A stretch of DNA of 64,000 nt. Source: Devosia ureilytica. Its GTDB lineage: Bacteria > Pseudomonadota > Alphaproteobacteria > Rhizobiales > Devosiaceae. The notes under the pieces are model-generated. The model worked only from the letters and a program-made list of their open reading frames with translations, was not told where the DNA came from and ran no database searches. The stretch is taken from the NCBI RefSeq assembly GCF_024273195.1, contig NZ_JAMZCU010000008.1, positions 1 to 64,000 on the forward strand. Direction: 5' to 3'. Numbering within the stretch: the first letter of the stretch is position 1; every line of letters begins with the position of its first letter. Shown here piece after piece: positions 1 to 64,000 of the stretch. The translations under genes and the position numbers were made by a program.

Positions 1-125
1 GCCTAGCACGCTAAAATCGCCCCACCGGGGCGATTTTGCCGAAGGGACGGAACCCCGCCATGCGAGCGTAGCTCTCATGGCCTAGCACGCTAAAATCGCC
101 CCACCGGGGCGATTTTGCCGAAGGC
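1..125. repeat. Two direct copies of a palindromic element downstream of murA
   Basis: A 46-base unit begins at 1 and recurs at 80 (period 79). Each copy holds a perfect palindrome, 13-37 and 92-116, with 11-base arms AAAATCGCCCC/GGGGCGATTTT around the loop ACC. The second copy ends seven bases from the murA stop codon, so read on the minus strand it forms a GC-rich hairpin followed by TTTTAG and could terminate murA transcription. The same design (arms, three-base loop, leading CATGGCCT) recurs at 15639-15905. Confidence 0.85.
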
Positions 126-131
126 CGCGTG

Positions 132-1421
132 CTAGCCCGCAACTCTTTCAATTTCGGCGCCGCAGCGGGAGAGTTTGTCTTCCAGCCGCTCGAAGCCGCG
201 ATCAAGGTGATAGATGCGATTGACCACCGTCTCGCCCTTGGCGGCGAGGCCGGCGATGACCAGCGACACCGAGGCACGCAGATCGGTCGCCATGACCTGG
301 GCACCCTTGAGCTGGGACTTGCCGGTGATGGTGGCCAATTGGCCGTTGACCGCAATATCGGCGCCGAAGCGAACCAGTTCGGCCACATGCATGTAGCGGT
401 TTTCGAAAATGGTCTCGCGGATATGGCTGACGCCGTCGCTCATGGTCATCAGGGCCATGAACTGAGCCTGCAGATCGGTGGGGAAGCCAGGGAAGGGATC
501 GGTATCGACATCGACGGGGCGAATACCATTGCCATTGCGGCGCACCCGGATGCCTTCGGCTTCCTCGGTCAGTTCCACGCCGGTCTGGGCGAGAATATCA
601 AGGGCAGACTGCAAATGCCCGGGGCGCGCGCCCTTGAGCAGCACATCGCCGCCAGTCATGGCCGCTGCCATGGCGAAAGTGCCGGTTTCAATGCGATCAG
701 GGATCACTTCCACAGTGGCGCCGTGGAGCTTTTCCACACCCTCAATTGTGAGGGTCCGTGTGCCAATGCCCGAAATCTTCGCGCCCATGGCGACGAGGCA
801 TTCGGCAACATTGGTGATCTCGGGTTCCTGGGCCGCATTCTCGATAATCGTGGTGCCACGGGCGAGCGTGGCGGCCATCAGAATGGTGTGGGTGGCGCCG
901 ACCGAGACTTTGGGGAAGCTGATGGTGGCGCCCACAAGGCCACCCTTGGGCGCCTTGGCAACCACATAGCCTTCGTCGATGTCGATCTCGGCGCCCAGCG
1001 CCTTGAGGCCGTAAAGGAAGAGGTCTACCGGCCTTGTGCCGATAGCGCAGCCGCCGGGCAAGGAGACGCGGGCCTCGTGGCAGCGGGCCAGCAGCGGGCC
1101 AATGACCCAGAAGCTGGCGCGCATCTTGGAAACAAGATCATAGGGCGCGGTGGTGTCGACGATGTCGGCGGCATGGAAGGTCATGCGCTGGCCAACGTCT
1201 TCCTCGCCGCGGCGCCGGCCATGCACGGCGATATCGACGCCATGATTTTCCATGATGCGCTCGAGCTGCTTGACGTCAGCCAGGCGCGGCACATTGTGCA
1301 GCACCAGCGGCTCGTCGGTGAGCAGCGAGGCAATCATCAGCGGCAAAGCGGCGTTCTTGGCGCCCGAAATCGGGATTTCGCCCCGAAGTTCATTACCGCC
1401 AACCAAACGAATACGATCCAT
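132..1421 (-). CDS. murA: UDP-N-acetylglucosamine 1-carboxyvinyltransferase MurA
   Basis: Cytoplasmic enzyme of the first committed step of peptidoglycan synthesis; it transfers enolpyruvate from PEP to UDP-GlcNAc. The 429-residue length is normal for the family. The N-terminal SGAKNAALP motif carries the substrate-contacting Lys22 and Asn23. The active-site loop [13 protein letters not shown] carries Cys125, the counterpart of E. coli Cys115 and the fosfomycin target. The later DRIETGTF motif holds the catalytic Asp. The start follows GAGGAC with good spacing. A 55-residue protein gene lies about 170 bp upstream in the same direction, and the stop codon abuts a palindromic repeat that may act as terminator. 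Confidence 0.97.
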
Positions 1422-1591
1422 TAGAAGTCCTCAGAATTGGCCCGATGGGCCTACGACCTGGTGGGGAGGCAGGACGAGGTCTTCTTTGCCACTTGAGCCA
1501 GACCAGCCGTTCTCTATGAAAAATGTCGGGACCGGCGGTCACGACACATGCGCAGCTTGCGCCGCTAGAATCGCCTGAAAATGGTTTACGG

Positions 1592-1759
1592 TTAGTTGTC
1601 CGTGTCCATTTCAGGGGCCTCCGGCCCGGGGTCGGGTTCGGGCCCGGGATTGTGGTCCTGGGCGCGCGCCTTGGCCTGGTCCTTGCGGCGCTTCAGGTTC
1701 TCACGCAGCTTTGCGGCCAATCTTTGCTCTCGCTGCGCTGTTTGTTCCGATTTGCCCAT
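1592..1759 (-). CDS. Small basic, charged protein upstream of murA
   Basis: A 55-residue protein. The N-terminal 32 residues are rich in Lys, Arg, Glu and Gln (REQRLAAKLRENLKRRKDQ) and should form a single amphipathic or coiled helix. The C-terminal part is Pro-, Glu- and Asp-rich. The ATG is preceded by GGAG at proper spacing. Similar short proteins beginning with an RLAAQLRANLKRRK-like helix are common next to murA in Hyphomicrobiales, by recall. No function is known to me. It is read in the same direction as murA and may share its transcript. Its size means standard gene calling could miss it. Confidence 0.7.
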   Translation of the reverse strand: MGKSEQTAQREQRLAAKLRENLKRRKDQAKARAQDHNPGPEPDPGPEAPEMDTDN

Positions 1760-1891
1760 GGCTCCGGCCTATCGATTCCGTCGCGGCGGTTGATAGGCTG
1801 TTTTTGGTCTTGCGTCGAGGGAGGCGCTATGGCAAAGGAGCCCCCGTCGCCGCGTCGGTCCTGACCCGCGCCCCCCGACTTCATAGCGGTC

Positions 1892-1933
1892 GCGTTCTCG
1901 CACCAAAAGTGGATCCCACTTTCCTGAGAACGC
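1892..1933. repeat. Nested inverted repeat immediately upstream of tRNA-Thr
   Basis: The outer arms GCGTTCTC (1892-1899) and GAGAACGC (1926-1933) are perfect complements. Inside them AAAGTGG (1906-1912) and CCACTTT (1916-1922) form a second perfect stem with the three-base loop ATC. The element ends seven bases before the tRNA. The inner stem recurs at 21563-21579, so this is a dispersed element and not a tRNA-specific site. Confidence 0.8.
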
Positions 1934-1940
1934 TCCAGAT

Positions 1941-2015
<75 letters not shown>

Positions 2016-2118
2016 GTTTTCCCTTGATGATCTCAATGCGCTGTTCGTTGCCAGTCGGCGTGCTGGTTGCTCGTGATCGTTTGGCGCTTTATGCCTCAGT
2101 TGTTCACGGGAGGACATT

Positions 2119-3039
2119 ATGGCGGCCGACACACTTTACGACATCGTGGATCCGCGCTTTGCGCGCAAAGTTCTGGGCAGTGCGCGGCTGGAGGAGCTGC
2201 ATACGGGGTGTCGCTGGACGGAGGGGCCGGTTTGGTTCTCCGACCATGACTGTCTCTATTTTTCCGATATTCCGAACCAGCGGGTGCTGCGGTATGTGGC
2301 GGCGGATAATTCGGTCTCGACCTATCTGTCGCCGTCCAATTTCGCCAATGGGCATACACGTGACCGCCAGGGGCGGTTGATTTCGTGTGAGCACGGGACG
2401 CGGCGGGTGACGCGCACGGAGGCCGATGGGTCGATCACCGTGCTGGCCGACCGTTTCGAGGGCAAAAAGCTCAATTCGCCCAATGACGTGGTGGTGACGT
2501 CGGATGGCTCCATCTGGTTCACCGATCCGAGCTATGGGATCATTTCGGACTATGAGGGTTTTGCATCGCCGCAGGAACAACCAGTCCATGGCGTCTATCG
2601 CATTGATGGCCAGAGCGGCGTAATCACCCTGATGGTCGGGGACTTCGTGCAACCCAATGGCCTGGCCTTTTCCCCTGACGAAAGCCGCCTCTATATCGCC
2701 GATTCAGGGGCCAGCCACGATGCGGACGTGCCCCGGCATATCCGCGCCTTCGAAGTGGTGGACGGCGGCGAGGGTTTGAAGGACGCGGGGCCGTTTGCCG
2801 TGATCGACAATGGCATCCCCGACGGGTTCCGCGTCGACAGCGATGGCTGGGTCTGGTGCTCGGCAGGCGATGGGGTGCAGGTATTTGACCCGGAAGGGAC
2901 GTTGGCGGGCAGGATTTTGGTGCCGCAGCGCGTTTCGAACCTGACCTTTGGTGGGCCGCGGCGGAACCGGCTGTTCATCACCGCCACGACCTCGCTCTAT
3001 GCCATTTACGTCAATGCGCGGGGTGCGCAGACTCCTTGA
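2119..3039 (+). CDS. SMP-30/gluconolactonase/LRE family hydrolase
   Basis: A 306-residue six-bladed beta-propeller protein of the SMP-30/gluconolaconase/LRE family, which contains calcium- or zinc-dependent lactonases of sugar and uronate pathways. Typical blade motifs are visible: TEGPVWF near residue 33, LNSPNDVVV with the metal-binding Asn-Asp, WFTDPSYG, QPNGLAFSPDE and DGFRVDSDGWVW. There is no signal peptide, so it is probably cytoplasmic. The ATG follows GGGAGG at good spacing. Its last 29 bases overlap the end of the convergent DoxX gene. The substrate cannot be told from the sequence, and no sugar pathway genes lie next to it. Confidence 0.9.
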   Translation: MAADTLYDIVDPRFARKVLGSARLEELHTGCRWTEGPVWFSDHDCLYFSDIPNQRVLRYVAADNSVSTYLSPSNFANGHTRDRQGRLISCEHGTRRVTRTEADGSITVLADRFEGKKLNSPNDVVVTSDGSIWFTDPSYGIISDYEGFASPQEQPVHGVYRIDGQSGVITLMVGDFVQPNGLAFSPDESRLYIADSGASHDADVPRHIRAFEVVDGGEGLKDAGPFAVIDNGIPDGFRVDSDGWVWCSAGDGVQVFDPEGTLAGRILVPQRVSNLTFGGPRRNRLFITATTSLYAIYVNARGAQTP

Positions 3040-3514
3040 GGCGGCTGGCGAACAGAGCGCCGAGCAGGCGATCGGCGGAGAGCGTCCCGCCGCCATAGAC
3101 CAGCAACGTCAGTGCCATGGCGAACCAGGGCAGGTGGAAGTTGACGAAACCATCGGGGATGGTGAGCTGGATGATGATGGTCATGGCGAAGATGCCCAAG
3201 GCGGCAAAGCGGGTGCCAAGGCCCAGTACCAAGAGGATCGGCAGGACGATCTCGCCCATGCCGGCGAGGAACGCCATGGCCAGTGGCGCTGGATAGGCGA
3301 AGGCCTGGCCAAAGATATGCAGACGGAACTCCTGCTCAAAGAGATAGCGGGCGCCTGAGGAGAGGTTGAGAAAGCCATCCCACTTGGTCAGCCCGGAGCG
3401 CCAGAAGGGAATGGCCAGTGCCACGCGCAGGGCCAATAGCGGCACGGCGCTGGGGACGGCGGCAAGCAGGCGGTCGGCACGGTCGACAAGACCGACAAGG
3501 CGCTCGGTGATCAT
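3011..3514 (-). CDS. DoxX family membrane protein, last gene of the bufferin operon
   Basis: A 167-residue integral membrane protein with about four hydrophobic segments (near residues 20-40, 78-98, 102-120 and 127-148) and DoxX-type sequence such as LRVALAIPFWRSGLTKW and GMGEIVLPILLVLGLGTR. Its start overlaps the bufC stop by four bases (ATGA), so the two are translationally coupled. DoxX proteins accompany many bufferin operons. Their role there is uncertain; a redox or quinone-linked membrane function is inferred from other DoxX proteins. The 3' end overlaps the convergent SMP-30-type gene. Confidence 0.88.
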   Translation of the reverse strand: MITERLVGLVDRADRLLAAVPSAVPLLALRVALAIPFWRSGLTKWDGFLNLSSGARYLFEQEFRLHIFGQAFAYPAPLAMAFLAGMGEIVLPILLVLGLGTRFAALGIFAMTIIIQLTIPDGFVNFHLPWFAMALTLLVYGGGTLSADRLLGALFASRLKESAHPAH

Positions 3515-4272
3515 CGGGAAAGCTCCTGTTGCGGCGCGGCAAAGGCGCCGAGGCCGGCAAGGCCAACCAGCGCCGAGCCGGGGTCAAAATCGGGATGGGT
3601 GGCAAATACGGCGTCGGCAGCCGCGCCCAGTGTCAGGCCGTCTGCCAGGGCGCGCAGCAGTGCAGCGGCCGCGGGCGGGATAATGGTGAGGCGCACATCG
3701 GCCTGGGGCCGGGTCAGAAGCACATGTTCGGTGCCCGATTGTTTTGGTGGGACAAAGGGGACTTGCTGATGCGCCGACCAGATCGAGCCGACCGGATAGG
3801 CAGAGCTGATCAGCCGGGCCGCCGGGGCCAGAGCCAGGCTCAGGTCAGCCAGCGTCTCCGGGGCCATGGCGGCGAGACCGGTCGGGGACAGGCCCCCGAT
3901 GTCGGCGGCGTTGTAGCTGTCGGACCAGGCGGCCTCGAGGCGGGCCAGGTCGGGCAGATAGGGGAGCTCGGATGCGGGCGGAAAGCCGGCGATGAAATCG
4001 GCAAAGCTGTCGCCATAGTGCAGAAGCACCGGGGTCGTGGGCTTGGTCTGGCCCACATGGAGCCTTGCCATGCCCGCAAAGAAATCGTCGCCCACGACCA
4101 TGCGGGTCACGGGGAAACGGGCGGCGAGCGCGGCGGTCAGGCTGACATGGACATTGTTGCGATAGACCGCGAAGCGTTTGGCGTCGGTTGTGCCGCGCGG
4201 CGACACCAGCCCGGCCGGCACTGCGCGGGTGGGGTCGGTGAGGGCGGCGACGAATTGCGCCTCGTCAGTCAT
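3511..4272 (-). CDS. bufC: BufC/HvfC-type partner protein of the MNIO enzyme (DUF2063)
   Basis: A 253-residue protein whose first 95 residues match the DUF2063 'putative DNA-binding' domain: [17 protein letters not shown], then [13 protein letters not shown] and [14 protein letters not shown]. In characterised MNIO systems the protein beside the DUF692 enzyme acts as a recognition or partner subunit that brings the precursor peptide to it, and DNA binding has not been the outcome. The C-terminal part is expected to resemble a RiPP-recognition fold, which I could not verify by eye. The start overlaps the bufB stop by four bases and the stop overlaps the DoxX start, giving a tightly coupled cassette. 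Confidence 0.88.
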
Positions 4273-5126
4273 GATGCCAACCGCTGCGCCGGAGCCGCGT
4301 CGAGCACGGCGTCGACCAGCCGCACTTCATCCATGAGCACGTCGAACGCGGGCACGTCATTGTCCCATTCGATCAGGGTCGGCAGCGGACCAGTGCGGGC
4401 AATGGTGTGGCGATAGAGCGCGAACACATCGGGCCGAACGCGGCTGCCATGAGCGTCGATCAGCAGACGATCACCGGCATCGTCAGTGGTTTCATCATAA
4501 CCGGCGAGATGGATTTCGCCGACATGGTGCATGGGGAAGCGGTCGATATAGGCGACGGGGTCAAGCCGGTGATTGACCGCCGAAACCATGACATTGTTGA
4601 CGTCGAGCAGCAGGCCGCAGCCGGTGCGGGTGGCGATGGCGTCGAGGAAATCGACCTCGTCGATGGTGCTTTGCGCGAACAGCACATAGGTGGAGGGGTT
4701 TTCGAGCAGCATCGGGCGCCCAAGCGCCTGCTGGACCTGATCGACATGCGCGACGACGCGATCCAGCGTCTGCGGTGTGTAGGGCACCGGCAGCAAGTCG
4801 TTGAGGTAGCCTTCATCGTGGCTGGACCAGGCAAGGTGTTCGGAGAAGGAGGCAGGCTGGTAGCGGTCGTTGAGCGCGCGCAGGCGTTCGAGATGATCCC
4901 GATCGAGCGGGCCTTGACCACCAATGGAGAGACCGACGCCGTGGAGGGACAGGGGGTAATTTTCGCAGATGGCCTCGAGGTAGCGGTGCGGCGGACCGCC
5001 CTCACCCATGTAGTTTTCCGCATGCACTTCAAAAAAGCCCAGGTCGGGTTGATCGGCAATGATCTGGGCATAGTGCTGGGGCTTGAGACCAAGGCCCGGG
5101 CGGGCCGGCAGCGCTGGAAACGACAT
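4269..5126 (-). CDS. bufB: BufB: multinuclear iron oxidative enzyme (MNIO, DUF692)
   Basis: A 285-residue TIM-barrel protein of the DUF692/MNIO family, whose members use two or three iron atoms to modify cysteines in ribosomal peptides. Candidate metal and active-site residues line up with the family: His62 in LHGVGLS, Glu96-His97 in SEHLAW, Glu142-Asn143 in LLENPS, Asp175 and Asn177 in LLDVNN, His186, Glu204 and His206 in GEIHLAGY, Asp224 and His226 in DAHG, and Glu253 in LIEWDND. Relatives in bufferin operons convert BufA cysteines to thiooxazoles. It follows bufA by 54 bp, with a hairpin between them. The start follows GGGAGG. Confidence 0.94.
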
Positions 5127-5149
5127 GGAAACCTCCCAAGTTGGAAAGA

Positions 5150-5171
5150 CGGGAGGCCCGTGAGCCTCCCG
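5150..5171 (-). terminator. Attenuating hairpin between bufA and bufB
   Basis: An 8-bp perfect stem, CGGGAGGC (5150-5157) with GCCTCCCG (5164-5171), encloses a six-base loop. On the minus strand it is followed by TCTTTCC, a weak U tract, and then by the bufB ribosome binding site. This arrangement would let most transcripts stop after the precursor gene and some continue into the enzyme genes, or would protect the bufA 3' end. Confidence 0.65.
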
Positions 5172-5180
5172 TTGGAGCGG

Positions 5181-5489
5181 TCAGCTAGCCATGGGCAGAT
5201 CACGGTCGAGCGCGACGAGCGAACCCATGCGATCGCCATCGAGCATCATGGTTTCACAGGTGCCGGCGGGAACGGCTTTCCAGGCATTGCCCTGGTAGTC
5301 GATGGTGGAGGTTCCGGCGCAGGTGGTGCCGGGGCCGGCGGCGCAGTCGTTGGCGCCGGCAAGAGCCACGCCAAAGCACTTTTCAGTGGCGGCCATGGCG
5401 TCGCCGCCCATGGCATCCTGTGCGATGGCAACGCCACCCAGAGCAGCAGTGAGCGAGGCGGCAAGGGCGAAGGTGGTCAGGCGGTTCAT
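5181..5489 (-). CDS. bufA: BufA1-type bufferin precursor (DUF2282), secreted metal-binding peptide
   Basis: A 102-residue precursor with a signal peptide (residues 1-23, cleavage after AIA) and a small core holding four cysteines at 38, 49, 57 and 78. Their spacing ([22 protein letters not shown]) matches the DUF2282/BufA1 family. In characterised relatives, cysteines of the core are turned into thiooxazoles by BufB and the exported peptide binds copper in the periplasm. The ATG at 5489 is preceded by GAGGAG; a longer frame reaching 5555 lacks a signal peptide at its start and is unlikely. The C-terminal 20 residues after Cys78 are acidic and cysteine-free. Confidence 0.93.
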
Positions 5490-5536
5490 TGAATTCTCCT
5501 CATGTTGGGAACGCTCCAGGTTCCGACATGAGGCCA

Positions 5537-5562
5537 TTCGCCAGGCTGGGCCCAATGTTACA
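5537..5562 (-). promoter_or_regulatory. SigF-like ECF promoter of the bufferin operon
   Basis: On the minus strand TGTAACA (5556-5562) is followed after 16 bases by CGAA (5537-5540), 48 bp ahead of the bufA start. Caulobacter SigF, an ECF sigma factor answering chromate and related stress, uses GTAACC and CGAA elements, and its targets include DUF2282/DUF692 operons. The match here is GTAAC-N16-CGAA. No sigma factor gene lies in this window. Confidence 0.6.
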
Positions 5563-5601
5563 GGGGCGCGCTCAATTCACGGACACGTGATCGAGAATAA
5601 C

Positions 5602-5632
5602 AAAAGGACCGACACCCCGGAGGGCATCGGCC
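5602..5632 (-). terminator. Terminator of the PRC-barrel gene
   Basis: Read on the minus strand, an imperfect hairpin GGCCGATGCCC/GGGGTGTCGGTCC is followed by TTTTGTTATT. It lies 37 bp past the stop of the PRC-barrel gene and upstream of the bufA promoter, so it insulates the two units. Confidence 0.7.
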
Positions 5633-5668
5633 TGCAATGATTTGGTCATTGAAAATGCTTGGGCTGGA

Positions 5669-6058
5669 TCAGATCCAGTAAGGCGGAACACCGTAATAAT
5701 CGTAGACGCGCTGGCCGTTTTCGGCGTTCCAGAAGCTTTCGTCTTCCTTCTCATAGCGCGGTGCGCCTTCGAGCTGGTCCTTGCTGATATCGACACGATA
5801 GCCGCCCAATTCGGGGTCGTAGTCGAGCTTGGACCAGGGCAATGGATAGTGATCATGGCCAATGCCAAGGAAGCCGCCGAAGCTGAGCACGGCGTAGGAT
5901 ACCTGCCCGCCGCGCTTTTCGACGAGAATGCGCTCGATAGAGCCGATATGGTCGCCGTTAAGGTCGTAGACCTTGGTGCCTTCAACCTTGTCGGAGGCGA
6001 TCAGATCGTGCGTTTCCTTGACGTCGGCTGTAGCGACGCGATTGTCATCATAGGCCAT
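5669..6058 (-). CDS. PRC-barrel domain protein
   Basis: A 129-residue soluble protein with one PRC-barrel domain: residues 8-80 contain the SDKVEGTKVYDLNGDHIGSI stretch typical of the fold, and the C-terminal part is an acidic, aromatic-rich tail ending PPYWI. Such proteins are widespread in Hyphomicrobiales and often stress-induced, but their role is not established. The ATG at 6058 follows AAGGAGGACC, a very strong site. It is not in an operon with the bufferin genes, since a terminator and a separate promoter lie between. Confidence 0.85.
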   Translation of the reverse strand: MAYDDNRVATADVKETHDLIASDKVEGTKVYDLNGDHIGSIERILVEKRGGQVSYAVLSFGGFLGIGHDHYPLPWSKLDYDPELGGYRVDISKDQLEGAPRYEKEDESFWNAENGQRVYDYYGVPPYWI

Positions 6059-6133
6059 TTGGTCCTCCTTGCTTGGGGTGTGCAAGGGCAACGCGGCGGC
6101 CCCGAACAGGTTTCGACAAATCAGAAAATGTGA

Positions 6134-7747
6134 TCAGGCCACCAGGCGCGGGCGGCTTTGCGGCCGGGGGCCATGCTCGCCCAGATAGGCCACGAAGGCG
6201 TCGATCAGCAATGGCCTTGAAATGCCATAGCCCTGGGCGAAATCAACAACGCCGGTCGCCTTGAGCGCTTCGAGGCGCTCATTGGTTTCCACACCTTCGA
6301 CGACCAGTGATCGCCCGGACGCCTGCACCAGATCGATGGCGTGATCGAGCATGCGCGCCATCACGGAATGATTGGGCGCCATGGCGAAGGAGCGATCCAG
6401 CTTCACCCCATCAATGGAGAGGGCCGCCAGATTGTGCATGGACGAATAGCCGGCGCCGAAATCGTCGATATAGACCTTGAGACCTGCAGCGCGGAGGCGT
6501 TCGATTTCCACCTGGGCGGTTTCGGGGCTGATTTCAGCCGTCTCGACGATCTCCACCACCACATCGAAGGGCGAGCCATCGGTGAGAAAGGGCGCAAAGA
6601 TGGGCACGAGTTGCTCGGCGTCCAGGTCTTGCGGGAAGATGTTGAAATTGATCTGGAGCCGCATGTCCCGGGGAAGCCGGGCCACGAGATCAGCATAGGC
6701 ATAGGCGACCACCAGGGCGGTGAACCGCACGGTCATGCCATGCCGCTCAATAATGGGGAGGAACCTATCGGGCGGCACGATGGTGCCATCGACATCCTTC
6801 CAGCGGGCGAGGACTTCGCAGCCTGTTACAACGCCGGTCTTGAGATTGAGCACAGGCTGGTAGGCACAGACTACCGAACCCTTTTCAAGGCGGCGCAGGA
6901 AGCGGGCCTCGAATGACCAATAGCGTTCAATCAGCAGCTGCAATTGCTGGGCGACCCAGGCGGCGAGGACGGCGGCGACAAGCAGGATAACGCCGACCGT
7001 TGCCCAGCCGAGGCCGAACAATTGTGTCAGATAGCTGCGCCCGGCAATGCAATGGATGCCGCCGCTGTCGCAGGAGAGCTGATAGAAGACGCCTTTGAAC
7101 ACCGAGGCCAGGGCCGGCCCTGTCGTCTTGAGGGCCTCGGCGTACAGTCCGGCTTCGCCGTTACGATGCATCCACAGCTCATCATTGAAGCGGAACACCA
7201 GTTCCTGATCCATCCAGCGCGGGCCAGTGTCTGGCAGCGGTTGGGGCGGCACGATCAAGGCAACATTGCCCCGTTGGGCCAATGTGCCGGTCATTCCCTC
7301 AAGACCGAGAAATTTCAGGTCAAGATCGATCCAGAACGCCATGGCGAAAGGATTGTCGGGCACAATATCAGGGTTGCCCAGCATGATGGGCTGGACCAGG
7401 CGGCCAGAATTGACCGAGCACAGCACGACGCCATTGGGCGCATAAAGCAGTTCGTTGATGCCATCGGGGAGGAAGGCAATGCGGCGCAGCTCATCGAGAT
7501 ATTCGGGCGAGCAGGCCGGTTGAGTCAGGCGCCGGTCCATCTCGTCGAAAGTGGACAGGACATTGGTGCGCAGGCGCTCGTAACCCGCCAGACTGCGTTG
7601 CGTCTCGGTGCGCATATTGATGGAAACCTGCTCGGCAACCACCCAGGTGGCGACAGACAGCATGGCAGCAAATGCGAGGACCCAGAGGGCCAGTCTCAGA
7701 CCACGATCATGTGTGCCAGCGATCAGGAGGCCGACAATCCGGCTCAT
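6134..7747 (-). CDS. Cyclic-di-GMP phosphodiesterase with CSS-motif sensor and EAL domain
   Basis: A 537-residue membrane protein. A first transmembrane helix (about 20-42) is followed by a periplasmic sensor (about 45-240) with two cysteines in the CSP and CSV positions of CSS-motif domains, then a second helix (about 245-270) and a C-terminal EAL domain (about 290-525). The EAL catalytic set looks complete: EVLARW (the EAL-signature equivalent), NFN in QINFNIF, VEIVET, the metal-binding IDDFGAGYSS, KLDRSF and VVEGVET. It should hydrolyse c-di-GMP in response to periplasmic redox or disulphide state, as in PdeC-type enzymes of E. coli (inference). It is monocistronic. Confidence 0.92.
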   Translation of the reverse strand: MSRIVGLLIAGTHDRGLRLALWVLAFAAMLSVATWVVAEQVSINMRTETQRSLAGYERLRTNVLSTFDEMDRRLTQPACSPEYLDELRRIAFLPDGINELLYAPNGVVLCSVNSGRLVQPIMLGNPDIVPDNPFAMAFWIDLDLKFLGLEGMTGTLAQRGNVALIVPPQPLPDTGPRWMDQELVFRFNDELWMHRNGEAGLYAEALKTTGPALASVFKGVFYQLSCDSGGIHCIAGRSYLTQLFGLGWATVGVILLVAAVLAAWVAQQLQLLIERYWSFEARFLRRLEKGSVVCAYQPVLNLKTGVVTGCEVLARWKDVDGTIVPPDRFLPIIERHGMTVRFTALVVAYAYADLVARLPRDMRLQINFNIFPQDLDAEQLVPIFAPFLTDGSPFDVVVEIVETAEISPETAQVEIERLRAAGLKVYIDDFGAGYSSMHNLAALSIDGVKLDRSFAMAPNHSVMARMLDHAIDLVQASGRSLVVEGVETNERLEALKATGVVDFAQGYGISRPLLIDAFVAYLGEHGPRPQSRPRLVA

Positions 7748-7906
7748 GAGGAGTTCCTCCGCGTAGCTTCATATATCGGACAAGACCTCAAGACCGGGTT
7801 AAATCCGCCGCTCCCATTGCGCCCTTGCAACCGGAACCCCCGGGGCGGTGCCGCATTGAGTTCAATGAGTGGCCCTCGTGGCCTTGCAAAACCAAGGGAG
7901 ACAATC

Positions 7907-8164
7907 ATGGTCTTTGACAGTCTCAAGCAACGCGCGGGCGGCGACGACCAGCTGAACCCGATGCAGATTGCCCATCACACCCTGTTCACCGCCCGCGAAA
8001 AACTCGAACTGCTGCACCAGCTCAAGGCCGAGACAACGGGCGATGAGGTTGAAGGCGCCGAGGTGGCTTTTGAACCCGAGGAAATCGACCAGGCCATTGC
8101 CGAGGTGCGCCGGGGCGTTGAAAGCGGCGTGGGCGCGGATACGGTTCTCAAGGGAGATTTCTGA
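7907..8164 (+). CDS. Hypothetical 85-residue acidic protein
   Basis: A small soluble protein with no recognised domain. It is predicted mostly helical: an N-terminal segment with the QIAHHTLFTAREKLELLHQL helix pattern, and a Glu- and Val-rich C-terminal half. The ATG follows AAGGGAG at seven-base spacing. Its stop overlaps the start of the next gene (TGATG), so the two are coupled and likely work together. A much longer frame running in from upstream is an antisense shadow of the EAL gene. Confidence 0.7.
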   Translation: MVFDSLKQRAGGDDQLNPMQIAHHTLFTAREKLELLHQLKAETTGDEVEGAEVAFEPEEIDQAIAEVRRGVESGVGADTVLKGDF

Positions 8165-8457
8165 TGGCCGAACCCAAGGAAGTGCATTCGCCCCAGGTCG
8201 CCAAAATCGACTATATGGTCGATGAGAACGCCGCCAAACTCGATGTGCCCGATGGTTCTGGGCTCAAGGTCGCCGGGGAACATGACGAGACTGTCGGATC
8301 GACCGGCCCGACCAATTGGTGGCTCTATGGGCTTGGGGCCCTCGCCATCATCATTGCCATTTTGTTGGTGATGCAGATTTTCTCGGGCGCCCCCGGCACT
8401 GACATGCAGCCGGGCACGCCTACATCGGCCCCGGTAACGGAAACCCCGGCGCAATAA
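8164..8457 (+). CDS. Hypothetical single-pass membrane protein
   Basis: A 97-residue protein with a charged N-terminal half (about 1-55), one transmembrane helix (about 57-77, WLYGLGALAIIIAILLVM) and a short Pro/Thr-rich tail. Topology by charge suggests the N terminus is inside and the tail in the periplasm. It begins on the stop codon of the preceding 85-residue protein. The function is unknown. It ends in front of a hairpin shared with the convergent OmpA-like gene. Confidence 0.7.
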   Translation: MAEPKEVHSPQVAKIDYMVDENAAKLDVPDGSGLKVAGEHDETVGSTGPTNWWLYGLGALAIIIAILLVMQIFSGAPGTDMQPGTPTSAPVTETPAQ

Positions 8458-8458
8458 A

Positions 8459-8484
8459 AAGGCGCGACCCGTGGGCCGCGCCTT
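8459..8484. terminator. Bidirectional terminator between converging genes
   Basis: AAGGCGCG (8459-8466) pairs with CGCGCCTT (8477-8484), and the loop can extend the stem. On the minus strand it is followed by TTTTTATT, giving a good Rho-independent terminator for the OmpA-like gene. It may also stop the plus-strand pair. Confidence 0.8.
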
Positions 8485-8505
8485 GGTGCATTGATCGGGC
8501 CAGAC

Positions 8506-9171
8506 TTAGCCGCGGATTGGCGAAAGCTGGATTTCGACGCGGCGGTTCTGCGCGCGACCGGCCTCAGTGGCATTGGAGGCGACCGGGGCGGTTTCACCCT
8601 TGCCTTCAATATAGAAGCGGCGCTGGTCGATGCCCTGATTAGCAAGGATCGTGGCGACGGACACGGCGCGACGCTGGCTGAGCGAGAGGTTGTAGGCGTC
8701 ATCGCCCTGGCTGTCGGTGTGGCCATAGACGTCGACAATGGTCTTGTCGAACTTCTTGAGCACCAGGGCGACCGAGACCAGGGTCTGGTTGAACTGGGGC
8801 TGCACCGTCGACTGGTCGGTGGCGAAGGTGATGTTGGACGGCATGTTGAGAATGATCTGATCGCCAACGCGGGTGACCGAAACGCCGGTACCCTGAAGCT
8901 GGGCGCGCAGCTCGGCTTCCTGCTGGTCCATGTAATTGCCAATCGCCGCGCCGGTAAGGCCGCCAACGCCCGCGCCAATCAAGGCGCCAACGCGCGGGTC
9001 CCCGCCCACAGCAGCGCCGACAATGGCACCGGCAATGGCGCCGCCACCAGCACCAATCAAGCCGCCGCCAGCAGTGTTGGAGAGCTGGGACTGGCCCGTG
9101 TACGGGTTGGTGGTGGTGCAGGCGCTGAGCGCCAGCGTCGCGGCAAGGGCGACGAGAACCTTGGACTTCAT
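8506..9171 (-). CDS. OmpA-family outer membrane lipoprotein with glycine zipper (YiaD-like)
   Basis: A 221-residue lipoprotein. The signal peptide ends in the lipobox LSAC, with lipidated Cys18. Residues 34-85 are a glycine-zipper stretch (GGGLIGAGGGAIAGAIVGAAVGG and repeats) as in YMGG/YiaD proteins, and residues 105-215 form an OmpA peptidoglycan-binding domain with the GHTDSQGDDAYNLSLSQRR motif, whose Asp and Arg bind diaminopimelate. It should anchor the outer membrane to the wall. It has its own transcript ending at the hairpin at 8459-8484. Confidence 0.93.
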   Translation of the reverse strand: MKSKVLVALAATLALSACTTTNPYTGQSQLSNTAGGGLIGAGGGAIAGAIVGAAVGGDPRVGALIGAGVGGLTGAAIGNYMDQQEAELRAQLQGTGVSVTRVGDQIILNMPSNITFATDQSTVQPQFNQTLVSVALVLKKFDKTIVDVYGHTDSQGDDAYNLSLSQRRAVSVATILANQGIDQRRFYIEGKGETAPVASNATEAGRAQNRRVEIQLSPIRG

Positions 9172-9271
9172 GAGCTTCCCCCAAAAGGATTCGTGGTTGG
9201 TGGCCTTGTGTTGCCCTTGAATAAGGCAGGAGCGTGATGAGGGGAAGAGGATGAACCGGGGATGAATGAGG

Positions 9272-10042
9272 CTAGCTATTGGCCCAGCCGGCGTCGACCA
9301 GGAACTGCTGACCGGTGATCATGGCGCTGTCATCAGCCGCCAGGAACAAGGCCATGCGAGCGCAATCATCGGGCGAAAGCGTTTGCGGCAGGGCCTGGAT
9401 GCGTTTGACTTCGGCGATAGCCTTGGCATCGACCCACAGGTCCAGCTGGCGCTGCGTCATGATGGCGCCGGGCACCAGGGTGTTGACGCGAATGCCCGAG
9501 GCACCGAGTTCGCGCGCCATGGCCCGGGTCAGGCCATGCGCCGCCGCCTTGGCGGTTTCGTACACCGGCAGGCTCGGCGTCATGATCATCCAGCTGATCG
9601 AACCATAATTGATGATCGACCCCCTGCCCGCCTTGACCATGCCCGGCGCTACGGACTGGATGGCAAAGAACGCGTGCTTGAGATTGACGGCCATGCGCTC
9701 GTCCCACTCGTCGGGGGTCACGTCGGCCCATTGGTGACGCTGGTCGTGGGCGGCATTGTTGACAAGCACCAGGGCATCGCCGTGGAGGCGGGCAAATTCG
9801 GCAATGGCCGACTGGTAGGACGAAATATCGGTGACATCGCAGGGGATGAAATGCACGGAATTGCCGGTGTGCCTGAGTTCAGACACCAGCGCCGCGCCGG
9901 CCTCCTGGGCAATATCGACAAAGCCCACCTTTGCCCCCTGCGCGGCAAAGGCCCGAACCATGGCCTCGCCAATGCCGGAAGCGCCACCAGAGATGACGAC
10001 GGGACAATCCTTGAGGCTGGGATAGGCGGCAAAGCGGGTCAT
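9272..10042 (-). CDS. SDR family NAD(P)-dependent oxidoreductase
   Basis: A 256-residue classical short-chain dehydrogenase. The N-terminal cofactor motif is GGASGIGE (TGxxxGxG type), NNAAH follows in the middle, and the catalytic Ser and YxxxK are in NYGSISW and YETAK. VDAGW near the C terminus is typical of the family. An acidic residue after the second beta strand (FVDIA) favours NAD over NADP. The substrate cannot be assigned; sugar or polyol dehydrogenases are the nearest by feel. It is monocistronic. Confidence 0.9.
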   Translation of the reverse strand: MTRFAAYPSLKDCPVVISGGASGIGEAMVRAFAAQGAKVGFVDIAQEAGAALVSELRHTGNSVHFIPCDVTDISSYQSAIAEFARLHGDALVLVNNAAHDQRHQWADVTPDEWDERMAVNLKHAFFAIQSVAPGMVKAGRGSIINYGSISWMIMTPSLPVYETAKAAAHGLTRAMARELGASGIRVNTLVPGAIMTQRQLDLWVDAKAIAEVKRIQALPQTLSPDDCARMALFLAADDSAMITGQQFLVDAGWANS

Positions 10043-10160
10043 GAGTGGGGGCGTCCAGGGCGGAGAAATACGATGCGCTCAGTTAAACCAACGGGAGTCC
10101 GTCCGGCAAGGCCAAAGACGTACGTACCTCAAATTGATCTGGAGATGGAATGCTCTTTAT

Positions 10161-10187
10161 GGCGGGGGACGTTCACGTCCGCCCTTT
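10161..10187. terminator. Hairpin downstream of the acyltransferase-like gene
   Basis: GGCGGGGGACGT (10161-10172) can pair, with a two-base bulge, with ACGTCCGCC (10175-10183) around a TC loop. On the plus strand it is followed by CTTTTCTG. On the minus strand, where the neighbouring gene ends at 10195, there is no U tract. It may be a terminator of an unseen plus-strand transcript, or an mRNA end stabiliser. Confidence 0.35.
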
Positions 10188-10194
10188 TCTGTTC

Positions 10195-11520
10195 TTAATG
10201 CAAGCGCTCGACGGCGGGCGCCATGGTATGCGGGGTCACGTCACGGCGCTCGACTTGTTCGAGCAAGGACATGACCTTATCGACATTGTCGAGATGGCGC
10301 TGCTCCATGGAGAAGTTGAGCGTGACGTATTCGCGACCGGGACAGAAGGTGCAGATATTCACCTCGGTATGCCAGGCGCCGCAATAGAGCGGCTCGACCA
10401 TGCCATGGGTCATGGGGCCATAGGTGCGGTGGGGCGGCACGAGGGTCAGCACGATGTGGGTGCCACCGTTGAAGCGCCAGAAGCGCTTGTTGGGCAGGAA
10501 GGGGAAGACGCGGTTGACCGCGCGCATGGCCTTGAACATCGAGTTGATAACGACCTGGAAGGACGTGATGTCTTTCTGCTCGATGCCCGCCACAGTATTG
10601 TCGACGGCGCGCACATAATCGACGAAGTCTTCCATGACGGTAAACTTCGCCTCAAGGGCGCGGACGCGGAAGAAGTCGTCGTCGGTATTGTTTCGCTTGG
10701 TGTCGAGCATGGTGTAATTGGCGCCGATCACCTTTTTACTCATCGATTTTTCGGCGCCCTCGCCGTTGAGTGCGTGCGTAACCAAGGCGAACATCAGCGA
10801 GCGCTGGCGCACGCCGAGCTTGTTGGCCAGCTGGCGCAGGCGATGACGCTCGATGGCGAGGGTCCGAAAGCCCCAGGGCTGTTCCTTGGGCGCCAGTATA
10901 TTGGCCAGGACCAGATAGATGAACGTGGTGAGACCGCCGCGCAGCGCGCTTTTGAGGCGATCAGACCAGGGGAGCTTATTGCCCTTGTCGGACTGCACGC
11001 CATGACTGGCGGAAGCCGAACGGGTGAGGAGGGCTGAATCAGAGCCCTCGAGCAGGGCATGGCTGGAGCGTACCTGCAGGATGGCCGCGCGCCCCTGGGC
11101 ATCGGGACCGTCGCGCCGTACGGCAGCCATGACGCGGAACAGCGGCAGGTCCTTGCTCTCGAAAATGTCGGAGGACTTGCTCAGCCATTTGTCGGGATAG
11201 CCGTCGAAATCATCGACCACCTCCACCGAGGTGATCGCATCGAGCATATGCTTTGGAAAGGGCTGGCCGGGCTGGGCGCCAACAAAGCCATGGGTCAGCT
11301 GCGGCGCCAGGGCGATCATTTCGGCGACCATATTGCCCAGGCGGTCCTTGTCATAACTTTGGGTGGAGAAGGCGGTGAAGAACACCGTGTCCCGACCCTC
11401 GTAGAGGAACCACTGAAAATCGGTGAACAGGGCCTGCGGATTGCGTTCAACGGCCGCATGGGCCAGCGCCAGAGCATCGGTCTGCTCACCGGCGAAACTG
11501 GAAGACGAAAAACTCTTCAC
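10195..11520 (-). CDS. Acyltransferase-fold protein with degenerate WS/DGAT motif, unknown function
   Basis: A 441-residue protein that I compare with wax ester synthase/DGAT and NRPS condensation folds. SHALLEG, about 170 residues in, sits where these enzymes have HHxxxDG; the second His is kept, the first is Ser and the Asp is Glu. LGVRQRSLMFALVTHAL resembles the NDVV helix, and the C-terminal NFSMEQRHLDNVDKV region the end of the fold. A GTG start at 11520 follows GGGGGGAG with eight-base spacing; a frame reaching 11568 has no comparable site. It is divergent from hemA. The assignment is fold-level only, and the substrate is unknown. Confidence 0.55.
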   Translation of the reverse strand: MKSFSSSSFAGEQTDALALAHAAVERNPQALFTDFQWFLYEGRDTVFFTAFSTQSYDKDRLGNMVAEMIALAPQLTHGFVGAQPGQPFPKHMLDAITSVEVVDDFDGYPDKWLSKSSDIFESKDLPLFRVMAAVRRDGPDAQGRAAILQVRSSHALLEGSDSALLTRSASASHGVQSDKGNKLPWSDRLKSALRGGLTTFIYLVLANILAPKEQPWGFRTLAIERHRLRQLANKLGVRQRSLMFALVTHALNGEGAEKSMSKKVIGANYTMLDTKRNNTDDDFFRVRALEAKFTVMEDFVDYVRAVDNTVAGIEQKDITSFQVVINSMFKAMRAVNRVFPFLPNKRFWRFNGGTHIVLTLVPPHRTYGPMTHGMVEPLYCGAWHTEVNICTFCPGREYVTLNFSMEQRHLDNVDKVMSLLEQVERRDVTPHTMAPAVERLH

Positions 11521-11811
11521 AACACAACTCCCCCCAAATTCCCTCGCGCTCCCCCCGGAACCAGTCAATCTAAGCGCAGTATTGGCAGCCTCGCAACAGA
11601 TTGGCGAAGGACCGGTTAATCTTGGGAAAAGCGGGGTTCAGGCCAACTGTGTCTACTTGAGCGCCCCTGGCCGGCCCGGTCGCCGTTCTAGGTCCAAGTG
11701 CGGATGGGACCTTTGCCCATTGGCGAATACGCCGACGCACATTAGAATAGCTCTCAAAGATCAGACCCGACCCTATGCAAACCAATGGGTTAGGCAAAAG
11801 CACGCGTCGAA

Positions 11812-11825
11812 TTGACCTATATCAA
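11812..11825. promoter_or_regulatory. FNR/FixK-type box upstream of hemA
   Basis: TTGACCTATATCAA fits the FNR/FnrL/FixK consensus TTGAT-N4-ATCAA with one deviation in the left arm. It lies 84 bp upstream of the hemA start. Oxygen-dependent control of hemA by FnrL or FixK relatives is known in other alphaproteobacteria, so anaerobic or microaerobic control is a reasonable inference. Confidence 0.65.
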
Positions 11826-11908
11826 TGCCGCGCCGCAGGGATTAGTTAGAGCCAATTGAGCCAGGATCAGCGGCTGTGCCGATCCAGCGCGCGCAAAGGA
11901 ACGGCCCA

Positions 11909-13189
11909 ATGGACTACCGTGGAATTTTCGAGGATGCAGTGGACACGCTGCGCTCAGAAAAGCGCTATCGCGTCTTCGCAGACCTCGAACGCATTGCGGG
12001 CCGCTTTCCCCGCGCGCTCTACCGCGATGACGCCGACAATGCGCGCGAAATTACCATCTGGTGTTCCAACGACTATCTGGGCATGGGCCAGCACGAAAAG
12101 GTCGTGCAGGCGATGCAGCAGACCGCCGGAGCCATGGGCGTGGGCGCCGGTGGCACCCGCAATATTTCGGGCACCAACCGTCCGCTGGTCGAGCTGGAGC
12201 GTTCGCTTGCCGATCTGCACCGCAAGGAAGCGGCGCTGGTGTTCACCTCCGGCTTTGTTTCCAACGAGGCGGGAATTTCCACCATCGCGCGGCTGTTGCC
12301 CGATTGCGTGATCTTTTCCGACCAGCTCAACCATGCCTCGATGATCCAGGGCGTGCGCCAGAGCGGCATGGAAAAGAAGATCTTCCGGCACAATGACGTG
12401 GCGCATTTGCGCGAACTCCTGAGCCAGGTGGACCGCAAGCGGCCCAAGCTGATCACTTTTGAAAGCGTCTATTCGATGGATGGCGATATCGCCCCCATCA
12501 AGGAAATCTGTGACCTGGCCGAAGAGTTCGGCGCGCTGACCTATATCGATGAAGTCCACGCAGTGGGCATGTACGGCCCGCGCGGCGGCGGCATTGCCGA
12601 GCGCGAAGGGCTGATGGAGCGCATCGACGTCATCGAGGGCACGCTGGCCAAGGGCTTTGGCGTGATGGGCGGTTATATCGCGGCCAATCGCGCTGTCATC
12701 GACGCGGTTCGGTCCTATGCGCCCGAATTCATCTTCACCACCGCCCTGCCCCCGGCGCTATGCGCAGCAGCGCGCGCCTCAATCGAGCATCTGAAGGGCA
12801 ATGGCGAAGAGCGGTTGATGCACCAGCGCCAGGCGCGGCTGACCAAGGCTATCCTGGCCGATGCCGGCCTGCCGGTGATGGATACCCAGACCCATATCGT
12901 GCCGCTGATCGTGGGCGATGCCCGCGCCGTCAAGGCAGCAAGCGACATGCTGCTCGACAAGCACAATATCTATATCCAGCCGATCAATTACCCGACCGTG
13001 CCAAAGGGCACGGAGCGGCTGCGCATCACCCCGACGCCGCTGCATACCGACGAGATGATCTTTGAATTGCGCCACGCACTGGTGAGCGTCTGGACCAGCC
13101 TGGAGCTGCCGCGCGAGGCGATCAATCCGGCGATAACGGCGAGCAAGCTGACCTCGGGCGACCTGACGCTGCCCAGCCTGGGCGGCTGA
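11909..13189 (+). CDS. hemA: 5-aminolevulinate synthase
   Basis: A PLP enzyme that condenses glycine and succinyl-CoA to 5-aminolevulinate, the first step of haem synthesis by the C4 route of alphaproteobacteria. The length is 426 residues. Motifs are complete: [20 protein letters not shown] (glycine-rich substrate loop), [19 protein letters not shown], and TLAKGFG with the PLP lysine at 248, the same number as in the Rhodobacter capsulatus enzyme. The ATG at 11909 was chosen over a frame starting at 11876 because the family begins MDY. An FNR-type box lies upstream. Confidence 0.97.
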
Positions 13190-13218
13190 GGGCAATTCGA
13201 CTCGACATGCTTTTGGTC

Positions 13219-13267
13219 TCTTGGGTCTTGGGTCTTGGGTCTTGGGTCTTGGGTCTTGGGTCTTCGG
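13219..13267. repeat. Seven-base tandem repeat (TCTTGGG)6
   Basis: Six perfect copies of TCTTGGG run from 13219 to 13260, followed by one altered copy TCTTCGG. The array lies between hemA and the flavodoxin gene, 30 bp past the hemA stop. Seven-base units are prone to slippage, so copy number may vary between isolates. Confidence 0.95.
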
Positions 13268-13376
13268 GCAAACCTAGGCGGCGTTCCCAAAACTATCCCG
13301 GACTGATTTGACCGATATCAAGACGGGCGAGGCAATCTGGGACTATCATGCTTCCAAAGCGTAGGGAGCATGCGCC

Positions 13377-13856
13377 ATGTCCATACTCATCGTCTACGAC
13401 AGCATTTTCGGCAATACCGGCCAGATCGCCCGCGCCATGGCAGAGGCCCTGGCGCAAACCGGCCCGGTAAAACTTGCCTCGGTGCAGGAGGCAAGGGACC
13501 TCGATCCGTCGCGTTACAATCTGCTGATCATCGGGTCGCCGACCCGTGGCTTCCGGCCAACGCCTGAAATCCAGGAATTTGCCTGTCGGTCCGACCTGCC
13601 CAAAACTGCCGCTGTCTTTGACACTCGCATCAACCTCGACACCATTAACCCAGCACCCCTGCGCTGGGTGGTCCAGGCCGGGGGCTACGCAGCTGAACGC
13701 CTGCACAGGGAACTGGCCGACCAGGGCTGCACGGTTATCGGGCCCCCGGGAGAGTTCGTTGTCGAGGGTCAGGAAGGGCCGCTGCGCGAGGGTGAACTTG
13801 AGCGCGCCGCTGACTGGGCGAGAGGCATTGCGGCCCAGGCCAAAACGGCAGACTGA
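13377..13856 (+). CDS. Flavodoxin family protein
   Basis: A 159-residue single-domain flavodoxin-like protein. The FMN phosphate-binding loop is SIFGNTGQIA (residues 9-18). IIGSPTRGFRPTPE forms the second loop expected next to the isoalloxazine ring. It lacks the typical acidic surface of electron-carrier flavodoxins, so it could be an NAD(P)H:quinone-type or regulatory flavoprotein. The place after hemA invites comparison with HemG, a flavodoxin-like protoporphyrinogen oxidase, but no HemG-specific insertion is visible. It is separated from hemA by 187 bp and a tandem repeat. Confidence 0.82.
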   Translation: MSILIVYDSIFGNTGQIARAMAEALAQTGPVKLASVQEARDLDPSRYNLLIIGSPTRGFRPTPEIQEFACRSDLPKTAAVFDTRINLDTINPAPLRWVVQAGGYAAERLHRELADQGCTVIGPPGEFVVEGQEGPLREGELERAADWARGIAAQAKTAD

Positions 13857-13925
13857 ACGCACGCGAGATAATTGTGCCTTCGCCCGACCGCGCTATAGTG
13901 GTCACCTCGACGCGCGGAGGTGGAC

Positions 13926-15341
13926 ATGGTCCGATCTGTAGTTGCGATAGGCGGCCTGCTGCTGGCAGGGCTGGCGACAATAGCGGCAATGCCGCCCGCG
14001 CTGGCGCAAGACGCCTGCGGGTTTCCCATCCGGTCCCTGGCACTGGCCGTCGCCCGTGACCGATTGGAGCTTCCACCTATCCAGGCGCGCCGCTTCGGCG
14101 CACGGGCGCTCTATCTCGGTCTGCAATATGGCACTCAACCCGACGACGAGCTTGATCGCTTATTGGCCGAGGCGGTCGAAGGTCGCGTGCATGGCGCGGC
14201 GGATCTCGATTTTGCCTGGCGTGTCCAACGCGACGGGCTGGAAGACGCGATAGCTACGCTGGGTGATGACGCGCTGAAACAAGCGATCGACACCGGTCGG
14301 CCGTCATCGATCCGGGCCCTTATTGCTGCGGGAGAGGCCGACGCCGTAATGGCGGCCATTGCCACCCTGCCCCAGGGCAACCAATTTGGCCTCGGGCAAA
14401 CGGCGGTGACGGTGACATTCGACCTGCCCGACGAGAAAAAGGCCGAGCTGGCAGCGTTGGCGGCCGCGCACGACCTGTCCTGGCTTGCGGCGGGTTTTGT
14501 CGCTGCCCAGGACAATCCCGAGGCATGGTCGGACCATATCGATGGCATGAGCACCGAGGACCTGGACGAATTGGCTTCGGTCTGGAGCCGACTCCCGGCA
14601 TTTAACGGCAATCCCATTCTCACCCGCAGTACGGCGCTGCAGGGCCCCGAGGACCAGGTCGTGCGCGAGGCCATCCGCATGGTGTCGCACGCCGCAGCGC
14701 TGCAGCCGGAAATCTCGTTTCTCATGACCTTTCTCGAGCAGACAGGCGCCAGCCAAGAAGCGGCCGAAGTCGCCAAGACGCTGATCAAGCGGTTCGAGAA
14801 TGGCGATCTGGCGGCAACCGGCCCGCTCGACGCCGGCTGGCTGGCCACACTCGAACTGTTCAACAAAGTCGGTTTCGATGCTGATCGCTTGCGCCCGCTA
14901 TTCGGGCCTGCCGATTATGGTCTCAACCGTGCCGGTCGCGACACCGCCGGTGACATTCTCGATTGGATCGTCGCCGTTGACGCGCTCACGCCTTACCTCA
15001 ACGATGGCGCGGATCTGCCAGCAAGCGCACCGAGCCACCTGTCCTCCGCCTTTACGGAGTGGGACCGATGGCTGACACTGGCGCAGGCGGTGAATTCGGA
15101 CCCGACGACGGCCGTCTCAACGGCCACGGATGCAGATCGAGCGATCTTGGCCGAGCTATTGCTTGCTGCCGACGACTATGACCTGCTTGTCCAATTGCTT
15201 GAAAGCGCCCCCGTGACGCTGGAAAGTGTGCGCATGGCTGACGATCTCGCGGCCCGACTCGACCGCCTTTACTCCGCCCACCTCTGGCACGAGGGCGAGG
15301 CCCCCCTTCTTGCAGGGCAGGCCCTGTTCAAGTTCGATTGA
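13926..15341 (+). CDS. Secreted or periplasmic protein of unknown function
   Basis: A 471-residue protein with a signal peptide (residues 1-27, ending ALAQD) and no domain I recognise. Two early cues are visible: a conserved-looking Cys near residue 31 and a mostly helical sequence of leucine- and alanine-rich segments that resembles repeat proteins. The ATG at 13926 follows GGAGG by five bases. It ends about 200 bp before the tandem repeat array. It is on its own strand away from its neighbours and probably monocistronic. Confidence 0.72.
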   Translation: MVRSVVAIGGLLLAGLATIAAMPPALAQDACGFPIRSLALAVARDRLELPPIQARRFGARALYLGLQYGTQPDDELDRLLAEAVEGRVHGAADLDFAWRVQRDGLEDAIATLGDDALKQAIDTGRPSSIRALIAAGEADAVMAAIATLPQGNQFGLGQTAVTVTFDLPDEKKAELAALAAAHDLSWLAAGFVAAQDNPEAWSDHIDGMSTEDLDELASVWSRLPAFNGNPILTRSTALQGPEDQVVREAIRMVSHAAALQPEISFLMTFLEQTGASQEAAEVAKTLIKRFENGDLAATGPLDAGWLATLELFNKVGFDADRLRPLFGPADYGLNRAGRDTAGDILDWIVAVDALTPYLNDGADLPASAPSHLSSAFTEWDRWLTLAQAVNSDPTTAVSTATDADRAILAELLLAADDYDLLVQLLESAPVTLESVRMADDLAARLDRLYSAHLWHEGEAPLLAGQALFKFD

Positions 15342-15540
15342 GTGTGGTTTCCGGCCAACACCGGTGGAAACAGGCGCTGATCGAGGAGAACAATCCCCGT
15401 GGGCCCATCATGGGGATGACGTCGTCAAGTGAAGTGCCCCGGGGCAAGCCCAAGGTGATGCGCCGTGAGTGTCGGCAAGCCGTGTTGCAGCGGGTCTTGA
15501 AGACAAATGCTGCTGGAGTTGAGTTGCTGCTCGCGCGCCA
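15342..15540. other. Gap with no recognised feature
   Basis: About 200 bases between the secreted protein gene and the tandem repeat array. No open frame with a ribosome binding site and no RNA gene is visible. It leads directly into a degenerate copy of the array. Confidence 0.5.
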
Positions 15541-15905
15541 GCTCGCCATTCGACCGCCACGCCACCCCAGGTCTCGTGGCCTCCTCGCCTCCGATCACGC
15601 CACTGGCGTGCACGGCCCTGCGGGACGGGTCGGAGTCTCATGGCCTTCTTCGCTAAAATCGCTCCACTGGAGCGATTTCTTTACGCTACCTCGCCCTTCG
15701 ACCCTAGGTCCCATGGCCTGCTTCGCTAAAATCGCTCCACGGGAGCGATTTCTTTACGCTACCTCGCCCTTCGACCCTAGGTCCCATGGCCTTCTTCGCT
15801 AAAATCGCTCCACTGGAGCGATTTCTTTACGCTACCTCGCCATTCGACCCTAGGTCCCATGGCCTTCTTCGCTAAAATCGCTCCACTGGAGCGATTTCTT
15901 TACGC
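15541..15905. repeat. Tandem array of a 73-bp unit with an internal palindrome
   Basis: Units start at 15639, 15712, 15785 and 15858, an exact 73-base period; the last is cut short by the stop codon of the next gene. Each unit holds the palindrome AAATCGCTCC-ACN-GGAGCGATTT. A diverged copy precedes them: CTCGCCATTCGACC at 15542-15555 is repeated at 15837-15850, and its palindrome CACGCC-ACT-GGCGTG (15596-15610) keeps the same loop. The palindrome is the same type as that at 13-37 and 92-116, where both arms have changed together. Confidence 0.92.
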
Positions 15906-16540
15906 TACGAAGTCAGTACGATGCGCAGTAGGTCGGCGGTGTTGCGGGCGCCGAGTTTTTCCATAACGCGGGCGCGGTGGACTTCGATGGTGCGAGGGGA
16001 GATGCCCAGTTCGCGGCCCGCTTCCTTGTTGGACTGGCCATTGGTGATCAATTGGAGCACTTCGCGCTCACGTGGTGTGAGTTGGGCGAAGCCGCGCACT
16101 TCGACCGGGCGGGTGCCGGCCTGCATGGCGCCCAGGTGCACATCCTTGCGCAGCGCGTCGCGGACGACAGTGAGCAGGAGTTCGCTATTGATCGGCTTGG
16201 CCAGCACATCGGTAGCGCCCAGCTTCATGGCTGTGACGGCGGCGGTGACCTCGGGCATATTGGCCAGCATGACCACGGGCGTACCCACCCGCAGGGCCTT
16301 GACGCGCCGCAGGATCGCCAGGCCGCTTTCCTGGCCCTGATCGAGATTGGCCACCACCACATCGGGCCGGCGCCGTTCCATGGCCACCACGAAATGGGCC
16401 GGCTCAAGCGAGAAAGCGGTCTGAAAGCCTTCAAGACGGAACAGCACGCTGAGCGCCTCGCAGGTTCCCGGATCGGGATCGACGATATGGACCAGACGGT
16501 CGCGATTGAGAAAGGCGTGGTAATAGGTGTGCGTGTTCAT
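15905..16540 (-). CDS. FixJ/NarL-type regulator with a degenerate receiver domain
   Basis: A 211-residue regulator: receiver-like domain (about 16-130) and LuxR-type helix-turn-helix (about 147-205) with LTPREREVLQLITNGQSN and SPRTIEVHRARVMEKL intact. Aligned to FixJ, the phosphorylated Asp54 is Asn65 here (VVVANLD), the switch Thr is Ala (VVMLANM) and one acidic-pocket residue is Pro (VDPDP); only the Lys of AKP is kept. It should not accept phosphate in the normal way. The ATG at 16540 was chosen because residues from there begin the receiver; upstream starts lack a site. The hybrid kinase at 17437 is the likeliest partner. The stop codon lies in the last repeat unit. Confidence 0.9.
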   Translation of the reverse strand: MNTHTYYHAFLNRDRLVHIVDPDPGTCEALSVLFRLEGFQTAFSLEPAHFVVAMERRRPDVVVANLDQGQESGLAILRRVKALRVGTPVVMLANMPEVTAAVTAMKLGATDVLAKPINSELLLTVVRDALRKDVHLGAMQAGTRPVEVRGFAQLTPREREVLQLITNGQSNKEAGRELGISPRTIEVHRARVMEKLGARNTADLLRIVLTS

Positions 16541-16700
16541 GCCAAGAGCCCCTTCCGGCAAGTTCATCCCCGAACGGGACCAGCCTAAACATGCAACGGC
16601 CCGCTCGGCGGGACATGACATCGCGCCGCCGCCGCACCTCTGCCCAGGTGGTCCGCAAGTGTAGTTTGATCTAAGTGGTCGCGCCGTCCGATACGCAGAA

Positions 16701-16717
16701 CTACGTGGAATCCGTAG
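16701..16717. promoter_or_regulatory. Inverted repeat, possible operator of the regulator gene
   Basis: CTACG (16701-16705) and CGTAG (16713-16717) form a short dyad with a seven-base centre, 161 bp upstream of the regulator start. NarL/FixJ-type proteins bind dyads of this size, so autoregulation is possible. There is no independent support. Confidence 0.3.
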
Positions 16718-16798
16718 GATGCACTACCTACATTTAAGGTATATTTTCTTCTACATCGTCCGTCAATGACTATATTCCTACAGACGGCGTACAAGAAA

Positions 16799-16820
16799 GC
16801 CGGCATTGCTGCCGGCCTTT
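16799..16820 (-). terminator. Terminator of mscL
   Basis: GCCGGCA (16799-16805) and TGCCGGC (16810-16816) form a perfect 7-bp stem with loop TTGC. On the minus strand TTTCTTG follows the stem, a modest U tract for mscL. On the plus strand CTTTTG follows, so it may work both ways. Confidence 0.75.
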
Positions 16821-16822
16821 TG

Positions 16823-17263
16823 TCAGCTTTTGCTAACGCGAAGTGCGTCGCGGATTTCGGTCAGCAGCACTTCTTCTCGCGAAGGCGCCGGAGTGGTTTC
16901 CACCGGCTCCTTGGCGGCTTCGCGCTTCATGGAATTGATGCCCTTGACCACCATGAACAGCACAAAGGCAATAATGGTGAACTTGACCACCGCATTGATG
17001 AACAGGCCGATGTTGAGCGTGGCGACGCCCGCCTCGCTGGCGGCGGCGACCGAAGCAACCGGGATGTTGTTGGGGTTGGACAGCACGATAAACAGATTGG
17101 AGAAATCAATCCCGCCGATGAGCAGGCCAATCAGCGGCATGAAGATGTCGTCGACGACCGAGGACACAATGGCCCCGAAGGCGGCGCCGATGATCACACC
17201 GATCGCCAGATCGATCATATTCCCCTTGATCGCAAAATCCCGAAATTCCTTGAAGACGCTCAT
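16823..17263 (-). CDS. mscL: Large-conductance mechanosensitive channel MscL
   Basis: A 146-residue inner membrane channel that opens under membrane tension during hypo-osmotic shock. The amphipathic N-terminal helix MSVFKEFRDFAIKGN leads into the pore helix with IGVIIGAAFGAIVSSVVDD, the second transmembrane helix is about 85-108, and the C-terminal helix carries EEVLLTEIRDAL. The length is normal for the family. The ATG at 17263 follows GAGGGTCAAA. It is divergent from the hybrid kinase gene and followed by a hairpin. Confidence 0.97.
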   Translation of the reverse strand: MSVFKEFRDFAIKGNMIDLAIGVIIGAAFGAIVSSVVDDIFMPLIGLLIGGIDFSNLFIVLSNPNNIPVASVAAASEAGVATLNIGLFINAVVKFTIIAFVLFMVVKGINSMKREAAKEPVETTPAPSREEVLLTEIRDALRVSKS

Positions 17264-17436
17264 TTTGACCCTCACGTCATGCCCCGCGGCCTGGTCTGGC
17301 GGCCGGGACGGTTAACCCAAGGTAACGATTGCCGAGGTTTGCTGGCAAATGCAATGGGTCCAATGGTGATCTTGCGCTGCCACCGCCCGAGGCCGATAAG
17401 AGCGCCAGTGCCGCACAAACCTTGGCGCAAAGCGAT

Positions 17437-19056
17437 ATGACACTGATCGACCATGACCCCATCCGGGCCATTACCCTGGCCATGGACCATATTCCGCAAG
17501 GCGTCGCCGTGTTCGATGCCGGACTGCGGCTGGTTGCGTCCAACCAGGGTTACGATCGCCTGCTGGCGCTGCCGCCGGACCTCGTCCGGCCCGGTTCGGC
17601 GCTGTTCGACATTGCCCTGTTCATGGCCGAACGTGGCGACCTGGGCACGGGCGACGCCGCGCAACTGGCCATCGAGCGAATAAAGGTGCTTACCGGCGCG
17701 CCCACGACGGTCACGCAGCGCCTGGGGGACGATGGACAAACGCTGGAGTTTTATTCCAGCAGGTTGCCCAATGGAGGCCTGGTGGTCAGCTTTTCCGATG
17801 TGACGGCACGGGTGCGCGCGGAAAGACAGCTGGCGCAAGTCAACCAGACGCTTGAACATCGCGTGGAGGAGCGCACGTCCGCGCTCAAGCAGGTCAATCA
17901 GGAGCTTGAAGCGGCGCGCGCCAAGGCAGACGCATCCAACCATGACAAGACGCGGTTTCTGGCCGCAGCCAGCCACGACCTGCTGCAGCCGCTCAATGCG
18001 GCGCGGCTCTATACCTCGACGCTGATCGAGCGCGCCAAATCCACCGCCTTTGCCGAATTGGCCAATTCCATCGAGGCCTCGCTGACGGCCGTCGAAGATA
18101 TCATGTCGGCGCTGCTCGACATTTCGCGGATCGACAGCGGAGCGCTCAAGCCAGCGCCAACGCCGATCCAGGCACAGGACCTGCTCAAGAAAACCGAGGT
18201 CGAATTTGCGCCCATGGCGCGCGAGCGCTCTATCTCGCTGCGGATCGTTGCCACCACGGCCAATGTGCTGGCCGACCGTTCGCTGGTGGGGCGGATCGTC
18301 CAGAACCTGGTCTCGAATGCGATCAAATATACGCCGGTGGGTGGCAAGGTGCTGGTGGGCCTGCGCCGACGCGGCAATCGCTGGCGGCTCGATGTGGTGG
18401 ACACCGGGATCGGGTTCAACAAGGATCAGCACCGGCTGGTGTTTGCCGAGTTTTCGCGGCTCGAACGCGGTGCGCGCATGGCGCAGGGGCTGGGGCTGGG
18501 GCTATCCATCGTGCAGCGGCTGGTGGCGGCGCTGGGATTGACGCTGGAACTGGACAGCCGCGAAGGCGCAGGCTCGCGTTTCTCGCTCTATCTGCCGGCG
18601 GCACGCAATGTTCGCCCGACCAGCGAGACACAGACAGCATCGGCCGAGCCCGGGTTCGGCACGCTCAATCACAAGGTGCTGTGCGTCGATAATGAACGCG
18701 CCATCCTCGAGGCGATGGAGGGCCTACTGACCCATTGGGGTTGCGACGTGCGCACGGCGCTCTCGCTCAAGCAGATCGACCGCGAGCGGCTGCTGGAAGG
18801 CTGGTACCCCGACCTCGTGCTGATGGATTATCACCTCGACCAGACGTCGGGGCTCGATGCCATTGAATGGCTGCGGCACAATCTGGGCGGACACCTGCCG
18901 GCAGCGCTGGTGACGGCAGACCGCAGCCCGGCGGTGCGGGCGCTGGCCGAAGATCGCGGCATTGCCGTGGTGACCAAGCCAGTCAAGCCGGCGGCCCTGC
19001 GCGCCACGATCAGCGGGCTGGCCAACCAGAGCGCGGTCGGCTCCCGGGGGACCTGA
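17437..19056 (+). CDS. Hybrid sensor histidine kinase with PAS, HATPase and receiver domains
   Basis: A soluble kinase of about 539 residues. A PAS-type sensor (about 8-125, GVAVFDAGLRLVASN) is followed by a coiled coil (130-175), a dimerisation domain with the phosphorylated His180 in ASHDLLQPL, an ATPase domain with NLVSNAIKYTP, DTGIGF and GLGLGLSI, and a C-terminal receiver with LCVDNE and LVLMDYHL (phosphoacceptor Asp) and TKP. The HDLxQPL box is that of NahK-like kinases, often paired with FixJ-family regulators. The start is uncertain: a TTG at 17329 gives 36 more residues. It is divergent from mscL. Confidence 0.9.
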   Translation: MTLIDHDPIRAITLAMDHIPQGVAVFDAGLRLVASNQGYDRLLALPPDLVRPGSALFDIALFMAERGDLGTGDAAQLAIERIKVLTGAPTTVTQRLGDDGQTLEFYSSRLPNGGLVVSFSDVTARVRAERQLAQVNQTLEHRVEERTSALKQVNQELEAARAKADASNHDKTRFLAAASHDLLQPLNAARLYTSTLIERAKSTAFAELANSIEASLTAVEDIMSALLDISRIDSGALKPAPTPIQAQDLLKKTEVEFAPMARERSISLRIVATTANVLADRSLVGRIVQNLVSNAIKYTPVGGKVLVGLRRRGNRWRLDVVDTGIGFNKDQHRLVFAEFSRLERGARMAQGLGLGLSIVQRLVAALGLTLELDSREGAGSRFSLYLPAARNVRPTSETQTASAEPGFGTLNHKVLCVDNERAILEAMEGLLTHWGCDVRTALSLKQIDRERLLEGWYPDLVLMDYHLDQTSGLDAIEWLRHNLGGHLPAALVTADRSPAVRALAEDRGIAVVTKPVKPAALRATISGLANQSAVGSRGT

Positions 19057-19060
19057 TTGG

Positions 19061-20530
19061 CTAGTCCCTGGTTGGCGCCGGGGCTTTCTTGCGGATCGGG
19101 GCGGTTTCGACCTCGTCGGCGACGGGAGCCACCGGAGTGACACGGGGCATGCGGTTCCAGGCGTCGAGAGCGGCGATCTTGTAGGCTTCGGCAAGGGTTG
19201 GATAGTTGAAGGTGTTCTCGACGAAATAGTCGAGCGTGGCGCCCAGGTTGAGCACGGCCTGACCGATATGGATCAGCTCGGTGGCGCCCTCACCCACGAT
19301 ATGCACGCCGAGCAGGCGCCGGGTTTCGAGCGAAACGATCATTTTCATCATGCCCGACTGCAGGCCCATGATGTGCCCGCGCGAGGTTTCGCGGAAACGG
19401 GCAACGCCGCATTCATAGGGAATATACTGCGCCCGCACCTGCTGTTCCGTGAGGCCGACGGTGGAAATCTCGGGCACGGCATAGATGCCATATGGGAAAA
19501 ACTCAGGCGCAGGCGGCATGCTGGCGCCAAAGGCGTGCAGCGCGGCAATGCGCCCCTGTTCCATGGAGGTTGAGGCGAGCGAGGGGAAACCGATGACATC
19601 GCCCGCGGCATAGATGTGCGGGATCTGGGTCTGGAAGGTGGCCGGATCGACCTTGAGACGGCCGCGCTCGTCGGGCACGACCCCGCAATGTTCCAGCCCG
19701 AGGTCGGTGGTGGCGCCGACACGTCCGGCCGCGTAAAGCAGCATGTCGGAGCGGATTTGCCGCCCGTCGGTCAGATGGGCAATGGCCCAGCCCTGGGCGT
19801 CTTTTTCGACCCTGTCGACCTTGGCGCCGAGGCGAATGGTCACGCCACGCTGGCGCAGATCATGAGTGAATTCCTCGATGATCTCGCGGTCGATGAATTC
19901 GAGGAAGGTTTCGCGCGGCTCGATGATGGTGACCGGAACATCGAGAGCCGAAAAGATCGTCGCATATTCGATGCCGATGACGCCGGCGCCAACCACAGTG
20001 AGGCTACGCGGCACGCGCAATTCACCCACGAGGCTATCGCTGTCCATCACCGCATGGTCATCAAACGGGATATTGGCGGGACGGAAGGGCGCGGTGCCAA
20101 CGGCAATGACAGCATTGTCGAAGGCGAAATTGTGCTCGTCGCCGGTATGGTCGGTAACGACCAGATGGTGTTCGTCGCGAAAGCGGGCCATGCCGCCGAA
20201 GGTGCGCACGCCATTGCGGGCAAACTGGTGTTCGAGCACCTCGATTTCATAGTCGAGTGTCTTGCGCAGGCGCGCGCCGAGGTCCTTGCCCTCGATGTCC
20301 TTCTTGACGCGATAAGAGAGGCCATAAAAGCCCCGCTCGCGCCAACCGGAGAGATTGAGCACCGTTTCGCGCAGGGTTTTTGAAGGAATGGTGCCGGTGT
20401 GGACGGAGACGCCGCCCAGGCGCAGGCGGTTTTCCACCACCAGCACCGACTTGCCCAGCTTGGCAGCCTGAATGGCGGCGCGGCGCCCGGCGGGCCCCGA
20501 ACCGATGACGACGAGATTGAACCGTTCCAC
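19061..20530 (-). CDS. sthA: Soluble pyridine nucleotide transhydrogenase (Si-specific)
   Basis: A 489-residue FAD enzyme that exchanges hydride between NADPH and NAD. It has the FAD motif VIGSGPAGRRAA, the second dinucleotide fold VVGAGVIGIEYA, AAGDVIGFPSL, and the C-terminal dimer region. The redox position reads GGVSVHTGTIPSKTL without the two cysteines of lipoamide dehydrogenase-type enzymes, which is the hallmark of SthA. A GTG at 20530 follows GGGGG with seven-base spacing. The last 30 residues are a Pro-, Ala- and Lys-rich tail beyond the usual end. It converges on the kinase gene with four bases between stops. Confidence 0.93.
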   Translation of the reverse strand: MERFNLVVIGSGPAGRRAAIQAAKLGKSVLVVENRLRLGGVSVHTGTIPSKTLRETVLNLSGWRERGFYGLSYRVKKDIEGKDLGARLRKTLDYEIEVLEHQFARNGVRTFGGMARFRDEHHLVVTDHTGDEHNFAFDNAVIAVGTAPFRPANIPFDDHAVMDSDSLVGELRVPRSLTVVGAGVIGIEYATIFSALDVPVTIIEPRETFLEFIDREIIEEFTHDLRQRGVTIRLGAKVDRVEKDAQGWAIAHLTDGRQIRSDMLLYAAGRVGATTDLGLEHCGVVPDERGRLKVDPATFQTQIPHIYAAGDVIGFPSLASTSMEQGRIAALHAFGASMPPAPEFFPYGIYAVPEISTVGLTEQQVRAQYIPYECGVARFRETSRGHIMGLQSGMMKMIVSLETRRLLGVHIVGEGATELIHIGQAVLNLGATLDYFVENTFNYPTLAEAYKIAALDAWNRMPRVTPVAPVADEVETAPIRKKAPAPTRD

Positions 20531-20628
20531 GCAATTGCCCCCTGCAGCCAGCACCCCACCCTATCGGCGCAGTGTGACACCGGGGTTAAGAGCGGACGAG
20601 GGCTGATGCCGCAGGGCTGGTTTGCGGC

Positions 20629-21495
20629 TCAGTCGCCCCGGATAAGCGCGGCACCGATGCTGGGCAGATTGTAAAACTGGCGCACGACGTCCCAGCCCTC
20701 CTCGGCCGTGTCCACAACGGTGAACAGATCCGGGTCGTCCGGGGAAATCGTACCGGCTTCGGCCAGGGCTTCGAGATTGATCACCTTGGTCCAAAATTCC
20801 TTGCCGAACAGCAGCATGGGGATGCGGTCCATGCGCCCGGTCTGGATCAGCGTCAACGACTCGAAAAACTCGTCGAGCGTGCCGAAGCCGCCGGGGAAGA
20901 CTGCCACGGCCTTGGCGCGCATCAGGAAGTGAATCTTGCGGGTGGCAAAATAGTGGAAGTTGAAAGAGAGATCGGGCGTTACGTAGAGATTGGGCGCCTG
21001 TTCGTGCGGCAGAACGATATTGAGGCCGATGGAGGGCGCGCCCACATCGGCCGCGCCACGATTGCCCGCTTCCATGACGCCCGGACCGCCGCCGGTGGTG
21101 ACGACAAATTCCTTGTAGTCCATGGACGCCGAGGTCTGCGACGCCAGCTGGGCGAATTTGCGGGCTTCGTCATAGTAGCGCGAGGCGGCTTCGAGATTGC
21201 GGCGCTGAACCTCGTTCTTGGCGGCCCAGGCCGGCTTGCCGGGTTCGGGGATGCGCGCACCGCCAAAAAGAACCACGGTGGAATTGATGCCATGTTCGCG
21301 CAGGCGAAATTCGGGTTTGAGATATTCGAGCTGGAAGCGCACGCCGCGGGTGTCTTCCGAGGTCATGAATTCGTCATCGGCAAAGGCGAGGCGATAGGCG
21401 GCGCTGCGCGTCTGCGGGGTGTCGGGGGCCTTGCGCGAAAAGGCGATGTCTTCGCCCGAAGTGCGCAATGATGTCGGATGGCGGCGTTTGGCCAA
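20629..21495 (-). CDS. LOG family protein (TIGR00730, PGGxGTxxE)
   Basis: A Rossmann-fold protein of about 288 residues with the LOG signatures GGGPGVMEAGNRGA and PGGFGTLDEFFE. Family members cleave cytokinin riboside monophosphates or other nucleoside monophosphates to base and ribose phosphate. The sequence has a long N-terminal part (about 70 residues) before the fold. The start is taken as TTG at 21495, preceded by GGGAG with six-base spacing; an ATG-less frame continues upstream to 21945 across the DUF817 gene and is not believed. The physiological substrate is unknown. Confidence 0.88.
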   Translation of the reverse strand: MAKRRHPTSLRTSGEDIAFSRKAPDTPQTRSAAYRLAFADDEFMTSEDTRGVRFQLEYLKPEFRLREHGINSTVVLFGGARIPEPGKPAWAAKNEVQRRNLEAASRYYDEARKFAQLASQTSASMDYKEFVVTTGGGPGVMEAGNRGAADVGAPSIGLNIVLPHEQAPNLYVTPDLSFNFHYFATRKIHFLMRAKAVAVFPGGFGTLDEFFESLTLIQTGRMDRIPMLLFGKEFWTKVINLEALAEAGTISPDDPDLFTVVDTAEEGWDVVRQFYNLPSIGAALIRGD

Positions 21496-21562
21496 GGCGA
21501 GCTCCCTGATAGATCGGCCGCCATAATTCGGCGCCGAGCTTGTGTTGACGCTGCCCAGCGAC

Positions 21563-21579
21563 AAAGTGGTGCCCACTTT
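21563..21579. repeat. Second copy of the AAAGTGG palindrome
   Basis: AAAGTGG-TGC-CCACTTT is the same inner stem as at 1906-1922 with a different loop. The following TCTGGTAACGC recalls the TCCTGAGAACGC after the first copy. It lies between the divergent LOG and DUF817 genes. Confidence 0.75.
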
Positions 21580-21636
21580 TCTGGTAACGCCTATGAACGG
21601 CATAACCAGCCGGGCTGGTTCGGGCAAGGGCGGGGC

Positions 21637-22494
21637 ATGGCCAATCGGTTCACGAGTGTGGAAGCAGGCATCGATCACGCTGCACATGGCGTGCTCGCGC
21701 GCATGCCGCGTGGACGGCTGGCCGACGGGCTGATCGAATTCCTGGTCTTCGGACTGAAACAGGCCTGGGCATGCCTGTTTGGCGGACTGATGCTGGGGAT
21801 GATCCTCGTCACGCGGTTGTGGTGGCCCGAATTCGGGCTTCTTCGCTACGACTTCTGGTTCCTGGCGGCCCTTGCCATCCAGGCGGGCATGATCCTGTTG
21901 CGGCTCGAAACGCTGGAGGAGGCACGGGTCATCCTGATCTTCCACCTGGTCGGAACGGGCATGGAGCTGTTCAAAACCGCCGCCGGATCATGGATATACC
22001 CCGACGAGGCGGTGTTCCGAATTGGCGGCGTACCGCTGTTTTCAGGCTTCATGTATGCCTGTGTCGGCAGCTACATGGCGCGCATCCAACGCATATTCGA
22101 CATCAGTTTCAGCCGCTATCCGCCGATCTGGATGACCGCGGTGCTGGCGGTGGCGATCTATGTGAACTTCTTCTCGCATCACTATATTTTTGATTTCCGC
22201 TGGGTGCTGCTGGGGAGCATCGGGCTGCTTTATGGGCGCAGCTGGCTCCATTACCGGGTGTTCCGCTTTTCCCACCGCATGCCCATGCTGCTGGCGTTCC
22301 TGCTGGTGGCGCTGTTCATCTGGGTGGCGGAAAATATCGGCACCTGGAGTCGCGCCTGGATCTACCCTGACCAGGCCAATGGCTGGTCGATGGTGAGCTG
22401 GAGCAAGCTGGTCTCGTGGTACCTGCTGATGCTGATCTCGGTGGTGCTGGTGACCCTGGTGCATCCGCCCAGAGAACATATCAACTCTGGCTAA
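21637..22494 (+). CDS. DUF817 integral membrane protein
   Basis: A 285-residue polytopic membrane protein of the DUF817 family, recognised by FGLKQAWACLFGGLML near the start, FHLVGTGMELFKTAAGSWIYP and GVPLFSGFMYACVGSYM. About eight hydrophobic segments follow one another. Family members are present in many bacteria; no role is established. The ATG at 21637 is preceded by AAGGGCGGGG; an upstream frame to 21478 crosses the LOG promoter region and is unlikely. It is divergent from the LOG gene and 62 bp ahead of the next gene. Confidence 0.87.
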   Translation: MANRFTSVEAGIDHAAHGVLARMPRGRLADGLIEFLVFGLKQAWACLFGGLMLGMILVTRLWWPEFGLLRYDFWFLAALAIQAGMILLRLETLEEARVILIFHLVGTGMELFKTAAGSWIYPDEAVFRIGGVPLFSGFMYACVGSYMARIQRIFDISFSRYPPIWMTAVLAVAIYVNFFSHHYIFDFRWVLLGSIGLLYGRSWLHYRVFRFSHRMPMLLAFLLVALFIWVAENIGTWSRAWIYPDQANGWSMVSWSKLVSWYLLMLISVVLVTLVHPPREHINSG

Positions 22495-22556
22495 AACCGG
22501 AACCCGCAGTGGTGCGGCGCGGTTTCCCTGCGACATGCACTTCCCAGGAGATGACC

Positions 22557-22868
22557 ATGAAATTGGCTTCCGCCGCCGCACTAACGCTTTTGCTTGCCTC
22601 GTCCGGTGCGGCGAATGCGCACCACAAGACCTGGCACCAAATTCCGCCGGGACACCTCAAGAAGATCTATTCGGCCGACGCGGTAATCCCGGCTAGTGTC
22701 GAATTCGTCTGCCTCGTCGCCACGCAAGTCGTCGGCGATCCATATTCGCCGGTCATCAGCTCAAGCTGGCTTCCGCGCAGCGAAGCGGAAGCCCGCGCCA
22801 ATGATGGCGATGGTTTTGTGATTTTCCACCCCTCCGTCAATACCGAGCGTGGCTGCATCGACTTCTGA
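22557..22868 (+). CDS. Small secreted protein of unknown function
   Basis: A 103-residue protein with a signal peptide (residues 1-21, cleavage after ANA) followed by HHKTWHQIPPGHLKK, a His-rich segment. Two cysteines, in FVCLV and near the C-terminal end, could form a disulphide. No known domain. Two ATGs are possible (22551 and 22557); AGGAG lies six bases before the second and abuts the first, so 22557 is preferred. It lies between the DUF817 gene and the SRP RNA. Confidence 0.72.
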   Translation: MKLASAAALTLLLASSGAANAHHKTWHQIPPGHLKKIYSADAVIPASVEFVCLVATQVVGDPYSPVISSSWLPRSEAEARANDGDGFVIFHPSVNTERGCIDF

Positions 22869-22913
22869 TCCCCGCCCCCTTGCATCCTCGGCCCAAAATT
22901 CGCATATAGGCGC

Positions 22914-23008
22914 CGGGAGGTTGGCGCGGACGTGTTCCTCGCCAACCGGGTCAGGTCCGGAAGGAAGCAGCCCCAACGAGATCCTCACGGGTCGATGCCA
23001 GCCTCCTA
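22914..23008 (+). ncRNA. ffs: Signal recognition particle RNA (4.5S type)
   Basis: The conserved SRP apical domain is present (GTCAGGTCCGGAAGGAAGCA within 22950-22970). The flanks GGGAGGTTGGC and GCCAGCCTCC (about 22915-22925 and 22997-23006) pair to form the closing stem of a hairpin RNA of about 95 bases. It is the RNA scaffold of the Ffh-dependent membrane-targeting particle. It lies 130 bp upstream of dnaX, a neighbourhood common in bacteria. Confidence 0.95.
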
Positions 23009-23139
23009 CTCTTCTGTTCAAACATGGCCATTCGGCGCCGCATTTCGCCTCGAGGCTTTTGCGGTCGGGGGGCCATTGCCCTATGGTCGGCCCATGATGC
23101 AAGGCAGATTCCCTTTGGAGCAAGATTTGGACCGGCAGG

Positions 23140-24894
23140 ATGGCTGAACCCCAGACATCGCCCTATCTGGTGCTGGCGCGCAAATACCGCCCGCGCGACT
23201 TCTCGACCCTGGTGGGTCAGGACGCCATGGTACAGACGCTGGGCAATGCCTTTGCGCAGAACCGCATCCACCATGCCTTCATCCTCACGGGCGTGCGCGG
23301 CGTAGGCAAGACGACCACGGCCCGCATCCTGGCGCGCGCCTTCAACTATGAAGATGAGAGCGGCCGGCATCCGACACTAGAGCTTGAAACCGAGGGCACG
23401 CATTGCCGCGCCATTATCGAGGGCCGGCATGTCGACGTGGTGGAAATGGACGCCGCGTCCAATACCGGCATTGGCGACATTCGCGAGATCATCGACTCGG
23501 TCAAATACGGCCCGGTTTCGGCGCCCTACAAGGTCTATGTGATCGACGAGGTGCATATGCTCTCGACGGCGGCCTTTAATGGGCTGCTCAAGACACTCGA
23601 AGAGCCGCCGCCCTATGTGAAGTTCATCTTCGCGACGACGGAAATCCGCAAGGTCCCAATTACCATCCTGTCGCGCTGCCAGCGCTTTGACCTGCGGCGC
23701 ATTCCGGCCGAGGTGATGTCGGCCTATCTCGAAAAAATCCTCGGGCACGAAGGCATCGGCTTTGAACCCGATGCGCTGGCGATGATCGTGCGGGCCGGCG
23801 AGGGCTCGGCGCGCGACTCGCTGAGCCTGCTCGACCAAGCGATTGCCCATGGCAATGGCACGGTGAGTGCGGCAACCGTCAAGGTCATGCTGGGGCTGGG
23901 CGACCGGGCGCGGATCATCGACCTGTTCGAAGACCTGATGGGCGGTCGTATCGCGGAGGCGCTGACGGCGCTGCGCGAACTTTATGACCTGGGCGCGGAC
24001 CCGCAGACCCTCCTGGCGGACCTTGCCGAATTCACTCATCTGGTGACCCGCATCAAGGTGGTTCCAGCGGCCGCAGACGACGCATCGCTGACGCCGGACG
24101 AGCGGACGCGCGGGGCTGACCTGGCGCAACGCCTGCCGATGCGGGCGCTGACACGAGCCTGGCAAATCCTGTTCAAGGGCAATGAGGAAACCGCGCGCGC
24201 GGGCAATGGCCTGCAAGCGGCTGAAATGACGCTGATCCGGCTGGCCTATGCCGCCGATCTGCCAAGCCCCGATGAAGTTATCACGAAGCTGACGCAGCAG
24301 GGTACGCTGCCCACCGGATCGAGCAACCCATCGCTGCCGCCGCGCGGACCTTCCGGCGGTGCATCGGGCGGCGCTTCGGCCATGCGGGTCGAGGCCATGC
24401 AACCGGCGCCGATGGTCGAGGCCGCGCCTGCCGTGCCGGCATCGCGGCCACAGGCCATGGTGCAGCCGGCGCTGGCGACTGTGGCCAGCTACAAGGACCT
24501 GATTGCGCTGGCCGCGGCCAAGCGCGACGTGCTGGTGAAGCTGGCGCTGGAAAGCCAGATGCGGCCGGTGTCGTTCGAGCAGGGCCGGATTGAAGTGGCG
24601 CTGGCCGAAGGCGCTGACCCCGGCATGATCGCCACCCTCTCGGCCCGCTTGCAGGCCTGGACGGGCGCACGCTGGCTGGTGATGGTCTCCACCAAGGCCC
24701 CCGAAGGCCTGACAATTCGCCAGGAGGCCGAGCAGCGCAAGCAGGCGGCCACCGAAGCGGCGCATGATGACCCGCTGGTGAAAGCCATATTGGAAACATT
24801 TCCGGGCGCGAAACTTGTGAATGTGACGGTGAAGGAAGAGGCGGCCGTGCTGCCCGACCTTCCCCCGCCCCCAATGGAAGAGGACGACGAATGA
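23140..24894 (+). CDS. dnaX: DNA polymerase III subunit gamma/tau
   Basis: The clamp-loader ATPase and holoenzyme organiser. Residues 1-230 are the AAA+ module with YRPRDFSTLVGQ, Walker A GVRGVGKTTTA (51-61), a DEVHMLS Walker B and the sensor 1 and 2 regions. In the zinc module only one of the four cysteines is recognisable (THCRAI); alphaproteobacterial relatives often show this. A Pro/Ala-rich linker (about 385-440) leads to a tau-type domain for polymerase binding. The end overlaps ybaB by four bases. No obvious slippery stretch for a separate gamma form was seen. Confidence 0.96.
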   Translation: MAEPQTSPYLVLARKYRPRDFSTLVGQDAMVQTLGNAFAQNRIHHAFILTGVRGVGKTTTARILARAFNYEDESGRHPTLELETEGTHCRAIIEGRHVDVVEMDAASNTGIGDIREIIDSVKYGPVSAPYKVYVIDEVHMLSTAAFNGLLKTLEEPPPYVKFIFATTEIRKVPITILSRCQRFDLRRIPAEVMSAYLEKILGHEGIGFEPDALAMIVRAGEGSARDSLSLLDQAIAHGNGTVSAATVKVMLGLGDRARIIDLFEDLMGGRIAEALTALRELYDLGADPQTLLADLAEFTHLVTRIKVVPAAADDASLTPDERTRGADLAQRLPMRALTRAWQILFKGNEETARAGNGLQAAEMTLIRLAYAADLPSPDEVITKLTQQGTLPTGSSNPSLPPRGPSGGASGGASAMRVEAMQPAPMVEAAPAVPASRPQAMVQPALATVASYKDLIALAAAKRDVLVKLALESQMRPVSFEQGRIEVALAEGADPGMIATLSARLQAWTGARWLVMVSTKAPEGLTIRQEAEQRKQAATEAAHDDPLVKAILETFPGAKLVNVTVKEEAAVLPDLPPPPMEEDDE

Positions 24895-25214
24895 AAGACA
24901 TCATGGGCATGATGAAGGCCGCCGGTGAAATGAAGGCCAAGATGGAAACCATGCAGGCCGAACTGGCCGAGCTGGTGGTCGAAGGCCGTTCCGGCGGGGG
25001 CATGGTGGTGGTCTCGCTTTCGGGCAAGGGCGACATGCGCGGCATCAAGATCGATCCGGCGCTCCTGAAGCCCGAGGACGCCGAGGTGGTCGAGGACCTG
25101 ATCATTGCCGCCGTCAACGATGCCAAGGCCAAGAGCGAAGCCGAGGCCCAGCGCAAGATGGCCGAAGTGACCGCCGGCCTGCCCATCCCGCCGGGAATGA
25201 AGCTGCCGTTTTAG
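24891..25214 (+). CDS. ybaB: YbaB/EbfC nucleoid-associated protein
   Basis: A 107-residue small homodimeric DNA-binding protein. The motif MKDIMGMMKAAGEMKAKMETMQAEL forms the N-terminal helix, followed by VEGRSGGGMVVVSLSG and GIKIDPALLKP. The start ATG overlaps the dnaX stop (ATGA), which ties its translation to dnaX. It precedes recR by 12 bp. This dnaX-ybaB-recR order is widely conserved. Confidence 0.95.
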   Translation: MKDIMGMMKAAGEMKAKMETMQAELAELVVEGRSGGGMVVVSLSGKGDMRGIKIDPALLKPEDAEVVEDLIIAAVNDAKAKSEAEAQRKMAEVTAGLPIPPGMKLPF

Positions 25215-25226
25215 GCGGCTTCCACC

Positions 25227-25823
25227 ATGGCCAATGGCGGACCTGAGATTGAGCAGCTGATCCAGCTGCTGGCGCGGCTGCCGGGGCTGGGACCGCGGTC
25301 GGCAAGGCGTGCGGTGCTGCATCTGATCAAGAAAAAAGAGCAACTGATGCTGCCGCTGTCGGCAGCGTTGGACCGGGCCGTGGTGGCGGTGAAGAGCTGC
25401 GAAGTGTGCGGCAATGTCGATACCATCAGTCCCTGCTCGATCTGCTCGGATGCGCGGCGCGGCGAAAGCGGCATTCTGATCGTGGTCGAGGACGTGGCCG
25501 ATCTTTGGGCGCTGGAGCGGGCCGGGGTGGGTCAGGTGCGCTACCATGTGCTGGGTGGCGTGCTCTCGCCGCTCGATGGCGTGGGCCCGGACGATCTCAA
25601 CCTCGATGGGCTAATCGGGCGCGCGCACGGCTATTCCGAAATCGTGCTGGCGATGAACGCAACGGTCGAGGGCCAGACCACCGCGCATTACATCACCGAC
25701 CGGCTGGCGGGGACAGGCATCAAGGTCACGCGCCTTGCCCATGGCGTGCCTGTGGGCGGGGAGCTGGATTATCTTGATGAAGGCACGCTGAGCCAGGCCC
25801 TCAAGGCGCGTACGGAGATTTAG
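25227..25823 (+). CDS. recR: Recombination mediator RecR
   Basis: A 198-residue protein that loads RecA on gaps with RecF and RecO. The helix-hairpin-helix ([19 protein letters not shown]) is followed by a four-cysteine zinc finger at 58, 61, 70 and 73 (CEVCGN ... CSIC) and the Toprim domain with [12 protein letters not shown] and DDLNLDG. The length is normal. It ends an apparent three-gene operon with dnaX and ybaB. Confidence 0.96.
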
Positions 25824-25951
25824 GCCAAGGCCGCGTCGGGCCAATCGCGCCGCGAATTACCCCCACCCTGGCTTTGCCACGGGCCCGATGGGCCCAGCGT
25901 CGCCGCCCTCCCCACAGGGGGGAGGGAGGAGATCGTCGCCGGGTCCAGGCA

Positions 25952-26428
25952 TCAGTGCAGGTCTGGATTGAACTCTTCGCTGCCGTGCCACTTGGTCTCG
26001 TCATCGACCGGGCCGTCTTCGTCCTCCTCGTAGAATTCATCCTCGCCGATCAAGGCCTCGCGGGCCTCGATATCGTCGGGGGAGAGGGCGTCGAGGTGGT
26101 CGGCTGGGTCGTTGGACATATCGGCACTGGCATCGCCGGTTTCCGCAGCGTTATCGCTGTCGCCCTGCAACTCCTCGATGGCGCGGTCGAGCGCTTCGAT
26201 CATGGATGCGGGGTCCTCGTCACCGAAATCGCCGCTTTCGCGGGCGCTCGCTTCGGCTCGGATCTCTCGCAAGCGTTCGAGCCGCTCGCGCACCGGCCGG
26301 TCCTCGCCATAGAGCAGATCTTCGATTTCGGCCTGACTGAAGGGCTGGGAAATGCCCGGGGTGTCAGCGTTGTCGAAATTGGTTTCCTGCGGCACCAAGC
26401 TGCCTGGATGGTGGTGATTTTGCGCCAT
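25952..26428 (-). CDS. Acidic conserved hypothetical protein
   Basis: A 158-residue strongly acidic protein with no known domain and no membrane segment. It has a helical middle (RERLERLREIRAEA, MIEALDRAIEEL) and an Asp/Glu-rich C-terminal end. Composition suggests a partly disordered protein. The ATG follows GGGAG. It is read away from the recR operon and ahead of rmuC. The gap before it (25824-25951) carries a GC-rich inverted repeat of the intergenic type. Confidence 0.72.
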   Translation of the reverse strand: MAQNHHHPGSLVPQETNFDNADTPGISQPFSQAEIEDLLYGEDRPVRERLERLREIRAEASARESGDFGDEDPASMIEALDRAIEELQGDSDNAAETGDASADMSNDPADHLDALSPDDIEAREALIGEDEFYEEDEDGPVDDETKWHGSEEFNPDLH

Positions 26429-26517
26429 GATCGGTCTCCCTGATGCAATTGCACAGCAGGGAAACGCGCGGCGCCCGGCAGGGTTCGATCACAGCCGATA
26501 TTTGTTTGCCAGAAGGG

Positions 26518-27942
26518 TCAGTTGAGGTCGCCGGGTTCGTCCTTGACCAGGCGCAGGCTGGGCCCCTCGTCGGAACCGCCGTCCCATTTGGCAGGGATGG
26601 GCTTGCTGGATTTGGCGCCCAGTTCGCGCAGCATTTCGACCTGGCGAACGACATTGCCGCGCCCCGATGAGAGCTGATTGCGCGCCTCGTCGAAACTGGT
26701 GCGCGCCTTCTCGAGATGACCGTCGAGCCGGTCCATGGAAGTGAGGAAGCCGGCGACCTTGTCGTAGAGCTGGCCGGCGCGCTCGGCGATTTCCTCGGCG
26801 TTCTGGTGGCGCTTTTCGATGTCCCATACATTGCGCACGGTGCGCAACACAGTCATCAGCGTCGTCGGCGTGGTCAGCATGACGCCTTTACCCATGCCGA
26901 ATTCGACCAGCTTGGCATCATGCTGGATGGCGGTCGCCAGCGCGCTTTCGATAGGCACGAACATCATCACATAGTCGAGGCTGGATTTTGCGGCGCGGTT
27001 GTAGCCCTTGTCGCCCAGGGTGGTGATATGGCCACGCACCGAGGTGATGTGCGCGCGCAGGTGCTGGTCGCGGTCGTCCTCGTGGCTGTTGACGAAGGCC
27101 TCGAAGGCCGTCAGCGAGACCTTGGAGTCGATCACCAGCCGGTCGCCATTGGGCATGAGGATTTCGACATCGGTACGCAATCGCTGGCCGTCGTCGCCGG
27201 TGTGGCTCTGCTGGGTGAAATATTGCTCGCCTTCGCGCAGGCCCGATTGTTCGAGAATAGTGGCGAGGATCATTTCGCCCCAGGCGCCCTGAGTCTGCGA
27301 ATTGCCCTTCAATGCCCGGGTCAGGTTCTGCGCCTCGGTGGTAATCTGCAGATTGCTTTCGGCCAAGGCGCGGATGCGCTCGCCCATGGCAGAGCGGTCC
27401 TCGACGAGGTTCTTGTGGAACTCGGTGATCTTGTCGTTGAGGGGCTTCAAGAGAACATCGACCTGCTCGCGGTTCTGCTTGGTGAAGGTCTCGCTGTGGG
27501 TGCGCAGCACGTCGCCGGCGATGGCCTTGAACTCGTCGGTCATCTGCTGGCGGGCTTCGGTGAAGCGCTTCAGATTCGCCTCGTTCTGCCGGGCCTGTTC
27601 GTCGAGGCGGGTCCGCATGGCAGACAGTTCGGACAGCAGGCCAGTGGATTTGTCGCGCTCGGTGTCGAGCAGGTCGGCGGCACGGTCGCGGTCCCGCTCC
27701 AATTGCGCTTCGAGATCGCGGATGCGGGCGTCGCGCCCGGCGATCTGTTCGAGGAAATTGGCACGCAGCCCGTCGCTGGCGTCGCGCGCGGCCTGTTCGG
27801 CGCGATAGGCATTGGCACGTGCTGACAGGACAAGCCAGACCACCAACAGGATGAGCAGCAGGGCGCCCCCGGCGATGAGTGCCATGGCGGTGGTGACAGG
27901 GACTTCGCCCAGAGTGAAGACAATCGTATCGAGTTCGCGCAT
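26518..27942 (-). CDS. rmuC: DNA recombination protein RmuC
   Basis: A 474-residue protein. The N-terminal membrane anchor (about 15-40) is followed by a coiled coil (45-190) and the RmuC domain (195-440). This domain is restriction endonuclease-like, with DVEILMPNGDRLVIDSKVSL (Asp and Lys motif) and YNRAAKSSLDYVMMFVPIE. The E. coli protein lowers the rate of inversions at short inverted repeats, which is of interest in a genome rich in palindromes. It is divergent from def. Confidence 0.93.
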   Translation of the reverse strand: MRELDTIVFTLGEVPVTTAMALIAGGALLLILLVVWLVLSARANAYRAEQAARDASDGLRANFLEQIAGRDARIRDLEAQLERDRDRAADLLDTERDKSTGLLSELSAMRTRLDEQARQNEANLKRFTEARQQMTDEFKAIAGDVLRTHSETFTKQNREQVDVLLKPLNDKITEFHKNLVEDRSAMGERIRALAESNLQITTEAQNLTRALKGNSQTQGAWGEMILATILEQSGLREGEQYFTQQSHTGDDGQRLRTDVEILMPNGDRLVIDSKVSLTAFEAFVNSHEDDRDQHLRAHITSVRGHITTLGDKGYNRAAKSSLDYVMMFVPIESALATAIQHDAKLVEFGMGKGVMLTTPTTLMTVLRTVRNVWDIEKRHQNAEEIAERAGQLYDKVAGFLTSMDRLDGHLEKARTSFDEARNQLSSGRGNVVRQVEMLRELGAKSSKPIPAKWDGGSDEGPSLRLVKDEPGDLN

Positions 27943-28075
27943 GGCTCCACTCTAGTCCGATTCTTCTGTTCGCAAAATGTTCTCCTCGCGCTACGGATTG
28001 ACCCGCGCCGGTGTTGACCGCCGCGCCGGAAATGGCCATATCGGGGGCAATCCACTCCTCGCCGGACTTTTTGAC

Positions 28076-28591
28076 ATGGCTATCCGCCCTATTCTGATCA
28101 TTCCCGATGCGCGACTGCGCGCTGTTGCCGACCCGATCATCGAGGTTGATGATGAGATCAAGGCGTTGGCCAAGGACATGCTGGACACCATGTATGACGC
28201 GCCGGGCATTGGCCTGGCTGCGCCCCAGATCGGGGTGATGAAGCGCATCGTGGTGATGGACCTGGCCGGGGAGGGCGAAACCCCTGACCCGCTGGTGATG
28301 ATCAACCCCGAAATCACCCATTTCGGCGAGCAGATCCAGGTGACCGAAGAGGGATGCCTTTCCATCCCCGAGCTTTACTACGAGGTCGAGCGGCCCAATG
28401 ACGTGACGGTGAGCTACACCGATCTCGAGGGCAAGCAGGTGACCAAGGAGGCCGAGGGCAAGCTGGCCGTGTGTATCCAGCACGAACTCGATCACCTCGA
28501 TGGCGTGCTCTATATCGATTACCTGAGCCGGCTGAAGCGCGACCGGGTGATCAAAAAATTCGACAAGGCCGCCAAGCGGGCCGCTGGGTAA
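28076..28591 (+). CDS. def: Peptide deformylase
   Basis: A 171-residue metalloenzyme that removes the formyl group from nascent proteins. The three family motifs are complete: GIGLAAPQ, EGCLSIP (Cys metal ligand) and QHELDHLDG (two His ligands and the catalytic Glu). The ATG at 28076 begins the conserved AIRPI segment; a longer frame from 27977 is not supported. It lies ahead of fmt and truA in the same direction, with a palindromic element in the 178-bp gap. Confidence 0.97.
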   Translation: MAIRPILIIPDARLRAVADPIIEVDDEIKALAKDMLDTMYDAPGIGLAAPQIGVMKRIVVMDLAGEGETPDPLVMINPEITHFGEQIQVTEEGCLSIPELYYEVERPNDVTVSYTDLEGKQVTKEAEGKLAVCIQHELDHLDGVLYIDYLSRLKRDRVIKKFDKAAKRAAG

Positions 28592-28700
28592 TTCCTCTCG
28601 CCATCGGGGATAAGGTGGCGCCCCGGGATCGCGAGGCGCCCGAGAACAAGCTACGCACCGGATGAAGGGGCAGGTGCCGCGCCCTTTGCGTGGAGGAGAG

Positions 28701-28754
28701 TCCCCCTCACCGACTTGGCTGCGCCGAGCCACCTCTCCCCGAGGGGGAGAGGAA
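28701..28754. repeat. Mosaic palindromic intergenic repeat (copy in def-fmt gap)
   Basis: A 54-base element: CCCCCTCACCGACTTGGC, then a small GC hairpin (GGCTGCGCCGAGCC), then ACCTCTCCCC/GGGGGAGAGG. The same element or its reverse complement recurs at 51550, 51641, 57673, 57759 and 60199. Confidence 0.85.
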
Positions 28755-28769
28755 TAAAAGGAACCCACC

Positions 28770-29693
28770 ATGCGCGTCGTCTTTATGGGTACGCCCGATT
28801 TTTCCGTGCCTACCCTGTCGGAGATCGTTTCGTCCGGGCATGAGGTGGTGGCGGTTTATACGCGGGCGCCCAAGCCGGCTGGCCGTGGGCAGGCCGAGCG
28901 GAAAAGCCCGGTGCATGAAACCGCGGAGGCCTTCGGCATTCCGGTGTTTACGCCCCGCTCGCTCAAGGGCGAGGCCGAGCAGGCCCAATTTGCGGCACTG
29001 GGCGCCGAGGTTGCGGTGGTGGTGGCCTATGGGCTGATCCTGCCAAAGCCGGTGCTTGAGGCGCCGGAATATGGCTGTCTGAACCTACATGGGTCGCTCT
29101 TGCCACGCTGGCGTGGCGCCGCACCGATCCAGCGCGCCATCATGGCGGGCGACAAGCAGACCGGCATTGTCGTGATGCAAATGGACGAGGGGCTGGACAC
29201 CGGCGCCATGGGCCCCACCGAAATCATTCCCATTGCGCCCGACATGACAGCGGGCGAGTTGCACGACCAGATGATGCGGCTGGGCGCCGACTTGATGGGG
29301 CGGGCACTGGCGGCCCTGGAGCGGGGCAGCCTCGACTTCACCCCGCAGCCGGGGATTGGCGAGACCTATGCCGCCAAGATCGACAAGGCCGAGGCGCGGC
29401 TGGATTTTTCCGAGAGTGCCGAGGCAGTGCACAACCTCATTCGCGGGTTGTCGCCGTTTCCGGGCGCGTGGTTCGAGCTGGAGCTTGGCGGCAGGCCGGT
29501 TCGGATCAAGGCCCTGCGCTCGAGCGTGGTCGACGGTTCGGGCGCGCCGGGCACGCTGATGGGCGACGGGCTGACCATCGCCTGCGGTTCTGGCGCCGTG
29601 CGCCTCACCCAGGTGCAGCGCGAGGGCAAGGGCGCCATGGATGTGCAGACCTTCCTGAGGGGCGCCGGGACACTGCCGGCCAAAGTCAGCTGA
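28770..29693 (+). CDS. fmt: Methionyl-tRNA formyltransferase
   Basis: A 307-residue enzyme that formylates initiator Met-tRNA using 10-formyl-THF. The folate site motif [21 protein letters not shown] carries the catalytic His. The N-terminal [13 protein letters not shown] is the family start. The C-terminal OB domain is about 205-300. Its stop overlaps the truA start (TGATG). The def-fmt pairing links formylation to deformylation. Confidence 0.96.
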
Positions 29694-30433
29694 TGCCGCG
29701 CTATAAGCTCACCATTGAGTATGACGGAACCCCCTTCTGCGGCTGGCAGCGGCAGGCGGATCGGATGAGCGTGCAGCAGGCGCTGGAAGAGGCCGTTGAA
29801 CGGTTCTCCGGCGAGGTGGTGACGAGCCAGGCAGCGGGGCGGACCGACGCCGGCGTGCATGCGCTGGGCCAGGTGGCGCATATCGATCTTTCCAAGGATT
29901 GGGACCCGTTCCGCATTCGCGAGGCGATGAATTATCACCTGCGGGCCTTTCCCGTGGTGATCGTCGAATGCGAGGCCGTGGGGACAGAATTCGAAGCGCG
30001 GTTCTCGGCCATTGCCAGACACTATGAATATCGCATCCTGACGCGGCGGGCGCCGCCGGCGCTGGAGCGCAACCAGGTGTGGCATGTCCCCAAGCCGCTG
30101 GACGTGGACGCAATGCACGCGGCGGCGCAGCGCATTCTGGGCCGGCATGACTTCACCACGTTCCGCAGCTCGGAATGCCAGGCGAAATCACCGATCCGCA
30201 CCTTAGACGTGTTCGAGGTGACCGGGGATAATGAGGTGATCGCCGTCACCGCCAGCGCCCGCAGTTTCCTCCATCATCAGGTGCGCTCGATGGTGGGAGC
30301 GCTCAAGCTGGTGGGTGAAGGCAAGTGGAGCCCGGATGATTTTCGCGCGGCGCTGGATGCAGCAGACCGCAGCCGCTGTGGCGGCATGGCGCCATCGAGT
30401 GGTCTTTACCTGACAGGCGTCGACTATCCCTAG
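29693..30433 (+). CDS. truA: tRNA pseudouridine synthase A
   Basis: A 246-residue enzyme that makes pseudouridine at tRNA positions 38-40. It has the N-terminal [18 protein letters not shown], the catalytic [10 protein letters not shown] with its Asp, and the C-terminal [15 protein letters not shown]. It begins on the fmt stop codon, so it is translationally coupled. The end lies 17 bp from the end of the convergent membrane protein gene. Confidence 0.96.
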
Positions 30434-30450
30434 GAGCGTTCAGAAGCGTT

Positions 30451-31011
30451 TCAGGCCGCCGCTTGCATGATCAGGCCGCCCAGCACCATCAGGCCGACGA
30501 ACTGCGCGGCGATCTGCGCGGCGATGAAGATGACAATCTGCATGGGCGCCAGGGTGACGATGCGGCGGGCGATATTGACCTCGACCACGATGCTGACGAG
30601 GCCCACGGCCAGAAGAATGAAGTCGCTGCCGCCGAACAGAACGATGCCCAGAGCACCGACCAGCGACACATAGAAATTCACCCAATTGTCCGCAACCAGA
30701 TAGGGCAAAATGCCATCCAGGCGCCCCATGGTCTGCAGCACGATATAGGCCGCCCCGATCTGCAGGGCAAAGAGCAGCACCGAAAGCAGCGCCATGCCAC
30801 CGGCCATGCCCGAGGGCGTCGGCACGCCGAACAATTGCGGGCCAAAGACGCTGACAGCGACAGCCAGCACAAGCGCGATGAAACTGCCAATGACGCCGCG
30901 CGGCGAAAAATCAAAATGGCGTGCTGCGTCCTGCCGACCCAGAACGAGCGCCCAGGCGCCCAGGGCTGCGTCGCGGGCTTCTTCAACAAAGGTCGAGTTG
31001 GGCTGGGGCAA
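30451..31011 (-). CDS. Integral membrane protein of unknown function
   Basis: A polytopic protein of about 186 residues with five hydrophobic stretches (near 40-60, 72-95, 110-130, 132-150 and 157-182). A long open frame continues upstream through the neighbouring genes, but the protein-like part begins about 31011, where a TTG stands 14 bases after the previous gene's stop. No clear ribosome binding site is visible, so the start is uncertain and translation may be by re-initiation from the upstream gene. It is read with dapD, dapE and the next membrane gene. Confidence 0.6.
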   Translation of the reverse strand: MPQPNSTFVEEARDAALGAWALVLGRQDAARHFDFSPRGVIGSFIALVLAVAVSVFGPQLFGVPTPSGMAGGMALLSVLLFALQIGAAYIVLQTMGRLDGILPYLVADNWVNFYVSLVGALGIVLFGGSDFILLAVGLVSIVVEVNIARRIVTLAPMQIVIFIAAQIAAQFVGLMVLGGLIMQAAA

Positions 31012-31025
31012 GGAACAGACTCGGC

Positions 31026-31565
31026 TCAGGCGGCGGGAGTGGGCGCCGGAATGATGTAGAGCGCATAGGGCAGGCCGACAAGGAGCAGAACGGTCAATAT
31101 TGCGAATGCAAAGGACACGCCGATGGTCCAGCCGCCGCCAAGGCGGCCAAGGCGGAACAGCATCCAGACCAGCGCCAGCCAGAGCAAAGGCAGAAGGAAA
31201 CCCAGAACCAGGGAAACCAGCGCGCCCACGACGAGATAGAAAACCAAGGCATAAACGCCCGGCACGAGGATGGGCAGGATCGGCGATTTGTCGCGCACCG
31301 CGAACCGGGTGCCGTAGAGACCGGCCACGAGCGCCACCAGCCAGAGCGACTGGAGCACCATGGTCGCCACAAATTCCTGCGGCCCGGGCACGCCATAGTC
31401 GAGTGAGGCCAGCACCACGGCGAGGAAGGCGAAGAGATAGAACAGCACCAGCGCGGTGACGAGGCCCGATGCGGTGAAGCGGAAACGCTCCTGCCAGCCG
31501 GGTTCGCTCCGCAGCAGCATGATCCAGCCATAAATGGCCTGGCGCAAGGCCGTGAAAATCTTCAT
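31026..31565 (-). CDS. Integral membrane protein of unknown function, coupled to dapE
   Basis: A 179-residue protein with five to six hydrophobic segments and a short charged N terminus. The motif MKIFTALRQAIYGWIMLLR starts it. No known family was recognised. Its ATG overlaps the dapE stop by four bases, so translation is tied to dapE. It may be a passenger in the dap operon or a membrane component with an unknown link to cell wall precursor synthesis. Confidence 0.75.
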   Translation of the reverse strand: MKIFTALRQAIYGWIMLLRSEPGWQERFRFTASGLVTALVLFYLFAFLAVVLASLDYGVPGPQEFVATMVLQSLWLVALVAGLYGTRFAVRDKSPILPILVPGVYALVFYLVVGALVSLVLGFLLPLLWLALVWMLFRLGRLGGGWTIGVSFAFAILTVLLLVGLPYALYIIPAPTPAA

Positions 31566-32716
31566 GCCGCGACTCCTGCGAAATAGCGGCGCATGAAGTC
31601 CGCATAGATTTCCGTGAGGCCGGTGAGATCGGAGAGCGCGATATGCTCATCGGCCTTGTGCATCGAGGGACCGACAAGGCCGCATTCAACCACCGGGCCA
31701 TATTGGGCGATGAAGCGCGCATCGGACGTGCCGCCGCCCGTTGAATACTCCGGCGCCTTGCCGGTGATCGCGGCGATGGTGGCAGAGAGTGTTTCGATGT
31801 CCGTGCCGAGCGGCGAGAGGAAGGCGCGCGAGGGGGCGCCGGACACTTCAAAAGCGATGTCGGTGCCATTGGCTTCAACGCTGCCGATGCGGGCGCGGAC
31901 CCAGTCGGCCAGGCTTTCAGGGGTCCAGCGGTCGTTGTAGCGGATGTTGAAGCGCAGGGTGCCGCTCATGGGGATGACGTTGGACACCGGATTGCCCACG
32001 TCCATGGTGGTCAATTCGAGATTGCTCGCCGGGAAATGGTCGGTGCCGGTGTCGAGACGCTCCGACGAGAGAGCGGTGGCGACGGCGGCCAGCACCGGCA
32101 GGGGATTATTGGCCTTGTGCGGATAGGCAACATGGCCCTGCGTGCCGGTGACGGTGACCTTGCCCGAGAATGAGCCGCGGCGGCCGATCTTGATGCTGTC
32201 GCCCAGGGTTTCGGCGGAACTGGGTTCGCCGACGATGGCGAAATCGAAGTGGTGGCCGTTGTCGGCCATCCAGCGCACGAGCTTTTCGGTGCCATTGATG
32301 GCGTCGGCTTCCTCGTCATTGGTGATGGCGAGCTGGATGGTACCGGCCTCGGGCGGAATGGCGGCGCAGGCGGCCACGAAAGCGGCAATGCCCGACTTCA
32401 TGTCGGCGGCGCCGCGGCCATAGAGCTTGCCATCGGCTATCCGTGGCGTGAACGGATCGCTGGTCCAGTGCGCTGTATCGCCGGGTGGGACCACATCGGT
32501 GTGACCGGCAAACAGCAGGCGACGACCGCCCTCTCCCCGCGTGGCGAAAAGATTGTCGACCGGATAGGAGCCGTCGCCCTCAAAGCGCAGGCGGGTCACT
32601 GCGAAGCCGATGGCTGTCAGTTCGGTTTCGAGCAGGTCGAGCGCGCCCGCCTCTTCGGGGGTAACCGAGGGGCAGGCGATGAGGCGGGTGAGCAGGTCGA
32701 CCGGATCGAGGGCCAC
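31562..32716 (-). CDS. dapE: Succinyl-diaminopimelate desuccinylase
   Basis: A 384-residue zinc peptidase-family (M20) enzyme of the succinylase branch of lysine and diaminopimelate synthesis. Metal ligands are in FAGHTDVVPPGD (His, Asp), GRGAADMKSG (Asp), NDEEAD (catalytic and ligand Glu) and the late His in GPSMHKADEH. The length is normal. It follows dapD by nine bases and overlaps the next gene. Confidence 0.96.
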   Translation of the reverse strand: MALDPVDLLTRLIACPSVTPEEAGALDLLETELTAIGFAVTRLRFEGDGSYPVDNLFATRGEGGRRLLFAGHTDVVPPGDTAHWTSDPFTPRIADGKLYGRGAADMKSGIAAFVAACAAIPPEAGTIQLAITNDEEADAINGTEKLVRWMADNGHHFDFAIVGEPSSAETLGDSIKIGRRGSFSGKVTVTGTQGHVAYPHKANNPLPVLAAVATALSSERLDTGTDHFPASNLELTTMDVGNPVSNVIPMSGTLRFNIRYNDRWTPESLADWVRARIGSVEANGTDIAFEVSGAPSRAFLSPLGTDIETLSATIAAITGKAPEYSTGGGTSDARFIAQYGPVVECGLVGPSMHKADEHIALSDLTGLTEIYADFMRRYFAGVAA

Positions 32717-32725
32717 GATGGTTAT

Positions 32726-33568
32726 CTAGTCCCGCAGCAATTCGTTGATGCCGGTCTTGGAGCGGGTCTGGGCGTCGACGGTCTTGACGATGACGGCGCA
32801 GTAGAGGCCCGGGCCGGGCGAACCATCGGGCAGCGCCTTGCCGGGCAGAGAACCGGAGACGACCACGGAATAGGGCGGGACATGGCCAATATGGATTTCG
32901 CCGGTCTGGCGATTGATCACCTTGGTGGAGCTGCCGATGAAGACGCCCATGGAGATGACCGAGCCCTCCCCCACGATGACGCCTTCAACGATTTCGGAGC
33001 GCGCACCGATGAAGCAATTGTCTTCGATGATGGTGGGATTGGCCTGCATGGGTTCGAGCACGCCGCCAATGCCGACGCCGCCGGAGAGATGCACATGCTT
33101 GCCGATCTGCGCGCAGGAGCCGACGCCGACCCAGGTGTCGACCATGGTGCCCTCATCGACATAGGCGCCGACATTGACGAAGCTGGGCATGAGGATGGCG
33201 TTTTTGGCGATATAGGCCGACTTGCGGACAATGGCGCCGGGCACGGCGCGGAAGCCGGCCTCGCGCCAGGTGTTCTCGCTCCAGCCCTCGAACTTGGTCG
33301 GCACCTTGTCCCACCAGGTGGAATTATCGGCGCCACCGATCATGGGCCGATTGTCATTGAGGCGGAACGAGAGCAGCACGGCCTTCTTCAGCCACTGATT
33401 GACCTGCCACTGGCCATCGACCTTTTCAGCGACGCGGGCCTGGCCGCGATCGAGCAGGTTCAGCGCTTCGGTGACGGCGTCGCGGATCTCGCCCTTTGTA
33501 TTGAGATTGACCTCGGCCCGGTTGTCGAAGGCGGTGTCGATGATCTGGGCGAGCTGGGCGTGCGACAT
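32726..33568 (-). CDS. dapD: Tetrahydrodipicolinate N-succinyltransferase
   Basis: A 280-residue trimeric enzyme with the left-handed beta helix of hexapeptide repeats (for example [17 protein letters not shown]-type turns, [17 protein letters not shown]). It adds succinyl from succinyl-CoA to tetrahydrodipicolinate, the step before DapC and DapE. The ATG at 33568 follows AGGAC. It heads a four-gene operon with dapE and two membrane genes. Confidence 0.96.
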
Positions 33569-34180
33569 GGATAGTCCTGAACGATTTGATCGGGTTGGGC
33601 GGACCATAGCCGGGGCGACCCGCAAGTCAACGGATATGAGGAGGCGCCGGGCATAACCAGACGCCGGTCAGCCTGACGGCTTCCGGTGACACGGTGAAAA
33701 GCGGCTTTCGCCTCGAAGGTATTAGTAAAGAAGAGGCGAAAGCCGCTTCCCACGACCGGGATTTCTTGCGCATGCATCGAGCGGCCCCGTTTTGCGGTTG
33801 CCCATCCCCTTGGCAGTCGGCGCAGACCTTTGGCCCGGATGCAAAACATCCGTCGCCGCCTGTCGCCAGTCGCTTCGGTTGAGCGGCCGGTGGTCAGCAT
33901 ACACGCATCCGGCTAGGCGACCCCAACCAGCCCGTCTCCCCACCCGATGCTTCGTCGGCACCGCGTGTTGCCGGTGGGGATGAGCGGAGTATGCAGGGTA
34001 GTTTGGGGCCGGGGATAAGATTTATCTCCGGGTGCGTTTTGTTAAAGAGGATACCCCCACCCAGTTTCGCTATGGCCTAAAGGCCAAGCTTCACTGCCAC
34101 CCCCTGATTAGGGGGAGGAGCGCAGGGTGCTTGCTCCAGGCTCTATTGAGCCTCCGCTGACCCGTAAAGCGCATGCGCCG
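33569..34180. other. Long non-coding gap between dapD and pheA
   Basis: About 610 bases without a credible gene. It contains the strong hairpin at 33699-33748, then a GC-rich stretch with several short complementary segments (for instance GGATGCAAAACATCC at 33837-33851), and a GC-rich palindromic repeat remnant at about 34054-34125. The minus strand lacks a recognisable tmRNA, 6S or RNase P signature. A promoter for dapD must lie within it, but no clear boxes could be named. Confidence 0.55.
33699..33748. repeat. Perfect 16-bp inverted repeat
   Basis: AAGCGGCTTTCGCCTC (33699-33714) and GAGGCGAAAGCCGCTT (33733-33748) are exact complements separated by an 18-base A-rich loop. It lies about 130 bp upstream of the dapD start. 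There is no U tract on either side, so it is not a standard terminator. Confidence 0.9.
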
Positions 34181-35002
34181 TCAGTCTGCGGCTGGGTAGA
34201 CCCCCAGGATGCGGAAATAGTCGGTGAAGAAGCCCAGTTCCTCAAAGGCGTGCTGGACGCCCACATCGTCGGGGTGGCCTTCGATGTCGGCGTAGAACTG
34301 GGTGGCGGTGAAGGCGCCGCCGACCATATAGCTTTCGAGCTTGGTCATGTTGATGCCATTGGTGGCAAAGCCCCCCATGGCTTTATAAAGCGCCGCCGGG
34401 ACGTTGCGGACGCGGAAGACAAAGGTGGTCTTGACCTTGCCGCCCTGAGGCGCGTGCTTTTCAGTGGGCGAGAGCACAAGGAAGCGGGTGGTGTTGTGGT
34501 CGGCGTCCTCGATATTGGAGGCCAGGACCTCAAGGCCGTAGATTTCGCCGGCAAAGCGCGAGGCGATGGCGGCCACCGACTTGTCGGCCTTTTGCGCAAC
34601 TTCGCGGGCCGAGCCGGCGGTATCGACCGCATTGATGGTGCGCAGGCCATGCTGGGTGATGAACTTGCGGCACTGGCCGAGGGCGACCGAAAGGGACTGG
34701 ACGGCCTTGATGTCCTCGAGCTTGGCCCCCGGCACACCCAGGAGGGTCATCTCGACGCGCAGGAAGGTCTCGCCAATGATATTGAGACCACTTTCGGGCA
34801 GCAGGTGGTGAATGTCGGTGATGCGGCCATAGAGCGAGTTTTCGACCGGCACCACGGCAAAATCGGCCTTGCCGGTTTGCACGGCATTGAGCGTTTCCTC
34901 GAAGGTGACGCAACCCAGAAACTCTTCGCCGGGGAAGAAATTGGCGGATGCAGCATGGCTGAAGGCGCCGGGTTCACCCTGGAAGGCGATTTTCTTGGTC
35001 AT
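34181..35002 (-). CDS. pheA: Prephenate dehydratase
   Basis: A 273-residue enzyme of phenylalanine synthesis. The catalytic domain (4-185) starts KIAFQGEPGAFSHAA and includes VVPVENSLYG and the TTRF signature (NTTRFLVL) that carries the essential Thr. A C-terminal ACT domain (about 190-270) senses phenylalanine. No chorismate mutase domain is fused. The ATG at 35002 is preferred; another at 35011 adds three residues. It is monocistronic. Confidence 0.94.
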   Translation of the reverse strand: MTKKIAFQGEPGAFSHAASANFFPGEEFLGCVTFEETLNAVQTGKADFAVVPVENSLYGRITDIHHLLPESGLNIIGETFLRVEMTLLGVPGAKLEDIKAVQSLSVALGQCRKFITQHGLRTINAVDTAGSAREVAQKADKSVAAIASRFAGEIYGLEVLASNIEDADHNTTRFLVLSPTEKHAPQGGKVKTTFVFRVRNVPAALYKAMGGFATNGINMTKLESYMVGGAFTATQFYADIEGHPDDVGVQHAFEELGFFTDYFRILGVYPAAD

Positions 35003-35287
35003 GGCAGGCATCCGTGAAACAAACTTGAGGCTGGCGGGTTGTGGCGCGCGCGACAGGGAGAGTCAATCTGGCGACAGGGCTGGAACCTTGGGTCAAAATC
35101 GCCTTGCCGGACTATTTTCCACTGCATGGGGGGCGCCGCGGCGGTTTGACCGGTTGCGCCCCAGATGGCTTGATACTATCTTCCGCGCGCGTTGAACCGG
35201 CCGGTTGAGGCGGATATTCCTATTGGATATCTAAAGTTGGGCCGGTACAGGTAATTGTCCACGGGGATGGACCGGCAGAGAGACCAA

Positions 35288-36058
35288 ATGGATTCGTTTG
35301 AGCTAAACAAGATCATCGGCGCCGTGCTCGGCACCCTGTTGTTCGTCATGGGTGTGGGATTCCTCGCCGAAGCGATCTACCACCCGATCGAAAACCGCGG
35401 TCCGGGCTATGCCCTGCCGGAGCCGGACGTGGCTGAAGCTGGCGCCGTCGTCGAAGAAGCGGTTGCCGTGCCGCTTGGGGTGCTGCTGGCCAGTGCCAGC
35501 GCCGAGCGTGGCGCATCGGCCGTACGCAAGTGCCAGTCCTGCCATACCTTTGCTGAGGGCGAAGGCAACAAGCAGGGCCCGAACCTTTACGGTATCGTGG
35601 GCAATGCGCAGGCGCACCTGGAAGACTTCGCCTATTCGGACATTTTCGTTCAGCACCACAATGAGGGGCTGACCTGGACCTATGAAAACCTCGACGCCTT
35701 CCTGACCAATCCCAAGGGCTATGCGCCCGGCACCAAGATGGGTTTTGCCGGCGTCCGTTCGCCCGAAGAGCGCGCCGATATCCTGGCCTATCTGCAGACC
35801 CTGTCAGCAAGCCCGGTGCCGTTCCCCGCTGCCGATGTGGCGCCGCCCGCCGCAGAAGCCGCGCCGGCTGAAGCCGAAGCAGCTCCGGTTGCCGGTGAGG
35901 AAGTGACCGCCCCCGCGTCGGACACCACCGAGACCACGGCGCCGGAAGCGGCTGTCGAGACCCCGACCACCACCCAGGACGAAACGCCTGTGGAAGGGAC
36001 ACCGGTGCAGGAAACCACTCCGGCGGCCCCGGCTTCGGGCACCACGACCAGCCAGTAA
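35288..36058 (+). CDS. Membrane-anchored cytochrome c, CycM-like
   Basis: A 256-residue protein. An uncleaved N-terminal anchor (about 5-30) is followed by a class I cytochrome c domain (about 75-175) with the haem site CQSCH and axial Met in GTKMGF, as in CycM of Bradyrhizobium, which passes electrons to the aa3 oxidase. The last 80 residues are an Ala-, Pro-, Thr- and Glu-rich tail unlike typical CycM. The ATG at 35288 was chosen because the MDSFELNK start is conserved. A Rho-independent terminator follows. Confidence 0.9.
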   Translation: MDSFELNKIIGAVLGTLLFVMGVGFLAEAIYHPIENRGPGYALPEPDVAEAGAVVEEAVAVPLGVLLASASAERGASAVRKCQSCHTFAEGEGNKQGPNLYGIVGNAQAHLEDFAYSDIFVQHHNEGLTWTYENLDAFLTNPKGYAPGTKMGFAGVRSPEERADILAYLQTLSASPVPFPAADVAPPAAEAAPAEAEAAPVAGEEVTAPASDTTETTAPEAAVETPTTTQDETPVEGTPVQETTPAAPASGTTTSQ

Positions 36059-36088
36059 GGGCGGTCGGGCGTAACATCCAGAATTGCG

Positions 36089-36117
36089 AGCCGCGCCCCA
36101 TGGGTGCGGCTTTTTTC
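36089..36117 (+). terminator. Rho-independent terminator of the cytochrome c gene
   Basis: AGCCGCGCCC and GGGTGCGGCT form a stem around CAT, directly followed by six T residues. It ends about 15 bp before the start of the reductase gene. Confidence 0.88.
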
Positions 36118-36132
36118 TTGAGGGACATATCA

Positions 36133-37071
36133 ATGCTGCTGCTGCATCTATCAGACGTCGACGAGGCGAGCTGGGCCAGGGCCTTTGCCGAAGCGCTGGC
36201 GCCCTACCCCGTGGTGCGACGCGGCGATGATTTCGACCCTAAGGACATCCGCTATATCTTCGTGTGGAAACCCAAGCCGGATGCCTTTGACGGGCTGACC
36301 AATCTCAAGGCGGTGCTGTCGCTGGGGGCGGGCGTGGATGCGCTGCTCAAGCATCCCAAGCTGCCGGACGCACCCATCGTGCGCTTTGTCGATGCCGATC
36401 TCAGCCAGCGCATGAGCGATTATGTGGTGGCGCATGTGACCATGCACCATCGCCAGTTCAGCCGGTTCCGCGATGACCAGAAGGCGCGCCGCTGGAGCCA
36501 GTACTATCCGCCTGCCGCCGGAGAAACGACGGTGGGCATCATGGGCATGGGCGTGCTGGGGCAGGATGCGGTGACGCGGCTCAGGCCTCTGGGGTTTGAC
36601 CTGAGGAGTTGGAGCCGGACGCCAAAGGCCATGGAGGGGGTGGAGGGGTTTGCCGGGGATCAGCAGTTCGATGCGTTCCTTGCCGGCACTGACATCCTGG
36701 TCAATCTCCTGCCCCTGACACCCCAGACCACGGGCATTCTCAACCGCAAAACCTTTGCAAAGCTGCGGCGGGACCGGCTGGCGGGCGGGCCGGTAATCAT
36801 CAATGCCGCGCGGGGCGGGCATCAGCGCGAGGCCGATATTGTTGCGGCGCTGAGCGATGGCACACTGGGCGCGGCAAGCCTTGATGTCTTCGAGGTCGAA
36901 CCCCTACCCCCCGACAGCCCGCTGTGGGACCAGAATAATTGCTACATCACGCCCCATATTGCGGCGATTTCCAATGAAGCCAGCGGGGTGCGGTATTTTT
37001 CGCGGGCGCTGATGCGCCATGAGGCGGGCGAAGCCCTGCCCAACGTAGTAGACCGGAGCCGCGGATATTAG
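36133..37071 (+). CDS. Glyoxylate/hydroxypyruvate reductase A family (GhrA-like)
   Basis: A 312-residue D-2-hydroxyacid dehydrogenase. The NAD(P) fold has GIMGMGVLGQDAV. Catalytic residues are in NAARGG (Arg), FEVEPLP (Glu) and TPHIAAIS (His). VLSLGAGVDALLKHP is typical of GhrA. Expected reaction: reduction of glyoxylate and hydroxypyruvate with NADPH. The ATG at 36133 follows GAGGGAC; it lies after the terminator of the preceding gene and so needs its own promoter, or readthrough. Confidence 0.92.
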   Translation: MLLLHLSDVDEASWARAFAEALAPYPVVRRGDDFDPKDIRYIFVWKPKPDAFDGLTNLKAVLSLGAGVDALLKHPKLPDAPIVRFVDADLSQRMSDYVVAHVTMHHRQFSRFRDDQKARRWSQYYPPAAGETTVGIMGMGVLGQDAVTRLRPLGFDLRSWSRTPKAMEGVEGFAGDQQFDAFLAGTDILVNLLPLTPQTTGILNRKTFAKLRRDRLAGGPVIINAARGGHQREADIVAALSDGTLGAASLDVFEVEPLPPDSPLWDQNNCYITPHIAAISNEASGVRYFSRALMRHEAGEALPNVVDRSRGY

Positions 37072-37153
37072 AGTGACACGCAAAATTCACTGGTCAGCGT
37101 GCAGGTTAGCGTTCAAAGCAGCAGGTGCGTCATAGACAAACGGGTCGGGGTGC

Positions 37154-37867
37154 ATGACCGATACAGCGCAGCCGGGTAAACCCGGCCTCTACGAACGGCT
37201 CAAGTCCGCCACCGGCCACCCGATGGCCGAACCCATTCTGGCGCTGATCTGCTTTCTCGAAGCCATGATCGTGCCGGTGTTTCCCGAAGTGATGCTGGCG
37301 CCCATGATCCTGGCGGATCGGACGCGAGCCTGGCGGCTGGCGACCATATGCACCGTGTTTTCGGTGCTTGGCGGCGTCTTCGGTTATGCCATCGGCTATT
37401 TCCTGTTCGACAGCATCGGCAAGGGCATTGTCGAATTCTATGGCGCTGGCTCGGGCTTTGAACAGCTGCGCGAAAGTTTTGTCGCCAATGGCCCGTTCAT
37501 GATCATGATCGGGGCGGTCACCCCCATTCCGTTCAAGATCATCACCATCACCAGCGGCGTGGCCGGGGTGGACATCTGGACCTTCATCCTGTTCAGCCTG
37601 GTTGGACGGGGCCTGCGGTTCTTCTTTCCCTGTGGGCTGTTCTACTTCTTCGGGCCGGTGGCGAGCGCGTTCATCGAGAAACACAAGAAATGGGCCGGCT
37701 GGGTGATGCTGGCAGCAGTGATCGGGGGCTTTGCCGCTGCACCACTGCTGTTCCCCAAGCACGGTACCGAAGTCACCGACAAGGTGATCGAACAGACAAT
37801 CGGCACCGACATCATCCCCGGCAAGCTTTCAACGCTTGAGCAACCGTCGCCGGATCAGCGCGGATAG
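37154..37867 (+). CDS. YqaA/DedA-like membrane protein
   Basis: A 237-residue polytopic inner membrane protein of the DedA/SNARE-associated superfamily, YqaA branch. It has FLEAMIVPVFPEVMLAPMIL, GGVFGYAIGYFLFDSIG and TPIPFKIITITSGVAGVD, which match the conserved loops. Family members act in lipid-carrier flipping or proton-dependent transport. The end overlaps the convergent aminopeptidase gene by 13 bases. Confidence 0.88.
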   Translation: MTDTAQPGKPGLYERLKSATGHPMAEPILALICFLEAMIVPVFPEVMLAPMILADRTRAWRLATICTVFSVLGGVFGYAIGYFLFDSIGKGIVEFYGAGSGFEQLRESFVANGPFMIMIGAVTPIPFKIITITSGVAGVDIWTFILFSLVGRGLRFFFPCGLFYFFGPVASAFIEKHKKWAGWVMLAAVIGGFAAAPLLFPKHGTEVTDKVIEQTIGTDIIPGKLSTLEQPSPDQRG

Positions 37868-39204
37868 CGCTGACGCAGCAGGCCATAGACGGCGCGAATA
37901 CCCTGATCGGTGGCGCCGACCGGACGGCCGGGACGGGCATCGGGCGCCCAGCCGAAGATATCGAGATGCACCCAGGCAGCAGCGTGCTTGACGAAGCGCC
38001 GGAGGAACAGGGCCGCAGTGACCGAGCCGGCATGGCCGCCAGTCGCCGCATTGTTGATATCAGCGATCTTTGAGGCCAACAGACTGTCGTAGCTGGACCA
38101 GAGCGGCATGCGCCACAGCGGGTCCTCGGCGGCCATGCCGGCGGTGAGAAGCCTGGCAGCGACGCCGTCATCGGTGGCATAAAGAGCCGGAAGGTCAGGC
38201 CCAAGCGCCACGCGGGCTGCGCCGGTCAGGGTCGCCATATCAACCAGCAGGTCCGGTGCCTCCTCGTCGGCCAAGGCCAGGGCATCGGCCAGAATCAAGC
38301 GGCCTTCGGCATCGGTATTGCCGATTTCGACACTGAGGCCAGCGCGCGAGCGGAGCACATCGCCGGGCCGGAAGGCATTGGAGGCGATGGAATTTTCCAC
38401 CACCGGCAGCAGTACGCGCAGGCGCACCGGCAGCTGGGCCGACATGATGACATGGGCCAGCCCCAACACATTGGCGGCGCCACCCATATCCTTTTTCATC
38501 GACAGCATGCCGGCGGCGGTCTTGATATCGAGGCCGCCGGTGTCGAAGGTGACGCCCTTGCCCACAAGCGTGACCTTGGGATGGCCGGCATTGCCCCAGG
38601 TGAGATCGATGAGGCGCGGCGCCTGGGCGCTGGCGCGGCCAACGGCGTGGATCATCGGGAAATTGGCGCTCAACAAGTCGTCGCCCTTGGTGACCGTGAT
38701 CGACATGGCATGGCGCCGGGCAAAATCGCGGGTGGTCTGTTCCAGCGCATCGGGGCCAAGATCATTGGCCGGGGTGTTGATGAGATCGCGCGCCAGCGTG
38801 GCTGCCTCGACCTGGCGCTCAACCTCGGCCGCATCGGCGGCGTCGGGCAGGCTGAGCGTGGGCATGGCCCGCTGTTCGCGGTAGCGATCAAAGCGATAGG
38901 CTCCCAGCCGGAAGGCAATTGCCGACAAGGTCGGGTCGCCAAACTCGCCTGCAAGGCGAAAGGCGCCTTCGGGGAGACCGGCACCGGCCAGGCCGGCAAC
39001 AAAGGGAGAGCGGCCCTCAGCCGCCCCCACCCCGAACAGCCAGAGGTCGATGGCGCCTTCGGCCCCGGGCACGGCCAGCAGGCGGCCGCGCTGGCCAGTA
39101 AAGCCATTGGACCGGGCCCAGGCCTTATGCGCGGGCGCGATATCCGCCGCATCAAGACCCCCATCCGAGACGAAATGCAGGGTGGTAATGGACGTGGTGG
39201 ACAT
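37855..39204 (-). CDS. Leucyl aminopeptidase family protein (M17)
   Basis: A 449-residue cytosolic dizinc aminopeptidase. The catalytic domain (from about 150) contains LVGKGVTFDTGGLDIK with a metal-binding Lys and Asp, MKKDMGGAANVLG, and the M17 signature NTDAEGRLILADAL with Asp and Glu ligands plus the catalytic Arg. The N-terminal macro-like domain is more divergent. It overlaps the convergent YqaA-like gene. It is probably involved in peptide turnover. Confidence 0.93.
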   Translation of the reverse strand: MSTTSITTLHFVSDGGLDAADIAPAHKAWARSNGFTGQRGRLLAVPGAEGAIDLWLFGVGAAEGRSPFVAGLAGAGLPEGAFRLAGEFGDPTLSAIAFRLGAYRFDRYREQRAMPTLSLPDAADAAEVERQVEAATLARDLINTPANDLGPDALEQTTRDFARRHAMSITVTKGDDLLSANFPMIHAVGRASAQAPRLIDLTWGNAGHPKVTLVGKGVTFDTGGLDIKTAAGMLSMKKDMGGAANVLGLAHVIMSAQLPVRLRVLLPVVENSIASNAFRPGDVLRSRAGLSVEIGNTDAEGRLILADALALADEEAPDLLVDMATLTGAARVALGPDLPALYATDDGVAARLLTAGMAAEDPLWRMPLWSSYDSLLASKIADINNAATGGHAGSVTAALFLRRFVKHAAAWVHLDIFGWAPDARPGRPVGATDQGIRAVYGLLRQRYPR

Positions 39205-39352
39205 GGGGCGGGCTCCGTTGATTCTTCGTCACTTCTAGCCGCCGCAAGGGAACGGGGCAACGCCGGCCGGGGCGCTTAACCGGGCGTTAGGGTTAATGAT
39301 CTATTGCTCAGAGCATGATTTAAGCGGCCAATCCATTGGCCGGGAGTGCGAC

Positions 39353-40123
39353 GTGTTCAACGCCAATCGGATCGCCAAGTCCTTGCGCCCGCTGCTGCTG
39401 GCGGGCGTCGCAGCGCTGGCGCTGTCGGCCTGCGCCTCCAATCGCGGGCAGATGGGCGCAGCAGACTATTCAGGCATGAGCGCGGCGCAAAGCCGGGCGA
39501 GCCTGGGCGAATTGACCGCACGCTATCGCGCCAATCCGCGTGACAGGGGCGTGGTGATCAATTACGCAGCCGCCCTTCGCGCCGCCGGGCAGCCCGATCA
39601 GGCCGCAGCGGCGCTCGAACAGGCTATTGCCCACAACCCCGACGACGTGGCGATTTCGGTTGCCTATGCCAAGGCACTGACCGCATCCGGCCGGTTCGAC
39701 CAGTCGCTGCAGGTGCTGCAGAATGTCATTCGGCCCGACGCACCGGACTGGAATGCGCTCCTCGTGATGGGCGCCACGCTCGACCAGATGGGCCGGCACG
39801 ACCAGGCTCGCACCATCTATGTGCAGGCGGCGGTGATTGCGCCGGGCGAAGCCTCCATCGAGACAAACCTGGGCCTCTCCTTTGCCATGACCAACGAGCT
39901 GACCACGGCCGAGACGCATCTGCGGCGGGCCGTGCAGATGCGCGGCGCCTCGACCCAGACACGGCAGAACCTGGCGCTGGTGGTGGGGCTGCAAGGCCGG
40001 TTCGACGAAGCCCGGGCCATCTACGGCGCCGAACTGCCGCCCGAACAGGTCGAGGCCAATATGGCCTATGTGCGGGCACTGCTGACCCAGCAGAACCGAT
40101 GGGATCTGATCGATAAGGGGTGA
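39353..40123 (+). CDS. tadD: TadD-like TPR lipoprotein of the pilus locus
   Basis: A 256-residue lipoprotein. The lipobox LSAC gives lipidated Cys27, and TPR-like helices follow (about 60-240). TadD-type proteins assist secretin assembly and pilus biogenesis. A GTG start at 39353 follows GGGAG by six bases; an ATG at 39296 gives a frame without signal peptide at the start. It is on the plus strand, facing the end of the minus-strand tad operon, instead of being downstream of tadC as usual. Confidence 0.88.
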   Translation: MFNANRIAKSLRPLLLAGVAALALSACASNRGQMGAADYSGMSAAQSRASLGELTARYRANPRDRGVVINYAAALRAAGQPDQAAAALEQAIAHNPDDVAISVAYAKALTASGRFDQSLQVLQNVIRPDAPDWNALLVMGATLDQMGRHDQARTIYVQAAVIAPGEASIETNLGLSFAMTNELTTAETHLRRAVQMRGASTQTRQNLALVVGLQGRFDEARAIYGAELPPEQVEANMAYVRALLTQQNRWDLIDKG

Positions 40124-40319
40124 AGGTTTCCGCACACCTCACCGACAAACAACTGTGTCTTTGGCTCCACCCCACCCTCAATCCCTCCCCCTCAAAGGGA
40201 GGGAGGCGCAAGCACGACACGCCGAGTTCATCGTCTCCCTTCCCCCGGTGAGGAGGGATCAGGGGTGTGGGTTCCTTAAGGCAGAGGCCAGGCAGACCAA
40301 GTGGAGATCGCGCGGCCGA

Positions 40320-41333
40320 TTAGCCGCCGCCCATGGTGCGCGAGACCGAGCCCGTAAACACCTGGATCATGGCGGGCGACAGGATGACGATGAAGAGCAC
40401 CGGCAGGAAGAAGATGATCAGCGGCACGGTGAGCTTGGGCGGAAGGGCCGCGGCTTTCTTTTCGGCTTCCATCATGCGGGCTTCGCGGCCTTCTTCGGCC
40501 ATGACGCGGAGCGCCTGACCCACCGACGTGCCATAGCGGTCGGCCTGGATGAGGGCGGTCATTACTGATTTGACGTTGTCGAGGCCGGTGCGGCGGCCAA
40601 GATTGTCATAGGCGCGGCCGCGATCTTCGAGAAAGGACAGCTCGGCGGTGGTGAGCGTCAGCTCTTCGGCCAGTTCGACCGACTGGCCGCCGATTTCCTT
40701 GGCGACGCGCTTGAACGCATGTTCCATCGACATGCCCGCCTCAACGCAGAGCAGCAGCAGATCGAGACAATCGGGCCAGGAGCGGCGAATGGAAGTCTGG
40801 CGCTTCTGGATCTTGTTGCTGAGCAGAATGACCGGCAGGTAGGCGCCAAGCAGACCAGCGCCAATGGCATAGACCAGGTTGAGATAGAGCGGGCGTTCAC
40901 CGGGCGACAGGATAAGCAGATAGAAGGCCGCTACGGCGAAAATGGCCAGCGGATAGACCAGGCGCTGGAACAGGAACTTGGTCAGCTCCCCCTGCCCGCG
41001 CAGTCCGGCCATGGCCAGCTTGTCGATGGTGTTATCGTCCTGAAAGGCCTTTTTGAGATCGAAGCGCTCCACGGCCCGCTTCATATAGGACTTGGCCTCG
41101 GTGCCACGCCGGATCGAGGTCCGTCCATCGGCATTGAGGTTGCCGCCGCGCAGCCGCGCCATTTCCTCGGCGCGCATCTTGTCGCGCTCGACGGCGACGC
41201 GCTTGATGCGGCCCCGCATTTCCTGGCGGCCGATCATGGAAGAGCCGAAGGTGAAGACCACCGCTGCAGCCGACACCGCCGCCAGAACAGCAATGAGGAA
41301 ATCCCGTTGGGTGAGCAGTTCGACGATATTCAT
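40320..41333 (-). CDS. tadC: Tad pilus platform protein TadC
   Basis: A 337-residue inner membrane protein with the T2SSF domain (about 180-310, CLDLLLLCVEAGMSMEHAF and LGTSVGQALRVMAEE-type sequence) and transmembrane segments near 20, 120-140, 150-170 and 305-330. It forms the platform with TadB for pilus extrusion. It starts 12 bp after tadB ends and closes the minus-strand operon; the convergent tadD ends about 200 bp away. Confidence 0.93.
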   Translation of the reverse strand: MNIVELLTQRDFLIAVLAAVSAAAVVFTFGSSMIGRQEMRGRIKRVAVERDKMRAEEMARLRGGNLNADGRTSIRRGTEAKSYMKRAVERFDLKKAFQDDNTIDKLAMAGLRGQGELTKFLFQRLVYPLAIFAVAAFYLLILSPGERPLYLNLVYAIGAGLLGAYLPVILLSNKIQKRQTSIRRSWPDCLDLLLLCVEAGMSMEHAFKRVAKEIGGQSVELAEELTLTTAELSFLEDRGRAYDNLGRRTGLDNVKSVMTALIQADRYGTSVGQALRVMAEEGREARMMEAEKKAAALPPKLTVPLIIFFLPVLFIVILSPAMIQVFTGSVSRTMGGG

Positions 41334-41345
41334 CCTGGCGCGCCC

Positions 41346-42320
41346 CTAGACCTCGAACTGAACCATGCGATTCATGACGAATATGCCGGTGGCCAGCATG
41401 ACAACGCCGACACCCAGGCAGACATTGCCGATGGGCGTGGTGAAAAGCGGCACCAGATAGCTCGGTGAAACCAGCGACACCAGAATCGCCACGACGATGG
41501 GCAGCGAGCCGATAATGCCTGCCGAAGCCTTGGCTTCGGAGGACATGGCCTTGACCTTCTGTTTCATCTTCTTGCGATTGCGCAGCACGCGGGCAAGGTT
41601 TCCCAGCGCTTCGGAGAGATTGCCGCCGGCCTGCTGCTGAACGGAAATCACCACGACGAAGAAATTCACTTCCGGCAAGGGCACGCGTTCGAGCAGCACC
41701 TGCACCGCCTCGGTCATGGAAAAGCCGAAGCTCTGCTGATCGAGCACGCGGGCGAATTCGCTTCGCACCGGCTCCTTGGTATCCTTGGCCACCACGCGCA
41801 TGGAATCGTTGAGCGGCAGGCCGGTCTTGACGCCGCGCACAATGGCCTCGATGGCATTGGGCAGTTCGTCAAGGAAGCGGTTCTGATAGCGCTTGCGCCG
41901 GTGCGACACATACATGCGCGGCAAGAGATAGGCGCCGGCGACGGCAAAGATCGCCGCGAAGTAGAACGGCACCTGGGCGATGAACAGCACCACGAACAGG
42001 CCAGCGCCGAAAATGACGCTGTTGCGAATGAAGGTGGCCGGCTTGATGGTCATGCCGGCCTGGAAGATCAGGTCGGACAGGCGCAGGCGCTTTCTGGCAT
42101 TGAGCTCGTCGGTCTGGGACTTGAGCGCCTGCTGCACGTTTTTGCGGCGGTTTTCCTTGGTGCGATTGGCATCGATGTCGCGGCGATTGGTGCGAATATC
42201 GCCCTGGAAGGCTTTCATGCGCTGCTGGGCGCGCTTGTTGCCGAGGGCAGACGGCACCAGCGCAAATCCGGCGGCGCCGATGGTCAGTGCAAAAAGGGCA
42301 ATCAGCACGAGCATGGTCAT
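41346..42320 (-). CDS. tadB: Tad pilus platform protein TadB
   Basis: A 324-residue inner membrane protein with the T2SSF domain (about 160-285: LPNAIEAIVRGVKTGLPLNDSM, VQQQAGGNLSEAL, SSEAKASAGIIGSLP). Transmembrane segments lie near 5-25, 100-135, 265-285 and 295-315. It is the partner of TadC on the platform. It starts two bases before the tadA stop region and is part of the operon. Confidence 0.93.
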   Translation of the reverse strand: MTMLVLIALFALTIGAAGFALVPSALGNKRAQQRMKAFQGDIRTNRRDIDANRTKENRRKNVQQALKSQTDELNARKRLRLSDLIFQAGMTIKPATFIRNSVIFGAGLFVVLFIAQVPFYFAAIFAVAGAYLLPRMYVSHRRKRYQNRFLDELPNAIEAIVRGVKTGLPLNDSMRVVAKDTKEPVRSEFARVLDQQSFGFSMTEAVQVLLERVPLPEVNFFVVVISVQQQAGGNLSEALGNLARVLRNRKKMKQKVKAMSSEAKASAGIIGSLPIVVAILVSLVSPSYLVPLFTTPIGNVCLGVGVVMLATGIFVMNRMVQFEV

Positions 42321-42322
42321 GG

Positions 42323-43810
42323 TCAGTGCCCCAGGATCTCGTGCTGTTCGGTATTGGCTTTTTCGAGCGCCTCGACCAGGTTGGCTTCTTCGTTGAAGTA
42401 GCGGGCGCGCTCGGTGAACTGGGGCTTGGTAATGCCGGTGGAGCGGTGCTTGCCGACCAGCATGCCATTGGCGTCTTCGCCCAGGATGTCATAGACAAAA
42501 ACGTCCTGGGTCACGATGACATCGCCTTCCATGCCCAGCACTTCGGTGATGTGGGTGATACGGCGTGAACCGTCGCGCAGGCGGGCGGCCTGGACGATGA
42601 CGTCGATGGACGACACCACCATTTCGCGGATGGTGCGGCTGGGCAGAGAGTAACCGCCCATGGTGATCATGGATTCCAGGCGGCTGAGAGCTTCGCGCGG
42701 GGAGTTGGCGTGCAATGTGCCCATGGAGCCGTCGTGGCCGGTGTTCATGGCCTGAAGCAAGTCGAAGCTTTCGGGGCCACGCACCTCGCCCACGATGATG
42801 CGTTCGGGGCGCATACGCAGGCAGTTCTTGATGAGATCGCGCATGGTGATCTCGCCTTCGCCCTCAAGGTTGGGCGGGCGGGTTTCAAGACGCACCACAT
42901 GGGGCTGCTGGAGCTGAAGCTCGGCCGAGTCTTCGCAGGTGATGACGCGCTCGTCCTTCTCGATGAAGGCGGTGAGGCAGTTGAGCAGCGTGGTCTTGCC
43001 CGAACCGGTACCGCCCGAAATCAGCACATTGGCACGGACGCGCCCGAGGATGCGCAGCACCTCGGCGCCTTCAGGGGAGATGGAATTGTATTTGACCAGC
43101 TGCTGGAGGGTCAGCTTGTCCTTCTTGAACTTACGAATGGTGAGCGCGGCGCCATCGATGGCCAGCGGCGGGGCAATGACATTGACGCGGGAGCCGTCGG
43201 GGAGGCGGGCGTCGCAGATGGGCGAGCCTTCATCAACGCGGCGACCAACCTGGCTGACGATGCGCTGGCAGACGTTCATCAGGTGCGCGTCGTCGCGGAA
43301 GCGCACATTGGTCAGGCGCACCTTGCCGCCCACTTCGATGTAGCACTTCTGCGAGCCGTTCACCATGATGTCGGCGATGTCGTCGCGCGCCAGCAGGGGC
43401 TCGAGCGGACCATAGCCGAGCACGTCATTGCAAATGTCCTCGAGCAGGTCTTCCTGCTCGGAGATGGACATGACGATGGATTTGAGCGCGATGATTTCGG
43501 CGACGATGTCGCGGATTTCCTCGCGCGCCGCCTGGGTCTCCATGGTCGCGAGCTGGCTCAGATCGATTGAATCGATCAGGGCGTTGAAGATGGCGGACTT
43601 GGTCTGGAAATATTCCTTGGCGCGCTGCGCGTCGGCGGGGGCGCGAACATCCAGCACCTCGTCGGTGGTGCGCATGCGGGCGGCCATGGTGTCGCCATCG
43701 CTGGCACGGCGCTGCACCGGCGCGGCGGCCGGCGGCGGGCTGGCAATGGGGCGCGGTGCCTCGCTCAGTCCGGGTGTGTTGCCGCCGAATGTGGTGCGCT
43801 TGCCAAACAT
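42323..43810 (-). CDS. cpaF: Tad pilus assembly ATPase TadA/CpaF
   Basis: A 495-residue hexameric ATPase that powers pilus extension and retraction. Walker A is [14 protein letters not shown], the Asp box and Walker B lie in ITCEDSAEL and [12 protein letters not shown], and the His box is [13 protein letters not shown]. The N-terminal domain (about 1-150) is that of CpaF. It is followed by tadB with no gap to speak of. Its upstream neighbour is cpaE. Confidence 0.96.
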
Positions 43811-43848
43811 TTATGCCCTACTGTCCCTGGTCCCTCGTCCTGCCTGCA

Positions 43849-45123
43849 CTAGGCCCGCTTCTTGAACATCGCGGGGAGCTTGAGCAGGCTGCCGGACTTG
43901 CCGCCACCGTGGCTGACCTGCCGGCCGGTGACCTGCATGCCGATGGCGCGGTAAATTTCATTGACCTTGTTGTTCGCCGAGACCTCGGCAATCATCTGGC
44001 CGTTGTTGGCCGCGGTGCCGAACAGCGCCGCATCAAAGCCGATCTGACCGATCAGGCTGCATTCCACCGACGAAGCAAATTCGCTGGCGCCGATCTCGGG
44101 GCGGCGCGGCACGCCCTGCTTGTTGATGACCAGCTTGGGCGCACTGTCCGTCAGGCGCATGGCCTTGATCGCATCGGCCATGTTCTTGGCATTGCGCAGA
44201 TTGGCCAGGTCGGGCTCGGCAACGATGACGACATCATCGATGGAAGCCAGGGTCTGGCGCGTCCAGGCATTCCAGGCGTGGGGAATATCGAGGACGATGA
44301 CCGGCACGCTTCTCTGGCAGATCTCGATGATCCCCTCGAACTCGCGTTCCTCGAAATCCCAGGTGCGCTCGAGGGTCGCCGGGGCGGTCAGCAGATTAAT
44401 GTGATTGGCCGCCTTGCTCATCAACCGGTCCAGCATGGTCTGATCGACCTTCTGGTTGGCCAGCACCGCGTCCGCAAGGCCGTGGGGCGGGTCCTGATTG
44501 AAGTTGAGACCGGCGGTGCCAAAGGGCAGGTCCATGTCAAGGATCAGGCAATCCTGCCGAAGACTGGTGGCGATGGCCCAGGCGACATTGTGCGAAATGG
44601 TGGAGCTGCCTGCTCCGCCCTTGGCCGAGATAAAGCCAACCGTACGACCAATGGGGGCGGCGCCTTCGGCGGCATAGAGCTCGGTGATGGAGGTGACCAG
44701 CTCGGCAGAGGTCGCGGGGAGCACGACATATTCGGAAATGCCCGAGCGGATCAGCTCGCGATAGAGCAGCACGTCATTGACATGGCCTAGCACGATCACC
44801 CGGGTCGAGGCGTCGCAGACCTCGGCAAGCCGGCTGAGACTGCCGGGGATTTCCTGGGGCGAAAGCACCGTTTCGACAATGATCAGATTGGGAGTCGGAT
44901 TGGACTTGTAGGTCTCGACCGCACCGTCGATGCCGCCATTATGGGTGGTGAGCGCCACCTTGGACATGCGCCTGTCGTGCATGGCGCTTTCGACCAATTG
45001 GGCCGTCTGGGAATGTTCGCAGAAGGCCTGGATGGTGATGCGTGGCACCAGCCGGGCGCCGGAGGCGATCTCGGCGGCCGCGTCTTCAACCTGCGGGGGC
45101 TGCTCAGGGGTAAGAAAACTCAT
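43849..45123 (-). CDS. cpaE: Pilus localisation ATPase CpaE/TadZ
   Basis: A 424-residue protein with an atypical receiver-like domain (about 35-145) and a MinD/ParA-type ATPase domain with the deviant Walker A AKGGAGSSTISHN and the Walker A' DMDLPFG. It sets the pole where the pilus machine is built. The ATG at 45123 was chosen over a frame starting at 45255 that lies within cpaC. Only 25 bp separate it from cpaC; cpaD, which usually sits here, is absent. Confidence 0.93.
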   Translation of the reverse strand: MSFLTPEQPPQVEDAAAEIASGARLVPRITIQAFCEHSQTAQLVESAMHDRRMSKVALTTHNGGIDGAVETYKSNPTPNLIIVETVLSPQEIPGSLSRLAEVCDASTRVIVLGHVNDVLLYRELIRSGISEYVVLPATSAELVTSITELYAAEGAAPIGRTVGFISAKGGAGSSTISHNVAWAIATSLRQDCLILDMDLPFGTAGLNFNQDPPHGLADAVLANQKVDQTMLDRLMSKAANHINLLTAPATLERTWDFEEREFEGIIEICQRSVPVIVLDIPHAWNAWTRQTLASIDDVVIVAEPDLANLRNAKNMADAIKAMRLTDSAPKLVINKQGVPRRPEIGASEFASSVECSLIGQIGFDAALFGTAANNGQMIAEVSANNKVNEIYRAIGMQVTGRQVSHGGGKSGSLLKLPAMFKKRA

Positions 45124-45148
45124 TGGAAAAGCTGCTCCTCGTCCGCAA

Positions 45149-46570
45149 TCAATCCAGCACGAAGCCGACCGAGCCGGAGAACCCGGCCCGGAACTCGCCC
45201 GTCGCACCAACGCCGTACATATTTTCAAGTCGTCCGAGGAAAATGCCCTCCGCATCGCTGGCCATGGCCGAGGTATCGGTGGGCACAGGGATGGAATTGG
45301 CCGGACTCGGGGCCACGAGATAGGGGGTCACCAGAATGACCAGTTCGGTCTGCTGGGTCTGATAGTCACGCGAGCGGAACAGCGCCCCCAGGATCGGGAT
45401 ATCGCCCAGCACCGGGAACTGTTCGATGTTCTGGCGGGAGGACTCCTGCAGCAAGCCGCCGATGGCCAAGGTCATGCCGCTGGGGACCTCGATGGAGGTG
45501 GCGGCCTGACGCTTGGTGATCGAGAAGTCGGCCTGCGGTTCGGACACTGATGTGTCGACCTTAAGGCCTATATTGCCATTGGACTTGACCGTGGGAACGA
45601 AGGAGAGTTCCACGCCATAGGGCTTGAACAGCACCGTGCGCGTATTCTCGTCCTCGTCATAGGTGTAATATGGCAGCTCGCCGCCAGCGAGGAACTTGGC
45701 TTGCTCTCCCGAGATGGCAGTAAGCGTCGGCTGGGCCAGAACCCTGAGCGCGCCGCGGCCTTCGAGCGCTCGCACGGCGGCTGCCACCGCATTGCCATTG
45801 CCGTCGCCAAATTGAACGTCGAGACCATCGACGGGGAAGGCATCGGTGAGCAGGCGGTTGGTGAACTGCAGCAGATTGGTGGTGCCAACGTTGAGTAGAG
45901 CGCCAAAATTGATGCCGAACTGGCGGGCGACGTCGCGCTTCACCTCGGAGACGGTCACCTGCAGCATGACCTGCTGGGCGCCCGCAACATCGATGATGCT
46001 GGCAACATTGTCCGCGCCGCCGGCGAACTGGGTGGCCACGGCGATGGCGCGGTCGCGATCTTCGGAAGACAATACCGTGCCACTGAGCACGACGCGATTG
46101 GTCTCGCCACCAAGGGTCACCGACTCGACCCGGATATGTGAGCCGGGGATGACGCGGGCCAGCGCCGATTCCAGCGCATTGCCAACCTGGGAGGGCTGCT
46201 CCATGACGCGCAGGTCCAGCACCTGGATGGTGCGCCCATTGTCGTCGAGGAAGAACACATTGGTATCGCCACCCGTGACGCCCTGAATGATAGCGCGGGT
46301 GCGGGTGCGCATGATCGCCGCTGCCACATTGGGCTGGGAGACAATCACCTCGGCCACGCCCGCCGGCAGATCGACGATCATCGACTTGTTCAGTTCGATT
46401 TCGAGCGTGCGGACCGCGCCATAGGCGCTGCCGGCGATGGTGACATGGGCCTGCGCCTGGGCAAAGCCCGGCGCCGTGGCGGCAGAGGTCAACATCAGCG
46501 CGGCGAGGCCAGCGGCCAGAAGTGCCCTGGGGCGGCGGGACATGAGCGGGTTCGCTTTGTGCATCATCAT
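45149..46570 (-). CDS. cpaC: Tad pilus secretin CpaC/RcpA
   Basis: A 473-residue outer membrane secretin. Signal peptide (1-37) precedes an N domain (about 45-115), a BON-like domain (130-195) and the secretin domain (about 215-425) with VLAQPTLTAISGEQAKFLAGG, VPSGMTLAIGGLLQ and VPVLGDIPILGALF-type closing motif (FPVLGDIPILGALFRS). Three ATGs are stacked at the start; the first follows AGGGG. Confidence 0.95.
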   Translation of the reverse strand: MMMHKANPLMSRRPRALLAAGLAALMLTSAATAPGFAQAQAHVTIAGSAYGAVRTLEIELNKSMIVDLPAGVAEVIVSQPNVAAAIMRTRTRAIIQGVTGGDTNVFFLDDNGRTIQVLDLRVMEQPSQVGNALESALARVIPGSHIRVESVTLGGETNRVVLSGTVLSSEDRDRAIAVATQFAGGADNVASIIDVAGAQQVMLQVTVSEVKRDVARQFGINFGALLNVGTTNLLQFTNRLLTDAFPVDGLDVQFGDGNGNAVAAAVRALEGRGALRVLAQPTLTAISGEQAKFLAGGELPYYTYDEDENTRTVLFKPYGVELSFVPTVKSNGNIGLKVDTSVSEPQADFSITKRQAATSIEVPSGMTLAIGGLLQESSRQNIEQFPVLGDIPILGALFRSRDYQTQQTELVILVTPYLVAPSPANSIPVPTDTSAMASDAEGIFLGRLENMYGVGATGEFRAGFSGSVGFVLD

Positions 46571-46577
46571 ATCGCCC

Positions 46578-47495
46578 CTATTGCGGCAGGACCTGCAGCG
46601 TTTCGGGCGCCGCCTGGGTCTGGGTGTTGTCGGGCATGGTCACGTTCTGGGCTTCGGAATAATCGGTGTTTCCAGACGCCTGAGAGCTGCCGGCCATGAC
46701 GCTCTGTTCCTTGCCATAACGAATGAGGCGCACGGCCTGATTGGCGGTTGCCGGGCCGGCCTCCTCACGATTGAAGTCTGCCACCGAACGCAGGGTCAGG
46801 CTGAGCTGACCGCGCGTGGAGGCATTGACCAGGGTTTCGGCCTGCGCGGGATCGAGCTCCAGCGTTGCAATGGTGGAATTGTCAAAGGTCGTGGGCGTGG
46901 GGCTGGCTTCGGCACCGCTCTCGTCGCCGCCGCTGACGCCCATTTCCCCAAGCCGCTTGCCAAGGGCCAGAACGCGCACATTGGAAAGGATGACCTCGGA
47001 GCGCTGGCCGACCGCCGAAGAGGTGGTGAGCAGTACATCGACGTGATCATTGGGCACGACGAAACCGCCGGCGCTGGAGGCCGCGGTGACCGTGACCGAG
47101 ACACCGCGCTTGCCTGGCAGAAGGACCGCCGAGAGATACCCCTGATCGGCCCGCACCAGCTTGGCCTCACGGATCGGTTCGCCGGGGAAGAATTCAAATC
47201 GCGCCACGGCGCCGTCCAACTGAACCGGCGCATCAGGCATGGTGGCAATGGTGACATATTCGGGACGTAGCGCGCCCTGGGGCCAATCCTGCCACTCGAC
47301 CCGTTCAGCACTGAGGCGCTCTCCGACGCCGATCGGGGCCTTGGCCACCAGGATCTGGGTCTTGGCTTCCTCGACAACCTGAGTGACGACCTGGGTATCT
47401 GGCGCAGGCGCACGCCCCCCTCGGGTGACCAGAAAGGCCGCAAGCGACCCCGCCACCAAGGCTACCAACAACAGGATAATACGCGCCGGTCTCAT
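46578..47495 (-). CDS. cpaB: Flp pilus assembly protein CpaB/RcpC
   Basis: A 305-residue periplasmic protein with an N-terminal anchor (MRPARIILLLVALVAGSLAAF) and an SAF-type domain (about 55-115) followed by the RcpC/CpaB domain. It supports the secretin channel. It precedes cpaC by eight bases. It opens the minus-strand operon cpaB-cpaC-cpaE-cpaF-tadB-tadC. Confidence 0.93.
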   Translation of the reverse strand: MRPARIILLLVALVAGSLAAFLVTRGGRAPAPDTQVVTQVVEEAKTQILVAKAPIGVGERLSAERVEWQDWPQGALRPEYVTIATMPDAPVQLDGAVARFEFFPGEPIREAKLVRADQGYLSAVLLPGKRGVSVTVTAASSAGGFVVPNDHVDVLLTTSSAVGQRSEVILSNVRVLALGKRLGEMGVSGGDESGAEASPTPTTFDNSTIATLELDPAQAETLVNASTRGQLSLTLRSVADFNREEAGPATANQAVRLIRYGKEQSVMAGSSQASGNTDYSEAQNVTMPDNTQTQAAPETLQVLPQ

Positions 47496-47754
47496 GACCT
47501 ACTCCGGTTGTACGAGCGCCGCCTGCGTCCACGTGGACACGGAGAGCCGCGCTATCCATTTCTGCGACACCGTTGATGCGGAAAAACGCTACAGAATTTT
47601 CCGCACGATGCACTGGACGGGCCAATTGCGCCCATTTCCACCGGCTGAACTATGGAACCAAAGGGTCAAGTTTTAGTTAATCAGAACTTTGCGAAAGGCG
47701 TTAACAAGTTATGAATGCTTGCTTTTTGCAAATGAGCAGCACCAAAGACGACAA

Positions 47755-47782
47755 AGGCACCCGCAGTATTTTGCGGATGCCT
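47755..47782 (-). terminator. Terminator of cpaA
   Basis: AGGCACCCGCA (47755-47765) pairs with TGCGGATGCCT (47772-47782) with one mismatch around TTTT-type loop. On the minus strand TTTGTCGTCTTT follows. It lies 25 bp past the cpaA stop and separates it from cpaB. Confidence 0.65.
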
Positions 47783-47806
47783 CTTGCAAGGAGTTGTCGG
47801 AAGGGA

Positions 47807-48307
47807 TCAGGCGGCGAGGCGCTCGAAGATCGCCGTATTGGAATAGGTCAGCAGACCCGCCACCGCCATGGCAACGCCATAGGGAATGCCCTGTTTGTGA
47901 TCGCGCAGGCGCTTGAGCCAGGGCATTGAGTCGACAACGTCGGGCATGGGCACGCGCCGCAGTACCAGAATGGCGAGGGTCAGCACACCGCCCAGGAGAG
48001 CGGTATAGGCCAGATAGGGCAAGGTCAGCCCAAAGCCGAGCCAAAGCGTGGTGGCTGCGGCCAGCTTGGCATCGCCGCCGCCAATCCAGCGCAGCGCGAA
48101 CATGGTGAAGGCCACGACCAGAACCACAAAGGCGCAGAGCAGGTGCATGGCAAATTGCTGCAGCGGCATTTCAACCAGCAGCGCAACAACCATGAAACCG
48201 GCGACCAACAGGAGCACGAGCTTGTTGGAAATCCGCATGGTCAACAAATCGGACGACGCCGCAAACGCCATGGCGAGGGGAAAGAACATGAGGGCAATGG
48301 TTGACAT
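47807..48307 (-). CDS. cpaA: Prepilin peptidase CpaA/TadV
   Basis: A 166-residue A24 aspartic peptidase with five to six membrane helices that cleaves the Flp leader. The two catalytic aspartates are in AASSDLLTMRISN and GGGDAKLAAA. It lacks the methylase domain of PilD, as is usual for TadV. It lies between the flp pilin gene and cpaB on the same strand, with terminators on each side. Confidence 0.94.
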   Translation of the reverse strand: MSTIALMFFPLAMAFAASSDLLTMRISNKLVLLLVAGFMVVALLVEMPLQQFAMHLLCAFVVLVVAFTMFALRWIGGGDAKLAAATTLWLGFGLTLPYLAYTALLGGVLTLAILVLRRVPMPDVVDSMPWLKRLRDHKQGIPYGVAMAVAGLLTYSNTAIFERLAA

Positions 48308-48368
48308 AGGCGCGCTACCCCGGAGGAACCAACGTCGAACCAGTCTGGCAGACGGGACTTAAAAAAGC

Positions 48369-48399
48369 GGAAAGGGAAGGCCAAAGACCTTCCCTTTCC
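48369..48399 (-). terminator. Rho-independent terminator of the flp pilin gene
   Basis: GGAAAGGGAAGG (48369-48380) and CCTTCCCTTTCC (48388-48399) form a perfect 12-bp stem around a seven-base loop. On the minus strand GCTTTTTTAAG follows. It lies 57 bp past the pilin stop. Confidence 0.92.
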
Positions 48400-48455
48400 A
48401 ATTCGCGCTTGTCTCCAGAGCAGACGCCGGCAGGCGCATGCTCCTGGACAACAGC

Positions 48456-48629
48456 TTACGGCATGTTGTTGGTCAGCGTGCCGGCGATACCGTTGAAGAG
48501 GTTACCCAGGCTGTCACCGAGAGCGGTCGCAGCGAGGATGATACCAACGGAGATAAGAGCGGCGATAAGGCCGTACTCAATAGCAGTCGCGCCCGACTCA
48601 TCCTGCGCGAAACGTGCGAAAATTTTCAT
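48456..48629 (-). CDS. flp: Flp family type IVb pilin
   Basis: A 57-residue prepilin too short to appear in many gene calls. The leader MKIFARFAQDESG is cleaved after Gly13, and the mature part begins ATAIEYGLIAALISVG with the conserved Glu-Tyr of Flp pilins. A hydrophobic helix (about 14-40) is followed by a short Asn/Gly-rich tail. The ATG follows AAGGAGCC. It is the only pilin gene visible in the locus, and a CtrA-like site lies upstream. Confidence 0.96.
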   Translation of the reverse strand: MKIFARFAQDESGATAIEYGLIAALISVGIILAATALGDSLGNLFNGIAGTLTNNMP

Positions 48630-49010
48630 TCCCAGGCTCCTTTTTACACGTCCTCAGTGACGGCAGTGTCGGACCACGTCACACATCGAACATGAGCCAA
48701 CGCTATCCATGACAGGTTGAAATAGCGTTAACCGGAGCCCGGCCCGCTTTACGACGCGCCAGCAAATTTTTCTTGATGATCAACACCTTACACAAATATA
48801 TAAAAGTTTATCAATGTGAAAAGGTCCTAGTAGAGGGCCTTAGCCAGCCTCCGTATTACTACAGTGCGAGGATTAGGACCGCCCAGGCGTCAAACTCTAG
48901 TGACACTGTAAATGACAGGCTCGGCCGGGCACCAATCTGCCGGACGTTTGCCAAGTATTTACCATTCCGGAGGATCGTAGAGGTGTAGTACCAGTACCCG
49001 GGTTTCAGCC
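48630..49010. other. AT-rich divergent intergenic region of the pilus locus
   Basis: About 380 bases between flp and the N-domain gene. Positions 48757-48830 are markedly AT-rich compared with the rest of the window. It holds the CtrA-like site at 48717-48731 and must hold the promoters of flp and of the plus-strand genes, but no clear -35/-10 pair was identified. No gene is seen. Confidence 0.6.
48717..48731. promoter_or_regulatory. CtrA-like binding site upstream of flp
   Basis: TTGA-N7-TTAA (TTGAAATAGCGTTAA) differs by one base from the CtrA consensus TTAA-N7-TTAA. It lies about 90 bp upstream of the flp start. In Caulobacter, CtrA activates pilA. Confidence 0.5.
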
Positions 49011-49457
49011 ATGTTCCGTTTTGCCGCCATTGCCCTGTTGCTCAGCGCAACCCTTGCCGGGCCAATGCCTGCGCTGGCTCAGGACGGCGCGCCGATCAGC
49101 GTCAACGTCAACATGGCGCGCGTGCTTCGCATCAGCGCCCCGGCGGCAACGGTGATCGTAGGCAATCCCGGCATTGCCGATGTTACCATCCAGGACCCGC
49201 AGACACTGATCCTGACCGGCAGAAGCTACGGCCAGACCAATCTGATCGTGCTCGACAGCCGCGGTGAGCCTGTGGCCGATACGCTGGTGGAGGTGGTGCA
49301 AATGAGCGCTGGCGTGATGACGGTCTACCAGGGGCAGAGCCGCACGACGCTCGCCTGTGCGCCGGTTTGCCAGCCTGTGGTCATGATGGGTGACGACGCC
49401 GGGTTCTCGGGGCAAACACTGGCATCGTCGCAACTGGTGCAATCTGCCGCCAACTGA
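49011..49457 (+). CDS. Stand-alone pilus secretin N-domain protein
   Basis: A 148-residue secreted protein: signal peptide (1-23, ALAQD), then a domain (about 28-100) with VNMARVLRISAPAATVIVGNPGIADVTI and LTGRSYGQTNLIVLD, the N-terminal domain found in CpaC itself. It has no secretin domain. Two cysteines near the C terminus (LACAPVCQP) form a possible disulphide. It may bind peptidoglycan or brace the secretin. No strong ribosome site is seen before the ATG. It is read toward the tadE genes. Confidence 0.85.
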   Translation: MFRFAAIALLLSATLAGPMPALAQDGAPISVNVNMARVLRISAPAATVIVGNPGIADVTIQDPQTLILTGRSYGQTNLIVLDSRGEPVADTLVEVVQMSAGVMTVYQGQSRTTLACAPVCQPVVMMGDDAGFSGQTLASSQLVQSAAN

Positions 49458-49581
49458 ACCGCGTTCAGCCTTTATTTACCAAACTCAACCCCAGTCCCGA
49501 TTGCGACGCACATCCTAACCATTGGGTTAGGGTATCCGCATAGTTTGGCCTCCTAGGCAATGCGCAGGGGTCAACGAGACC

Positions 49582-50136
49582 GTGTTCGGCAATTGGGGAA
49601 AAGCTCTGCAGCGGCAGGTGCGGCGACTGGGGCGTGACGAGCGCGCGGTCACGGCCGTGGAATTCGGCATGCTCGCCCTGCCCTTCTTCTCCGTTATCGG
49701 GGCCATCATGCAAACATCGGTGGTGTTTCTGACCGCACAGGTGCTGGAAAGCGCGGTGAACGATGCGTCGCGCGCCATTCGCACCGGACAGAGCCAGGCC
49801 GGAAATGTCACCATGGAGCAGTTCCGCAGCGATGTCTGCAGCCGCACCTATGGGCTCATTCCCGACTGCGCCGGCCTGCATGTGCGGGTCAATGTCATCA
49901 CCAATTTCCAGGCGGCGAGCGCAGCGCCACCGCTTGCGAACGATTGCACCGCACCCTGCGACTGGACGGAAACCGAGACCTGGGGACCGGGCGGGGGCAA
50001 ATCAGTGGTGCTGGTACAAGTCTACTATCGCTATCCGATCTTCGTGCAGCTTGGACCGCTCGGGATGTCGAACATGGGCGATGGGCGGCGGTTGATCGGG
50101 TCGGCCACCGTGTTCCAGAACGAGCCCTTTTCATGA
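49582..50136 (+). CDS. tadE: TadE-like pseudopilin protein
   Basis: A 184-residue protein with the TadE N-terminal pattern: DERAVTAVEFGMLALPFF, where Ala/Val-Glu-Phe is the pseudopilin processing and assembly signature, in a single hydrophobic helix (about 22-50). The rest is a periplasmic domain with four cysteines. It starts at a GTG at 49582. Its stop overlaps the start of the next tadE-type gene (ATGA). Confidence 0.88.
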   Translation: MFGNWGKALQRQVRRLGRDERAVTAVEFGMLALPFFSVIGAIMQTSVVFLTAQVLESAVNDASRAIRTGQSQAGNVTMEQFRSDVCSRTYGLIPDCAGLHVRVNVITNFQAASAAPPLANDCTAPCDWTETETWGPGGGKSVVLVQVYYRYPIFVQLGPLGMSNMGDGRRLIGSATVFQNEPFS

Positions 50137-50708
50137 GCGGGCGGATGGGAAACACCATGGCCCGCCTGCTGCGGTGGCTGCGTGCCGATGACGGCGTGGC
50201 CGCAGTGGAATTTGCACTGGTGCTGCCGATCATGCTGATGGTTTATGTGGGCACGCTGGAGGCCAGCACCCTGATCACCATGGACCGCAAGGTGCAATCG
50301 GTGGCCGGCGCCGTGGGTGACCTGGTGGCGCGAGCCGACGAAGAAATCAGTTCCAGCCTGATGCAGGACTATTTTGGCGCCGCCAGCGGGATCATGACGC
50401 CCTATTCGTCGGCCAATGTGCTCCAGGTGGTGACGGCCATAGACGTAGCCGACGACGGCACGACCGAAGTAATCTGGACGCGGCAATATCAAAACGGGGT
50501 CTATTCCGACGCCACGCCCCATACGGTGGGCGGGACTTTTCCTCTCCCCACGGAAATGACCAATATTTCCAAGGGTAGCATGGTGATTGCCGCTGAGGCT
50601 TCGTATTCCTACACGCCGCTTTTGGGCATTGTCATCAACACGCCGATCAATCTCTATCGCTCCAGCTTTTTCATGCCGCGCTTTGGGGGCGACATCGAGT
50701 TGAACTAG
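50133..50708 (+). CDS. Second TadE/TadG-like pseudopilin protein
   Basis: A 191-residue protein with DDGVAAVEFALVLPIMLMVYVG, the TadE-type helix with its Glu, near residue 25. A periplasmic domain of about 140 residues follows. TadG relatives carry a long C-terminal vWA domain, which is absent here. It is coupled to the first tadE by a four-base overlap. Confidence 0.86.
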   Translation: MSGRMGNTMARLLRWLRADDGVAAVEFALVLPIMLMVYVGTLEASTLITMDRKVQSVAGAVGDLVARADEEISSSLMQDYFGAASGIMTPYSSANVLQVVTAIDVADDGTTEVIWTRQYQNGVYSDATPHTVGGTFPLPTEMTNISKGSMVIAAEASYSYTPLLGIVINTPINLYRSSFFMPRFGGDIELN

Positions 50709-50902
50709 AGCAAGCGCGACGCCGTGATCGCTTTGGCCCAGGCGCTTCTTGACCAATCGCGTTTCGACGGATGCTCGCCTGCAAATGGCAGTTTTCGGCT
50801 GAGCCTGAGCTGAATAGCGATTGGTCCCAGGGCTGGCTTGCCCGGTCCGCCGCGCCATGCCACAAGCCGGGCACCTTTGACCCGATTGGCCCGGAATTGA
50901 GC

Positions 50903-51529
50903 ATGCACGAGAGCGACACCATCATCCCCGTATTCGACCTGGGCGGCGTCTTTGTCGACTGGAACCCGATGTATCTGTTCCGCAAGCTGTTCGAGAGCGA
51001 GGAAGATGCGCTGTGGTTTCACCAGAGCATCTGCACCGGGGATTGGAACCTCGAATTTGACGCCGGCGAAATCTATGCCGAGGGCGTGGCCAAGCTGATC
51101 ACCCGCTTTCCCAAATACTGGCGGGAAATCCAGGCGTTCGACACGCGCTGGAAGGAAACCGTCGGCGGGTTCATCCAAGGCACGGTCGACATCCACAACG
51201 AGCTGATCGAACAGGACATTCCGACCTTTGCGATCACCAATTTTTCCTGGGAGAAATGGGTGAGTTGCCTGGGCGAATGGCCGTTTCTTGAGAAATTCGA
51301 TGGGGTGGTGGTGTCCGGCCTGGAAGGGTTGGTCAAGCCTGACCCGCGGCTTTATCGCGTGTTCTGCGAGCGCTATGGCCTGGCACCGGACGCCTGCGTA
51401 TTCATCGACGACAGCGAGCCCAATATCGTGGCGGCACGAAAGTTCGGCATGAAGGGCGTGCATTTCAAGGAGCCGGGGCACCTGCGGGCAGACTTGATCG
51501 CACTGGGGCTGCCGCTCAAGGCGAAGTAG
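50903..51529 (+). CDS. HAD family hydrolase
   Basis: A 208-residue haloacid dehalogenase-like protein of the YihX/haloacid type. Motif I FDLGGVFVDW carries the nucleophile Asp, motif II is AITNFSW, motif III is KPDPRLY, and motif IV is VFIDDSEPN. The cap is helical (about 20-90). The expected activity is phosphatase on a sugar phosphate or similar; the substrate is unknown. An ATG at 50903 begins the conserved segment, and a longer frame from 50771 lacks support. It ends ahead of a pair of facing palindromic repeats. Confidence 0.9.
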   Translation: MHESDTIIPVFDLGGVFVDWNPMYLFRKLFESEEDALWFHQSICTGDWNLEFDAGEIYAEGVAKLITRFPKYWREIQAFDTRWKETVGGFIQGTVDIHNELIEQDIPTFAITNFSWEKWVSCLGEWPFLEKFDGVVVSGLEGLVKPDPRLYRVFCERYGLAPDACVFIDDSEPNIVAARKFGMKGVHFKEPGHLRADLIALGLPLKAK

Positions 51530-51549
51530 GGGCCTTTTCCCTTTCTTTC

Positions 51550-51694
51550 TTCTCCCCCTTGGGGAGAAGGTGGCGCGTAGCGCCGGATGAGGGGGATGCT
51601 GCCAGTGGAGTGGAATCGCGCCTTCTACGCTGCGGAGATATCCCCCTCACCGACTCGGCTGCGCCGAGCCACCTCTCCCCGAGGGGGAGAGGAA
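51550..51694. repeat. Facing pair of mosaic palindromic repeats
   Basis: The element at 51550-51596 reads TTCTCCCC..GGGGAGAAGGTGGC..GATGAGGGGG. The one at 51641-51694 is the reverse-complement type, as at 28701. Together they form an inverted pair in the gap between the HAD and upp genes. Confidence 0.88.
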
Positions 51695-51701
51695 CAAGGC
51701 G

Positions 51702-52343
51702 TCACTTGGTCCCGTACATGCGGTCGCCGGCATCGCCGAGACCTGGGACGATATAACCCTTCTCGTTGAGATGGCTGTCGATGGCGGCGGTAAAGACCGG
51801 CACATCAGGATGTGCCTCGGTGAAGTGCTTGATGCCTTCAGGTGCGGCCAGGAGGCACAAAAAGCGGATATTGTTGGCGCCGCGTTCCTTGAGCTTTTCG
51901 ATAGCCGCGGTGGCCGAATTGGCCGTGGCCAGCATTGGGTCGACGACGATGATGAGACGATCTTCAAGGCTGGAGGGCGCCTTGAAGTAATATTCCACCG
52001 GCTCGAGCGTTTCATGATCGCGATACATGCCGATATGGGCGACGCGGGCGGCGGGAACCAGGTCCAGCATGCCGTCCAGCAGGCCATTGCCAGCGCGCAG
52101 GATCGAGGCGAAGACCAGCTTCTTGCCCTTGATCGCCGGTGACTTCATCGAGGCCATCGGCGTTTCGATGTCGATCAGTTCCAGCTCCAGATCGCGGGTG
52201 ACCTCGTAGCACATCAAATGTGCAATCTCGCGCAGGAGACGCCGGAACCCGGCGATGGAGGTCTCCTTGTTGCGCATGATGGTCAGCTTGTGCTGGATCA
52301 TGGGGTGATCGATGACCGTCACTTTGCCTTCGGTTCTGCTCAT
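51702..52343 (-). CDS. upp: Uracil phosphoribosyltransferase
   Basis: A 213-residue enzyme that joins uracil and PRPP to UMP. It has the UPRT motifs [29 protein letters not shown], the PRPP loop [16 protein letters not shown] and a C-terminal GDAGDR. The ATG at 52343 follows AAGG with eight-base spacing. A GTG at 52352 overlaps that site and is unlikely. It is the last gene of the salvage cluster and recaptures uracil made by thymidine/uridine phosphorolysis. Confidence 0.96.
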
Positions 52344-52421
52344 CTTTGTCACCTTGTTTCGTGTTGGTCGGGTTTCCGAACCGCAAACCGGCGGCCACTT
52401 CTGCTGGAAACGCTTCGAGGA

Positions 52422-53639
52422 CTAAAGAAAGGATTTGCCGTGGCGGCCGGGAGGAAGACCCAGCCAGGCGGCGATGCTTTCACCTATATCAGCGAAGCTG
52501 GAGCGAATGCCAATCTCTCCGGGTGGCAGGGCTGGGGAAAAGACCAGGATCGGCACCTGTTCGCGGGTGTGATCGGTGCCCGGCCAGGTCGGGTCGTTGC
52601 CATGATCGGCAGTGAGAATGAGCAAATCGTCGTGGCGGAGTTTTGCGATCAGCTCGGGCAGGCGCGCGTCGAACAGTTCCAGCGCCGCCGCATAGCCGGG
52701 GACGTCGCGGCGATGGCCGTATTCAGAGTCGAAATCGACGAAATTGGTCATGATGAAGGCCCGGTCGGCGGCCATTTCCATGACGTCGAGGGTCTTGTCG
52801 AAGAGCTGGGGGATGCCGGTGCCCTTCAATTTGTGGGTGACGCCGGAGCCGGCATAAATGTCGGAGATCTTGCCGATGGCGTAGACCTGGTTGCCGGCGC
52901 CGGCATTGCGATCGAGCAGGGTCGGCTCAGGCGGGGCGATGGCGAAGTCACGGCGATTGCCGGTACGCCTGAAGGTGTCGGGCGTCTCGCCCACAAAGGG
53001 CCGGGCGATGACGCGGCCGATATTGAGCGGTTCGGTCAGCTCAAAGGCGATCTTGCAGATGTCATAGAGCCGTTCGAGACCGAAATGGGTTTCGTGGGCC
53101 GCAATCTGGAAGACGCTATCGATGGAGGTGTAGCAGATCGGCTTGCCGGAGTGGATACTCTGCGTGCCCAGCTCTGCAATGACGGTGGTGCCCGAGGCAT
53201 GCTTGTCGCCCAGAATGCCGGGCAGTTCGGCGCGGCGGATAAATTCGGCAATCAGATCGGGCGGAAAGGTTGGTTCAGATTGCGGAAAATAACCCCACTC
53301 GAAGGGCACCGGCACGCCAGCAATTTCCCAATGGCCCGACGGCGTGTCCTTGCCTTTCGACACTTCGCGGCCAACGCCGAAGCGGCCACCCTTGGGCGTG
53401 GCGGAGAGATTGGGCGGGAGAGTGCCGGTCGAGAGTTTTATCGCCGCGCCGAGCCCCATGGCGTCCATATTGGGCACGTTGAGCGGGCCGGAGCGAAGAC
53501 CCTCGCGGTCGGCTTTTCCGGCTGCGGCCCATTCGGCGATATGGCCGACAGTGTTGGAGCCTGCATCGCCATAATCGGCAGCGTCAGGCGCGCCGCCGAT
53601 ACCGACGCTGTCGAGCAGGCAGACAATGGCGCGGGGCAT
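52422..53639 (-). CDS. deoB: Phosphopentomutase DeoB
   Basis: A 405-residue alkaline phosphatase-superfamily enzyme that converts ribose or deoxyribose 1-phosphate to the 5-phosphate. Metal sites are in [14 protein letters not shown] (Asp), [10 protein letters not shown] (phosphoacceptor Thr), [21 protein letters not shown] and [10 protein letters not shown]. The ATG follows AAAGGAG. It starts four bases after deoA ends, so they are coupled. Confidence 0.96.
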
Positions 53640-53643
53640 GGGA

Positions 53644-54966
53644 TTACTCCTTTGGCACGATGCGATCCGCAATCAGCGGATTTTGCGAGGCGGCATCGCC
53701 AAGGCTGTAGGCCCGCTTGAGCCGCGCTTCGGCATCTCGGGCGCTGGCTTCGTCGGCAGCATGGATGCGGGCAATGGGGGTGGCCTTGTCGGCTGGAGCG
53801 CCGAGGGGGGCAAGACGGTCGAAGCCGACGCGGTGATCGATGGCATCGGTGGGCGTGGCGCGGCCACCGCCAAGGGCGACAACGGCCATGCCGACTGCGC
53901 GGGTGTCGATGGCGCTGACACTCCCCTGCCCGTCCGCAAAGACGTCGCGGATGATGGGCGCCGCGGCGAGGTGGGTGTCCATATGGTCGATGAAATCTTT
54001 GGGTCCGCCAAGGGCGGCCACCATTCTGGCAAAATGCTCGGTGGCGCGACCGCTGTCCAGGGCAGCATCGACCATGGCACGCGCCTGGTTGAGCGTGCTC
54101 GCCTTGCCGGTCATCAGGGCGATTTCGGCGCAGAGCGCCAATGTCACTTCGCGCAGCCGCGGGTCCTGATGGGTGCCGGTGAGAAAGTCGACTGCGTTGC
54201 GCACTTCAAGGCCATTGCCGGCGGCCGAGGCCAGCGGCTCGTTCATATCGGTGATCAGCGCCCCGGTCTTGAGGCCTGCGCCATTGGCGACGGTGACGAG
54301 GCTTTCGGCCAGCGCCTGCGATTTTTCCAATGTCGGCATGAAGGCGCCGGAGCCGGTTTTGACGTCGAGGACAAGCGCCCCAAGGCCGGCCGCGAGCTTT
54401 TTCGAGAGGATGGAGGCGGTAATCAGTGCGATGGATTCGACCGTGCCGGTGACATCGCGGATCGAATAGAGGGTCTTATCGGCGGGAGCCAGATCAGCGG
54501 TCTGGCCGATGATGGCGCAACGGGTCTCCTTCACGACCTTTCGGAAAAGGGCGTTGTCGGGGCTGGTGGCATAGCCGGGAATAGCATCGAATTTGTCGAG
54601 CGTGCCGCCGGTGTGGCCCAAGCCCCGGCCGGAAATCATCGGCACATAAATGCCAATGGCAGCCAGGATCGGCGCCAGCATGAGGCTGACATTATCGCCG
54701 ACGCCCCCGGTCGAATGTTTGTCGGCCACCGGGCCATCGAGATCAGACCAATCGAGCACGGCGCCAGAGTCGCGCATGGCCAGGGTCAAGGCCACCCGCT
54801 CATCCATGGTCATGTCCTGGAAATAGACCGCCATGGCAAAGGCAGCTGCCTGCGCATAAGAGACCGTGCCATTGGCAAAGCCTGCAATGAACTGGGCTAT
54901 GTCGTTCTTGGCGAGGGTTTCGCCGTTGCGCTTCTTGAGGATGACTTCTTGGGGGAGGAAGACCAT
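53644..54966 (-). CDS. deoA: Thymidine phosphorylase DeoA
   Basis: A 440-residue enzyme that splits thymidine (and often uridine) to base and sugar 1-phosphate. It has the family motifs [30 protein letters not shown] and [10 protein letters not shown]. The length is normal for the family. It starts seven bases after the small DUF6958-type gene. Confidence 0.96.
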
Positions 54967-54972
54967 GGGGCT

Positions 54973-55263
54973 CTATCGTTTGTAAAGGCGAACCGGCGGC
55001 TTGTCGGCGCGTGAGATGACCTGCTTGGCCTCGAGGTCGAGTTGCACCGCCTTGACCCACCAGCCCGCTTTTTCGCCACCCGGAAAAATGTCCTCAGGCA
55101 GCCTGGGCTTGACCGCAGCGATCAGATCGCTGACCGACATGCCGGGTGCCACATCTGGCAAGGTGGCAAGCACCGCCACCTTCATCGCGGCAAACTTGTC
55201 TGCGTCGACGCGATAGGTTTTGCCGGGCTGGCCGACATTCTCGATTTCGATCTTCTCGGCCAT
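54973..55263 (-). CDS. Small DUF6958-like protein in the deo operon
   Basis: A 96-residue soluble protein; VGQPGKTYRVDADKFAAMK and FPGGEKAGWWVKAVQLDLEAK are distinctive and recall proteins annotated as DUF6958 (recall, not verified). The composition suggests a winged-helix-like or small alpha/beta domain. It lies between the ALDH and deoA genes with gaps of three and six bases, so it is cotranscribed with nucleoside catabolism. The function is unknown. Confidence 0.72.
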   Translation of the reverse strand: MAEKIEIENVGQPGKTYRVDADKFAAMKVAVLATLPDVAPGMSVSDLIAAVKPRLPEDIFPGGEKAGWWVKAVQLDLEAKQVISRADKPPVRLYKR

Positions 55264-55266
55264 GGT

Positions 55267-57627
55267 TCAGGCTCCGTAGGGAATCCAGACGTTCTTCACC
55301 TGCGTTGCCTTGGCGAGGAAATAGTCGCCGGCAAAACGGGGGTCGGCAAGGTCGTAGTAAAGGCCGCGGCTGGTCCATGTCTGCTTGAGATTGCCCACTG
55401 AGGCCTTTTCGACCATGGCGGAGGTTTCGGCATTACCGGCACACCAAAGGCCGTCGACACCATCGTGCTCGGCCAGGGTTTTCGCCAGGGTGGCGCTGTC
55501 GCCGGTAACGATATTGACCACGCCCGAGGGCATGTCCGAGGTTTCGAGCACCTGGTAGAAATCGGTCATCGACAGGGGCGCACGGTCCGAGGGGACCAGA
55601 ACCACCGTATTGCCCATGGCTATGGCCGGGGCCAGCAGCGCCACCGAGCCAAGCAGCGGACGCGAGGGCGGCGCGACAATGCCGAGCACACCAAGCGGCT
55701 CGATCATGGCTGTCGCCACCATGCGCTGGGGCGGGTTGTGCACGGCGCCATCATATTTGTCGGCCCAGCCGGCGAAGGCAAAGAGCCGTTCGACCGAAAG
55801 AGCGACTTCGGCAGCGCCGTCCTCGCCAGTCTGCGCCTTGATGCGGGCAGCGAATTCGTCGCAACGATAGTCGAGATTTTCAGCCAGGAAATAGAGGATC
55901 TGCGCACGGGTGTGAGCCGCTGTTGTGCCCCAGCCAAGGGCGGCACGGGCCGCCTCGACGGCATTGCGAATATCCTTGCGATTGCCGTCGCCCACTTCGC
56001 CCACTTCGGCGCCCGAGGGCGAGAAGACCGGACGATTATAACCGCTGTCGGGGCGGGTCTGCTTGCCGCCGATGTACATTTTCGCGGTCTGGTCGATGGC
56101 GGTGGAACCGAGCACATCGCCGGGTTTGACCGGAGCGAGGACGGGGGCAGGTTTCAAGTCCCTTTCCCAGCTTTGCTTGAGATAGGCGCCCATGCCCTCG
56201 CGGCCACCTTCGCGACCGTAACCAGATTCCTTGTAGCCGCCGAAGCCGACCGCCGCGTCAAAGTTGTTGGTGCCGTTGATCCACACCACGCCGGCCTTGA
56301 GCTTTGGTGCAATGTCGAGGGCGAGATTGATGTTCTCGCTCCACAGGGTCGCAGCGAGGCCGTATTTGGTGTTGTTGGCCAACGCCACTGCCTCTTCGGG
56401 CGTGCGAAAGCTCATGGCGACCAGCACCGGCCCGAAGATTTCCTCGGAGACCAGTGTATTGGCGGGCGAGACATTGGTGACCAAAGCGGGCTTGAGGAAG
56501 CATCCCTTGGCCGGCACAGTCCCATCGGGCTCGTAGACGACGGCGCCTTCGGCGACGCCCTTTTTCATCAGGTCCTTGATGCGCTCGACCTGCACAGGGG
56601 CGACCAGTGCGCCGATATCGACGGATTTATCAAGCGGGTCGCCAACGCGGAGCTTGGCCATGCGGGTCTTCACCTTGGCGATGAAGCGCTCCTCGATGCT
56701 TTCCTGCACCAAAAGGCGCGAACCGGCGCAGCAGACCTGGCCCTGGTTGAACCAGATGGCTTCGACAAGACCCTCGACGGCGCTGTCGAGATCGGCATCC
56801 TCAAAAACGATATAGGGCGATTTGCCGCCCAGTTCGAGCGACAGGCCCTTGCCCGAGCCGGCCGTGGCGGCGCGGATGATCTTGCCCACTTCGGTTGAAC
56901 CGGTGAAGGCGATCTTGTCGATATCGGGGTGATTGACGATGGCGGCGCCAGTGTCTCCCTCGCCGGTGACGATATTGACCACGCCCTTGGGCAGGCCGAC
57001 GCGCTCGCAGATTTCGGCAAACAGCAGCGCCGTCAGCGAGGTGAATTCGGCGGGCTTCAGCACCACTGTATTGCCGGCGGCCAGCGCCGGGGCAATCTTC
57101 CATGCCAGCATCAGCAGCGGGAAATTCCACGGGATGATCTGGCCGCAGACGCCATAGGGGACGGCGCCGGGGAACTGGCTCGACAGATGCGTGGCCCAGC
57201 CGGCGTGGTGGTAGAAATGGCGGGCGACCAGCGGAATGTCGGCGTCGCGGCTTTCGCGGATCGGCTTGCCATTGTCCATGCTTTCGAGGACGGCGAAGAG
57301 GCGCGAATGCTTCTGTACGGCGCGGGCGATGGCATAGAGGTACTTGCCACGCTCGTAGCCGGTGAGCGCACTCCAGGATTTGAAGGCGGCGCGGGCAGCT
57401 TTCACCGCGGCATCAACATCCTCGGCAGTGCCATCGGTGATGTCGGCCAATTTATCGCCGCTGGCGGGATTGTCGCTGGCAAAAGTCTTGCCGGGCTTGG
57501 TCCATTTGCCATTGATGAAATGGCCGAACTTCCGCCCGTGGCTATCGAGCCAGGCGATGGCCTGATCGGGTGCCTCGGGCGCCGGGCCGTATTCAAGGCT
57601 ATCGAAAATCTGCGCGATCTTGTTCAT
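55267..57627 (-). CDS. Two-domain aldehyde dehydrogenase, ALDH16-like
   Basis: A 786-residue protein. The first ALDH domain (about 1-475) is complete: PWNFP (Asn168), LKPAE (Lys191), FTGSTEVGK, LELGGKSP (Glu265) and NQGQVCCAGSR with catalytic Cys299. A second ALDH-like domain (about 510-780) keeps the dinucleotide-fold region (PLGVLGIVAPPSRPLLGSV, NTVVLVPSD, GVVNIVTGD) but lacks the catalytic Cys and LELGGK motifs and is cut short. This is the layout of ALDH16. Placed next to deoC, it probably oxidises acetaldehyde from deoxyribose-5-phosphate cleavage. Confidence 0.88.
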   Translation of the reverse strand: MNKIAQIFDSLEYGPAPEAPDQAIAWLDSHGRKFGHFINGKWTKPGKTFASDNPASGDKLADITDGTAEDVDAAVKAARAAFKSWSALTGYERGKYLYAIARAVQKHSRLFAVLESMDNGKPIRESRDADIPLVARHFYHHAGWATHLSSQFPGAVPYGVCGQIIPWNFPLLMLAWKIAPALAAGNTVVLKPAEFTSLTALLFAEICERVGLPKGVVNIVTGEGDTGAAIVNHPDIDKIAFTGSTEVGKIIRAATAGSGKGLSLELGGKSPYIVFEDADLDSAVEGLVEAIWFNQGQVCCAGSRLLVQESIEERFIAKVKTRMAKLRVGDPLDKSVDIGALVAPVQVERIKDLMKKGVAEGAVVYEPDGTVPAKGCFLKPALVTNVSPANTLVSEEIFGPVLVAMSFRTPEEAVALANNTKYGLAATLWSENINLALDIAPKLKAGVVWINGTNNFDAAVGFGGYKESGYGREGGREGMGAYLKQSWERDLKPAPVLAPVKPGDVLGSTAIDQTAKMYIGGKQTRPDSGYNRPVFSPSGAEVGEVGDGNRKDIRNAVEAARAALGWGTTAAHTRAQILYFLAENLDYRCDEFAARIKAQTGEDGAAEVALSVERLFAFAGWADKYDGAVHNPPQRMVATAMIEPLGVLGIVAPPSRPLLGSVALLAPAIAMGNTVVLVPSDRAPLSMTDFYQVLETSDMPSGVVNIVTGDSATLAKTLAEHDGVDGLWCAGNAETSAMVEKASVGNLKQTWTSRGLYYDLADPRFAGDYFLAKATQVKNVWIPYGA

Positions 57628-57672
57628 AGGTGGCCTCCTCGCGAGTGCCTGAAATTTCGTGGTGGTGGAGGG

Positions 57673-57805
57673 TTCCCCCTCACCCGCCCTTCGGACGACC
57701 TCTCCCCGATGGGGAGAGGAATGGCTCCGTTCTCGTCCTTGGAGGGGAGCCCGTTATTCTTCTCCCCATCGGGGTGAAGGTGGCGCGCTAGCGCCCGATG
57801 AGGGG
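57673..57805. repeat. Facing pair of mosaic palindromic repeats
   Basis: Copies at 57673-57721 (CCCCCTCACC .. CTCTCCCC/GGGGAGAGG) and 57759-57805 (TTCTCCCC .. GGTGGCGCG..CGCC..GATGAGGGG) are in opposite orientation, as at 51550-51694. They fill the gap between deoC and the ALDH16-like gene. Confidence 0.85.
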
Positions 57806-57810
57806 CGCCC

Positions 57811-58800
57811 CTAGACCATCGGCTGGCGATAATCCGCCGCGTAGTGCCCAGTCAGCCCATGTTCGAGCTGGCGTTCAATGTCCGTCAAAAGCGAGCTGGC
57901 GCCGAAGCGGAAGAGGTGCGGCTGGAGCCAGTGCGTCCCTAGTTCTTCCTTCATCAGCGCCATGTATTTGAGCGCGTCGCCGGCCGTGGCGATGCCGCCG
58001 GCGGGCTTGTAGCCGATCTCGATGCCGGTCTCCTCTGCGAACCAGCGGATCATGCGGATCATGGTCAGCGAGGTGACGAGGTTGGCGTTGACTTTTTCCT
58101 TGCCGGTCGAGGTCTTGATGAAGTCTGCGCCGGCCAGCATGCAGACAAGGGAGGCCTTGGCGATATTGGTCTGGGTGGCGAGTTCGCCCGTGCCCAGGAT
58201 GGTCTTGATATGGGCGTCGCCGCAGGCCTTGCGGAAGGATTTGACCTGATCGTAGAGCGCTTGCCAGTCGCCGCGCAGGACCATGCCGCGCTCGATGACG
58301 ATGTCGATTTCCTTGGCGCCATCCTTCACCGATGCCTCGATTTCGGTCAGCTTGGTCTCGACCGGAGCAAGCCCATGGGGGAAGGCAGTGGACACGGCGG
58401 CGACAGGAATGCCTGTGCCTTCAAGGGCTTGGACGGCAGTGTGGACGAAGGTGTGGTAAACGCAGACGGCGCCGGGGAGGATGCGGCGATTGCCCATGCC
58501 CAGTTGGTCGAGAATGTCGCGGCGGATCGGGTTGCGGGCCTTGGCGCAGAGGCGTTCGACGCGGCCGTCGGTATCGTCGGCGTTGAGCGTGGTCAGGTCA
58601 ATCATGGTTATGGCCTTGAGAAGCCACGCTAATTGATAGTCCTTCTTGACGGTGCGGCGAGCACCGATGGAGCCGGCGCGGCGTTCCAGCGCCGAGCGGT
58701 TCATGCGGACGCGTTCGACCCAGTCCAGGTCCAGAGGGTAGCCAGGATTGCGTTTGTGAACGGCTTCTGAATGCGCGTTGTCGACGACCTTGAGACTCAT
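57811..58800 (-). CDS. deoC: Deoxyribose-phosphate aldolase DeoC
   Basis: A 329-residue class I aldolase that splits 2-deoxyribose 5-phosphate to acetaldehyde and glyceraldehyde 3-phosphate. The Schiff-base lysine lies in FIKTSTGKEKVN and the second lysine in IGYKPAGGIAT. At 329 residues it is of the longer type with an N-terminal extension of about 70 residues. Its start overlaps the purine nucleoside phosphorylase stop by four bases. Confidence 0.95.
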   Translation of the reverse strand: MSLKVVDNAHSEAVHKRNPGYPLDLDWVERVRMNRSALERRAGSIGARRTVKKDYQLAWLLKAITMIDLTTLNADDTDGRVERLCAKARNPIRRDILDQLGMGNRRILPGAVCVYHTFVHTAVQALEGTGIPVAAVSTAFPHGLAPVETKLTEIEASVKDGAKEIDIVIERGMVLRGDWQALYDQVKSFRKACGDAHIKTILGTGELATQTNIAKASLVCMLAGADFIKTSTGKEKVNANLVTSLTMIRMIRWFAEETGIEIGYKPAGGIATAGDALKYMALMKEELGTHWLQPHLFRFGASSLLTDIERQLEHGLTGHYAADYRQPMV

Positions 58801-59591
58801 AGCTCCTCCACCAGCGCGGGCATGAGTTTTTTCAACTTCTCCGCGCCCTGTACCGCCATGTGCTTGGTGTGCTCATGGCTGATATTTTCATTCGAGAGGC
58901 CCGCGCCCATATTGGTAATGGACGAACAGGCCCAGACTTTCATGCCCAGAAAACGCCCGAGAATGACTTCGGGTGCCGTAGACATGCCGACGGCATTGGC
59001 GCCCAGGCGAATGGCCATCTGGATTTCAGCGACGGTTTCAAAACTGGGGCCGGAGTACCAGAGGTAGACCCCCTCCCCCAGCCGATAGTCGAACCGCTCG
59101 GCCAGGACAGTTGCCTTGGCCCGCAGGTCGAGGTCGTAGCAATTGACCATGTTCACAAAACGGCGGTCCGTCGGCTCTCCGATCAACGGGTTCATGCCGG
59201 CATAATTGATGTGATCGGCAATCAGCATCAGGTCGCCGGGCTGGAAACGGTTATCGACCGAACCGGCCGAATTGGTCAGCAGCAGGGTTTGCGCGCCGAG
59301 GTCGGCCAAGGCTTCGAGCGCCGGGCGCATGGCGGCGGCATTGCCGTGTTCGTAATAGTGCTCGCGACCGGTGAGCACAGCGATGCGCTTGCCGCCCATA
59401 TGACCGATGATGAGATCGCGCCCGTGGCCGGAAACGCCGCCGCCGGGAAAACCCTTCAGCTCGGAATAGGGAATAAGGACTTTGTCCTCCATCAATTCCC
59501 CGATGGCAGAGAGGCCCGAGCCCAGCACCAAGGCAGCGGTGATGGGTTCGCGACCGGCAATCTTGCGGATGGTCTTGGCGGGCTTGGTCAT
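58797..59591 (-). CDS. Purine-nucleoside phosphorylase
   Basis: A 264-residue class II (trimeric) phosphorylase. It has GSGLSAIGE (phosphate loop), VLTGREHYYEHG, LLLTNSAGSVDNRFQPGD and GMSTAPEVI. It yields free purine and (deoxy)ribose 1-phosphate. It is coupled to deoC by a four-base overlap. Family symbols vary (punA, deoD, xapA), so none is given. Confidence 0.94.
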   Translation of the reverse strand: MTKPAKTIRKIAGREPITAALVLGSGLSAIGELMEDKVLIPYSELKGFPGGGVSGHGRDLIIGHMGGKRIAVLTGREHYYEHGNAAAMRPALEALADLGAQTLLLTNSAGSVDNRFQPGDLMLIADHINYAGMNPLIGEPTDRRFVNMVNCYDLDLRAKATVLAERFDYRLGEGVYLWYSGPSFETVAEIQMAIRLGANAVGMSTAPEVILGRFLGMKVWACSSITNMGAGLSNENISHEHTKHMAVQGAEKLKKLMPALVEEL

Positions 59592-59621
59592 ATGCGTCCT
59601 CCCGTCAGATCACAGTTTGCG

Positions 59622-59733
59622 AGCACCCCCACCCTTGATCCCTCCCCACAAGGAGGAGGGAAACGATGAACACTGCCGCCGCGATCTTGTGCATCCCTGT
59701 CCCTTGCGGGGAGGGAATGAGGGTGGGGGTGCT
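59622..59733. repeat. 26-base inverted repeat between cytidine deaminase and phosphorylase genes
   Basis: Arms 59622-59647 and 59708-59733 match in 22 of 26 positions (AGCACCCCCACCCT, then CCCTCCCC). The spacer is 60 bases. It is a different sequence from the mosaic repeats and could form a long hairpin. Confidence 0.8.
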
Positions 59734-59748
59734 GATGGGCCAACGACT

Positions 59749-60159
59749 TCATTTCCCCAAAAACTCCGGCCCAAAGCTGTGGGGGAGGAGTTGCTCGAGC
59801 GTCTGCACCAATGGCTTCCCCTCGATGCCGTGGGAGATCACCTCGACGTCGAGATCGGCAAACTCGCGGATACGCTGGCGGCAGCCGCCGCAGGGTGTGA
59901 CGGGCGTGGCGCCGGGGCCGGTGACATAGATGCGCTTGATGCGCTTGCCCCCACCGGCCAGCATGGCGGCGATGGCGCTGGGCTCGGCGCAATTGCCCAC
60001 CGGATAGGCGGCGTTCTCGACATTGCAGCCGGCGTAGATCTGACCGTCATCGGCCAGAATGGCGGCGCCGACCTGGAATTTTGAATAGGGCGCATAGGCT
60101 TTTGCGCGAACGGCTTCAGCGGCCTCGAAGAGGGCTTTATCGGTGTCGGTTGTACTCAT
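59749..60159 (-). CDS. cdd: Cytidine deaminase
   Basis: A 136-residue zinc enzyme converting cytidine and deoxycytidine to uridine forms. The zinc and proton-shuttle motifs are NCAEPSAI (Cys and Glu) and PCGGCRQ (two Cys), with the substrate contact in GCNVENAAYP. The length is that of the tetrameric type. It lies between the transporter and phosphorylase genes, with repeats on each side. Confidence 0.95.
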   Translation of the reverse strand: MSTTDTDKALFEAAEAVRAKAYAPYSKFQVGAAILADDGQIYAGCNVENAAYPVGNCAEPSAIAAMLAGGGKRIKRIYVTGPGATPVTPCGGCRQRIREFADLDVEVISHGIEGKPLVQTLEQLLPHSFGPEFLGK

Positions 60160-60198
60160 TGCTTCAGCTCAACTCGTTTTTGGCCCGGGGTACCCTTC

Positions 60199-60247
60199 CC
60201 TTCTCCCCTCGAGGGGAGAAGGTGGCGCGACAGCGCCGGATGAGGGG
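60199..60247. repeat. Mosaic palindromic repeat upstream of cdd
   Basis: CTTCTCCCCTCGAGGGGAGAAGGTGGCGCGACAGCGCCGGATGAGGGG pattern spans 60199-60247 (shown in parts: hairpin CTCCCC/GGGGAG, then GGTGGC, hairpin GCGC/GCGC, GATGAGGGG). A related GC-rich remnant follows at 60282-60312. Confidence 0.85.
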
Positions 60248-60347
60248 TTCAGCATAGCGTTCCATGGTCAGGTCTTCACCCCTCACCCCTGCGCTCTCCC
60301 CTGAGGGGCGAGGGGCGAAGCCGCCGACTATCTGGTGCAAGGACCGC

Positions 60348-61325
60348 CTAGCGCTCCTTGGTATAGGGCACGCCGGCAGCCTTGGGGGCGACGGCGCGGC
60401 CGATGAAGCCGGCCAGCAGCACGACGGTCAGGATATAGGGCAGTGCCTGGATGGCCTGCACCGGCACCTCCCCGATAATGGGGAAGACCTGACCCTGAAT
60501 GCGGAACTGCACCGCATCGAGGAAGCCGAACATCAGGCACACCAGCAGCGCCGGACCCGGACGCCACTTGGCAAAGATCAGCGCCGCCAGCGCGATATAA
60601 CCGCGACCAGCCGACATGTTGTTATTAAAGCCCGCGGACTGGGCGATGGAGAGATAGGCGCCGCCAATGCCCACCAGCACGGCGGTGATGATCAGCGCCT
60701 GATAGCGCAGGCGCGTGACCGAAATGCCGGCGGTGTCGATGGCCTTGGGATTTTCGCCCACGGCGCGTAGCCGGAGGCCGAAGCGGGTGCGGAACAGCAC
60801 CCAAGCCGTCGCCGGCACGGCGACAAAGGCGAAATAGGTGATGATGTTATGGCCCGAAATCAGCTCGCCATAGATCTGACCAATGACTGGCACGTCGCGC
60901 AATTGCTCGGCAAAGGGCAGGTTGATGGGATTAAAGCGCTGATCGCCGGAAAGCTGGGGCGTATAGCCACCGCGCTTAAACCAGGACTGGCCGAGGAAGG
61001 TGGTGAGACCGGCCGCGAGGAAGTTGAGCGCCACGCCGGAAATGGTCTGGTTGCCCTTGAAGTTGATCGAGGCCAGGCCATGGATGCCGGAGAACATGAG
61101 GGCGGCGCCAATGCCGGCGAGCAGACCCAGCCAAGCCGAGCCGGTGACGGCGGACATGGCGGCGGCAGCGAAGGCTGCCGCGAGCAGCTTGCCCTCAAGA
61201 CCGATGTCGACAATGCCGGAGCGCTCGGAATAAAGGCCGGCCAGGGACGCCAGGATGAGCGGCACGGCGAGGCGCACGGTGGAGTCGAGAATGAGGGTGA
61301 TGTCGACGAGAAGCTGTTCCATCAC
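60348..61325 (-). CDS. Nucleoside ABC transporter permease (second)
   Basis: A 325-residue integral membrane protein of the BPD_transp_2 family, with about eight to nine helices. GLYSERSGIVDIGLEGKLL and LNFLAAGLTTFL are typical of the BmpA-associated nucleoside importers such as NupQ. It is coupled by a four-base overlap to the first permease. Confidence 0.92.
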   Translation of the reverse strand: MMEQLLVDITLILDSTVRLAVPLILASLAGLYSERSGIVDIGLEGKLLAAAFAAAAMSAVTGSAWLGLLAGIGAALMFSGIHGLASINFKGNQTISGVALNFLAAGLTTFLGQSWFKRGGYTPQLSGDQRFNPINLPFAEQLRDVPVIGQIYGELISGHNIITYFAFVAVPATAWVLFRTRFGLRLRAVGENPKAIDTAGISVTRLRYQALIITAVLVGIGGAYLSIAQSAGFNNNMSAGRGYIALAALIFAKWRPGPALLVCLMFGFLDAVQFRIQGQVFPIIGEVPVQAIQALPYILTVVLLAGFIGRAVAPKAAGVPYTKER

Positions 61326-62410
61326 TTGGCTCCTGCCGCCGGGTCAGGCTGGGCGAACATTCGTCCCAATGGTCCGCGCAGCATGTCGCCCATGGCGCCG
61401 GTGAACAGGATGACCAGCGCCTGGATGGTGACGATCATCTCGCGGGTGATGCCCGGCATCTGGAAGGCCAGTTCCTGGCCACCCTGATAGAGCATGCCAA
61501 AGAGCAGCGCCGAAAGGCCGACACCGATGGGGTGCCCCTTGCCCATGAAGGCCACGGCAATGCCCACGAAACCTGCGCCATTGACGAAATTGAGGATCAG
61601 GCGACCCTGCACGCCGCCAACATTGTTGACCGCGACCATGGCAGCGAAGGCACCGGCCAGAGCCATGACGATCATGATCAGCTTCTGGTTGGAAATGCCC
61701 GCATAATTGGCGGCCACCGGATTGTTGCCCAGCGCCCGCACTGCATAGCCGAACTTGGTGTGCCAGATCAGCCAATAGACGAGAAACAGAGCGCCGATGG
61801 CCAGGAAGAAGGTGAGATTGACCGGCGAGTTCTTGAACAGCTCGATGAAACCGCGCAATTGCGGCACGCGGGTGATCGCTTCAAGCGGCGCGCTTTCGTC
61901 GGAGTTGACGCCGGCGGGCTTCAATATGCGACTGATGATGTAGCCCATCATCGAGACGGCAATGAAATTGAACATGATGGTGGTGATCACCACATGGCTG
62001 CCGCGCTTGGCCTGCAAATAGCCCGGGACAAAGGCCCAGGCGGCCCCGAACAGGGCGCCGCAGATGATCATCAACGGGAAGACCAGGGCCCAGTGCATGC
62101 CATTGAGCGCTAGGCCAATCAGAATGACGCCCAGCCCGCCGACATAGGCCTGGCCCTCGGGGCCAATGTTGAACAGGCCCGCATGAAAGGCCAGCGACAC
62201 GGCAAGGCCGGCGAAGATGAAATCGGTGGTGTAGTAGAGCGTATAGCCAAAGCCCGACCCATAGCCGAAGGCGCCGTAGAGCATGATGCCCACGGCCTGG
62301 AGCGGATTCTGTCCGACGGCCAGAACGATGAGGCCGCCGACGAGGAACGCCAATACGACATTGAGCAGGGGCAGGAGAACGACGTCGGCCCAGCGAGGCA
62401 ATGGGGTCAT
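61322..62410 (-). CDS. Nucleoside ABC transporter permease (first)
   Basis: A 362-residue BPD_transp_2 family permease (NupP-like) with about nine helices. FNIGPEGQAYVGGLGVILIG and FNFIAVSMMGYIISRILKP match the family. It pairs with the second permease to form the channel. Its start coincides with the end of the ATPase gene (overlap of one base). Confidence 0.92.
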   Translation of the reverse strand: MTPLPRWADVVLLPLLNVVLAFLVGGLIVLAVGQNPLQAVGIMLYGAFGYGSGFGYTLYYTTDFIFAGLAVSLAFHAGLFNIGPEGQAYVGGLGVILIGLALNGMHWALVFPLMIICGALFGAAWAFVPGYLQAKRGSHVVITTIMFNFIAVSMMGYIISRILKPAGVNSDESAPLEAITRVPQLRGFIELFKNSPVNLTFFLAIGALFLVYWLIWHTKFGYAVRALGNNPVAANYAGISNQKLIMIVMALAGAFAAMVAVNNVGGVQGRLILNFVNGAGFVGIAVAFMGKGHPIGVGLSALLFGMLYQGGQELAFQMPGITREMIVTIQALVILFTGAMGDMLRGPLGRMFAQPDPAAGAK

Positions 62411-64000
62411 CAGTTGGTATCCCTGCCGGAATTGTCTTTGGGGCTCATTTGCACCAGCGTCTGCTGAATTGGGGTTTCGTGCTCGGGCAAGGTGCCGGGC
62501 TCGGTAACGACATGATCCTTGTGCGAGCCGGTCATGCGCAGGCCAAGCTCGGTCTCGTCGGCGGTGGCCGGATCGGCCTCGCCCACGATCTGCCCATCAA
62601 AGATCACCAGGATGCGGTCTGAGAGCGAACGGATTTCGTCCAGTTCCACCGAGACGAGCAGGATCGCCTTGCCGGCGTCGCGCATCTTGATGATCTGGTT
62701 GTGGATGAACTCAATGGCGCCAATATCGACGCCGCGCGTCGGCTGGCCAACGATCAGCACATCGGGATCGCGCTCCATCTCGCGCGCAAGCACCAGCTTT
62801 TGCTGATTGCCACCGGAAAAGTTGGAGGTCTTGAGATCCAGATTGGCCGGGCGCACATCGAATTTCTTCATGTACTCACTGGCCGAGGCACGCGCCTTGG
62901 CAATGTCGAGGCCGGGACCAGCACCATATTGGTCCTGATAGCCCAGGATGGTATTTTCCCAAGCGGAAAAATTGGTGACCAGGCCCATGCGCAAGCGATC
63001 CTCGGGCACATGGGCAAGGCCGGCGGCGCGGGCACGGGCGGCGCCGTCATCGCCTTCGAGCGACAGGGCTTTACCCTTGACGCGCACCTCGCCCGACTGC
63101 TGGTCGCGCATGCCGGCGATGGCTTCGAGCAGCTCGGACTGGCCATTGCCCGCCACGCCGGCAATGCCGACGATCTCGCCGCTACGGACCTGGAAATTGA
63201 CCGACTTAACGCGCGGCACGCCGAAATCGTCGGTGACGACAAGATTTTCGACTTCCAGCAGCACAGCGCCGGGGGTGGCGGCGCCCTTTTCGACGCGCAG
63301 CAGCACACGGCGACCAACCATGAGTTCGGCCAGCTGTTCAGGACTGGTCTGGGCCGTCGCAAGGGTCGCCACCATCTCGCCCTGGCGCATGACCGAAACT
63401 TCGTCTGTAATGGCCATGATCTCGCGCAGCTTGTGCGTGATCAGGATGATGGTCTTGCCCTCGGCGCGCAGCTTGCCGAGGATGCGGAAGAGGTGATCGG
63501 CCTCGGCCGGCGTCAACACGCCGGTGGGCTCGTCCAGAATAAGGGTTTCGGCGCCGCGATAGAGCGCTTTCAAAATTTCGACGCGCTGCTGCTGGCCGAC
63601 CGAGAGATTTTCGACGACGGCGTCGGGATCGATCTCGAGGCCATAGTCGCGGGCCAATTGCTTGAGGTGATCGCGCGCGCGGTTGAGCGTCGGCCGGAGC
63701 AGCGCCGAATCCTCGGCGCCCAGGACCACGTTTTCCAGCACGGTAAAATTGTCGACCAGCATGAAGTGCTGGTGCACCATGCCGATGCCCAGCGCCAGCG
63801 CATGGCGGCTGTCCGTAATCTTGTGCTCCACACCATCAACCATGATGGTGCCGCTGTCGGCGGTGTAAAAGCCGTAGAGGATCGACATCAGCGTCGATTT
63901 GCCGGCCCCGTTTTCCCCCACGATGCCATGCACCGTGCCCCGCTTGATGGCGAGGTGGATGTCACGATTGGCGTGAACCGGGCCGAAATGCTTGTTGATG
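62410..64000 (-). CDS. Nucleoside ABC transporter ATPase (N terminus beyond window)
   Basis: A double-ABC ATPase of the NupO/MglA type; about 530 residues are inside the window and the start lies past 64000. The first domain has GENGAGKSTLMS, LSVGQQQRVEIL and ILDEPTGVL. The second has VAGNGQSELLEAIAG, a divergent signature FSGGNQQKLVLARE, and VGQPTRGVDIGAIE. A GTG inside the frame at 63933 is not the start: the frame continues with INKHFGPVHANRDI. A substrate-binding lipoprotein gene would be expected upstream. Confidence 0.95.
   Translation of the reverse strand, partial: INKHFGPVHANRDIHLAIKRGTVHGIVGENGAGKSTLMSILYGFYTADSGTIMVDGVEHKITDSRHALALGIGMVHQHFMLVDNFTVLENVVLGAEDSALLRPTLNRARDHLKQLARDYGLEIDPDAVVENLSVGQQQRVEILKALYRGAETLILDEPTGVLTPAEADHLFRILGKLRAEGKTIILITHKLREIMAITDEVSVMRQGEMVATLATAQTSPEQLAELMVGRRVLLRVEKGAATPGAVLLEVENLVVTDDFGVPRVKSVNFQVRSGEIVGIAGVAGNGQSELLEAIAGMRDQQSGEVRVKGKALSLEGDDGAARARAAGLAHVPEDRLRMGLVTNFSAWENTILGYQDQYGAGPGLDIAKARASASEYMKKFDVRPANLDLKTSNFSGGNQQKLVLAREMERDPDVLIVGQPTRGVDIGAIEFIHNQIIKMRDAGKAILLVSVELDEIRSLSDRILVIFDGQIVGEADPATADETELGLRMTGSHKDHVVTEPGTLPEHETPIQQTLVQMSPKDNSGRDTN

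Follow-up and report, generated by a model that had tools for sequence, protein, structure and literature searches.

The window, a 64,000-nucleotide stretch of Devosia ureilytica DNA, carries an intact gene set, bufA-bufB-bufC-doxX, which by its profile matches is a Buf1-type bufferin operon and a further example of a known system. It is highly probable that this operon makes a modified, copper-binding bufferin under SigF-type control, with copper buffering and methionine-sulfoxide repair being induced together. Promoter comparisons suggest that it is most likely part of a single stress regulon joining these two functions, and that an unlinked SigF-NrsF pair is its likely stress switch, which also seems to control Msr genes. 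Copper-buffering RiPP operons are widespread and this is a further intact case; the useful addition is the proposed regulatory link of the bufferin with methionine repair. Devosia went unmentioned in the matches listed by a text search of the literature on MNIO, bufferins, DUF692 and DUF2282.

Table 1. Features of the bufferin operon and its surroundings (positions in the window)
Feature	Position	Strand	Remarks
doxX, DoxX-family membrane protein, 167 aa	3011..3514	-	Pfam and NCBIfam profiles
bufC, DUF2063 + RRE-like partner protein, 253 aa	3511..4272	-	Pfam; AlphaFold model and Foldseek
bufB, MNIO (DUF692) bufferin maturase, 285 aa	4269..5126	-	Pfam and NCBIfam profile matches
Intercistronic hairpin bufA/bufB	5149..5172	-	10-bp stem, 4-base loop; not called a terminator
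bufA, bufferin precursor, 102 aa	5181..5489	-	DUF2282 core with Cys38, 49, 57, 78; 24-residue tail, RDLP-like ending
5'-UTR hairpin	5499..5532	-	Relatives retain the inner stem GGAAC/GTTCC; only some retain the outer one
Putative sigma-F (ECF16)-type promoter GTAACATTGGGCCCAGCCTGGCGAA	5537..5561	-	-35 GTAAC 5557-5561, -10 CGAA 5537-5540
Terminator-like site	5607..5632	-	Upstream, after the adjacent PRC-barrel gene ends

The four genes occupy positions 3011-5489 on the minus strand (Table 1) in the order of the Buf1 bufferin operon, bufA-bufB-bufC plus DoxX, and all four frames are intact. Profile searches recovered every family named in the original prediction and placed all four genes in bufferin (Buf1) families: BufA scored 85.6 bits against Pfam DUF2282 (PF10048, cut-off 22.4), BufB 355.4 bits against MbnB_TglH_ChrH (cut-off 25), BufC 79.7 bits over residues 5-94 against DUF2063 (PF09836, cut-off 27.2) and the DoxX protein 62.1 bits against DoxX (cut-off 23.6). 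BufB additionally scored 389.4 bits against NCBIfam MNIO_BufB (NF050167), above the curated cut-off of 310. The anticipated four-base coupling is real at both junctions (bufB/bufC, 4269-4272; bufC/doxX, 3511-3514), and bufA is separated from bufB by a 54-base gap without overlap. Conserved His, Glu, Asp and Asn positions of BufB recur in the solved MNIO 3bww and in MbnB. The AlphaFold model of BufC (mean pLDDT 94.4) gave three Foldseek matches with E <= 0.001, comprising TglI chains (8hci, 8hi7) and NGO1945 (3dee), which is reported to be a DUF2063 + RRE protein (PMC13097082); fold likeness to TglI 8hci and NGO1945 3dee thus points to a putative RRE half in BufC. Matches to the other RRE proteins TbiB1 and McbB were weak (E 1.8 to 4.5), and a search with BufC returned no match among PDB sequences.

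The genome holds one MNIO gene, the bufB of this operon, and of the 75 genus genomes the 17 with a bufA match are also the 17 with an MNIO match; the operon is therefore not a chance association. Among 80 named DUF2282 loci, some of which stop at contig ends, a BufB match was found in 79, BufC in 75 and DoxX in 47. Three of these loci (L159, L178 and L182) were unparsed in the motif and tail counts, leaving 77, and L106 (Devosia algicola) and L016 (from G002) are probably one gene present in two sets.

BufA begins, as judged by eye, with a basic start, a hydrophobic stretch and A-I-A, forming a putative Sec-type signal peptide. Its cysteines lie at positions 38, 49, 57 and 78 as predicted, and all four are invariant in both the 22-sequence and the 82-sequence BufA sets. 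The tail after Cys78, originally described as a 20-residue acidic tail that might depart from studied bufferins, comprises 24 residues (5 acidic, 2 basic) and has an ordinary form for the family, in a comparison that covered genus, class and named loci. An RDLP-like ending recurs in 20/21 genus loci, in 6 of the 30 class loci, which were ordered by how well they fit the Pfam model, and in 70/77 parsed named loci, a count biased upwards by the ordering of that set according to similarity to the query. The tail was therefore dropped as a novelty, since lengths after the last cysteine span 11 to 52 residues and the RDLP-like ending is common. Searching PDB sequences with BufA gave one match (E 0.63), and its predicted structure was poor (mean pLDDT 69.5) and was not used.

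Regulation was an aspect missed by the original prediction. The motif GTAAC-N16-CGAA ends 47 bases before bufA and resembles the consensus (T/C)GTAAC-N17-CGAA (PMC3511200, PMC8315932); it reads GTAACA where the Caulobacter consensus has GTAACC, and its spacer is one base below that consensus and within the spacing published for EcfF. When the region 60-330 bases ahead of the first Cys codon was scanned, GTAAC-N16/17-CGAA was found in 19/21 genus loci (N16 in 15, N17 in 4; absent from L019 and L020), compared with 0/21 for the reversed motif and 1/21 for the opposite strand, and the spacers differ between loci. Outside the genus a minority of loci carry the motif: 8/30 in the class set (against 3 for the opposite strand and 1 for the reversed motif) and 11/77 among the parsed named loci (against 7 and 0, respectively). 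Within the named loci, it was present in 8/12 with a linked sigF versus 3/65 of the other parsed loci.

An ECF sigma gene lies beside an NrsF-family anti-sigma gene elsewhere in the genome (L024:4845-5399 and 5396-6034), unlinked to the buf operon, while in one relative (G025) sigF and nrsF adjoin bufA. The NrsF protein scored 171 bits against Pfam PF06532 (cut-off 26.8) and 118 against the NCBIfam NrsF equivalog, below the cut-off of 300; the MsrP-like protein likewise falls under its NCBIfam equivalog cut-off. NrsF has Cys129 and Cys179, plus Cys26, and C129 and C179 are the residues named for Brucella AbcS (PMC8315932), a likeness judged by position number and spacing, with no alignment. 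All 27 genome-wide sites of the motif were inspected, and six sit 9 to 171 bases before genes, namely sigF, an MsrQ-like gene, msrA, two msrB and bufA; the MsrQP-like pair is thus preceded by a site of the bufA-promoter form. The genome has two msrA and two msrB, and the second msrA is not among the site-headed genes. Another site (L190) is found 195 bases ahead of an unrelated frame of 442 aa.

The presence or absence of NrsF over 75 related genomes offers a natural comparison bearing on whether bufferins and methionine repair form a single stress programme. For MsrA and MsrB, 30 loci each, the best-scoring one per genome from more than 140 matches listed per family, were scanned over the 500 bases before the domain match; G012, with an NrsF match under the cut-off, was counted as NrsF-negative, and some NrsF-negative genomes (G042, G070) are incomplete. 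NrsF exceeded its Pfam cut-off in 53/75 genus genomes, including all 17 with bufA (Fisher p 0.0017), and within these best-30 sets the motif preceded msrB, the sampled paralogue of which varies between genomes, in 17/21 loci from NrsF-positive versus 1/9 from NrsF-negative genomes (p 0.0006) and msrA in 13/22 versus 0/8 (p 0.004), Fisher values that overstate the evidence, given the kinship among the genomes and the presence of the discovery genome in the msrA set. The reversed motif was found in 0/60 of these msrA and msrB loci, and the NrsF-positive loci lacking the motif numbered 9/22 for msrA and 4/21 for msrB.

These observations are consistent with the following mechanism. BufA would be synthesised with a signal peptide, and a complex of BufB, as the iron-dependent MNIO oxidase, with its RRE-bearing partner BufC would convert Cys49 and Cys57 to thiooxazoles in the cytoplasm. 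Thiooxazole chemistry is a four-electron oxidation per modified cysteine. The modified peptide would leave via Sec, Cys38 and Cys78 would be joined by a disulphide, and in the periplasm the mature peptide would chelate copper, with DoxX as a probable accessory membrane protein; both thiooxazole formation and copper binding are proposed by homology with studied relatives (PMC12452194, PMC13097082). Transcription would proceed from the ECF16 (SigF-type) promoter, and the unlinked sigma factor and NrsF would also drive the MsrQP-like, MsrA and MsrB genes, such that metal or oxidant stress may switch on copper buffering together with methionine-sulfoxide repair.

The closest known system is the bufferin 1 operon of Caulobacter vibrioides/crescentus (CC3254-CC3257), in which genes of all four families (DUF2282, DUF692, DUF2063, DoxX) follow one another as they do here, likewise with a SigF-type promoter and a co-regulated MsrP-type gene. 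The Devosia system differs in that sigF-nrsF is unlinked to the operon, the -35 and -10 elements are one base closer together, and the promoter form also heads one msrA and two msrB, whereas the Caulobacter msrA homologues showed no expression difference (PMC3511200). The ECF16 sigma RpoE7 of Sinorhizobium meliloti, from another genus, has a target, SMb20527-SMb20530, called orthologous to CC3254-CC3257, and no Msr gene is named in the available text. EcfF/OsrA (Bradyrhizobium) and BcrS/AbcS (Brucella) share the promoter type, an NrsF-family anti-sigma and Msr targets; however, no bufferin operon is among the targets named in the text available. Hvf/oxazolin and fontiphorin (EGKCG) clusters are reported likewise to pair an MNIO with a DUF2063 partner, often with DoxX, but their precursor family differs.

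That difference bears on whether the operon is an Hvf/EGKCG (oxazolin) cluster instead of a Buf1 bufferin operon, which we consider extremely improbable. Although BufB, BufC and DoxX also match the HvfB, HvfC and HvfX models, they score 244 of the required 360, 55 of 142 and 55 of 80 bits, respectively, whereas MNIO_BufB exceeds its own cut-off, and the precursor is a four-cysteine DUF2282 protein with no EGKCG. Hvf membership was rejected on this precursor and these equivalog cut-offs. It is also very improbable that the operon is decayed or silent and out of use: its four frames are intact and its invariant residues and promoter-like site are kept, despite its patchy occurrence in the genus (17/75 genomes) and broken extra copies in relatives (an internal stop interrupts one bufB match in G020, and one is split in G002).

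An operon devoted mainly to oxidant defence, in which reactive chlorine or another oxidant signals at the NrsF cysteines and the thiooxazole peptide mainly buffers other metals or oxidants, is conceivable but rather unlikely. The promoter form common to the msrA, msrB and msrQP-like genes would fit this reading, as would the reported ECF16 responses to HOCl in Brucella (PMC8315932) and H2O2 in Bradyrhizobium and the activation of Caulobacter SigF by chromate and cadmium (PMC3511200). Nevertheless, the Caulobacter SigF regulon, which holds the bufferin operons and MsrPQ, is reported to be copper-induced and the sigF mutant copper-sensitive (PMC8224329), and Caulobacter bufferin 1 is reported to chelate Cu(I) and Cu(II) (PMC12452194), both of which count against an oxidant-defence role as the main one.

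Several RNA elements were observed around bufA. The outer stem of the 5'-UTR hairpin includes part of the Shine-Dalgarno sequence, yet a hairpin sequestering this site as a translation switch was dropped, as the outer stem is paired in only 57% of the cells compared. The inner stem is paired in 98.6%, but its sequence is almost invariant and therefore carries little information on RNA pairing; RNAalifold predicted the inner stem alone. Fold z-scores of ten UTRs ranged from -2.59 to 0.01 (window, -2.32), and the single Rfam match, mir-598 on the other strand, lay far under the cut-off and was taken as chance. The intercistronic hairpin had z = -1.1 (75 bases, window), with values below -2 in only 9/21 genus and 49/107 other loci. 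The terminator-like site might weakly suggest a separate bufA transcript, two such sites having been found versus 1.9 expected by chance.

The bufferins closest to that of the window are methionine-rich. Among the seven nearest sequences, five, the window's own included, have a mature peptide with 6 Met out of 78 residues. Methionine averages 6.8% over the seven, as against 2.7% over 14 further genus loci and 2.8% over another 107, with single sequences outside the seven reaching 7 or 8 Met. The operon also has its promoter form in common with the MsrQP-like, MsrA and two MsrB genes, and the peptide of this clade could conceivably act as a double buffer, a speculative and improbable reading in which thiooxazoles and Met would hold Cu(I), oxidant would be absorbed by the Met residues as well, and Msr enzymes induced alongside would recycle these residues. 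If true, copper and hypochlorite defence would run as one cycle.

The window locus is a canonical Buf1 bufferin operon, and its gene identities, its promoter-like site, and the conservation of that site are established here. BufB exceeded the cut-off of the NCBIfam bufferin maturase model (389.4 bits; cut-off 310), and bufC and doxX matched the HvfC and HvfX models, respectively, both under cut-off. The predicted coupling by four-base overlaps was confirmed for bufB–bufC and bufC–doxX, and 54 bases separate bufA from bufB. No second MNIO (DUF692-family) gene besides bufB was found in a search of the whole genome. His, Glu, Asp, and Asn positions conserved in BufB align with the solved MNIO 3bww and partly with MbnB. 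BufC has a high-confidence predicted fold; its best matches are TglI chains (8hci, 8hi7) and NGO1945 (3dee), a DUF2063 protein from the gonococcus. Published work (PMC12452194) already describes the bufferin families and the genes that make up the set, and reports sigma factor and NrsF genes in Buf1 clusters. Taken as a whole, a Buf1 bufferin operon under ECF16-type control shared with methionine-sulfoxide repair (Msr) genes, presumably acting through copper chelation, is a highly probable reading of the locus. The upstream minus-strand neighbors, a PRC-barrel gene (5669-6058) and an EAL/CSS-motif gene (6134-7747), are ordinary and were not counted in the operon.

Features of the bufferin locus and of the unlinked sigF-nrsF locus
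Feature	Position	Strand	Remarks
Sigma-F-type promoter-like site, GTAAC-N16-CGAA	5537-5561	minus	47 bases before bufA start
5'-UTR hairpin of bufA	5499-5532	minus	directly before Shine-Dalgarno
bufA	5181-5489	minus	intact frame; Pfam DUF2282
bufA-bufB intergenic hairpin	5149-5172	minus	10 bp
bufB	4269-5126	minus	intact frame; Pfam MbnB_TglH_ChrH; NCBIfam bufferin maturase
bufC	3511-4272	minus	intact frame; Pfam DUF2063
doxX	3011-3514	minus	intact frame; Pfam DoxX
sigF-nrsF pair and, divergent from it, a pair of genes for cytochrome b561 and a molybdopterin oxidoreductase	G000:C14:597049-600033 (L024:3050-6034)		window's own genome; unlinked to bufA

The site before bufA resembles both the Caulobacter SigF promoter, GTAACC-N16-CGAA (PMC3511200), and the ECF16 consensus (PMC8315932), with a spacer one base shorter than either; the reported EcfF motif of Bradyrhizobium permits this spacing (PMC3420878). 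The motif, GTAAC-N16/17-CGAA, precedes bufA at 19 of 21 genus loci (N16 in 15, N17 in 4), versus none for the reversed motif and one for the opposite strand, and among close relatives the boxes are constant while the spacer sequences vary. It is less frequent in the class set (8/30; opposite strand 3, reversed 1) and among the parsed loci of the named set (11/77; opposite strand 7, reversed 0), where it occurs in 8 of the 12 loci with a linked sigF and in 3 of the remaining 65.

Within the window's genome, sigma-F-type sites point both ways between sigF-nrsF and the divergent pair. Allowing N15 to N17, 27 sites were found; this number proves nothing by itself, because the backwards-read control pattern gives 154. 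Inspection of all 27 identified six that head genes, at distances of 9–171 bases: sigF, bufA, msrA, the two msrB genes, and an MsrQ-like gene; only one of these six falls inside an open stretch of at least 200 codons, compared with 18 of the other 21. The site heads both genomic msrB genes but only one of the two msrA genes, and the second msrA, lacking a site, together with the distance of up to 171 bases at msrB, slightly lowers confidence. Another of these 21 (L190; G000:C2:12022-12046, minus strand) is located 195 bases upstream of an open frame of 442 aa. Pfam confirmed NrsF, Oxidored_molyb, cytochrome b561, PMSR, and SelR; the molybdenum protein scored 84.8 against the MsrP equivalog model, well under its cut-off of 207, and the pair is therefore termed MsrQP-like.

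NrsF, the anti-sigma partner, scored above cut-off in 53 of 75 genus genomes, including all 17 with bufA. The motif precedes msrA in 13/22 genomes with NrsF versus 0/8 without (Fisher 0.004), and msrB in 17/21 versus 1/9 (Fisher 0.0006). One relative (G025, L015) has both sigF and nrsF adjoining bufA. The regulon link adds modestly to what is published on ECF16 systems and agrees with it: the Caulobacter SigF regulon is reported to be copper-induced and to hold two bufferin-type operons and MsrPQ, its sigF mutant being copper-sensitive (PMC8224329), and the ECF16 regulons of Bradyrhizobium (PMC3420878) and Brucella (PMC8315932) include Msr genes. For S. meliloti RpoE7, a bufferin-type target operon is described as not induced by H2O2, cadmium, or chromate (PMC6180224). 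Among the papers of the collection searched, none contained the three terms ECF sigma factor, methionine sulfoxide, and bufferin together.

Most likely, stress at NrsF cysteines would free the sigma factor, which would then transcribe bufABC-doxX and the methionine-repair genes; BufBC would modify BufA ahead of export, and the periplasmic peptide would chelate copper. We infer the sigma dependence, BufA chemistry, export, and copper steps from relatives. In studied bufferins, the central cysteines are reported to be modified and the outer two to form a disulphide (PMC12452194), and MNIO–DUF2063 pairs are described as forming thiooxazoles (PMC13097082). The Microbulbifer report gives thiooxazole formation as tentative, with the genes not detected under copper (PMC12538549).

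The inner stem of the 5'-UTR hairpin is kept in 14 aligned relatives (98.6% of cells) with hardly any variation, and covariation cannot test so nearly invariant a stem; in the window genome, a longer stem includes part of the Shine-Dalgarno. The stem sequences of the bufA-bufB hairpin are quite different in some relatives; this hairpin could raise the peptide:enzyme ratio.

The original prediction that the acidic BufA tail might be unusual was not borne out. The 24 residues after the last cysteine are ordinary in form: an RDLP-like ending occurs in 20/21 genus loci, 6/30 class loci, and 70/77 parsed named loci, the last set being biased towards the window's query, and a GS motif is kept in 27/30 class loci. 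The four cysteines and most of the surrounding core are invariant across 82 BufA sequences.

In the genus, bufA and an MNIO gene occur in the same 17 of 75 genomes, and DUF2282 is present in 100 of 289 genomes of the class-wide sample. With the window's single sequences as queries, BufB, BufC, and DoxX matches were obtained at 79, 75, and 47 of the 80 named loci. One locus (L012) carries bufA followed by a doxX match, without a bufB or bufC match; its genome, G030, has two bufA and one MNIO match. Second bufferin copies in G020 (L073/L020) and G002 (L074/L075) have a bufB match that is split or contains an internal stop, as in L020, where nrsF adjoins the copy without a detected sigF and the upstream site is one base off; the broken bufB genes are signs of extra-copy decay. 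A plasmid collection contained 250 records with a DUF2282 match, 60 of them from Escherichia, and 355 with a BufB-like match, of which 73 are from Escherichia and 129 are predicted to be conjugative.
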